Below, piece after piece: positions 1 to 30,491 of a stretch of DNA of 30,491 bases (position 1 is its first letter; every line of letters starts with the position of its first letter). A program made the position numbers and the translations under genes. Under the pieces are notes generated by a model that searched no databases, was not told the origin of the DNA, and worked only from the letters and a program-made list of their open reading frames with translations. This DNA is from a virus: positions 1-30,491 of IMG/VR virus record IMGVR_UViG_3300028600_000016; one strand, 5' to 3'.

Positions 1-1
1 C

Positions 2-145
2 GACACCTGGAGTTGGGCATATGTCTACGGCTATTGTTGCGGCGAATGGAACGTCGAATTCCGTACAAAAAACTTTCCACTGGACTCGGATAAATGCATG
101 GAACTTGCCGTTGCCGAGTGGAACCGCGCACCAAGAGGGACTTGA
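2..145 (+). CDS. Lar-like zinc protein, C-terminal part (cut by window edge)
   Basis: The open frame enters from the left edge and ends in TGA at 143-145, giving 47 residues without a start. A CC pair lies in a Tyr/Trp-rich stretch (YGYCCGEWNVEF), and the chain ends in an EWNRAPRGT tail. That layout, the second half of a zinc ribbon followed by a helix ending in xWNRR, is typical of the short Lar (restriction alleviation) family. The same layout is seen complete at 27078-27428 on the other strand. The N-terminal cysteines lie outside the window, so the family call is an inference from the tail only. The next gene starts four bases downstream. Confidence 0.5.
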   Translation, partial: DTWSWAYVYGYCCGEWNVEFRTKNFPLDSDKCMELAVAEWNRAPRGT

Positions 146-148
146 ATA

Positions 149-463
149 ATGGACCGCATAGAGGCCGAACTACAAGCCATCCGCGACAAATGGGAAGACG
201 AGTGCAGGAAGCGCAAAGACGCAGTGCTCGACGACCCTACCGAGCTGTTTCAGGCGCTGCAGCCTGTGGGAATGACGGTTGCCGGGGATGAGAACCGCAT
301 TTATGAACTGTTGGGCGAAATGACTAGGCAGGGAATGGATATACAGCCAAACCAGCCAGTCGGATTAATGCGTGCATCACAGATAATCGATAATGTCATC
401 GAGATATCAAACCTCATCGAAAGCGCGGTTGAAGACTACATAGAGGAAGACCATGGAGAATAA
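149..463 (+). CDS. Hypothetical acidic phage protein, 104 aa
   Basis: This complete reading frame starts with ATG just after the preceding stop and overlaps the annealing-protein gene by 11 bases, as expected in a phage operon. The protein is acidic and mostly helical. Charged residues dominate the first 35 positions, and a hydrophobic helix (residues about 75-95) precedes a strongly acidic tail. I do not recognise a family. Its position directly before an Erf-type recombinase suggests an early gene, but nothing in the sequence gives a function. Confidence 0.75.
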   Translation: MDRIEAELQAIRDKWEDECRKRKDAVLDDPTELFQALQPVGMTVAGDENRIYELLGEMTRQGMDIQPNQPVGLMRASQIIDNVIEISNLIESAVEDYIEEDHGE

Positions 464-1163
464 AGACCTTACACCAGGCGCGGTTGTACGTGCGCCCGCA
501 ATCACACCGATGTCCATGCTGCAAATGGCAGTGGAACAAGGTGCTGACCTGGACAAAATGCAGCAGCTTATGGAACTCCAGGAACGGTGGGAGAAGAACG
601 AGGCCCAGAAAGCCTATGTCACGGCCATGAGTGCGTTTCGCGCTGACTGCCCCACCATCGACAAGACTCGAAAGTCTCACAACAACAAATACGCGGGACT
701 TGCCGAGACTATCGAGCAGATCCGCATCATTTTGAGCAATCACGGCCTGTCCCACTCGTGGAAGGTGAACCAGGAAGGCCAGGACATTTCTGTGACGACC
801 TGCATAACCCACAGACAAGGGCATCGGGAATGCACGTCGATAACGGCACCGCCCGATAAGTCCGGAAGCAAAAACAATATCCAGGCAATAGCGTCAACTA
901 TTTCCTACCTGGAACGATACGGGCTTTTCGCCATGCTCGGGCTGGCGTCTAAGGAAATGGACGACGATGGCGGAGCTGCCGGGGATCGGGACATCGAATG
1001 GATAACGGTAGAACAGGCAGCAGACCTGCAAAGCCTGGCCGATGAGGTTGGCGCGAATGTCGGGCTGTTCCTGAAGTACATGAAGGCCCAGAACATCGAG
1101 CGCATCCAGTCTTGCGACTACAAGCGAGCGGTTGCAGCGCTGGAATCAAAGAGAGGAAAATAA
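453..1163 (+). CDS. erf: Erf-family single-strand DNA annealing protein
   Basis: The 236-residue product resembles the ERF superfamily (phage P22 Erf), ring-forming proteins that bind single-stranded DNA and pair complementary strands during phage recombination. Visible signs are the QKAYVTAMSAFRADCP segment (about residues 50-65), the HNNKYAGLAETIEQIRIILSNHG block and the later SITAPPDKSGSKNNIQAIASTISYLERYGL block, which is the family signature. The C-terminal third is variable and probably a protein-contact region. The stop overlaps the start of the YqaJ exonuclease gene, so the annealing protein and nuclease are translated together like the lambda Bet/Exo pair. Start chosen at the ATG inside the previous gene; it gives the usual family length. 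Confidence 0.9.
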   Translation: MENKDLTPGAVVRAPAITPMSMLQMAVEQGADLDKMQQLMELQERWEKNEAQKAYVTAMSAFRADCPTIDKTRKSHNNKYAGLAETIEQIRIILSNHGLSHSWKVNQEGQDISVTTCITHRQGHRECTSITAPPDKSGSKNNIQAIASTISYLERYGLFAMLGLASKEMDDDGGAAGDRDIEWITVEQAADLQSLADEVGANVGLFLKYMKAQNIERIQSCDYKRAVAALESKRGK

Positions 1164-1777
1164 TGGAACAGTATTCTGACGAATGGTGGCAAGCGAGACT
1201 CGGCAAAGCCACTGCAAGCAAAATTGCCGATATCGTAGCTAAGACGCGCTCAGGCGTTAGCGCATCCCGGACCAACTACGAGGCCCAGCTTATCGCCGAG
1301 CGCCTTACCGGCACCCCTCCTGACTGTTACACCAGCGCCGCTATGCAGTGGGGAACGGACAAGGAACCAGAAGCCAGGTCCGCATATCAATTTTTCGCTG
1401 ACTTAGAAGTCCAGGAAGTAGGGTTTTTCGACCATCCATATATTGAGATGTCCGGAGCCAGTCCAGACGGACTTGTCGGCACGGACGGGCTTGTCGAGAT
1501 CAAATGTCCTAACACCGCCACGCATCTTGCAACCCTGATAAATGGCAAGGTGCCAGCCCAGTATATGACTCAAATGCAATGGCAGATGGCCTGCACAGAG
1601 CGCACTTGGTGCGACTGGGTTTCCTACGACCCACGGCTGCCGGAATCCATGCGCCTGTTCATCAAGCGTATCGAGCGCGACGACGAACGCATATCCGTAC
1701 TGGAAAAAGAAGTACGCAGGTTTCTGGATGAAGTAGCAGGAAAAGTAGTTAAATTAAAAACCATGTATGGAGTATGA
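1163..1777 (+). CDS. YqaJ/lambda-exonuclease family recombination nuclease
   Basis: The 204-residue product belongs to the YqaJ viral recombinase family, PD-(D/E)XK nucleases that resect double-stranded ends to give the 3' tails used by annealing proteins. Key features are the N-terminal EWWQARLGKATAS block (residues 7-19), the MQWGTDKEPEAR segment (61-72), SPDGL with the predicted metal-binding Asp at 102, and VEIKCP with Glu112 and Lys114, completing the D...ExK site. The downstream MTQMQWQMACT stretch is typical of the family. The ATG overlaps the last base of erf; an upstream in-frame start at 1112 would lie inside erf and is unlikely. Confidence 0.93.
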   Translation: MEQYSDEWWQARLGKATASKIADIVAKTRSGVSASRTNYEAQLIAERLTGTPPDCYTSAAMQWGTDKEPEARSAYQFFADLEVQEVGFFDHPYIEMSGASPDGLVGTDGLVEIKCPNTATHLATLINGKVPAQYMTQMQWQMACTERTWCDWVSYDPRLPESMRLFIKRIERDDERISVLEKEVRRFLDEVAGKVVKLKTMYGV

Positions 1778-1778
1778 A

Positions 1779-2726
1779 ATGACCGATATCGCAACCACAG
1801 AGATCGTCGCATATGACGAGTTCCGAGCTCAGCTTGCGGAGCTCAAGGAATACAACGACAAAGCCGTTTTCGACTATGAGACGCCGAAAGGCAACAAGGA
1901 TGCCCGAAGTCACGTACATAAGCTTCGGAAGACAAAAACTGCTGTAGACGCATGCAGGAAGAACGAAAAGGCCGCCAGCCTTGCCTATGGCCGCAAGGTA
2001 GACGGAGAAGCGAAAGAGATCATCGGCGAGATTGAGGAAATGATTTCAGTGCACGCGGCTCCGATCCTTGAGATCGAGAACCGGGAAAAGCAGCGCGTTG
2101 CCGATATCCTGGATTATATCGAATCGATCAGAGCCAAAGCCGAAAACACGGAAGGACTGTCGGTTAAGCAGCTGACAGAACAGATCAATAGCGTGTATGC
2201 ATCAGAACTAAACGAGGCAGTATGCCAGGAATTTTTAGAACAGGCCGTTGGTGCAAAGGGGATAGCCATAGAAACACTTGAACGCCTCATCGCCGAACAG
2301 CAGAATCGCGAAGACGACCAGGCAGAACTCGACCGGCTGCGCAAGGAAACTGCGGAGCGCGAACGAAAAGCCCGCGACGAGCTCATAGCAAAAGAAGCGG
2401 CGCAGCGCGCCACAAAGGAAGCGGAACAGGCCGCAAAACGTCAGCAGGAAAAAGCGGAGCGAGCAGCCGAAGCCGCAGCAAAGAAGCGCGAGGAACAAGC
2501 CGCGATAGATGCGGAAGCCAGAATGAAACGGGAGGCCGAAGAGAAGAAAAAGGCCGCCGCTGCTGCCCTGGCAAAGCGGGAATCGAACAAAAGGCACCTG
2601 GCAAAGATCAACAACGCAGCGGCGAAAGCCCTTGTTGAGCATGCCTTGCTCAGCGAAGAACAAGCCAGAACCGTTGTGACGCTCATCGCTACCGGCGAAA
2701 TTCCTAACGTATCGATCAGGTATTGA
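1779..2726 (+). CDS. Coiled-coil protein beside the recombinase genes (DUF1351-like)
   Basis: The 315-residue product has an N-terminal domain (about 1-150) containing NKDARSHVHKLRKTKTAVDACRK. Similar segments occur in phage proteins of the DUF1351 type that commonly accompany YqaJ/Erf or RecT modules. Residues about 165-275 are a long Ala/Glu/Lys/Arg coiled coil, TolA-like in composition, followed by a short helical end domain. The start is the ATG at 1779, where GGAG lies seven bases upstream; an ATG at 1767 lies inside the exonuclease gene. Function is unknown; an accessory role in recombination is inferred from context. The Ala-rich repeats produce long but meaningless antisense frames. 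Confidence 0.82.
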   Translation: MTDIATTEIVAYDEFRAQLAELKEYNDKAVFDYETPKGNKDARSHVHKLRKTKTAVDACRKNEKAASLAYGRKVDGEAKEIIGEIEEMISVHAAPILEIENREKQRVADILDYIESIRAKAENTEGLSVKQLTEQINSVYASELNEAVCQEFLEQAVGAKGIAIETLERLIAEQQNREDDQAELDRLRKETAERERKARDELIAKEAAQRATKEAEQAAKRQQEKAERAAEAAAKKREEQAAIDAEARMKREAEEKKKAAAAALAKRESNKRHLAKINNAAAKALVEHALLSEEQARTVVTLIATGEIPNVSIRY

Positions 2727-2755
2727 AAAGTGGCGAAATTACGGGAGAAATTCTG

Positions 2756-3028
2756 ATGAAAATTAAAGACGCTTTAGAGATTATCAACGCTCCAGATCCG
2801 ACAGGCTTCATGGTTGCATTCGAATGGTATGGCGACGGGATTCTGCGTGCCGACCATTTCCCGGACAAACACGGCGGAGACGACTTGATAGAAACCGAGG
2901 CAGAGGCTTTAATTCTTGCTCAGAAGTTCGCCAACAAAATGCGCGGCAAGGCCTGTAACCTCTATGTTATTGACCATAACTTCCACCCGGTTACAGGGTG
3001 TCGCGATAGATTCATCGAAAACAGGTAA
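2756..3028 (+). CDS. Hypothetical protein, 90 aa
   Basis: Starts with MKIKDALEIINAPDPTGFMV. The ATG at 2756 is preferred over a TTG at 2723 because GGGAG lies nine bases upstream and the TTG version would overlap the previous gene. The protein has a short alpha/beta look with EFEWYGDG-like and DHFPDKHGGDD stretches and ends in a basic tail. I recognise no domain. It lies 29 bases after the coiled-coil gene and 7 bases before the next, so it is a member of the plus-strand early operon. Confidence 0.7.
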   Translation: MKIKDALEIINAPDPTGFMVAFEWYGDGILRADHFPDKHGGDDLIETEAEALILAQKFANKMRGKACNLYVIDHNFHPVTGCRDRFIENR

Positions 3029-3035
3029 AGCCAGA

Positions 3036-3245
3036 ATGCCTAAACCAGAGAAAAGATCGTGGAAACCCGGCTGGTATGGGGATCGGCTGCATGCGGTATC
3101 CGAAAACCCTCGCTTTGCGTTGTGTTCTTTTCGCTTCCCCCCTCGCTGTCCAGACGGTGAATGGTTCAAGAGAAAGGTAGAAAAAGGCATCCCGCGCTGC
3201 AAAAAATGCGTGAGCGTTATCGAAAAACAAGAGGAAACCGAATGA
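3036..3245 (+). CDS. Hypothetical basic CxxC protein, 69 aa
   Basis: The product begins MPKPEKRSWKPGWYGD, is rich in Lys/Arg/Pro and carries one CxxC pair (CKKC) near the C-terminus plus a lone Cys (FALCSF). This could be half of a metal site but is incomplete. Its first codons are almost the same as those of the following NinB-like gene (exact 25-base repeat, 3042-3066 and 3248-3272), so one gene start was probably copied from the other. The stop overlaps the next start. No family recognised. Confidence 0.65.
   Translation: MPKPEKRSWKPGWYGDRLHAVSENPRFALCSFRFPPRCPDGEWFKRKVEKGIPRCKKCVSVIEKQEETE
3042..3066. repeat. 25-base direct repeat, copy 1 (start of CxxC gene)
   Basis: These bases encode the KPEKRSW region at the N-terminus of the CxxC protein and are identical to 3248-3272. 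Confidence 0.95.
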
Positions 3246-3733
3246 GCAAACCAGAGAAAAGATCGTGGAAACTGGACTCTGACGCCAGACGAGGAAAGGC
3301 CGTTGTGGTAGTAAACGCCGTGCCTATCGGGCCGGATCACCCCGTGATGAAGCTCACGCTAGAAGTCTGGCGAGACAAGCGTTCAGCGGCCCAGCAGGCA
3401 CTGATGTGGATCTGGCACTACCAATGGCAGAAACACTTCGGCGATACGGCCCAGGAGGAACACATACGGTTCAAAAAGGAATGGCTGTTGCCGATACTGC
3501 TAAGGGATAACGTGGTGGATGGGCTCCACGCCCTCTATAAGGCTGCACGTCAGCGGTACGCGACTGAAGGCGACGAGCTCGGCCTCCTGGCCCTTTACGA
3601 GCTGATATCCACCACCACACTCAACACCAAGCAATTCGCCGAGATCCTAACGTCCTATCAACAGGAAGCGGTGATGGAGGGACTGGTGTTCACCGTTCTG
3701 TGTTCTGAATATGAAGAGGCCATGGGCAAATGA
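3242..3733 (+). CDS. NinB-like recombination protein
   Basis: The 163-residue product has the layout of the NinB/YbcN group of phage recombination accessory proteins, which bind single-stranded DNA. An N-terminal strand region (LTLEVWRDKRSAAQQALMWI, about residues 44-63) matches the family's 'K-R-T/S...QN-A-L-W' core. It is followed by a helical middle with a W/H-rich segment (HYQWQKHFG) and an end helix starting LNTKQFAEIL. In lambda-like phages NinB lies in the same recombination/replication region, which fits its place after erf and the exonuclease. Start at 3242 overlaps the previous stop (ATGA); a longer frame from 3161 would bury that gene. The call rests on pattern recognition only. 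Confidence 0.55.
   Translation: MSKPEKRSWKLDSDARRGKAVVVVNAVPIGPDHPVMKLTLEVWRDKRSAAQQALMWIWHYQWQKHFGDTAQEEHIRFKKEWLLPILLRDNVVDGLHALYKAARQRYATEGDELGLLALYELISTTTLNTKQFAEILTSYQQEAVMEGLVFTVLCSEYEEAMGK
3248..3272. repeat. 25-base direct repeat, copy 2 (start of NinB-like gene)
   Basis: Identical to 3042-3066 and in the same codon phase, giving the NinB-like protein the same KPEKRSW N-terminus. The similarity stops right after the repeat. Confidence 0.95.
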
Positions 3734-3828
3734 GCACAGAGTTGACTCTTATTGCGGGGCTGATCGGCTTTCTTATTGGCGGAAGCATAACCCACAAAAA
3801 CTTCAAACCAGACGAGGACGAGAAATGA
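3730..3828 (+). CDS. Small membrane protein, 32 aa
   Basis: This short frame overlaps the stop of the NinB-like gene (ATGA) and the start of the next gene (AAATGA), which argues strongly that it is translated. It encodes one hydrophobic segment (LTLIAGLIGFLIGGSI) followed by a charged tail (KPDEDEK), so it is a single-pass membrane peptide with a short cytoplasmic or periplasmic end. Function unknown. Confidence 0.6.
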   Translation: MSTELTLIAGLIGFLIGGSITHKNFKPDEDEK

Positions 3829-4043
3829 AATACAAGACGATAGAGACAACAGTACCGGATTGGGCGAAATGGTTAACAATTGACGCAAACGGAGATCTTT
3901 GGTGTTTTGATCTAAAACCTGAGTACTCGGGCCAATACAAGCATTGGGGCACTTGTGGCGATGAAGCTGTATGCGTCGGATTAGGACCACCACCCGACGA
4001 CGCATCAAAAGAACTCTACCGACTGGAATGGGTGTGGGAATGA
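3825..4043 (+). CDS. Hypothetical protein, 72 aa
   Basis: Starts at the ATG that overlaps the previous stop. The product (MKYKTIETTVPDWAKWLTID...) is acidic and rich in Trp and Tyr, with two Cys (WCFD and GTCGDEAVC region). It appears to be a small beta-rich cytoplasmic protein. No family recognised. It shares ATGA junctions with both neighbours and so is part of a translationally coupled run. Confidence 0.65.
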   Translation: MKYKTIETTVPDWAKWLTIDANGDLWCFDLKPEYSGQYKHWGTCGDEAVCVGLGPPPDDASKELYRLEWVWE

Positions 4044-4393
4044 AAGAAGTCAGAATGACTCTGCGGTATCCGATACGCATCCACACCTTGATACTTGGAG
4101 AATATGAACTCACCGACAACGTTCGAACCAGTCGCGGGGATACAATGATCGAAGCCAGAGGCGCAACGACCGATGACTCTGCGTCCCAAACGGTAGGTAA
4201 CAGCACATGGCTAGATGAATTCCTGCTGCGCGACATGGAACGCACCCAAAAGGACCAATGCGCCCGCGAATGCCGCAACCTATGGGGGCCGATCTGGAAG
4301 TACATCTGGAAGGAAGAGTGGGACGCAAACGCGGAAGCAATGAGAGAGGAAAGAGAAAAAGCCCTGGCTAAGTGGAGGAAAAATGACGCATAA
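4040..4393 (+). CDS. Hypothetical protein, 117 aa
   Basis: The ATG at 4040 overlaps the previous stop (ATGA). Alternatives are 4055 and 4145, the last with GGGG a few bases upstream, so the N-terminus is uncertain. The C-terminal half is helical, charged and Trp-rich (ECRNLWGPIWKYIWKEEW followed by a Glu/Lys helix). No known domain is apparent. It overlaps the next gene by 11 bases. Confidence 0.6.
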   Translation: MKEVRMTLRYPIRIHTLILGEYELTDNVRTSRGDTMIEARGATTDDSASQTVGNSTWLDEFLLRDMERTQKDQCARECRNLWGPIWKYIWKEEWDANAEAMREEREKALAKWRKNDA

Positions 4394-4790
4394 AGGCCCC
4401 CGGCCACGATGGCCGACACTACAAATCGACGACGCAATAGCTGAAGGCAGCCCCATTACCCACGGCGTATATAAAATACTCGAATATATCGGGTATGTTC
4501 AAAAGAAAAAACCGGACGGAAGGACGAATGGTTATCACTGGTACAAGGTGCAATGCACCGTATGCGAGCGAATACATAAACGCATGCAGAGCACCATCAC
4601 CACTTCAGCCAGGACAAAAACCGAGTATTGCCAGGCGTGCAAATTCGAAGACAAGCCGAAGCTGACCGGAACAGAAAGGCGTAACAAAGACGACGTCAAA
4701 GAGAAAGAGGAAAATCTGGCGCTGCTAAAGCTTTTTCAGAATTGGCCGATAGCTAGTAACAACAAACCATTTGATTCAGCGAGAGGTTGA
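4383..4790 (+). CDS. Putative zinc-ribbon protein, 135 aa
   Basis: The product carries two CxxC pairs, CTVC (about residue 58) and CQAC (about residue 83), with about 22 residues between them, plus a basic spacer. This fits a four-cysteine zinc ribbon, possibly nucleic-acid binding. The N-terminal half contains an HGVYKILEYIGYVQ-like beta segment. The C-terminus is charged and probably disordered. Starts inside the previous gene. The zinc site is read directly from the sequence; any DNA or RNA role is inferred. Confidence 0.68.
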   Translation: MTHKGPRPRWPTLQIDDAIAEGSPITHGVYKILEYIGYVQKKKPDGRTNGYHWYKVQCTVCERIHKRMQSTITTSARTKTEYCQACKFEDKPKLTGTERRNKDDVKEKEENLALLKLFQNWPIASNNKPFDSARG

Positions 4791-4791
4791 A

Positions 4792-4851
4792 ATGGGTATA
4801 TTTGATGGCACACCACTTGAATACATCATCGAAAAAGAGGACATGCAATGA
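4792..4851 (+). CDS. Possible 19-aa peptide (leader or small protein)
   Basis: A short frame (MGIFDGTPLEYIIEKEDMQ) starts just after the previous stop, has AGAGG five bases upstream, and its TGA overlaps the ATG of the next gene. This layout supports translation, perhaps mainly to couple its neighbours. No similarity is known to me. Confidence 0.4.
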   Translation: MGIFDGTPLEYIIEKEDMQ

Positions 4852-5075
4852 ACCCGCAATTCGAGCTAACCTACCTCGACAACAAGGGCGACAAGCGCGA
4901 GGAAATCCACGGCCTGCAGGCGCAGGTTATCGCCTATGCCCTGGCCTATGAGGCCGATGGCTTCGAGATCATTTCCGTTTATGACAGGTACGCCAGAAGA
5001 GAAGTAAACTATACGGGCATACCGTTCGAGCGGATTACAGAATTTGGCTACGACGACAGAAAGGACGAAACATGA
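4848..5075 (+). CDS. Hypothetical protein, 75 aa
   Basis: Starts at an ATG preceded by GAGG and overlapping the preceding short frame. The product (MNPQFELTYLDNKGDKREEI...) is acidic with alternating beta strands and one helix (QAQVIAYALAYEADGFEII). No domain recognised. Its stop overlaps the next tiny membrane-protein start. Confidence 0.68.
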   Translation: MNPQFELTYLDNKGDKREEIHGLQAQVIAYALAYEADGFEIISVYDRYARREVNYTGIPFERITEFGYDDRKDET

Positions 5076-5173
5076 AGATCGACATCAAAAACAGGCGTCA
5101 TTGCAACCGGATCGTCGACGCTTTCACCGTTGTGGTGATCGTCTGGGCGCTGGCATGGGCGCATTATGGGTGA
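5072..5173 (+). CDS. Small membrane protein, 33 aa
   Basis: ATG overlaps the stop of the previous gene (ACATGA). The product has a basic N-terminus (MKIDIKNRRHCNR) and one hydrophobic segment (VDAFTVVVIVWALAWAHYG), the arrangement of a single-pass inner-membrane peptide with its N-terminus in the cytoplasm. It is the last clear gene before the hairpin-rich gap. Confidence 0.55.
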   Translation: MKIDIKNRRHCNRIVDAFTVVVIVWALAWAHYG

Positions 5174-5509
5174 TGGAATGAACAAAGCCATCTCGACAAA
5201 CAAATACCGGAGGCCCCCGCTAGTGGGTAGCGTGTCAGAGTAGCTAGCAAGCTGATAGTGGTTTCTGTGGTGCTGCCTGTCGGGCCGTCCCCTCGCTCGA
5301 CACTTGGCAATGCCCAAGAAAGGGCGCAGGCGCGTTAAGCGCACATGGGTGTAATAACGCAAATGGGCGTTATTAGGTGGTGAGAATCCACCCGGACCAC
5401 AGCCTCCCGGTTTACGGGATAGGCGGCAAGCAGCACCCCAGAGACCATTCAACGCAAACCCGCTTGAGACCGGCGGAAATAGGAGAAAACGTCGCTATGG
5501 GGCAGTGTA
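5174..5509 (+). other. Gene-poor stretch rich in hairpins, possible structured RNA
   Basis: No convincing gene lies here. Perfect short stems are dense: CGCTA/TAGCG (5218-5232), CTTGG/CCAAG (5303-5318), a 9-bp stem TAATAACGC/GCGTTATTA (5352-5375), GGTGG/CCACC directly next to it (5376-5392), and a two-part stem GCCT-CCCG/CGGG-AGGC (5402-5424). Three stems stacked within 73 bases between small co-directional genes suggest a structured RNA or a long leader of the gene at 5510. No T-run follows any stem, so they do not look like ordinary terminators. Identity is unknown. Confidence 0.45.
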
Positions 5510-5764
5510 ATGAGCATTGATAAGCAGGAAGTCGCTAAGCTTATGAAAAAGTGCCAGATCGGGTGTGGTGGAAGAAATGCGCTTGAAGATGCGCACGATA
5601 TCCTTGCGGAGTGCTATGGAACACTAGGCGCGATGGATGCCGAGATCCGCCGACTGCGTGGAAGCCTGAAAGAAATAGCGCAGCTAGGTAGCTATTACAG
5701 CCAGACACCGCAATCGAACTGCACCGCTAGAAAAGCACTCGGTTGCCGAAAAATGCCATTTTAA
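5510..5764 (+). CDS. Hypothetical protein, 84 aa
   Basis: First gene after the hairpin-rich gap. GGGG lies about ten bases before the ATG. The product has several Cys (KKCQIGCGG, AECYG, SNCTARKALGCRK) and an amphipathic helix (AMDAEIRRLRGSLKEIAQLG) that may form a short coiled coil. No known family. The Cys spacing is not a clean zinc motif. Confidence 0.6.
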   Translation: MSIDKQEVAKLMKKCQIGCGGRNALEDAHDILAECYGTLGAMDAEIRRLRGSLKEIAQLGSYYSQTPQSNCTARKALGCRKMPF

Positions 5765-5797
5765 CGGGATGCGTCCGGCTTCCAGGGAGGGTAACGG

Positions 5798-5851
5798 ATG
5801 ACGACAATGATAGGGCTCGTTACCGCAAGTCCTGGGAATGGTGGCCCTTAA
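5798..5851 (+). CDS. Possible 17-aa peptide with strong ribosome site
   Basis: A short frame (MTTMIGLVTASPGNGGP) has GGAGG six bases before its ATG, among the best ribosome sites in this arm. It lies in the 127-base gap between two small genes. Size and lack of similarity keep confidence low. Confidence 0.3.
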   Translation: MTTMIGLVTASPGNGGP

Positions 5852-5891
5852 GGTCTATATGACTGGTATGATTACAATCAGAGGAAAAACC

Positions 5892-5951
5892 ATGAATACT
5901 TTTATTTTTATCGCAGCAATGGCGTTTAGCTGGCTAGTGAATGCCTGCTAA
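5892..5951 (+). CDS. Tiny hydrophobic peptide, 19 aa
   Basis: MNTFIFIAAMAFSWLVNAC is almost entirely hydrophobic and has AGAGGA seven bases before the ATG. An in-frame ATG at 5859 would add 11 residues. The frame overlaps the next membrane peptide by 11 bases. Probably inserts in the inner membrane; role unknown. Confidence 0.4.
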   Translation: MNTFIFIAAMAFSWLVNAC

Positions 5952-6024
5952 ATACTGGATCTACGCAACTGTGTGCGCTGCACTGCTGGTGCTAAACTTC
6001 CTGGTAGGAGCCTCTAATGCCTGA
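5941..6024 (+). CDS. Tiny membrane peptide, 27 aa
   Basis: The frame overlaps the end of the 19-aa peptide gene and the start of the next gene. It encodes MPAKYWIYATVC followed by a Leu/Val-rich span (AALLVLNFLVGAS), consistent with one membrane segment. Its ribosome site is weak, so translation may depend on coupling to the preceding frame. Confidence 0.4.
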   Translation: MPAKYWIYATVCAALLVLNFLVGASNA

Positions 6025-6238
6025 ATGGATCGTAATTCTGCTGATAATCGCCGCCGCTGCACCTGTGTCATGGGTTATCGGTATGGCATGCGACTATCAC
6101 ACTTCAGCAGACTGGGAGGCCCGCCGAGAAAGGTATCTGTTTAGAACATTGATTTTCATAGTCAAGGCAGCAGTGTTCGTATTGATGCTGATGGTAGTTA
6201 CGCGGTTACTAGCATCGTTCGGCGCTACTCCTCCATGA
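6017..6238 (+). CDS. Small two-span membrane protein, 73 aa (holin-size)
   Basis: AGGAG lies six bases before the ATG. The product has two hydrophobic spans, WIVILLIIAAAAPVSWVIG (residues 4-22) and TLIFIVKAAVFVLMLMVVT (about 45-63), separated by a charged loop rich in Arg/Glu. This size and topology match a class II holin or other small inner-membrane phage protein, but no endolysin lies beside it, so the lysis role is only a possibility. Its end overlaps the last 14 bases of the opposing virion gene, marking the point where the plus and minus operons meet. Confidence 0.6.
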   Translation: MPEWIVILLIIAAAAPVSWVIGMACDYHTSADWEARRERYLFRTLIFIVKAAVFVLMLMVVTRLLASFGATPP

Positions 6239-7583
6239 TCTCTTCTAGGCGTCCAGACTGTAGCAGTCCTTGGCGTATCATCTGAGCAGTTGAACTGCCG
6301 CTTGTGATCTGCCCAAGCGGCCCTGTTTCTTGCGCCCCACGCGCGATTAGCGCCAACTTCGCCATGATATGCGGATTCATTGCCAGTCCAGCCGAAAGCC
6401 CAGCAGCAGCGCCTAGTGTGTCACCAACCGCGCCACCACCAGCCGCCATAAGCGGAGCGCTGATGCCCATTAGGTTGAGATTTCCTATTCTCTTCGACGG
6501 CCTTTGCAGAGACTCACGAAGGTGGGCAAGCGGGCCATATTGCTTATTGATCAAATCCAGTTCCGGCGATAAATCAGCCAGGGATTTCCTTGCGCCTCTG
6601 GCCATAGCCTGCATGGTTTCCGTTGACGCATCAGGATCAACCCTCCAATTGATATCGCGATAAGTCGCTGTCTTCAGATCCTGCATATCCTTTGGAGACC
6701 ATAAGTCTGGCCCGTTTTCGTGCATTTCCTTGAATCTTCTAACGACCCTATCCGATGCCGCTAGATTTTCAGGACCACCGACACCTTTTGAAAGATTGCG
6801 CCGCAATTCTGGGAGTTCATCAAAGATTCTAGCCTTTGGGATCTTCTTTCCTGTTGTTTGTGCTTCGCTTATCAAGTCATCGATATTAGAATCGAACTCC
6901 TCCAGCCTTAGCGATATCTTATTTATCCCAGATTCTGTAGGCATTATTTTGTTCTTCAAAGCGGTTTCAGTGGCCGCTTCCCTTGCTTGGTGCGTTCTAG
7001 TAACACCCGTTGCCGGATACTTCGCCGCGCTTTCATACATGCTGGCGGGAGCTCCCTTCGGGATCGCCGCAGTACCGGCTGCCTTTATTGCATTGAGCGG
7101 CATATTGATCGGATCAAGCGCCCGACCCACCTTAGACAGCGCAGGCATGCGGGTAGCAGCACCAGCACCGGACACAGCCCCGGAGACGTCGGCCAACACG
7201 CCCACAGGGTCGGTCTGCAAGGTGTTCAACGCCGCATCCCCGCTGCCGTAACGCTCCGTAATCGCTTCTCCCACCGCCTGGGGATACTGCTGATACTGAT
7301 AGTCTTCCTCCCCGGCAAACGGGTTAAGGCGCTCGACTCCAGACTCCACCAGCCCACCGACAGATTTCAGGGTATCCATCGGGTTCGTAACAGCGTTCAG
7401 CATATCCATGCCCATCTTGTAGGCACTCGACGGAATATTGCTCACCATCTCCCCGGCGTCAAAGCCAGGAGCCGTCTCCGGGCCGGGTTGCCGCAAAGCC
7501 TGAAGTCCCGCATCAGAAATCAGCCCGTATTCACCCTTTTTCAGTGCAACAAGGTCTTCGTCTGACAGTTGAGAATAATCCAC
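6225..7583 (-). CDS. Internal virion protein, likely DNA-ejection protein
   Basis: The 452-residue product starts MDYSQLSDEDLVALKKGEYG, a sequence type seen at the N-terminus of large internal or ejection proteins of short-tailed phages. Residues about 125-180 and 365-410 are Gly/Ala-rich and hydrophobic (SAPLMAAGGGAVGDTLGAAA), suitable for membrane insertion, and the middle is helical. Start is GTG, overlapping the upstream stop by one base, with AGAGGA upstream. It is the last of three consecutive late genes in the position of P22 gp7/gp20/gp16, proteins ejected with the DNA. Function is inferred from position and composition. Confidence 0.65.
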   Translation of the reverse strand: MDYSQLSDEDLVALKKGEYGLISDAGLQALRQPGPETAPGFDAGEMVSNIPSSAYKMGMDMLNAVTNPMDTLKSVGGLVESGVERLNPFAGEEDYQYQQYPQAVGEAITERYGSGDAALNTLQTDPVGVLADVSGAVSGAGAATRMPALSKVGRALDPINMPLNAIKAAGTAAIPKGAPASMYESAAKYPATGVTRTHQAREAATETALKNKIMPTESGINKISLRLEEFDSNIDDLISEAQTTGKKIPKARIFDELPELRRNLSKGVGGPENLAASDRVVRRFKEMHENGPDLWSPKDMQDLKTATYRDINWRVDPDASTETMQAMARGARKSLADLSPELDLINKQYGPLAHLRESLQRPSKRIGNLNLMGISAPLMAAGGGAVGDTLGAAAGLSAGLAMNPHIMAKLALIARGAQETGPLGQITSGSSTAQMIRQGLLQSGRLEEIMEE

Positions 7584-8644
7584 TATTGTAGTCCTCTACG
7601 CTTCATTTCTGCGTCAAGTGCCGTCTGGTCTACAGTGATCCCAGCGTCTTGAGTCTCAAACATCGGATTTTCTTCGCTGTAGGCCGCTAGTTCGTCGAAA
7701 AATACCTCATCGAGCGAACCGTTTTTCTTGCGGTAGTCCCGCGCCATCTTGGCCACATCGATATTGCGCTGGTTTATCTTTTGCTTGGTGTCTATCAGCG
7801 CCTTTCTGCCATCGGGGCTCATCGCCAACCCTGGCGTCATGCTCTGTAGGAACTCTCTATCCTTGTCCGACATAGCACCCGGCATGCCCGCTCCACCGGC
7901 AGGGTTACGCAGCTGTAACGCAAGCTCACTGGCTATCGCCTTCGCCGCTTCAGCCTCTCCAACGCCCTCAACATCCATGCCCAACATCTGCATGGCTTTC
8001 TTGCCCGCCAGGATCTTATCGGCACCCGCCCCGGTGTAAGTCTCATCCAACAGGTTGTTGAGCTGATCGAGTTTCGCGTTATCCTGATATGCCTGTCGGC
8101 CACCGCGTTGCAGATCGACGTAATCCTGGCCATAGGCTTTACCCACAATCTTCTGTTCCTCTGTGATCTGCCCCGGCATGTTCACAGAGACTTCAGCGCC
8201 AGATCCCGGCCCGAAGACTTCTCGATGCTTCGCAAGATCGTTACCCACAAGCGCCATTTGTCTCTGAAAGGTGGTAGGCTCTTTACCCGCCATAATGGCA
8301 CCGGCAAACTCCGGATTCTCCGCAGCATAGTTCTCCCTAGCCTGTCTCTTCTGAGCTAGGTTCGCCTGCTCAGCCTGGAAGGTCTGCATTTGAACATCAG
8401 CCAGCGCCCGCGCTCTCTCGCGTTCCTGGTCCGCCCGCTGCTGTTGTATCCCCAGCTGCTGTCTAGCCCGGTCCGCCTGCCCGATCTGGTTCATTTGCCC
8501 AGTCAGCAAATCAACGCCCTGCAAAGGGTTCGGCGGTGCCGGCGCGCTCAGCCAGCTTGGCATGTCCCCCGCGATATTCTGCACGTTGATCATGGGATTC
8601 TGCTGTGCAAGCATCATCTGGTACATTTGGTCAAAACTAGCCAT
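7583..8644 (-). CDS. Internal virion protein, helical, likely ejection protein
   Basis: The 353-residue product has a Met/Gln-rich N-terminus (MASFDQMYQMMLAQQNP) and a long Gln/Arg/Ala helix (about 60-105), followed by a Gly-containing middle and a helical end. Such Gln-rich helical proteins are typical internal or ejection proteins of podoviruses. It is flanked by two other candidates of the same class and ends in TAGTG shared with the next gene. No enzymatic motif (for example a lytic transglycosylase Glu motif) is visible. Confidence 0.6.
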   Translation of the reverse strand: MASFDQMYQMMLAQQNPMINVQNIAGDMPSWLSAPAPPNPLQGVDLLTGQMNQIGQADRARQQLGIQQQRADQERERARALADVQMQTFQAEQANLAQKRQARENYAAENPEFAGAIMAGKEPTTFQRQMALVGNDLAKHREVFGPGSGAEVSVNMPGQITEEQKIVGKAYGQDYVDLQRGGRQAYQDNAKLDQLNNLLDETYTGAGADKILAGKKAMQMLGMDVEGVGEAEAAKAIASELALQLRNPAGGAGMPGAMSDKDREFLQSMTPGLAMSPDGRKALIDTKQKINQRNIDVAKMARDYRKKNGSLDEVFFDELAAYSEENPMFETQDAGITVDQTALDAEMKRRGLQ

Positions 8645-8653
8645 AACTACACC

Positions 8654-9601
8654 TTACGATAGGCCGGAGAACATCTGAGCCGGGTTCACAAAAGAACTGG
8701 GCATCTGGTAGCCGTAGGGGTTCAGCGATCCTGCATATCCTCCCGGCGCGCCTGCCATCTGCGTCGGCATGCCGCCATAGGCACCACCGCCACTACCACC
8801 CCATGGCATACCCGGCATGCCCATGGCACCAATTGCCATACCGCCAAGGCTACTCGCCACACCCAGCGCAGACGGCGACGAAGAGCTCTTGGTTTCTGTC
8901 GAAGCATACGGAAGACTCAGCGGATTAAACAGCGATGCCTGATTCTGTAGCCGCTGCCACGGCTCCTGTTGGGCAAAGTTGAACCGTTGCATATCCTCTG
9001 ATATGCCCATCTGATTTTCAGCCCGCTCGACATCCCCGACACCCATCATGATATCCGCAGGCATCATGCCGAACTGAGCCATACCAGGAGCCGCGCTTAG
9101 GCCGTAGCGCTGCTGATCCAGTCCTTGGCCGTAGGCGCTCAGTTGGGTTTCCGCCGCAGTCCTCGCTAGCGCGTCCTGTGTGCCCCTGGCGGCGATGCCT
9201 TGCGCTACGCCCTGACCAGATCCACCAAGACGTTCGTTAACGCCCAACATGTTGGCATCGATCGACGGCATCATTTCGGCAAGGTTTCTGTTAAGCAACC
9301 CGGCCTGCTGATCGAGCATCCCCGAGACATAGGGGTTATTAGCAACGTCCGGAGCCGAAAGCGTAGACTGCCACGCATCCATCGCGGGGGCCGTCATCCC
9401 CTCCATGCCACCGGCAAAGTCCCGGCGCATATCCAACGCCTGAAGCTGTTCCGGCGTCATGTCCGCGAACATCTGATCCGGGTACATCTCCATCGGAGTG
9501 CCGCCAAGCGTATTCAGCCTGGAAAGCATGTCCCGCAATTGCCCCTCATCATAAGGGGTTACTTTGCTTTTGCTTTTTGACTCGCTTGAAAAGATGCCCA
9601 T
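8654..9601 (-). CDS. Internal virion protein with Gly/Met-rich tail
   Basis: The 315-residue product starts MGIFSSESKSKSKVTPYDEGQ and contains a helical Met/Gln/Ala-rich body. Its C-terminal third (about 240-300) is Gly/Met/Pro-rich and flexible (GAMGMPGMPWGGSGGGAYGG). Phage proteins of this kind are found in the capsid interior or tail base next to ejection proteins. Position after the propeller and fibre genes, before two other ejection candidates, supports a role in DNA delivery. No specific family symbol can be given. Confidence 0.6.
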   Translation of the reverse strand: MGIFSSESKSKSKVTPYDEGQLRDMLSRLNTLGGTPMEMYPDQMFADMTPEQLQALDMRRDFAGGMEGMTAPAMDAWQSTLSAPDVANNPYVSGMLDQQAGLLNRNLAEMMPSIDANMLGVNERLGGSGQGVAQGIAARGTQDALARTAAETQLSAYGQGLDQQRYGLSAAPGMAQFGMMPADIMMGVGDVERAENQMGISEDMQRFNFAQQEPWQRLQNQASLFNPLSLPYASTETKSSSSPSALGVASSLGGMAIGAMGMPGMPWGGSGGGAYGGMPTQMAGAPGGYAGSLNPYGYQMPSSFVNPAQMFSGLS

Positions 9602-9619
9602 AGCTTTATCCTGTTACCT

Positions 9620-10186
9620 TTACTGTCCGTCCAACAAAACAAACTCGAACAACAATAAATCTACTGAAGTTATTTGCACAGAGCTTGTAGTTGTAGAGCT
9701 CACATATATTGCAAGATCATCGCCAACAAGGTCTTGTGAAATGAATACCGGAATCGCCATATCATAGTCAACAATCGTTGCATATCTTGCTATTGATGCA
9801 AAGTCTATAACCTTATATCGTATGGCTTTTGTCTCATTGTATAACTCAACCAATAGGCCGCGCGTATTGTTCGACGTGTGGGCCACAATCGAAACCACAC
9901 CCTTTACAGCGATAAACCAGAGCCCTGGCCTAGCCACTTTTAAAGTAGCATTTGCAAGATTGGACTCTCCATCAAATTCCGGCAACAATTGGCTATCAAA
10001 AGCGGAGATTTTAGCCGGTGTCCCTGTGATCAGGGCCGTAGATGCTATTGGCGTTTCCCTTGTTAAGCCAGTCCTGCCTACTTTCAATTGGTCAAGATTA
10101 TCCTTGATCGCCTGGAACTCCCGCGCAAGCCATGCCTGTGCGTAAAAACCCAGATCACTCGATGGATTTTCAGGTTGATAGCTCAT
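9620..10186 (-). CDS. Virion appendage protein, jelly-roll-like, 188 aa
   Basis: The N-terminus (YAQAWLAREFQAIKDNLDQL) is a short helix of the type that attaches fibres or spikes to the particle. Residues about 50-188 alternate hydrophobic strands (LWFIAVKGVVSIV, GLLVELYNETKAIRYKVI, LAIYVSSTTTSSVQI) as in a TNF/C1q-like jelly roll used by small head or tail fibres. Its start overlaps the stop of the 533-residue virion gene (ATGA). Fold is inferred from strand pattern only. Confidence 0.55.
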   Translation of the reverse strand: MSYQPENPSSDLGFYAQAWLAREFQAIKDNLDQLKVGRTGLTRETPIASTALITGTPAKISAFDSQLLPEFDGESNLANATLKVARPGLWFIAVKGVVSIVAHTSNNTRGLLVELYNETKAIRYKVIDFASIARYATIVDYDMAIPVFISQDLVGDDLAIYVSSTTTSSVQITSVDLLLFEFVLLDGQ

Positions 10187-11784
10187 CTCGCCCCGCTCGG
10201 TTCATGGTATACCGTCATATCTGACACAGACCAGTTCGTTCCGGTCTCGCCTTCGATACGCCAGCAATTATAGGCATCTTTCCTTGATCGCAACTTAACG
10301 CGCCGATCAGCAGAGACATCAAATTGACGCGGGCCAATCCAGTCTATCGACCCGCCTGGCCTGTCTTGAGTCCCCGCATAGATTTGTATCGTCCCGGTTC
10401 CAGACGCGCTGATAACAAATTCAGTCGTCATGTTCCGGGTTTTCATCCCGCCCAACGGCAGGCCGATGCGCTCGAACCGGGTGAAATACGCCTGATCCGT
10501 GCTGTTGAGATAGCGGGTTGTACCAAGGTCGAACTGCAACAGATCCTTATCCGTTGCCTGGACACCAATTACGGCTTTATCAAGCGCCGAATAATTACGC
10601 TGGTTCCAAGCGAAATCCGCCTGATCCCAGGTCATCGTCGCATCGTCCCAGGTCAACGACGCTTCCGCTCTAACGCCTGTCGTGATAAATGCGCACTCCG
10701 GAATATCAGAAACGTAATAAGTCTCGTCCTTGTAGTTGTACACCAGCATCCGGCTTGGGTAAGTAAAACCCTGCAACACGACGCAAAACCAGATTTCCTT
10801 TCGCTCTACCTGTTTGACGCAATAGCAGTTTTCATAGTTTACCGGGTCAACCTGCCCAACAAAGCTTTTTCTCACCCTGTCATCGATAATCGAAACAGCA
10901 TTCTGCCCCTGGTGCATATAGATGTCTTCAGGTCCCCACACGTAATGGACGCCCTTTTCTTCTACAACACAGTCTTGGGCGATAATTCCTTCAACGCCAA
11001 TCAGCTTTTTAAGCCCCCAAGCCGGCGCAGTGCCACCTGTTGGCCGCGCTATCCAGGCACTGTTTTCCTTGTAGACTATCAAGTCGTCTCTGAGCGGCAA
11101 CATATCGACTATGCGGCCACTTCTGCCGCTGTCTATGCAGTCGAACTCACCGGCCAGACTGGTAGGTCCAGCCACCCAGTTACTCGATGGGGTATTCGAC
11201 GCCGTAGCTCCATCCCATGCCAACAGTGAGCCCTGTTCAGTCCCGGCTTTGTTTAAGCCGCCGGCAAACAGATAGCCCTTGTGAGCCCTCAAGACTCTAA
11301 CACGGTAATTCAGGTCTCTAAACGTCTGATCCACCCCAAGAGTGCCGTTAGGATCATAAATAACATCCTTCAGTGTTGGGGATACCAGATAGCTAGGATC
11401 GGTAAAATCCGCATATTGCGGCGCATCCTGGTAGTGGTTCAGATACGGGATTTCCCCGTCAAAAACCCCGCTCCAGCGCCTCTGTAACGGGGAATTGGGT
11501 ATCGTCTGGTTCACCTGCACGTAGGACGTGCCGTCATACAGATAAACGTCGGTATCACCGGCAACAAACCAGTAAGGAACATCCAGCCGGGAGGCATACA
11601 GCAACCAAGTTGCCGCTACATTCGGCACACTACCGTTCCACAGCGCCCATGGGACACCCGGCCCCACCCCTTCATCTTCGCAGCGACCGTTGATAATCTC
11701 GGTCCATACGTTCGGCGGCAATGTAACCGACGAAAGGTCCGAATTTAACCCGATCTCACCTAGTTTAGAGACGTGCAGTTCCAC
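10183..11784 (-). CDS. Propeller-type tail hub / DNA stabilisation protein (P22 gp10-like)
   Basis: The 533-residue product is beta-rich with repeated Trp/Tyr/Asp-Gly strands (YWFVAGDTDVYLYDG, YLFAGGLNKAG, IVDMLPLRDDLIVYKENSAW, VHYVWGPEDIYMHQG), consistent with a beta-propeller. P22 gp10, which plugs the portal channel and carries the tail, has this architecture and lies in the same part of the late operon. Repeats near residue 380 (SLTWDDATMTWDQADFAW) resemble metal-loop strands. Identification rests on architecture and synteny, so a different propeller-bearing tail protein is possible. Confidence 0.6.
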   Translation of the reverse strand: MELHVSKLGEIGLNSDLSSVTLPPNVWTEIINGRCEDEGVGPGVPWALWNGSVPNVAATWLLYASRLDVPYWFVAGDTDVYLYDGTSYVQVNQTIPNSPLQRRWSGVFDGEIPYLNHYQDAPQYADFTDPSYLVSPTLKDVIYDPNGTLGVDQTFRDLNYRVRVLRAHKGYLFAGGLNKAGTEQGSLLAWDGATASNTPSSNWVAGPTSLAGEFDCIDSGRSGRIVDMLPLRDDLIVYKENSAWIARPTGGTAPAWGLKKLIGVEGIIAQDCVVEEKGVHYVWGPEDIYMHQGQNAVSIIDDRVRKSFVGQVDPVNYENCYCVKQVERKEIWFCVVLQGFTYPSRMLVYNYKDETYYVSDIPECAFITTGVRAEASLTWDDATMTWDQADFAWNQRNYSALDKAVIGVQATDKDLLQFDLGTTRYLNSTDQAYFTRFERIGLPLGGMKTRNMTTEFVISASGTGTIQIYAGTQDRPGGSIDWIGPRQFDVSADRRVKLRSRKDAYNCWRIEGETGTNWSVSDMTVYHEPSGAR

Positions 11785-12138
11785 TTATCCTAGCCTCTTT
11801 TGGTCTTCATGATCTATCTTCTTTTGAGCCTCTATCGCCTGGTCAATTTTCGCTTGCGCCATCTTGCTACCCGCTTCGAAAATGTCATTAAATTTATCTT
11901 GCCGCTTCACTCCCTCATTTCTGGTCGACTCTAAAACATGCTGCAAGGCAAGTAAACGCTGGTTAAGCTCACCAAACAACAGTATTAGGTTATTACCCTG
12001 ACAATCGAATTTCTGAACGGTTGTCCCGTCTTTGCCTGTTGTGTATGTCGGACGGTAAAAGTTGCATTTATTGCAGCTTCCTCCTACAGAGCAACCCCGT
12101 TTACGTCCCGCCTCATCAATGCTATGGATAACGTCCAT
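11785..12138 (-). CDS. Hypothetical Cys-containing virion-region protein, 117 aa
   Basis: Cysteines at about 16, 22, 25 and 46 (RGCSVGGSCNKCNF ... FDCQG) could form a four-Cys metal site in the first half. The second half is a helical, charged stretch suited to a coiled coil. The start overlaps the stop of the collar-domain fibre gene (TGATG). It might be a fibre chaperone or minor structural protein; nothing in the sequence decides this. Confidence 0.6.
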   Translation of the reverse strand: MDVIHSIDEAGRKRGCSVGGSCNKCNFYRPTYTTGKDGTTVQKFDCQGNNLILLFGELNQRLLALQHVLESTRNEGVKRQDKFNDIFEAGSKMAQAKIDQAIEAQKKIDHEDQKRLG

Positions 12139-12884
12139 CAGTCTTTAGTCGCTATGATAACCATCGCGTGAGCCGCGTCCAAGTCCACAGTGTGCCCATG
12201 CGCAGTTGTCGCGCTGGCTGCCGTTGATTCTGGGGTAGAGATGACGGTATTGAGTAGAAGAGAATTCCCGCCAGTACTAAGGTCGGTATATATGCTTGAT
12301 CCACTCGCGTTGACGGTGCTAACATCGACCTTTGACCAAGCATTACCCCCGCCCAAAGTGAACCCGGTCAATACTGTGTGCCTATGCGACGTGTTTGGAT
12401 GCGTATGCGCAGCGGCTCCAGACTCCGCGCCCGTCAGCGTGTGGTTTCCAACACCAGGCGTTGCGCCCTCGGCCAAAACCGCAAACTGAGCGCTGAAAAG
12501 GTTTGTTCCGCGAAGCGTGCCACCTGCCAACCCCAGGGCGACAGATCCTTTCGTAAGCCGGACCATGTGGTCGTCGACAGTCTGATCGATAGTCCATCCT
12601 GTGGGCGCTGAATCCTGATAGAACAGCATCTTTGTCCCGGATGGGAAAGTGATTATCTGGTCTGTTGACGAGATCCCCTGTAGGGCATTAACCTCTGAGG
12701 CTTTTACGGTTAGCGCGATATCCCAGCCGTTCGCGGTACCGTCCTCGGAGGTCGGAAACTGGTTGTCGAGGACCTGCTGGATAAACTGTATCCAGTCGTC
12801 ACCGCCATAAACGAAATCCGTTCCGATCGGATTCGCAGGATCAAGGCTCTTGATAAAACCCGGTGTTGGGGGAAAAGTTGCCAT
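12138..12884 (-). CDS. Tail-collar-domain fibre protein
   Basis: The 248-residue product has an N-terminal attachment region and, at residues 80-98, the FPSGTKMLFYQDSAPTGWT block that marks the phage tail collar family (T4 gp12-type short fibres). The C-terminal half contains histidine pairs in HTHPNTSHRH and HGHTVDL, as in fibres whose HxH motifs hold metal ions in a trimeric needle. The expected role is receptor contact or structural trimer in the virion. The long Gly/Thr/Ser-rich loop between the histidine blocks is typical variable receptor-facing sequence. Confidence 0.85.
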   Translation of the reverse strand: MATFPPTPGFIKSLDPANPIGTDFVYGGDDWIQFIQQVLDNQFPTSEDGTANGWDIALTVKASEVNALQGISSTDQIITFPSGTKMLFYQDSAPTGWTIDQTVDDHMVRLTKGSVALGLAGGTLRGTNLFSAQFAVLAEGATPGVGNHTLTGAESGAAAHTHPNTSHRHTVLTGFTLGGGNAWSKVDVSTVNASGSSIYTDLSTGGNSLLLNTVISTPESTAASATTAHGHTVDLDAAHAMVIIATKD

Positions 12885-12885
12885 A

Positions 12886-13149
12886 TCAAAGAATCTCTTT
12901 TAGTTCGTCTATATCAAGGCTATCGTTCGCCAGCTTGGCATCCGCGTCCGCATCCGCTATCCCCTTAAGGTGGCGGGTTACGAAGTCCGCATTAAGCAGC
13001 ATGGCGATAATCTTGGCCCGGTCATCCATCGTTGCAGACTGCACCGATTGTCTGATCTGATCCCAGCCCCAAGGAACATCACTTCGCATTCTCGCCCGAA
13101 GGTTGCTCAGGATCTTGCGTGAAATCGCCTGTTTAATTTGCTCTTTCAT
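12886..13149 (-). CDS. Hypothetical helical protein, 87 aa
   Basis: The product is helical (MKEQIKQAISRKILSNLRARM...) with an Ala/Asp repeat (ADADADAK) before an acidic tail. No domain recognised. It lies between membrane-protein genes and the collar fibre, with a 4-base overlap with the upstream small gene, so it is probably a minor virion or assembly protein. Confidence 0.6.
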   Translation of the reverse strand: MKEQIKQAISRKILSNLRARMRSDVPWGWDQIRQSVQSATMDDRAKIIAMLLNADFVTRHLKGIADADADAKLANDSLDIDELKEIL

Positions 13150-13262
13150 TTGTCCTTGCTCTTAGAGACATGCTCAACAGGCGTCTCATCCTTGAAAGCC
13201 TGGACATACCTTGGCATCAAAGCCGAGATGACTTTCGCACGAATCTTGCCTAAATCCGCCAT
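13146..13262 (-). CDS. Small basic helical protein, 38 aa
   Basis: The ATG at 13262 overlaps the stop of the upstream gene, and the product (MADLGKIRAKVISALMPRYV...) is a single amphipathic helix with a Lys-rich tail. A longer frame from 13352 would run through the upstream gene and is not preferred. Function unknown. Confidence 0.5.
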   Translation of the reverse strand: MADLGKIRAKVISALMPRYVQAFKDETPVEHVSKSKDK

Positions 13263-13519
13263 TATACCCTCACAATTTTCTGCTTTCCGTTGTGTGTGTA
13301 CGTGACTTCTTTGACGTCCAGCGCCTGGCAAAATGCCTTTATCGATCTCCACATCTTGGCGTGGAACGTTGGGAACAATAACGATACTTCAGCCGTCTCC
13401 CCCGTGATCTGCAGGTTACAGCTTGCGTCAAATGGATCACCCCAAACCCCGCCGGGTATGTGCCGTACCTCGTACAATTCCGTACCCTTGCACCCGCACT
13501 TGGCATTGATACGCACCAT
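13262..13519 (-). CDS. Hypothetical Cys-containing beta protein, 85 aa
   Basis: MVRINAKCGCKGTELYEVRHIPGG has a CxC pair followed by short strands; two further Cys lie in ASCNL and AFCQAL. It might bind metal but the spacing fits no family I know. Junctions overlap both neighbours, in line with real translation. Confidence 0.6.
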   Translation of the reverse strand: MVRINAKCGCKGTELYEVRHIPGGVWGDPFDASCNLQITGETAEVSLLFPTFHAKMWRSIKAFCQALDVKEVTYTHNGKQKIVRV

Positions 13520-13779
13520 TAGTCCTTTTTCCTCTTCTCGGCCATCATCTTGAACAAGTCTGTTATGTTCCCTTTCATTTCTCGATCCTCATGGCCGAGG
13601 CTTCGAAGCCTGTCGAAAATATGAGCACGAAGTTCGCGGATTTCCTTGTCGATGCGCTCCTCATTCTTGTCGATCCTGCCTTTGAGCCATGAGAATATAA
13701 TTCCTATCAGTGTGAGCGTGATACTCAGGCCGAAGCCCAACAACGCCATTATTACGCTTGCCCAATTACCATCCTTCAT
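13519..13779 (-). CDS. Membrane-anchored coiled-coil protein, 86 aa
   Basis: One hydrophobic span (VIMALLGFGLSITLTLIGIIFSW, residues 9-31) is followed by a charged heptad-like helix (LKGRIDKNEERIDKEIRELR...). This N-anchor plus coiled-coil layout resembles small phage inner-membrane proteins including i-spanins, but spanins have a larger periplasmic part and an o-spanin partner, which is not seen. It heads a group of three adjacent single-span membrane genes, so a lysis or superinfection role is possible. Confidence 0.6.
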   Translation of the reverse strand: MKDGNWASVIMALLGFGLSITLTLIGIIFSWLKGRIDKNEERIDKEIRELRAHIFDRLRSLGHEDREMKGNITDLFKMMAEKRKKD

Positions 13780-13791
13780 GTGGCTTAGGCA

Positions 13792-13971
13792 CTATGGCAT
13801 CTCGCGCACAGGGCTTCTAGCCGTGGGTTCCGCTCCATCAATAACACTTTCTATCCTGTCCAGCCTTGCGTCTACAGACTGAAATGCCAGCAACGCGGCG
13901 GCAGCCATAGTGAACATGACGACTATCACGATCAACCCTGTCTCGAACCGCAATCCTTTCTCGTCGGTCAT
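13792..13971 (-). CDS. Single-span membrane protein, 59 aa
   Basis: The product begins MTDEKGLRFETGLIVIVVMF, with a hydrophobic span at about 12-33 and a charged helical tail. The start at 13971 overlaps the upstream stop by four bases; a frame from 13998 would enter that gene. Its first 15 residues match, at 14 positions, a truncated copy 300 bases upstream (14213-14272). Function unknown; possibly part of the lysis or membrane-protein cluster. Confidence 0.6.
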   Translation of the reverse strand: MTDEKGLRFETGLIVIVVMFTMAAAALLAFQSVDARLDRIESVIDGAEPTARSPVREMP

Positions 13972-14216
13972 CTCTTGACCGGCCCCAACATGGCGCACGC
14001 CTGAAGCTTTCCATCAAGGCAAAACGTGCGGGAGAATTCCTCCCCGCGAGCTATCCTATCAAACAAGTTCCGATCCTCTTGCAGTCGCGTCATGTCCACA
14101 AGCATTCCGTGTTGATTTTCTTTTAGCCCTTGAATAGTCAAAAACGCGATCACATTGAACACCACATTCAGCATTACCACGAACCCGACAATCAACAGCC
14201 AAGCGGTATTAGTCAA
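13968..14216 (-). CDS. Membrane protein with soluble tail, 82 aa (TTG start)
   Basis: The frame begins at a TTG with GAAGGA upstream, overlapping the stop of the truncated 19-residue frame (TTGA). A strong span (LLIVGFVVMLNVVFNVIAFLTI, residues 7-28) is followed by a charged tail with two Cys (TFCLDGKLQACAM) that could form a disulfide if the tail is periplasmic. No family recognised. TTG use may keep expression low or coupled to the upstream frame. Confidence 0.6.
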   Translation of the reverse strand: MTNTAWLLIVGFVVMLNVVFNVIAFLTIQGLKENQHGMLVDMTRLQEDRNLFDRIARGEEFSRTFCLDGKLQACAMLGPVKR

Positions 14217-14272
14217 ATTTGGTCCTTCACGATCAGCCCCGTCTCAAACCTCAGCCCTTTTTCGTCTCTCAT
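14213..14272 (-). pseudogene. Truncated duplicate of the membrane gene at 13792-13971
   Basis: This short frame codes MRDEKGLRFETGLIVKDQI, then TGA. The first 15 residues equal those of the gene at 13971 except the second (Arg for Thr), after which the sequence diverges and stops before the membrane span. Seven of the shared codons differ only silently. The stop overlaps the TTG start of the next gene, so the remnant may now serve as a coupled leader. Confidence 0.6.
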
Positions 14273-14274
14273 GC

Positions 14275-15903
14275 TTACAGCCTGGAAATTATCACTCTTT
14301 CGATTCTCGAAGTAATATCAGTCACCTGCACTCCGAACTGTGTCTCGGTTGCGTGATCCTCATCCTCAATACTAAACATAAACGTATCATCCAGAAAAAG
14401 AGAATATCGGTAATCCCTGCAAATCACGCGCACCCTTCGCGTTGTCCCAGTGTCAAAATCAACCCGTCGAAGTTCAGCTGTACCAGAACCGCCCACCCGC
14501 TGGAAATACACATCATCCGCTGACAATCCGATCCTGTGGAATTGTGAAGAAGTCCCAAGCCTAAGAACCACATAAACCCGGCCCGTTATGCTGGAGAAAT
14601 CCACCTGGATATCGGCATCTTTAAAGCCGCCGTCGATTGTCGCAATGTTATTCCCAACAGCATTTGCCGCCATCTTGTTCGACACTACATTGAACTGGCC
14701 TGCAACCGCGATCCAGGCGTCTCCGCTATCTGAATTGGCGATAGGTGACTCATTCGCGCGGGCAAAGCTATCCTCCATGTAAAAATTGCCATACTTCGAT
14801 GCGGCTCCACTGGCTGCCGTTGCCTTATAAAGCGAATCTATGGTTCTCCAGTTGGAACCGTCGAAAACCAGCTTGGATAGCTCGACATGCCAGTCCGGAT
14901 CTCCCCTGAATCCCCAATAAAACCAAGCCACATAGTCACTAATCGGCACAATGGCGCACTTGTAGCCATGCCGGATAGATAGGATCTCGCCAAATATCCA
15001 CGAAATACCGTCATCGCTCTGCATTGGGTACTGAGGATGCGGCCCCCCGGAGGCGTCAGTGCCTAAAACGCCGATCCACCGGCCCGTTTCAAGCCTCCGG
15101 ATGTCCATATGCCACACGTCTGTTTCACTATCAGGCAAAACGTAATCGCATGCGGTTCTGGCTCCGAACTCACCTTTCAGGTCCGTGCGTGTGCAGTAGC
15201 GCATCACATTTGGGCTCGGCAGCACATCTGAGGTGTGCATTATCCACTGATCGCCGTCCCAGTTTAGCTGGGGGCTTAGAACGCGCTCGGCGGCGGTGGA
15301 AACCGACAGCAGCGTAGTAATCGAACCCCAGCTCACCCCGTTAGACGAAGACTTTAGTTGTACCTTTTCCGTCCCCGATACCTGCTCTGTCCAGATGCAA
15401 TGCAGCGTGGCTCTGTCCGGCGAAAGAACCAGACAGGTATCCGCGTTGTGATCTCCAACGCCTCCAGGATCAGGCGATATAGGATTCGTCAGCCCATCCG
15501 GCGCAGCCCACTCGATCCCGTCATCGGAGCAATATATCGAAGGGTTCTCCCATGCCTCAAAATCACCACCCAAAGCCACTGGTAAAGGTGTGATCGCCAT
15601 CCACCACCGCTTTCCGTTGAACCCTTCAGGAATAAACAACACCGAAGGATGCGCAACCTCATCATTCCCAGGCACCACCGTAGGGATATCCAACACCACA
15701 TTAAGATCGTCCGTAAGCCTACAATTACCGGCAGACGGCAGCTGTACGCCTTGAGACGCACCCAGAGACTTGATCGAGTCGCTTAGTCCAGCCATCGGAT
15801 TACCAAACGTTTTTGCATAAGAACTGCCGCCAAGATAGTTCGCATAAACACCACTTGCCCCCCTGGCAAAGCGCACATATGGATTTCTTATTTGCTGTTT
15901 CAC
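14275..15903 (-). CDS. Tail fibre/spike with Asp-box propeller and lectin-like end domain
   Basis: The 542-residue product begins with a short anchor (MKQQIRNPYVRFARGASGVY...) shared with the next gene upstream. The middle (about 50-370) contains Asp-box-like motifs SDDGIEW, SSNGVSW and SDDGISW, the hallmark of sialidase-type or GH43-type beta-propellers, so it may bind or cleave surface sugars. From about 378 (DSFARANESP) to the end there is a beta-sandwich pattern like LamG/concanavalin domains (SITGRVYVVLRLGT, YSLFLDDTFMF). Catalytic residues cannot be assigned. It is likely the main receptor-binding or host-glycan-processing appendage. Confidence 0.75.
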   Translation of the reverse strand: MKQQIRNPYVRFARGASGVYANYLGGSSYAKTFGNPMAGLSDSIKSLGASQGVQLPSAGNCRLTDDLNVVLDIPTVVPGNDEVAHPSVLFIPEGFNGKRWWMAITPLPVALGGDFEAWENPSIYCSDDGIEWAAPDGLTNPISPDPGGVGDHNADTCLVLSPDRATLHCIWTEQVSGTEKVQLKSSSNGVSWGSITTLLSVSTAAERVLSPQLNWDGDQWIMHTSDVLPSPNVMRYCTRTDLKGEFGARTACDYVLPDSETDVWHMDIRRLETGRWIGVLGTDASGGPHPQYPMQSDDGISWIFGEILSIRHGYKCAIVPISDYVAWFYWGFRGDPDWHVELSKLVFDGSNWRTIDSLYKATAASGAASKYGNFYMEDSFARANESPIANSDSGDAWIAVAGQFNVVSNKMAANAVGNNIATIDGGFKDADIQVDFSSITGRVYVVLRLGTSSQFHRIGLSADDVYFQRVGGSGTAELRRVDFDTGTTRRVRVICRDYRYSLFLDDTFMFSIEDEDHATETQFGVQVTDITSRIERVIISRL

Positions 15904-15906
15904 ACA

Positions 15907-16383
15907 TCAACCTATCCGCTTGATCCTAACGTCTTTTATTACCAGCGTCTCATTGTTGAAGGCCGCATTAGGCGACCACCGGATCAAAAATGAATTATTG
16001 GCAGAAACCGTATCTTGAGACTGAGAACCTAGATCTGTGGGTAGATTCGTACTCGGAAACAATGAAGACGCCGAACTACAGAACAAACCGAAAGCATTCC
16101 CCGTGTTATCCAACACCGTATACGAAACGCGCCAAGTCTGGCCCGCTGCGAATCCAGTCGGTTCTAACAGACGAATCATGCTGTCGACTAACAGTCGATT
16201 CCACGTGATCACATGGTTATCGATCGAACACGTAGCCGGATCTTCTATCGTCCAAGCGTCATCCGGAATAATGGGATCTATGCTCATCGCCCTGGCATAA
16301 CTACCACCGCCAAGCTTGTTCGCATAGGGGCCTGTCGCACCAAGGGCGAAGCGCACACCGGGGTTCCTAATTTGTTTGGCCAT
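15907..16383 (-). CDS. Short fibre protein with carbohydrate-binding-like domain
   Basis: The 158-residue product starts MAKQIRNPGVRFALGATGPYAN, the same anchor as the following fibre gene. The rest (about 40-158) has a strand pattern (WRVSYTVLDNTGNAFGLFC ... SFLIRWSPNA ... LVIKDVRIKRIG) resembling family 4/9 carbohydrate-binding modules. It may be a second virion appendage that competes for or shares the attachment site, or the anchor-bearing partner of the larger spike. No catalytic domain is present. Confidence 0.65.
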   Translation of the reverse strand: MAKQIRNPGVRFALGATGPYANKLGGGSYARAMSIDPIIPDDAWTIEDPATCSIDNHVITWNRLLVDSMIRLLEPTGFAAGQTWRVSYTVLDNTGNAFGLFCSSASSLFPSTNLPTDLGSQSQDTVSANNSFLIRWSPNAAFNNETLVIKDVRIKRIG

Positions 16384-16985
16384 TAGTATCGATACCCGAA
16401 TATCATGTTCTCACCCACGATGGAGTAAAACCCAGCCTGGTGTCCCTTGCCGCGCATCCACCCGCCTGCCGATCTGGGGCTGTTGGAGCGGCCCGTCTGC
16501 TTCATCGCCTCAGTGTACACGTTGGCATAAGAATCCTTGTTCTGCAGGCTCTCACTGTCCCACATGGTATATTCCACCGCCGTGGCGTAGATATACACCC
16601 GTGAGGCAATATCAAGCAGCCAGTTGGTGTCCGTATCGTTCACCAGCTTTGCCAGTCGGGCGTAGTAAACGATATCCACCGTGGAATCCACGCCTTCACT
16701 GGTAGACGGTATCGACTCCGGTGACGTGTATCTCAGGGTTGAATCACCAATACGTACCGTGCGGGCTCGCAGGAAATCACTCGGCAAGGCAAACCCGGTG
16801 TCCGTGATCGTCCCCGAATCCATCTCTATCATCTGCCGGGGCACAGGCCCGTAGTCGTTTGTATAGTCCGACTCTATGCGCTGGGTTGCCCGCTCTATCA
16901 GATCGTTAAGCGTCGAATCAGGCAGGTTGCCTACCGTCTCAGATAGTAGCTCCCTAACTTGCTCACGCAGCGTTGCTAGATCCAA
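16383..16985 (-). CDS. Head-to-tail adaptor protein
   Basis: The 200-residue helical product contains LNDLIERATQRIESDYT (about 26-42), the ALPSDFLRARTVRI block and NWLLDIASRVYIYATAVEYTMW (about 120-141). These are recurring elements of phage adaptor proteins that form the ring below the portal (functionally like P22 gp4). Position between coat and fibre or hub genes agrees. P22 gp4 also has cell-wall hydrolase activity, but I see no such site here. Its start overlaps the upstream gene by 23 bases. Confidence 0.72.
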   Translation of the reverse strand: MDLATLREQVRELLSETVGNLPDSTLNDLIERATQRIESDYTNDYGPVPRQMIEMDSGTITDTGFALPSDFLRARTVRIGDSTLRYTSPESIPSTSEGVDSTVDIVYYARLAKLVNDTDTNWLLDIASRVYIYATAVEYTMWDSESLQNKDSYANVYTEAMKQTGRSNSPRSAGGWMRGKGHQAGFYSIVGENMIFGYRY

Positions 16986-17307
16986 GGTCTATCCCCTTAA
17001 ATGCCTTTTCTACCGGCGCGGGTTTGAAGTCTTCACCCCACGGCTGTTTGAGAATCCACTTCATGGCCTTGAGCCGCGTCTTCGGATCGTCTGAATCCAG
17101 ATCCGGGACCAGATGAGCAAGAATGTCCCGCTCTACCTGATGATACTCCCGCGCCACCATGTTGTGTTCACGGTGGGGGTTAGACTTCATGTCCCTGCGG
17201 ATATCCGCCCAACGCGCTCGAATGGCCTGGACTTCAGGCTGATACGCCAAATAGTTGGCGCGCAACTTTGGTGGAACCTTCGCCAATATCTCAACTGGAA
17301 ACGTCAT
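16963..17307 (-). CDS. Hypothetical protein, 114 aa
   Basis: A helical, basic protein (VPPKLRANYLAYQPEVQAIRARWADIRRDM...) with an HREHNMVAREYHQVERDIL helix in the middle. No family recognised. It sits between the zinc-ribbon gene and the adaptor gene with overlaps at both ends, so it is probably an assembly or minor virion protein. Confidence 0.62.
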   Translation of the reverse strand: MTFPVEILAKVPPKLRANYLAYQPEVQAIRARWADIRRDMKSNPHREHNMVAREYHQVERDILAHLVPDLDSDDPKTRLKAMKWILKQPWGEDFKPAPVEKAFKGIDLGSSNAA

Positions 17308-17510
17308 CGCCTCAGCATCACTCCCGCACCGTTACCGAACACAAACCGCCCGTTACCAAACCGCTTCATAGGCCTTTCCGGCTTGGTCTTGGGTTCCTCG
17401 GTTTCTTGTACCCTCGCTTGCACGCCATCTCCTACCCCCTTGCATATATTGCAGACTTTCTGCCGTCCCCGGCCCATGAACTCACCGCCGCATTCAGTGC
17501 ATTGCCTCAT
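17304..17510 (-). CDS. Small zinc-ribbon protein, 68 aa
   Basis: The N-terminus carries two CxxC pairs, CTEC (residues 4-7) and CNIC (about 20-23), spaced for a compact zinc ribbon. A basic, Pro/Gly-rich tail follows (KPERPMKRFGNGRFVFGNG). Genes for such small ribbons are common beside phage head genes. Whether it binds nucleic acid or is structural is unknown. The start overlaps the upstream stop. Confidence 0.65.
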   Translation of the reverse strand: MRQCTECGGEFMGRGRQKVCNICKGVGDGVQARVQETEEPKTKPERPMKRFGNGRFVFGNGAGVMLRR

Positions 17511-17773
17511 ACTCCTGCCTGCACCGTCTGGCCTTCACCCTGGCAGCAGCCCGTCTCAGCCCGAGTCAGCGTATTACCTGATTGAGCCTCGCAGTTATCC
17601 CACCCCAGATCCCAGTCAGCCGCCGCTGTTGACCCCGTAGCATGCGGATTATCAGTTTTCGGGTTTGTTAGTTCAGTCCCCAAAAGCCTGTACGAAAATC
17701 CCTCGCAATAAGCCCGCGACCGATTGATATACGGCTGGTCCGTTGGTACACCGTTGCATAATACACCTGGCAT
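17507..17773 (-). CDS. Rmf/CrpP-like small protein, 88 aa
   Basis: AGGAGGG lies a few bases before the ATG at 17773, so that start is preferred over a frame from 17842. Residues 20-60 follow the pattern of ribosome-modulation-factor-like proteins: an RAYCEGFSYRLLG helix, an NP turn and then ADWDLGWDN. In bacteria Rmf binds 70S ribosomes, while phage relatives occur near head genes with unknown roles. Family match is by pattern only, and the Cys-rich C-terminus (GCCQGEG) is not typical. Confidence 0.5.
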   Translation of the reverse strand: MPGVLCNGVPTDQPYINRSRAYCEGFSYRLLGTELTNPKTDNPHATGSTAAADWDLGWDNCEAQSGNTLTRAETGCCQGEGQTVQAGV

Positions 17774-17810
17774 TTCGCCCTCCTGAAAGGGGGCCGAAGC
17801 CCCCAGTTGT

Positions 17811-18836
17811 TTACGCGCCAGTAGAAGCCGTCTGCATCGCAAGGCTCGGGTTTACGTCTCGAACCGCAGCACTCGCCTTCTCGTTAAGAGCAAGCAAGGT
17901 CCAGGAACTTTCAACCAGCCACTTATTGGCATGCCCGGTCTTAGCCAAACGCTCAGCACGAACATCGAACTGCACCGAGTTTTCCCACATATTGGAATCG
18001 ATCAGTGCAAGGTTGGTTCGGGTTGCAGCTTCAGCCTGCATAATCCGGTTGGCCTTGACCTCTACGGCTCCCCAGTTGCTCTCGTACATCTGGATAGAAC
18101 CGATAGCGGTAGCACCGTCACCACCCGATTGGGTAGGCGTATAGATCGCACCGATACGAGCAGAACTGGAGAACATATAGTTCGTCCACTGAGTCTTGAG
18201 CGCAGGAATCATCATGAAACAATCGATGTTCCCGCCTACGGTAAAGGCGGCCTCGTGAACCGTAGCGATATCTTCCTCTGACAAAGCCCTTGGTGTAGTT
18301 CCCTGAGTCGGGGCGTCCACAACACCCGTTCCAGAGTTAAAACCGCCATCCGCTCCACCTGTTGCGAAGTTGGTATTGGTCTCCACCCAGGCGAAGAACC
18401 CGGCAGACTTGCCCGCTGTGGTCGCCTCAACAGGCTCCACGCTGGCATTCTCGGACAGGTATGCAGCCTCCCGGTCTCGGCGCGTCTCATTGGTACGGTT
18501 GCGCAACTGGCGACCGAACTTCGTGATATTGCCGAAGCCGTCCGAACTCTCAGCCTGGGAAGCAAGGATAATCCCGCGCCCGGTCAGCTGACACCAGGAG
18601 AACTTCCGCACGCCCTGGTTAGTCGAGTCGTCGGTGTTGTCGGCACCGTCGATCCGTGCGTTGTCCTTATCCGGGGCGTTTAGGCTCTCCTCAAGGAACT
18701 CATGTTTGGCCGAAGCCTGGGTATCCTGCATGATCTTCGACGTGAACAAAGTCTCGGTCGGATCAATGTTGAACAGCTCGTTTATAACTTTTTCCGGGAC
18801 GTTCCCGGCGTTGTAAAATGCTGGAAAAGCAGCCAT
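17811..18836 (-). CDS. Major capsid protein (DUF5309-like, HK97 fold)
   Basis: The 341-residue product starts MAAFPAFYNAGNVPEKVIN and continues with the IDPTETLFTSKIMQD and HEFLEESLNAPDKDNARIDGAD blocks, characteristic of the DUF5309 family of phage coat proteins. A C-terminal WLVESSWTLLALNEKASAAVRDV segment matches the end of the family. Location directly after the scaffold gene and in the portal-scaffold-coat order supports the call. Expected role is the icosahedral shell. Confidence 0.88.
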   Translation of the reverse strand: MAAFPAFYNAGNVPEKVINELFNIDPTETLFTSKIMQDTQASAKHEFLEESLNAPDKDNARIDGADNTDDSTNQGVRKFSWCQLTGRGIILASQAESSDGFGNITKFGRQLRNRTNETRRDREAAYLSENASVEPVEATTAGKSAGFFAWVETNTNFATGGADGGFNSGTGVVDAPTQGTTPRALSEEDIATVHEAAFTVGGNIDCFMMIPALKTQWTNYMFSSSARIGAIYTPTQSGGDGATAIGSIQMYESNWGAVEVKANRIMQAEAATRTNLALIDSNMWENSVQFDVRAERLAKTGHANKWLVESSWTLLALNEKASAAVRDVNPSLAMQTASTGA

Positions 18837-18845
18837 CTAAATCAC

Positions 18846-19883
18846 CTATTTAAGCATGGCGTCGTCGAACTCGGCGTTCATTAAGGTGTCATTCCACCCC
18901 CGCCGCGACTTCACCGATTGAAGTTTCTTGCCAACTTCTTTCAGCGAAGGCTTCTTGGCTTCCGTTCTGGCTCCAGGCTTTAGACTTCTCGGCACTTTCT
19001 TGATCTCCCGCAGGGCTTTTTTGGTGTCCGCCTGCTTGCGCTCGTACTGCCACAGCTTGCGAAACATCTTCGTGGCCCACGGGTTCATCTTCAGGATTGG
19101 CTCGATCTCCGCTCTCTCTGCCCCCTCGGACGAAAGATAATTGGCTATCGCCTCGGTCTCCTCACCACGGATCTTGTCGGATCTCCACTCTGGAATATCC
19201 TTCCGCAGTTGCTGGTCGACCCTACCAAGGTACTCCTGTTTGGCGGACTCTACCGTTTTAAGGTGTTCCGCTTGCCGATGGTTGGCTGCCTGTTCGCGCT
19301 TCTCAATCTCATAGCGGTACTTCCGCTCTAGTTTGATAGACTCGTTGGCATCCATATTGTCTAAAGTGCCATCCTCCTGGATGGTTGCAAACGCTTTCCG
19401 CAAGGATTGCGCTTCCTGCCAGATCGTTACCGCGTCCGGGTCATACTGGCCCGTTTGCGGTGTTACCTGTGTCGCCTTCGCCTCCAACTGTTGGCGCTCG
19501 TTGCGAAGATCCTCATTCTCTGATCGCAGCGACTTGTACCCGTCAACAACCTCCGATAACGTGACCTCTCCGTCATCTGTTGGCACCGTCACATCACGAT
19601 AAAACTCCTCCAGCGTCCAACCTGCCTGATCGGCAAAGTCTTTCGCTCTGAGCTTTTCACCTGGCCCCTCGGCCTGAGTCTCTTCTGTGGTCTCATCGAC
19701 CGTCTCCGAAACCTCTTCCGGCTCACTTTCCAGCCCCTCGGCTGCCTCTTCCTGCACTTCTTTGGGCTCATCCTCGCCCTCCTCTTCCGGCTCTTTCTCC
19801 GGGAAAGGATTAGCCAGCGGAACCCCTCGGTCGCTTGGCTCTGCTTCCAAATCTTGGAACAAATTCTCTTCTGTTACACTCAC
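18846..19883 (-). CDS. Scaffolding protein
   Basis: The 345-residue product has a strongly acidic, disordered N-terminal region (about 1-75, rich in Glu/Pro), then a domain with LRAKDFADQAGWTLEEFYRDV and a coiled coil (YKSLRSENEDLRNERQQLEAK). The C-terminal half is basic and helical (KLWQYERKQADTKKALREIKK), as needed for contact with the coat. This acidic-coiled-basic arrangement and its place before the coat gene are typical of phage scaffolds, which guide shell assembly and then leave. Confidence 0.82.
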   Translation of the reverse strand: MSVTEENLFQDLEAEPSDRGVPLANPFPEKEPEEEGEDEPKEVQEEAAEGLESEPEEVSETVDETTEETQAEGPGEKLRAKDFADQAGWTLEEFYRDVTVPTDDGEVTLSEVVDGYKSLRSENEDLRNERQQLEAKATQVTPQTGQYDPDAVTIWQEAQSLRKAFATIQEDGTLDNMDANESIKLERKYRYEIEKREQAANHRQAEHLKTVESAKQEYLGRVDQQLRKDIPEWRSDKIRGEETEAIANYLSSEGAERAEIEPILKMNPWATKMFRKLWQYERKQADTKKALREIKKVPRSLKPGARTEAKKPSLKEVGKKLQSVKSRRGWNDTLMNAEFDDAMLK

Positions 19884-19898
19884 GTAGTCGCCTCCGAC

Positions 19899-20078
19899 TT
19901 AACTCTGATTTTCCGATGCCCGGCGCTTTGCTTCCTCAAGCAATTCGTCGCCGAACTCCTTGTTGATCATGTCATCCCTGAGACGGCGCAAGTCCATCGA
20001 CTCCCAGCGCCGCCTTGACTGGGCTTCCTGCGCTTCTCTCTGCGCCTCAGCCGCTCTCAAGTCGTTAATGTTTGCCAC
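19899..20078 (-). CDS. Small charged helical protein, 59 aa (GTG start)
   Basis: The GTG at 20078 is chosen because GGAGG lies six bases upstream; the longer frame from 20120 lacks such a site and is deep in the previous gene. The product is highly charged and helical (RAAEAQREAQEAQSRRRW...). It overlaps the upstream stop by 14 bases. Function unknown; likely assembly-related given its place before the scaffold. Confidence 0.6.
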   Translation of the reverse strand: MANINDLRAAEAQREAQEAQSRRRWESMDLRRLRDDMINKEFGDELLEEAKRRASENQS

Positions 20079-20358
20079 GCGCTGCCTCCAATTCAGTCGC
20101 CGCCTTGGTTGCCCTCGCACCCGTTACGGCGTCTTGATAGATGGATTCATATAGATCCTCAAGAGCGGTGATCCTTGCCGCTCCCAACACGATCTCGCGC
20201 TCCTCGGCTTTCTGCCGGACGCTATGCACCATAGCGGCCCGGTAACGCTCACGTAGGGCCACAAACAGCGGGTCCATACGCCTCAGTAAGTCCTGAGCCT
20301 CTACGCCCTTGCCTATGGCTGTGGATAGCCGCTCTCGAAGTTCCGGGGTGTCTTTCAT
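20065..20358 (-). CDS. Hypothetical helical protein, 97 aa
   Basis: Begins at the ATG overlapping the upstream stop (ATGA). The product (MKDTPELRERLSTAIGKGVEAQ...) is nearly all helix with a MDPLFVALRERYRAAMVHSV core. No family recognised. It is one of three small genes between portal and scaffold. Confidence 0.65.
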   Translation of the reverse strand: MKDTPELRERLSTAIGKGVEAQDLLRRMDPLFVALRERYRAAMVHSVRQKAEEREIVLGAARITALEDLYESIYQDAVTGARATKAATELEAARGKH

Positions 20359-20750
20359 AACCCCCACCTGATACCGACATCGGGCAAGTTCCAGCCACTC
20401 TGAAACGGCTTGTCCACTGTCTGGTTGATAGCATGCATAATGACATCACCCTCTTGCGGCTCTCGTTCAACTTTACGCATCCGGAAATACTCTTCAGCCT
20501 TGTGCGCCTCACAGCCGAGCTTGTCCAGGTCAATCATCAACTGCTGCGCTGACCGATCCACCGAGACTTGAAGGATCTCCTCAGTCTCTCCCGAGAGAAT
20601 CAGCTTCTTATCCCGCTGAAAGTCGATAAGATCCTGTGCATGCTGGTTGATATTGGTCGCATGCGGCATTGTTGGCTCTCTCATTTCATCGTCTGGGAAA
20701 TCCATGCAAAACATGTTTACTTCCCAGTCTGCTACCTCTGATTCTTTCAC
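20355..20750 (-). CDS. Hypothetical acidic protein, 131 aa
   Basis: An acidic helical protein with FCMDFPDDEMREPT near the start and a QQLMIDLDKLGCEAHKAEEYF helix. It follows the portal gene with a four-base overlap. No domain recognised. Position suggests a portal-associated or assembly role, but that is inference. Confidence 0.65.
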   Translation of the reverse strand: MKESEVADWEVNMFCMDFPDDEMREPTMPHATNINQHAQDLIDFQRDKKLILSGETEEILQVSVDRSAQQLMIDLDKLGCEAHKAEEYFRMRKVEREPQEGDVIMHAINQTVDKPFQSGWNLPDVGIRWGL

Positions 20751-22933
20751 TGCGTAACCCTCCCCTTCAGATCCTCGTCCTCATACATGACACCCCCAGC
20801 CACATCCTGCCCGCTGTCCGCCTCAATCTTCGTCTGCGAAGTCACGAAGTCCCGAAGCGAATCAAGCCCTTTCTGTATCGAGTCCATCGCATCAGACTGG
20901 GATTGCATGATATCGGCCATGTGCTTGCGCTGCTCCTGCATCTCGGTGATCTGCAATTGGGTTTGCAATAGCTTGTCCTGTTGCGCCATCTGCATCTGCT
21001 GCTGCTGTTGCGCCATCTGGGACTGCATCATCTTGGACTGTTCAGCGGCACTGATCGGCTGTCCCGTCTGTGGGTTCTGACCCACCGGCCTATCCGGATC
21101 TAGCCAGTGGTTCTCCACGCCCATCAGATTAGCTTGGTCTGTCAGCATTTCGTAAATCTGAGACGAGTCAATAATCACGCCGTCTCCACCGGCCTGCATC
21201 AGCTGCTCCGCTTTCTGGATCTGGTTCTCGTAGGCACCGATCAGCCGGGACCGCTCGCCCTCGGACTTGCCAAGCTTCACGCTAAACCGTTCCCGATCTA
21301 TCCAGAAGCGCGGCTGGGCTTGCTGCCACTCGTCGCCATCCTGGAAATCGAAGTCCTCGCCTAAGGTCTTGAGCGCCATATGCAGGAGAACAAACGTATC
21401 GCGCACCAGGGTATTAGCTATGTTCCGAGCGTACATGGCGGAACTGCGCTCGGTAGCACTCATCCAGCGCTCGAACGTGCTGGCCTGAATGTTCGTCGGC
21501 TTCTGCTGGCTGGAGTTGTCCAAAGCCTGCCCGCCACGATCAGAAACCACGGTGTCATAGTAAGCCAGGGCCTGTAGCGACTCACCGATAATCGGGTTGT
21601 AAGGGATCGCCACGGCATCAGTAGCAGGGTTCTCACACCGCTTGTACCCACCGCTAAACCCGAGCTCGAAGTCGTCCTCACTCGCACCCGGCCCAATAAG
21701 GAACTCCTTATCATTCGCCTGGTACAGGTTGTCATTCATTTGACGCTTCAGGACGCGCTTAATGTCCTCGGTATTCCGTTCTTTGTCGAACAGGGACCGG
21801 CCTAAGTGCCTATGCGCCACCCTCAAGGCAAGGCCGGACGCGACGGGAACCACTCTCACGATCTCATCACAGTAGGGGCCTGGCTCGCCGTCAGGACCGG
21901 CCCACCTTAGAATCTTGTTGGTTCGCCCGTAGTAGATCTGATGCAGTTCGGCAATTCCATCACCGTCCGCGTCCACCTTGTACCAACACTCAAAGATGCT
22001 GACGATGTCCCCGCCCGTGTCCGCTGCGGTTGAGTCTCGGTACTGCCTCAGCCCCTCCTCGCGTTCACTCTGTACCTGGTTCGACGTCGTGTCTTCAGAC
22101 TCCAGCCCGTCTATATCTCCACGGTAAAGCCCGAGGGCAATAGCCTCGTTCCTCGTCATTCGGCGCTGATGATACGAAAACCTGCTTTCCTGTAGGTTCT
22201 GGTTCACCGCATCCTGCGACGTACCGAAATCCTCGCGGGCGATGGTCTCCGCCTTGATCTCTCGGGTTTTCTCGATAACCTGGATATCCACAGAGACGAT
22301 CTGCGGTGAGACTTCGACCACCACGGGCTCCATGCTCAGCCCATCGGGGGTGACAACCAGATCCTCGGCAAACATGGCTTCCTGCATCACCCGGCGCTCG
22401 TACTCCTTGACCTGTGCCTCGCTCTGTATCAGCTGGGCTAGCTGTGCCTCGACCTGCGGTACCGGCCCTTCCAGGGTCGTCTCATACGGCAGACGCCACG
22501 AAGTCTCCGGCCATACCTTGATGTACCCATTGCGCACTAGCAGGCAGTCCTGAACGCCCTCATCCAGCCGCTGGTACCCACGCAAACGCTCTCTCCAGTA
22601 CCAGTTGAGCGCCTTGGTCTCCATCTTGGCCTGATCTTCGTCGTCCGGGCCTTCCGCCTTGACCTCGATCAGTTCGTCAACCGTGTACATCGGCTGGATC
22701 TCAGCCATTACGGAGTCGATTACGTCTGCAACTGTGCCGTCCTGAACCTGAGACTTTCCGGCCTCTTCATCATTCTTCGGACGCAGCAGCATGTACCGAT
22801 AGGCATCTGCCGCATTACCGATGATCTCGGAAGTCTGGTCATTATCAGCCAGACGCAACTCGGTAGCGACCAAGGACGCCAGTTCATTGGCACTCAGCGG
22901 CTCATATCTTGTACTGTATTCGCCGTCGCTCAT
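20747..22933 (-). CDS. Portal protein (P22-like)
   Basis: The 728-residue product shows the pattern of P22-type portals: an N-terminal domain with RPKNDEEAGKSQVQDGTVADVIDS (in part) and QDCLLVRNGYIKVWPE, a wing region with IVSIFECWYKVDADGDGIAE, and the RVAHRHLGRSLFDKERNTEDI block. A later DNSSQQKPTNIQASTFERW stretch follows. The Gln/Met-rich helical tail (about 640-690) resembles the barrel of long portals. Twelve copies would form the DNA channel at the head vertex. It overlaps the large terminase gene by four bases. Confidence 0.93.
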   Translation of the reverse strand: MSDGEYSTRYEPLSANELASLVATELRLADNDQTSEIIGNAADAYRYMLLRPKNDEEAGKSQVQDGTVADVIDSVMAEIQPMYTVDELIEVKAEGPDDEDQAKMETKALNWYWRERLRGYQRLDEGVQDCLLVRNGYIKVWPETSWRLPYETTLEGPVPQVEAQLAQLIQSEAQVKEYERRVMQEAMFAEDLVVTPDGLSMEPVVVEVSPQIVSVDIQVIEKTREIKAETIAREDFGTSQDAVNQNLQESRFSYHQRRMTRNEAIALGLYRGDIDGLESEDTTSNQVQSEREEGLRQYRDSTAADTGGDIVSIFECWYKVDADGDGIAELHQIYYGRTNKILRWAGPDGEPGPYCDEIVRVVPVASGLALRVAHRHLGRSLFDKERNTEDIKRVLKRQMNDNLYQANDKEFLIGPGASEDDFELGFSGGYKRCENPATDAVAIPYNPIIGESLQALAYYDTVVSDRGGQALDNSSQQKPTNIQASTFERWMSATERSSAMYARNIANTLVRDTFVLLHMALKTLGEDFDFQDGDEWQQAQPRFWIDRERFSVKLGKSEGERSRLIGAYENQIQKAEQLMQAGGDGVIIDSSQIYEMLTDQANLMGVENHWLDPDRPVGQNPQTGQPISAAEQSKMMQSQMAQQQQQMQMAQQDKLLQTQLQITEMQEQRKHMADIMQSQSDAMDSIQKGLDSLRDFVTSQTKIEADSGQDVAGGVMYEDEDLKGRVTQ

Positions 22934-24324
22934 ATCCGCCGCGCCTTCCTCTGTGCCTGCTTCATCGAATGCCCGCTATGAGGCATTGCAAAGGTTAAAT
23001 TCCACGCATCAGCCTTGTCCGGCGATATAACGCCGCGCTTCTTGAGCTCGTCTTTTCCTTCGACTTTCAGCTTGTTCGCCGAAGTAATTGAATACTTGGG
23101 TACTGTGAGCTCGGCAATCAGCTCGTCATCATCGGCAAGCTTCACGTTAAGCCCCTCAAGCCACTTCTTAGCCTCGAACCACAGCTCATCCCGAAGCCGC
23201 ATATACTGATCTTTTACCGCTGGAGACTCTGCAACATTCACGCCCGTGACCGGCAAACCAAGCTCTTTAAGCCTATCCACCACGCCCGCACCGATACCGA
23301 TAACGTCAACGAATATGTCTTGAGGTCTCAAAGGAACCGGCGTGTTCTCCCACTCATTGTATATAAGCCCCGATAGTTGCATGGTGTCCTTGTCTCGCCA
23401 CGACTTCACCGGCTCCGGCTGGACATTTCCTTTCCTCTTAGCCAAGGTGCATCGGTCGTCTCCGAACCTAGCCACATCCACGCCCCATCGCATCGGAGCC
23501 GTGAGCGAAGGATCAACCTGCCGAATCTTGGCCGACTCGCACAGATCCAGCGGAATCACAACATCATCTTCAGACTTCGGGAAATCCCCTAGAACACGAA
23601 CCCGGTAGACATTAGAGTCCTCGCCATACTTGACCCGCATATCCTCGATATACTCGGGCGATACCCTGGAGGATGCTTCGCATGGGACGTGGATGCACTT
23701 CCACCGGCCGCGCATCTTGTGGTGGCTGTCGTGGAAATACCCGCTTGTTCTGGTGGGGTTTGAGGTCATCACGACTTTTGCCCCTGGAGTAGACAGCGCG
23801 CCTTGCGCAACCTCGAATATGATATCTTCCACGCCTGACGCCTCATCGATCACGAAAAGCAGGTTATCCTCGTGGAATCCTTGCAGCGCTTCAGGCTTCT
23901 CTTTCCTGGCTGTTCTCGCTACCGCAAAGCTTTCCTTGGGTGCCCCGATCAGCTCCAGCCGCTCGTTCTTGAAATCGAAAAGATGCTTCGCGCTTTCTGG
24001 CATCTTGCCGAGCCATTTCCCTATTTCCGGCCATAGCACGTCTTCGAGCTGCGGCGAGCTTGGTGCAGTGCAAGGTGTTTTCTGGGGGAAAAAGCATGTC
24101 ATATGCCAGATTACTATCCAGGCCAGTAGTGTGGTCTTTCCGACTCCATGCCCTGATCTGATGGATATCCTGCCGCTTTTTACAAGTTCCTGTAGCGCTT
24201 CGATCTGGAAATCCTCTAGTTTTGGGTTCCACATCTCGCGTACAAAGAATACAGGGTCCTCTCGATACTCCCTGATCCTCTGAGCTTTTAGCTCAGTTTT
24301 TGTCTTGTGCTGCGATAAGGGCAT
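22930..24324 (-). CDS. Terminase large subunit
   Basis: The 464-residue product is a packaging motor. The ATPase half has Walker A SGHGVGKTT (residues 57-65), Walker B LLFVIDEA (155-162) and a VVMTSNPTR coupling motif (about 184-192). The nuclease half has acidic residues in GVDVARFGDD (Asp283), FVDVIG (about 340) and the PDKADAW segment (Asp439), matching an RNase H-like site that cuts concatemers. The gene overlaps the small terminase gene by 32 bases. Length and motif spacing are normal. Confidence 0.95.
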   Translation of the reverse strand: MPLSQHKTKTELKAQRIREYREDPVFFVREMWNPKLEDFQIEALQELVKSGRISIRSGHGVGKTTLLAWIVIWHMTCFFPQKTPCTAPSSPQLEDVLWPEIGKWLGKMPESAKHLFDFKNERLELIGAPKESFAVARTARKEKPEALQGFHEDNLLFVIDEASGVEDIIFEVAQGALSTPGAKVVMTSNPTRTSGYFHDSHHKMRGRWKCIHVPCEASSRVSPEYIEDMRVKYGEDSNVYRVRVLGDFPKSEDDVVIPLDLCESAKIRQVDPSLTAPMRWGVDVARFGDDRCTLAKRKGNVQPEPVKSWRDKDTMQLSGLIYNEWENTPVPLRPQDIFVDVIGIGAGVVDRLKELGLPVTGVNVAESPAVKDQYMRLRDELWFEAKKWLEGLNVKLADDDELIAELTVPKYSITSANKLKVEGKDELKKRGVISPDKADAWNLTFAMPHSGHSMKQAQRKARRI

Positions 24325-24655
24325 CGAGGAAATCGCCTTTCACGTTAACATCGGTTTCAGACTTGTCCTTCCACCCGAAGCGGTTCTTCATGTTCATCGA
24401 CCAGACAGTGGCGTTGATATTGCCATCTGCGCAGGCTTCCCGGCCTTTATCCTCCCACCATTGCTGTGAAAGTGACTCTCCTTGTTCTATGGCGTCCGCA
24501 AATTCCGGCTTCTGGGCTATCCATTCATACAGAACAGTCTTCCCTACCCCTAATATTCCCGCTGTTGCTTCCTTGCTGTATCCATCGGCTAGTGACTGCT
24601 TAGCTATCTCACACATCTCGGGCCGATATTTAGGTTTTCGCCCGACTTTCGCCAT
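24293..24655 (-). CDS. Terminase small subunit
   Basis: The 120-residue product begins GRKPKYRPEMCEIAKQSLADG and carries a helix-turn-helix at about 22-50 (SKEATAGILGVGKTVLYEWI), followed by the PEFADAIEQGESLSQQWWEDKG segment frequent in small terminases. It recognises the packaging site and loads the large subunit. First gene of the virion operon, 58 bases downstream of the predicted promoter -10. Confidence 0.88.
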   Translation of the reverse strand: MAKVGRKPKYRPEMCEIAKQSLADGYSKEATAGILGVGKTVLYEWIAQKPEFADAIEQGESLSQQWWEDKGREACADGNINATVWSMNMKNRFGWKDKSETDVNVKGDFLDALIAAQDKN

Positions 24656-24691
24656 GTGTATTTCTTACACTATGTTGTTTAGCTTATGGAA

Positions 24692-24712
24692 CTGCCTTGA
24701 TATATAAGGCAG
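24692..24712 (-). promoter_or_regulatory. Palindrome at the predicted late-operon start site
   Basis: A perfect 7-bp inverted repeat, CTGCCTT/AAGGCAG, with a 7-base AT loop begins next to the -10 at 24713-24718 and covers the expected transcription start. No T-run follows on either strand, so an operator or a 5' leader hairpin fits better than a terminator. Confidence 0.4.
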
Positions 24713-24740
24713 AGTTTATGCTAAAAGCTGTGCTTGTCAA
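24713..24740 (-). promoter_or_regulatory. Sigma70-like promoter for the packaging/virion operon
   Basis: On the minus strand a perfect TTGACA (24740-24735) is followed after 16 bases by TAAACT (24718-24713, four of six matches). It points at the terminase genes. A weaker plus-strand TTGTCA-18-TATACT overlaps it at 24734-24763. The 228-base gap 24656-24883 otherwise shows nothing coding. Confidence 0.5.
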
Positions 24741-24883
24741 GTTTTTGGCGTGACGTGTATACTTTCTGCTGTTTTGTATGCATGTCTGTTGTCATTGTCT
24801 GTTAAAACATCGCTACGTGGTATAGCTCGATGGTCATTGTTTTATATGCGCGCTTGGAACACGGGTTGTTCAAGAGTAGTGGA

Positions 24884-25081
24884 CTAGATAGCGATATCCA
24901 CGTTTTTCTTCGGGAACGAGTAGACTTTCCGGGTATCTTCCGCTAGCGCTACCTGATACAGCCCGGCCTTGGTGATCTTGAGGAATACACAGGTTTTTTC
25001 TATGAAAGGCCTTGCATCGGAGTCCATCCAGTTGTCTCCGGATCTGTTGACTGTGCAGGGTGTTCCGCTCTCAATACCCAT
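24884..25081 (-). CDS. Hypothetical protein, 65 aa
   Basis: The ATG at 25081 lies near the end of the upstream gene, 11 bases before its stop. The product (MGIESGTPCTVNRSGDNWMDSDARPFIEK...) looks like a small beta barrel (TCVFLKITKAGLYQVALAEDTRKVYSF) and has two Cys. A longer frame from 25186 is the wrong-frame extension across the neighbour. No family recognised. Confidence 0.6.
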   Translation of the reverse strand: MGIESGTPCTVNRSGDNWMDSDARPFIEKTCVFLKITKAGLYQVALAEDTRKVYSFPKKNVDIAI

Positions 25082-25280
25082 CGTATCCGTGCTGCAGGTA
25101 GTGCCAGGTCCGGTTTTCAATGGCGCGTATTTGGTTGTAGCTTGGCCAGTAGTCGGGGTATAGCCGTGGTACTGGCTCCCACTCACTTGTTACGGGGTTT
25201 TTGCGCCACATCTGAGCCGAGCCTTTAGCCCAACATTCCCGATGAACCTTGGTTATTTCTCTCTCTAGCTTAGAAGTCAT
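25071..25280 (-). CDS. Hypothetical aromatic-rich protein, 69 aa
   Basis: GAGGA lies before the ATG. The product is rich in Trp/Tyr (WEPVPRLYPDYWPSYNQIRAI...) with a basic helical N-terminus. First gene of a short minus operon driven by the extended -10 promoter at 25307-25315. No family recognised. Confidence 0.62.
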   Translation of the reverse strand: MTSKLEREITKVHRECWAKGSAQMWRKNPVTSEWEPVPRLYPDYWPSYNQIRAIENRTWHYLQHGYDGY

Positions 25281-25306
25281 CTTCTTATATCCTCTTGATT
25301 TCCTTA

Positions 25307-25335
25307 ATTATAGCACAAAAGATCCGTTTCTTTTG
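25307..25335 (-). promoter_or_regulatory. Extended -10 promoter with upstream inverted repeat
   Basis: TGCTATAAT on the minus strand (25315-25307) is a perfect extended -10 about 27 bases before the ATG at 25280. Where a -35 would lie there is instead an inverted repeat CAAAAGA/TCTTTTG (25316-25335), a candidate activator or repressor site. Confidence 0.5.
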
Positions 25336-25345
25336 GTGTTTGTGC

Positions 25346-25374
25346 TTGACAACTTAGCTCATTACTAGTAATAT
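25346..25374 (+). promoter_or_regulatory. Sigma70-like promoter with palindromic operator
   Basis: TTGACA (25346-25351), a 17-base spacer and TAATAT (25369-25374) face the small genes from 25412. A perfect 12-base palindrome ATTACTAGTAAT (25361-25372) overlaps the -10, a likely repressor site. With the minus promoter at 25307 it forms a divergent control region. Confidence 0.6.
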
Positions 25375-25411
25375 ATTAACCACAGTAAGCAACCAACCAG
25401 AGAGAAACGAA

Positions 25412-25495
25412 ATGAGCACCAATACCAGAAAGGCAAAACCCACAGCATACTGGAGTGAGACTCTAAAACGGTTCGTTACCATTCCCCAAGACTAG
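25412..25495 (+). CDS. Small basic protein, 27 aa
   Basis: MSTNTRKAKPTAYWSETLKR... follows an AGAGAG ribosome site 38 bases after the predicted -10. It is short and basic, with no recognisable domain. It is the first frame of a plus-strand mini-operon; an RNA or leader role is equally possible. Confidence 0.4.
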   Translation: MSTNTRKAKPTAYWSETLKRFVTIPQD

Positions 25496-25539
25496 CAGGC
25501 CAACACCGCCAAGGACGGCACAACCGGAGATCGAGAAAA

Positions 25540-25611
25540 ATGAACGACTGGAAGATATTTACACTAACCCTGGTATTGATGCTGGCTGTTTTTGTTGTGG
25601 CGGTGCCGTGA
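25540..25611 (+). CDS. Tiny membrane peptide, 23 aa
   Basis: GGAG lies upstream of the ATG, and the product has a single hydrophobic span (FTLTLVLMLAVFVVAVP). Its TGA overlaps the next ATG (TGATG), supporting translation. Role unknown. Confidence 0.45.
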   Translation: MNDWKIFTLTLVLMLAVFVVAVP

Positions 25612-25817
25612 TGAAAGAAGCAGACTCGGAATATCTCAAGAAGGCAGAGAAGCGAGAAAAGAACCGGGAATACCAGGCGGCATGCAAGAAGCGCAAACGG
25701 GATGCCGGACTGGTTCCTGTCGAGGTATGGATACAGCCGGATATGAAGTATCTTCTTACTGAGTTTGCCGACCGAATACGTGCCGCTAGATGGAGGGAAG
25801 AAACGCCGAAACCATAA
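25611..25817 (+). CDS. Small basic protein, possible ribbon-helix-helix regulator, 68 aa
   Basis: The N-terminal half is a very charged helix (KKAEKREKNREYQAACKKRKR). It is followed by VPVEVWIQPDMKYLLTEFADRIR, whose strand-then-helix pattern resembles ribbon-helix-helix DNA-binding proteins (Arc/CopG type). If correct, it could bind the palindrome over its own promoter at 25361-25372. ATG at 25611 is preferred to the GTG at 25608 because it couples to the preceding stop. It ends just before the opposing terminator. Confidence 0.5.
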   Translation: MKEADSEYLKKAEKREKNREYQAACKKRKRDAGLVPVEVWIQPDMKYLLTEFADRIRAARWREETPKP

Positions 25818-25853
25818 AAAACGCCCCGGTCTGCTCATCAACGGACCGGGGCG
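25817..25853 (-). terminator. Rho-independent terminator of the right-arm minus operon
   Basis: A perfect 10-bp GC-rich stem, CGCCCCGGTC/GACCGGGGCG (25822-25831 and 25844-25853), with a 12-base loop is followed on the minus strand by six T. It ends transcription coming leftward through 25949; on the plus strand no T-run follows, so it works mainly in one direction. Confidence 0.9.
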
Positions 25854-25948
25854 AAGTCTCAACCAGAGAGGGTATAAGAGCGTTCATTATAGCACTTTAA
25901 CCGGAGATAGAGTGAATCTGTTTCAGTTTTATTTGTTTGGTGTCATTG

Positions 25949-26584
25949 CTAGCTAACGCCTATACTGAAATCTATGGCCATTTGCTTGGCGTCTTCTAAT
26001 GTTTCCGCTGTCCATTCGCCACGTCCGCATTTCACAACGGAATAGGCGTCTTTTGCTATGTCCACTGCTTCAAGACTTCCTATTTCGTCATTTCCGATAG
26101 ATTCCAATGCCTCATCAATACTTTCAGCTATTGGGATAATCTGCTGGCTATGCAGTATCCTTATCCCGCTTCGGTCATCAAGAATCTGGCATTCGGCCCG
26201 TTTTTCGTCCGCGCGTTCCTGGCTGATGTTGGCGAAGAATTCAGCGTGATCGTTTATCAACCCTTCCGGTGTATCTGCTACGTAGTGGCAATCCCCCTTT
26301 CCACAGGTTGATCCGATAGTGAATCCGTAAATCGCCCTATGGCTCCAACCGTACCATTTCTGCTCTGTTGGGCTGAATCCTACGCCATTAGTGAGGCTTT
26401 CTGTAACTTTATGCTCTGCCAAGAATTTCAGAAGCGAGTCGTCTTCGAACCCTACAAAGGTGATATAGCTGCCGTCAAACTTGCTTACATAAGAATCCGG
26501 AATATCATCCGGGTCGCCGATGGAATCAAACCCTGTTGTCTTTTCGCTTTTTGCCACTTTTTCAAGCCATTCCTGAACTTTCAT
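25949..26584 (-). CDS. Conserved-looking phage hypothetical protein, 211 aa
   Basis: Good ribosome site (AGAGGAAAAG) before the ATG. The product has a WYGWSHRAIYGFTIGSTCGKGDCHY block (about 77-101) that recurs in unnamed phage proteins. A helical middle and a C-terminal VKCGRGEWTAETLEDAKQMAIDF segment follow. No enzymatic motif is clear. Last gene of the minus operon, 96 bases before its terminator stem. Confidence 0.7.
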   Translation of the reverse strand: MKVQEWLEKVAKSEKTTGFDSIGDPDDIPDSYVSKFDGSYITFVGFEDDSLLKFLAEHKVTESLTNGVGFSPTEQKWYGWSHRAIYGFTIGSTCGKGDCHYVADTPEGLINDHAEFFANISQERADEKRAECQILDDRSGIRILHSQQIIPIAESIDEALESIGNDEIGSLEAVDIAKDAYSVVKCGRGEWTAETLEDAKQMAIDFSIGVS

Positions 26585-26676
26585 TTCTTTTCCTCTTTAG
26601 TTGTTGTACCTCTGCGCTTGCAGTCTTCTAGCGCGATCCTAATGCCCTCGCTAATGATGCCGTCGGTTGGGCGACC

Positions 26677-26928
26677 CTACTCAGTCCATTCCGAACACCC
26701 CGCGACACCCGGATAGATCAGTTTTCTGTGATAGTGCAGACCGTCTTTGTGCCACACTACCGCATCTCTGGGGTTCTCCCGGTTAACTTTACAGTCCCCT
26801 AGCCCGCCTGGCGGGTTGATTTCGTCGGGCTCGTAGTGGGCGCATTCTGAACAGATCCTTGACGATCCCCCTTGAGCAACCGATAGGCTAGCGCCGCTTG
26901 GAGCGGGACTTGCCCATTGCCAAGTGCT
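26677..26928 (-). pseudogene. Zinc-ribbon frame without a start codon (decayed gene)
   Basis: An open frame of 84 codons ends in TAG at 26677. It encodes CSECAHYEPDEINPPGGLGDC and a final GCSEW, a four-Cys pattern with the NPPxGxGxC element of small phage zinc proteins. No ATG, GTG or TTG lies in this frame between the upstream stop and the first Cys. A run of five G at the junction with the methyltransferase-like frame suggests a one-base loss or gene fusion. The rest of the gap (26585-26676) shows only the ribosome site for the next gene. Confidence 0.5.
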
Positions 26929-26942
26929 TTAATGCGGTTATT
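26868..26942 (-). pseudogene. C-terminal remnant of a DNA cytosine methyltransferase
   Basis: The frame reads NNRIKALGNGQVPLQAALAY followed by RLLKG. This matches the last conserved block (motif X region) of phage C5-cytosine methyltransferases, where RIKALGN..VP is the usual signature. No other methyltransferase motif (PC, ENV) is found, and the upstream frame is only a shadow of the 47-aa gene. It is therefore a leftover of a deleted gene, not an active enzyme. Confidence 0.6.
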
Positions 26943-27081
26943 CCCACACTTCCTTCTGTTCTTTCTCTGCCCGTTTTCGTTCGTGGTAAGCGTCTCGGAT
27001 CTTGCGCAGCAACCCAAATTCCGCTTCTTTCCCGGTAGGCTTGCGCTTCGGCACCGTGAACCAGCCATACTCTACTTTCAT
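26938..27081 (-). CDS. Small basic protein, 47 aa
   Basis: ATG overlaps the stop of the Lar gene (ATGA). The product (MKVEYGWFTVPKRKPTGKEAEFG...) is mostly a charged helix. It overlaps the methyltransferase remnant by five bases. Not recognised, but the coupling and composition support a real gene. Confidence 0.55.
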   Translation of the reverse strand: MKVEYGWFTVPKRKPTGKEAEFGLLRKIRDAYHERKRAEKEQKEVWE

Positions 27082-27428
27082 CCTTTCGCCCTCTCAAACT
27101 CATCGACGAGATCCTGGATCTTCTGGAACTGCCGGGTTAGCCTGCGCTTGTTGGTCTCTGTGTTCAGGTAGCAAATGTCCGTTAGTATCTTGCTCAGCGT
27201 ATCCGCTTCGTGATTCGCACGGGATACTTGCTGTTGAAGTTGTGTTAGGTCCACTGATTTTCCCTCTCGCCTATTCCACGCTTTGATTGCTTCGCTTTTA
27301 TGCGGGAACGCCACCGTTCTGGCTCCGCAGTCGTTGCATATCACACTATAATGACCATGTAGCTTCATTACCCGGTTACTGTCATCCCCGCAAAATGGGC
27401 AAGGTAACGCTTCATCTCGTTTAGTCAT
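27078..27428 (-). CDS. Lar-family restriction alleviation-like protein with coiled-coil extension
   Basis: The ATG at 27428 has AGGA just upstream; the longer frame from 27494 enters the previous gene. The first 55 residues form a Lar-type zinc ribbon: CPFCG (10-14), CNDCG (31-35) and the ending AIKAWNRR (47-54). Lar of the Rac prophage reduces type I restriction by affecting modification. Residues about 58-116 are a helical extension not present in the shortest family members. A similar C-terminal end is seen at the left edge of the window. Confidence 0.78.
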   Translation of the reverse strand: MTKRDEALPCPFCGDDSNRVMKLHGHYSVICNDCGARTVAFPHKSEAIKAWNRREGKSVDLTQLQQQVSRANHEADTLSKILTDICYLNTETNKRRLTRQFQKIQDLVDEFERAKG

Positions 27429-27439
27429 TTTCCTATTAT
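27415..27439. repeat. 25-base direct repeat, copy 1 (gene-start region of Lar gene)
   Basis: This 25-base sequence, which covers the ribosome site, ATG and first codons (MTKR) of the Lar gene, occurs identically at 27842-27866 at the start of the next gene upstream. Confidence 0.95.
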
Positions 27440-27855
27440 CCCTCCATGGCTTCCAGTGCATACTCGTATCCGTCCCAGTTATCGACGCCCGCACCTTCGA
27501 GCGCGTCCAGAAAAGCCAGTTTCCTTATTGTTTCTGCGTTTTCGTCTGCTTCAGGCCCTTGCAGCCTCGCAATGTGGTGTTCTGCCCGTAAAAGCTCTTT
27601 TTCTAGTTGGCTGATCCTCGTTCCCGCTTTTCTCGCGTCTTTTTGCAGCTGTTCGTTCTCCGCTTCCAGCGCTTTGTTCTGCATCCGCGACCCCTCCAGC
27701 TTATGGTCTGTATCGCGCAATGTGGCCTCAACCTGCTGTGTCGCTCTGGATAGCTGCTTTATGTTTACGCCATCCGGATACAACCGCTGAAACATTTCTT
27801 TCTGTCTGTCTGTGCATAATTCAAGTATTGCGTTCAAGTATTCTCGTTTAGTCAT
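27436..27855 (-). CDS. Coiled-coil hypothetical protein, 139 aa
   Basis: Begins MTKREYLNAILELCTDRQKE. The first 45 residues form a compact helical domain (FQRLYPDGVNIKQLSRA), and residues about 45-105 form a continuous coiled coil. The tail (VDNWDGYEYALEAMEG) is acidic. Similar proteins are found in phage early regions without known function. The start overlaps the stop of the P-like gene and shares a 25-base start region with the Lar gene. Confidence 0.7.
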   Translation of the reverse strand: MTKREYLNAILELCTDRQKEMFQRLYPDGVNIKQLSRATQQVEATLRDTDHKLEGSRMQNKALEAENEQLQKDARKAGTRISQLEKELLRAEHHIARLQGPEADENAETIRKLAFLDALEGAGVDNWDGYEYALEAMEG

Positions 27856-27866
27856 TTTCCTATTAT
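27842..27866. repeat. 25-base direct repeat, copy 2 (gene-start region of coiled-coil gene)
   Basis: Identical to 27415-27439. Here the repeat also encodes the last residues (IIGK) of the P-like protein, while in copy 1 the same bases are non-coding upstream of the start. Confidence 0.95.
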
Positions 27867-28271
27867 ACCTCTCGCTTCTGTTAAGTATCTCTCCGCGATC
27901 TCACGGCTTTCGGCCTTGGTTCTGCGTGGTAGGGCAAGCTGGTTTCTTCTGTTGGCTGCTGTCGGTCGCAGGCTCTTATATGCCAGTTGAAAATCCGCCC
28001 TGGTGAATGGCTTGTTGTGCGTGTCCAGGCAGTAGGTAAGCGCCTTAGCCACATATTCAAGACTCTTCCCGTCGATACTTGCCAGCCAGGACCGCTCCCA
28101 TATTTGTTGTGTCTTCTCGTCGTCCAGCGTCGCCAGGAACAATCCCCCGTAATTCGCGGCCATACTCTGAAAAAGCCGCTTGATTATCTCCGTGTCTTCC
28201 GCGCCATATTTCGGCGGCGCGGGCGCTTGCGCTTTGAGGCTTGCTCTGTGGTATTCCGCTGCTTGTTTCAT
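27852..28271 (-). CDS. Replication protein P-like helicase loader
   Basis: The 139-residue product resembles the phage replication protein P group, which recruits the host DnaB helicase. Signs are EIIKRLFQSMAANYG (about 28-42), an IWERSWLASIDG block, and KSLEYVAKALTYCLDTHNKPFTRADFQLAYKSLRP (in two parts), the family's most recognisable region. ATG at 28271 is preferred over a TTG at 28316. It overlaps the upstream O-like frame by 215 bases, which is unusual. The basic end carries NRRNQLALPRRTKAE. Confidence 0.68.
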   Translation of the reverse strand: MKQAAEYHRASLKAQAPAPPKYGAEDTEIIKRLFQSMAANYGGLFLATLDDEKTQQIWERSWLASIDGKSLEYVAKALTYCLDTHNKPFTRADFQLAYKSLRPTAANRRNQLALPRRTKAESREIAERYLTEARGIIGK

Positions 28272-28488
28272 GTCCGCTGTTTCTCGGTGGAAATATGCCT
28301 GTCCATCGGTTCGCAATAGTTGTGTCGATGGCTTCTATCTGTTGGGGTATTGTCAATTTTAGTAGTATGTTCGCGTTCTTTTTTCTGGCTAAGTCTGTGA
28401 GCGGCTTTCGTATCTCTTTGCGGTGTTGCTCGAACTCTGACCAGGCTGTTGGGTCTATGCCTTCTGGTAACGTCCAATCACTTGTCAT
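28057..28488 (-). CDS. Replication initiator O-like C-terminal domain protein, 143 aa
   Basis: Residues 5-70 (LPEGIDPTAWSEFEQHRKEI, KPLTDLARKKNANILLKL, IANRWTGIFPPRN) match the C-terminal domain of phage replication initiators, where a 'WxxFxxHRxxIKKPLT...NxWxGxFPP' layout precedes the end. No N-terminal DNA-binding domain is attached, as the upstream gene codes for something else. After about residue 72 the chain loses family character and overlaps the P-like gene in another frame, so the natural end may be earlier or a frameshift may join the two. ATG directly follows the upstream stop. Confidence 0.65.
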   Translation of the reverse strand: MTSDWTLPEGIDPTAWSEFEQHRKEIRKPLTDLARKKNANILLKLTIPQQIEAIDTTIANRWTGIFPPRNSGHETSSGIPQSKPQSASARAAEIWRGRHGDNQAAFSEYGRELRGIVPGDAGRREDTTNMGAVLAGKYRREES

Positions 28489-29247
28489 TTATGTCACCTT
28501 GTAATCTTTCTTTATAACGCCTATGGATTGATCCCCGACAACGCAATTCCTAACCCAGATATTCCCCGCTGTCGGGTGTCTCCTGATGTGCCCCCGCCTT
28601 AAATGCAGTCGAGGGCTGTTCCTGTCACCCTCAAGCTCTACCCCTCCTGTTGTTGGGTTTCTATGGCGTATAGTCAAAGTCCTGTATTCAAAAAGAGGTA
28701 ACTTCCCGTTTTTTATTCGCTTTTTGTTCAGCGCAGCGTCCGGCAGAGTTACATTAGAATCAACATTAGTACAATTCAGGATCTGGCAAAGCATCATTAA
28801 GTTTGCACCTGCAATCTGCCCCATCTGAATTAGTCCTTCTTCCGGAGTTTCCTTGAAATATTCAGTCGCTCGCCCAACTTTAAACCTATACATTCTCGTT
28901 TCTTCCACCCACGAAATACCAATAACCAAGTTCTGAGGGTGAATTTCTGTGCCTTTCCTGCCCTGGAATAAATAACACCTGATTTCTTCGTCTTTTTCTT
29001 CCTGCTCTGCAATGAGGATCATATGCTTTACTTCTGCCGCTTCGTCCCGCTTTTCCATTTCAAAATACACTATAGGAAAAGGCAGGTTCTGCCACTCTAA
29101 AAGGCTCGGCGTCGGCAGGGCATCCGTAAAAAAGAAAAACTTCGCCGCTTTCTTTATTGTTTTCTCCATGTACCCCAGGAAATTTGCCCCATCTGAGTCT
29201 CCAGGCTCTCGCGTTTGAAGTAGTTTAATTAATTTATGTGCTCTCAT
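28489..29247 (-). CDS. Conserved-looking phage hypothetical protein, 252 aa
   Basis: The C-terminal third holds SPRLHLRRGHIRRHPTAGN followed by IWVRNCVVG and IKKDYKV, a signature that recurs in unnamed phage proteins of this size. The N-terminal two thirds are alpha/beta with LPFPIVYFEMEKR and NLVIGISWVEETRMYRF strands. No catalytic motif is assigned. It is the first gene after the promoter-terminator element and precedes the replication genes, so an early role is likely. Confidence 0.7.
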   Translation of the reverse strand: MRAHKLIKLLQTREPGDSDGANFLGYMEKTIKKAAKFFFFTDALPTPSLLEWQNLPFPIVYFEMEKRDEAAEVKHMILIAEQEEKDEEIRCYLFQGRKGTEIHPQNLVIGISWVEETRMYRFKVGRATEYFKETPEEGLIQMGQIAGANLMMLCQILNCTNVDSNVTLPDAALNKKRIKNGKLPLFEYRTLTIRHRNPTTGGVELEGDRNSPRLHLRRGHIRRHPTAGNIWVRNCVVGDQSIGVIKKDYKVT

Positions 29248-29260
29248 TTATCGCACCAAT

Positions 29261-29332
29261 AAAAAAGGCCAGTCCCCTCGAATCGTTTGAGACGGGTAGC
29301 AAGCAACCCACGATCCAAAGACACTGGCCTTT
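29261..29332 (-). terminator. Rho-independent terminator (long-loop) before the 252-aa gene
   Basis: AAAGGCCAGT (29332-29323 on the minus strand) pairs perfectly with ACTGGCCTTT (29273-29264), followed by T at 29266-29261. The 49-base loop contains a GGGT/ACCC hairpin. It lies 14 bases before the ATG of the next gene, so read-through must be possible or regulated. Confidence 0.65.
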
Positions 29333-29365
29333 GTCAACTTGCTTTCTACGGGTCTCAAACCGTTG
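29261..29365 (-). ncRNA. Candidate small RNA or attenuator leader, about 105 nt
   Basis: Transcription from the promoter at 29372-29399 would begin at about 29365. The transcript first forms half of a long imperfect stem (29339-29360 with 29285-29306: 9+4+6 pairs). Its loop contains one arm of a perfect 10-bp terminator stem (29323-29332 with 29264-29273), so the two stems interlock. It ends in a run of six T. Both a free sRNA and a leader controlling the gene at 29247 are possible. Confidence 0.6.
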
Positions 29366-29371
29366 AATTTC

Positions 29372-29399
29372 ATTATACCGCGCCTGCCGTGGCGTTCAA
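29372..29399 (-). promoter_or_regulatory. Sigma70-like promoter of the small RNA / replication operon
   Basis: TTGAAC (29399-29394), a 16-base GC-rich spacer and a perfect TATAAT (29377-29372) on the minus strand. The -35 overlaps the last codons of the gene at 29396. The predicted start lies at the first base pairs of the leader stem. Confidence 0.65.
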
Positions 29400-29605
29400 G
29401 AGTCTTCGTCCATGACTTGGCGGAATGTCTTAACCCTCACTTTATAGTCAAAGCCCGTTCCAGGCTTCTTACAGAAAGCCCCGATACAGAACCCGTCTGC
29501 CAGGCAGTTGTGGTAGGCGTCTTTCTCTGGTTTAGTCAGCTCCTTGACGCTCACGCCGTCCCTGAATATCATGCGCTGCCGGTCCGTTGGTGTGCTGTAG
29601 TTCAT
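29396..29605 (-). CDS. Hypothetical Cys-containing protein, 69 aa
   Basis: The product (MNYSTPTDRQRMIFRDGVSV...) has three Cys in HNCLADGFCIGAFCKK, possibly a metal or disulfide site. Starts inside the previous gene's end (ATGA). No family recognised. Its end carries the -35 of the next promoter. Confidence 0.62.
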   Translation of the reverse strand: MNYSTPTDRQRMIFRDGVSVKELTKPEKDAYHNCLADGFCIGAFCKKPGTGFDYKVRVKTFRQVMDEDS

Positions 29606-29766
29606 TCCGCCCTCCGGATAACGTCAATAAACTCATCCACGATCGGACGAAGCTTCTTTTTAATCCAGCGCCCCACGAATACCTCATCATTGTCCCTGTG
29701 GCGCTGTCGTTCCCTGCGCTTTTGCAGGGTTTTCTCTGCGCGTTTATCTTCTGTGCTCTTTTCCAT
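29602..29766 (-). CDS. Small basic helical protein, 54 aa
   Basis: ATG at 29766 overlaps the stop of the RNA ligase gene (TAATG). The product is a strongly basic helix (EKTLQKRRERQRHRDNDEVF...) with an amphipathic end. An ATG six bases upstream is an alternative start. It may bind nucleic acid; no family recognised. Confidence 0.55.
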   Translation of the reverse strand: MEKSTEDKRAEKTLQKRRERQRHRDNDEVFVGRWIKKKLRPIVDEFIDVIRRAE

Positions 29767-30314
29767 TACCATTTTAGCCCGAAGTCCTTTCGCTTGATCT
29801 TTGCCCACTTGTCGCCGTAGTGCCACACGATGCCCTCGATATTGTTGTCTGTGAGGTATTCCCTTATGCCTTCGAATGTTCTAGGGATGTCAGGAACTCG
29901 GCCAGCGCAAGCGTGATTGATTAGAATATGGTTATTGCACAACTCCATATTCCCTTGAATCTTCGGCCCGACAAGCTCATAGGTGCCATCAACCAGGATT
30001 TCCTCAGCTGTTAAATACGCCATCCTGTGCCACTTGTCCCCAGGCCCATCGCCAACAGGAACCCACCCAGGCTGCTTCCCTGTGTTCTGGTCTGCGTCCT
30101 GAGCTGGCATAAAGCCATCTGGTGCCGTCTTGCCAGGCTTCAGCTCGTACCGCTTGAATAACTTACCATCCTTCACCAGGCAGGCTGTGCCGTCGTATTT
30201 GCGCGTAGGATAGCCTTTGCCCTCGAACACCCACGCAGCATCCTGGTTTGGCTCATCCAGCACCAGGCGCATATTGTCAGGATCTCGCTTGAATATTGTT
30301 GGTGTCTTTTTCAT
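29766..30314 (-). CDS. RNA ligase (DUF5565-like nucleotidyltransferase)
   Basis: The 182-residue product has the covalent nucleotidyltransferase core: motif I KYDGT (residues 39-43, Lys39 accepts AMP), GTYELVGPKIQGN (110-122, motif III-like), IEGIVWH (159-165, motif IV) and AKIKRKDFGL (171-180, motif V). These and the length agree with the small RNA ligase family that seals 5'-phosphate/3'-OH RNA ends. In T-even phages RNA ligase repairs tRNA cut by host defence nucleases; a similar anti-defence role here is an inference, as no polynucleotide kinase is seen. The start lies seven bases after the Gly-X protein's stop, with AAAGG upstream. Confidence 0.85.
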   Translation of the reverse strand: MKKTPTIFKRDPDNMRLVLDEPNQDAAWVFEGKGYPTRKYDGTACLVKDGKLFKRYELKPGKTAPDGFMPAQDADQNTGKQPGWVPVGDGPGDKWHRMAYLTAEEILVDGTYELVGPKIQGNMELCNNHILINHACAGRVPDIPRTFEGIREYLTDNNIEGIVWHYGDKWAKIKRKDFGLKW

Positions 30315-30320
30315 ACCCTT

Positions 30321-30491
30321 TCACCCGAAACCGTCACCGTCACCTAAACCGTCACCTAAACCGTCACCGTACCAGAAACCTGTACCGAAACCGTCACCGG
30401 CACCGTCACCGGCACCGAAACCGTCACCGGCACCGGCACCTGAACCGAAACCGGCACCTGAACCGAAACCGGCACCGCCACCGCAACCCTC
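30321..30491 (-). CDS. Gly-X dipeptide repeat protein, C-terminal part (cut by window edge)
   Basis: The open frame enters from the right edge and ends in TGA at 30323-30321, giving 56 visible residues. Nearly every second residue is Gly, with Ala, Asp, Phe, Ser or Leu between (for example GAGDGFGAGDG). The DNA is a degenerate hexamer array (ACCGTC, ACCGGC, ACCGAA on the plus strand), which explains its repetitive look. Such Gly-X tails occur in unnamed phage early proteins and are probably disordered. Function unknown. Confidence 0.6.
   Translation of the reverse strand, partial: EGCGGGAGFGSGAGFGSGAGAGDGFGAGDGAGDGFGTGFWYGDGLGDGLGDGDGFG

Follow-up and report, generated by a model that had tools for sequence, protein, structure and literature searches.

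A candidate transcription attenuator with two mutually exclusive predicted hairpins ahead of a phage replication operon

Introduction

The leader that precedes the replication genes in an uncultured phage raises the question of what is gained by a strong promoter that is followed within about 100 nt by an intrinsic terminator and by a second stem interlocking with it. Regulation of phage replication operons is usually pictured in terms of protein repressors and N/Q-type antiterminators. An earlier note on this DNA had offered three readings of the locus: a 105-nt phage sRNA, an attenuator of the replication operon, and an RNA antiterminator in the manner of the HK022 put sites. Here, the locus was followed up computationally within the window, i.e. 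the whole stretch of 30,491 nt that was analysed (IMG/VR record IMGVR_UViG_3300028600_000016, positions 1 to 30,491). The two-rod feature is real and non-random, and with moderate confidence we read the leader as a transcription attenuator. If it is used in this way, the leader of this replication operon would act as a compact and self-contained RNA switch.

Gene neighbourhood of the leader

The first of the leftward genes on the minus strand is an RNA-ligase-like gene (phrog_14301, from 30314), and two small genes on the same strand lie between it and the leader. The gene directly upstream of the leader (29396..29605, minus strand) encodes 69 aa and overlaps the -35 box with its 3′ end; no relative of it was found. 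Past the leader, the first gene (28489..29247, minus strand, ATG at 29247) encodes a phrog_20769-like protein of 252 aa without Pfam or NCBIfam match, and the second (28057..28488, minus strand) belongs to the O-like replication initiation protein family (part of phrog_678, E 9.2e-13). The predicted structure of the 252-aa protein was of low confidence (pLDDT 62) and matched uncharacterised phage proteins only, so that it gave no hint of leader binding by this protein.

Downstream of the O-like gene, the minus strand carries a gp5.9-like gene (27436-27855) and, near it, a Lar-like gene (27078-27494), with terminase and structural genes further downstream of the latter. A Pfam match to Tad6, a type I Thoeris inhibitor (25949-26584, minus strand, E 4.6e-32), marks a candidate anti-defence gene with the gp5.9-like and Lar-like genes nearby. 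Genes for Erf, a YqaJ/RecE-type exonuclease and NinB are located on the plus strand from base 149. The nearest named records of the terminase (Phage C72C1, phiM5 and ctjtQ328) have early regions that differ from that of the window.

A 30-nt direct repeat (27415-27444 and 27842-27871, 97% identical) spans the start regions (ATGACTAAACGAGA) of two adjacent genes. Additionally, tandem repeats with a 6-nt step (minus strand GGTGACGGTTTC...) at 30325-30491 reach the contig end just upstream of the RNA-ligase gene, and the contig may have been broken at these repeats, between the leftward and the rightward early genes.

Promoter and terminator of the leader

A sigma-70-type promoter with the sequence TTGAAC-16-TATAAT, described before as near-ideal, was found by sequence match on the minus strand at 29399-29372 with a score of 10/12. 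Because a simple promoter scan over 6 kb returned 7 promoter-like sites where 6.0 were expected, the score alone is weak evidence. Across both strands of the whole window, it is the sole TATAAT preceded at 16-18 nt by at least 4/6 of TTGACA. Transcription is expected to start at 29366-29363 and thus directly at the first stem, in agreement with the earlier proposal.

The terminator hairpin (rod 2; 29264..29332, minus strand) has a perfect outer stem of 10 bp (AAAGGCCAGT/ACTGGCCTTT), in which 29332-29323 pairs with 29264-29273, and ends in a T6 run at 29266-29261, of which 29264-29266 are also paired in the stem. Stem and T-run were confirmed, as was the arm order B′, A′, B, A. Only one other T-run (25822) stands behind a perfect GC-containing stem of at least 9 bp on either strand of the window. 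What had been overlooked is the inward continuation of rod 2 by 12 pairs (29310-29321/29275-29286) and then 4 pairs (29306-29309/29294-29297), which competes directly with rod 1, the extended first stem. The underlying inverted repeat I2 has 23-nt arms (78%), and the full fold has a predicted total energy of -43.5 kcal/mol. A terminated transcript of about 105 nt (29261..29365, minus strand), as suggested before, is predicted from the anatomy of promoter and terminator.

The T6 run is separated by 13 bases from the ATG at 29247, which matches the described gene start 14 bases past the T-run, and no promoter-like site was found between terminator and 252-aa gene at the scan thresholds. By these scans, the operon would therefore have to be reached by read-through, either from the leader promoter or from upstream. 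Since the promoter stands before the terminator, plain insulation is excluded.

Rod 1 and its exclusion of the terminator

The imperfect first stem of 19 pairs is present as described and lengthens in the best fold to a rod of 29 pairs (rod 1; 29285..29360, minus strand), in which 29360-29327 pairs with 29285-29322 around a CAGU loop at a predicted energy of -31.6 kcal/mol. Rod 1, which is founded on the inverted repeat I1 (22-nt arms, 86%), is the best fold of the RNA prefix lacking the 3′ arm of the terminator, with pair probabilities mostly above 0.95, and the first 82 nt of the predicted RNA fold as a single rod. The loop had been thought to hold the terminator 5′ arm (AAAGGCCAGU); this is true for 4 of the 10 bases (CAGU), whereas the remaining 6 (AAAGGC) are paired in the apical stem of the extended rod.

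The predicted folds of rod 1 and rod 2 have no base pair in common, so that they would be mutually exclusive antiterminator and terminator hairpins. By the inner continuation of the terminator stem, the arrangement becomes an ordinary pair of this type. The pseudoknot considered in the earlier note is possible but unnecessary, given that the nested alternative is very stable.

Comparison with chance expectation

The leader RNA was compared with 4000 dinucleotide shuffles of itself. The full RNA folds at -43.5 kcal/mol as against -28.6 +/- 3.5 kcal/mol in the shuffles (z = -4.3; 3/4000 as good), and the prefix at -31.6 as against -21.9 +/- 3.5 kcal/mol (z = -2.8; 31/4000 as good). Both folds at these energies with less than 20% shared pairs were obtained in none of the 4000 shuffles. 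Fold energies this low also occur in GC-rich parts of the genome and at T-runs in phage DNA; because GC-rich stretches match it, energy was dropped as a criterion and the argument was built on the length, perfection and position of the arms. Similarly, a fold covering the 5′ arm of the hairpin was found for 332 of 1151 T-runs in phage DNA, which means that competition alone proves little.

In the 30.5-kb window, just three short-range inverted repeats reach 15 nt, namely the interleaved I1 and I2, which rank highest, and one palindrome of 19 nt. The same search at 18 nt, run over ~310 kb of DNA from other phages, yielded scattered single repeats, and among the repeats listed, up to five per locus, interleaved ones occurred only in a direct-repeat array (L024) and in an AT-rich stretch (L032).

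Refolding and co-transcriptional folding

For a nested transition of rod 1 into rod 2, the best path found climbs by a calculated ~23 kcal/mol. With this barrier, the terminator should come too late once rod 1 has formed, and together with the exclusive folds it supports the earlier suggestion that the first stem may hinder the terminator. Co-transcriptional folding was followed by a crude walk in 60 settings, which combined five start sites with four speeds and three rate constants and ignored both pseudoknots and the footprint of polymerase. The walk ended in rod 1 in 46 settings, in the terminator in 11 and in neither in 3; in this model it is the delicacy of the choice between the rods that becomes visible, not the direction in which the choice falls. 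The CAGU loop is complementary to the 3′ arm of the terminator and could provide a foothold for it.

Search for relatives

No homologue of the leader was found in the phage and plasmid collections by blastn with settings for near and distant matches, nor in IMG/VR by pattern scans with both stems and with each arm. Tblastn and peptide scans of the neighbouring genes did not lead to a relative of the leader, and no Rfam family scored above its gathering score. Ten pattern matches were rejected as relatives, since the likeness does not reach the rest of the leader; 7 of them share one common spacing and seem to be copies of a single coding stretch.

The 252-aa protein has relatives in other phages and in a Variovorax genome. 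Seventeen loci of this family in IMG/VR and one genomic locus were found, and where their upstream regions were inspected no such leader was present, which speaks against the attenuator. Two distant relatives have a simple intrinsic terminator just before the gene (L002, 1212-1245; L023, shortly before 3320), apparently without a competing rod.

The leader as a transcription attenuator

At the level of the sequence, a promoter and, behind it, an intrinsic terminator precede the first gene of the operon, and the prediction adds an alternative fold that sequesters an arm of the terminator and excludes it. These observations argue for the view, raised in the earlier note, that the leader is an attenuator of the operon comprising the 252-aa and O-like genes; further support comes from the barrier of ~23 kcal/mol and from the lack of a further promoter-like site before the gene at the scan thresholds. 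No homologous leader that would show covariation and no ligand, protein or antisense partner of the leader was identified, which counts against this view.

In the proposed course of events, transcription would start at about 29365 and rod 1 would form from its apex outward as the RNA emerges, burying the 5′ arm of the terminator, so that polymerase would read through into the operon. If rod 1 failed to form or were opened, for instance through a factor taking its 5′ arm (29339-29360) or by a change in timing, the thermodynamically stronger terminator rod would form, polymerase would leave at T6 and the RNA of ~105 nt would result. We infer that both folds are used and that some signal controls the choice between them, and partial read-through is probably the default. 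The strong promoter and the two rival hairpins would thus probably constitute a built-in on/off switch.

An improbable special form is a kinetic attenuator that works free of protein. Because rod 1 would start with the very first bases of the transcript and close up from an apex including the terminator arm, the speed or pausing of polymerase would decide whether the replication genes are transcribed or the stable RNA of 105 nt is made. If this were true, the leader would report the state of the host transcription machinery.

Alternative explanations

The main rival of the attenuator is a dedicated phage sRNA of ~105 nt acting in trans, for which read-through would be incidental and the rival rod a folding intermediate. 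A promoter followed by a terminator at sRNA distance and the very stable final fold are in line with such a function, terminated RNAs between 60 and 80 nt in length are known from phages (OOP with 77 nt and sar with 68/69 nt; PMC12197685), and a second promoter-terminator unit at 25894-25817 on the minus strand suggests a possible second use of the layout by the phage. However, no target and no sequence relative were found, the operon 13 bases downstream would be left without a recognisable promoter, and the near-perfect match of the 5′ half of the RNA to its middle would go unexplained. We regard the sRNA as unlikely, albeit worth serious consideration.

The second unit (window 25817-25915, minus strand) consists of an extended -10 element (TGCTATAAT, 25894-25886) and, ~60 nt on, a strong GC-rich hairpin of 10 bp with T6. 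It would give an RNA of ~70 nt downstream of the Tad6-like gene, and its end abuts a convergent small frame on the plus strand (25608-25817). Pairing in trans between its RNA and the leader RNA was not significant (30 of 300 shuffles did as well) and was discarded. A third perfect TATAAT, again as TGCTATAAT, is located at 25307-25315 on the minus strand, ahead of a frame for 69 aa (25071-25280) that has a Shine-Dalgarno-like sequence. Judged from these motifs, the phage may favour extended -10 promoters.

A dual RNA like IsrK of Gifsy-1, in which the terminated form would serve as an sRNA and the read-through form as an mRNA, with both of importance, would account for the layout by analogy, since a phage promoter, a leader of sRNA length, an intrinsic terminator and partial read-through into an operon are combined there as well (PMC4825925). 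The phage collection contained no sequence match to support it, and it is considered very unlikely.

Even less can be said for an element acting at the level of DNA, such as an operator pair or an origin hairpin with the RNA folds as a by-product. The long inverted arms do adjoin replication genes, as such an element might, but RNA signals mark both edges, with T6 on one side and the promoter on the other, and the two interleaved repeats are unable to extrude simultaneously.

An RNA that modifies polymerase for long-range read-through in the manner of HK022 put, as the earlier note had considered, is hardly tenable. Like putL (PMC9378689), the leader would be a structured RNA with which the transcript of an early phage operon begins; put, however, is built of two side-by-side stem-loops over ~70 nt and has no built-in terminator arm, whereas the first 82 nt of the leader form one rod containing that arm, and blastn of the phage collection at E 10 gave no relevant match. 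The least probable alternative, a leader peptide or small gene in the 41-codon frame at 29373-29248 (minus strand), which is open from ATG to a TAA abutting the ATG of the next gene, was rejected on codon usage (score -0.13; pieces of real genes, 0.14 +/- 0.10; shadow frames, -0.15 +/- 0.10), has no relatives and would start at an ATG that shares bases with the -10 box and precedes the expected transcript start.

Comparison with known systems

For the leader as a transcription attenuator, the nearest known mechanism is that of pT181 repC from a Staphylococcus plasmid, which controls a plasmid replication gene. The pT181 leader adopts two exclusive folds and has an antiterminator element that captures the terminator 5′ arm, with read-through by default (PMC4878617). 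The phage leader is alike in that two exclusive folds are predicted and the terminator 5′ arm is held by the antiterminator; no blastn match of it was found in the plasmid collection. In pT181, the antiterminator is located at the base of a 5′ hairpin, whereas here the terminator arm lies in the apex of one long rod. Moreover, pT181 is switched by an antisense RNA, while the best promoter-like site on the plus strand of the leader is weak and scores only 8/12 (TTGAGA-16-CACGAT, 29287-29314).

The nearest phage layout, compared as layout alone, is that of Gifsy-1 IsrK, whose sRNA pairs with the read-through mRNA and opens its translation (PMC4825925). The neighbouring genes differ between the two loci, and the pairing in trans known for IsrK has no known counterpart in the leader.

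HK022 put, which depends on the zinc-binding domain of the RNA polymerase beta′ subunit, resembles the leader as a structured RNA directly behind an early phage promoter. The ~70 nt of put form two side-by-side stem-loops that bind polymerase (PMC9378689). In place of these separate stem-loops, the leader has one rod that competes with a terminator.

Lambda OOP RNA, whose 3′ end is formed at an intrinsic terminator close to the O gene, is likewise a short phage RNA. Its length is 77 nt (PMC12197685). OOP is antisense to cII, whereas the leader RNA has the same sense as the replication operon.
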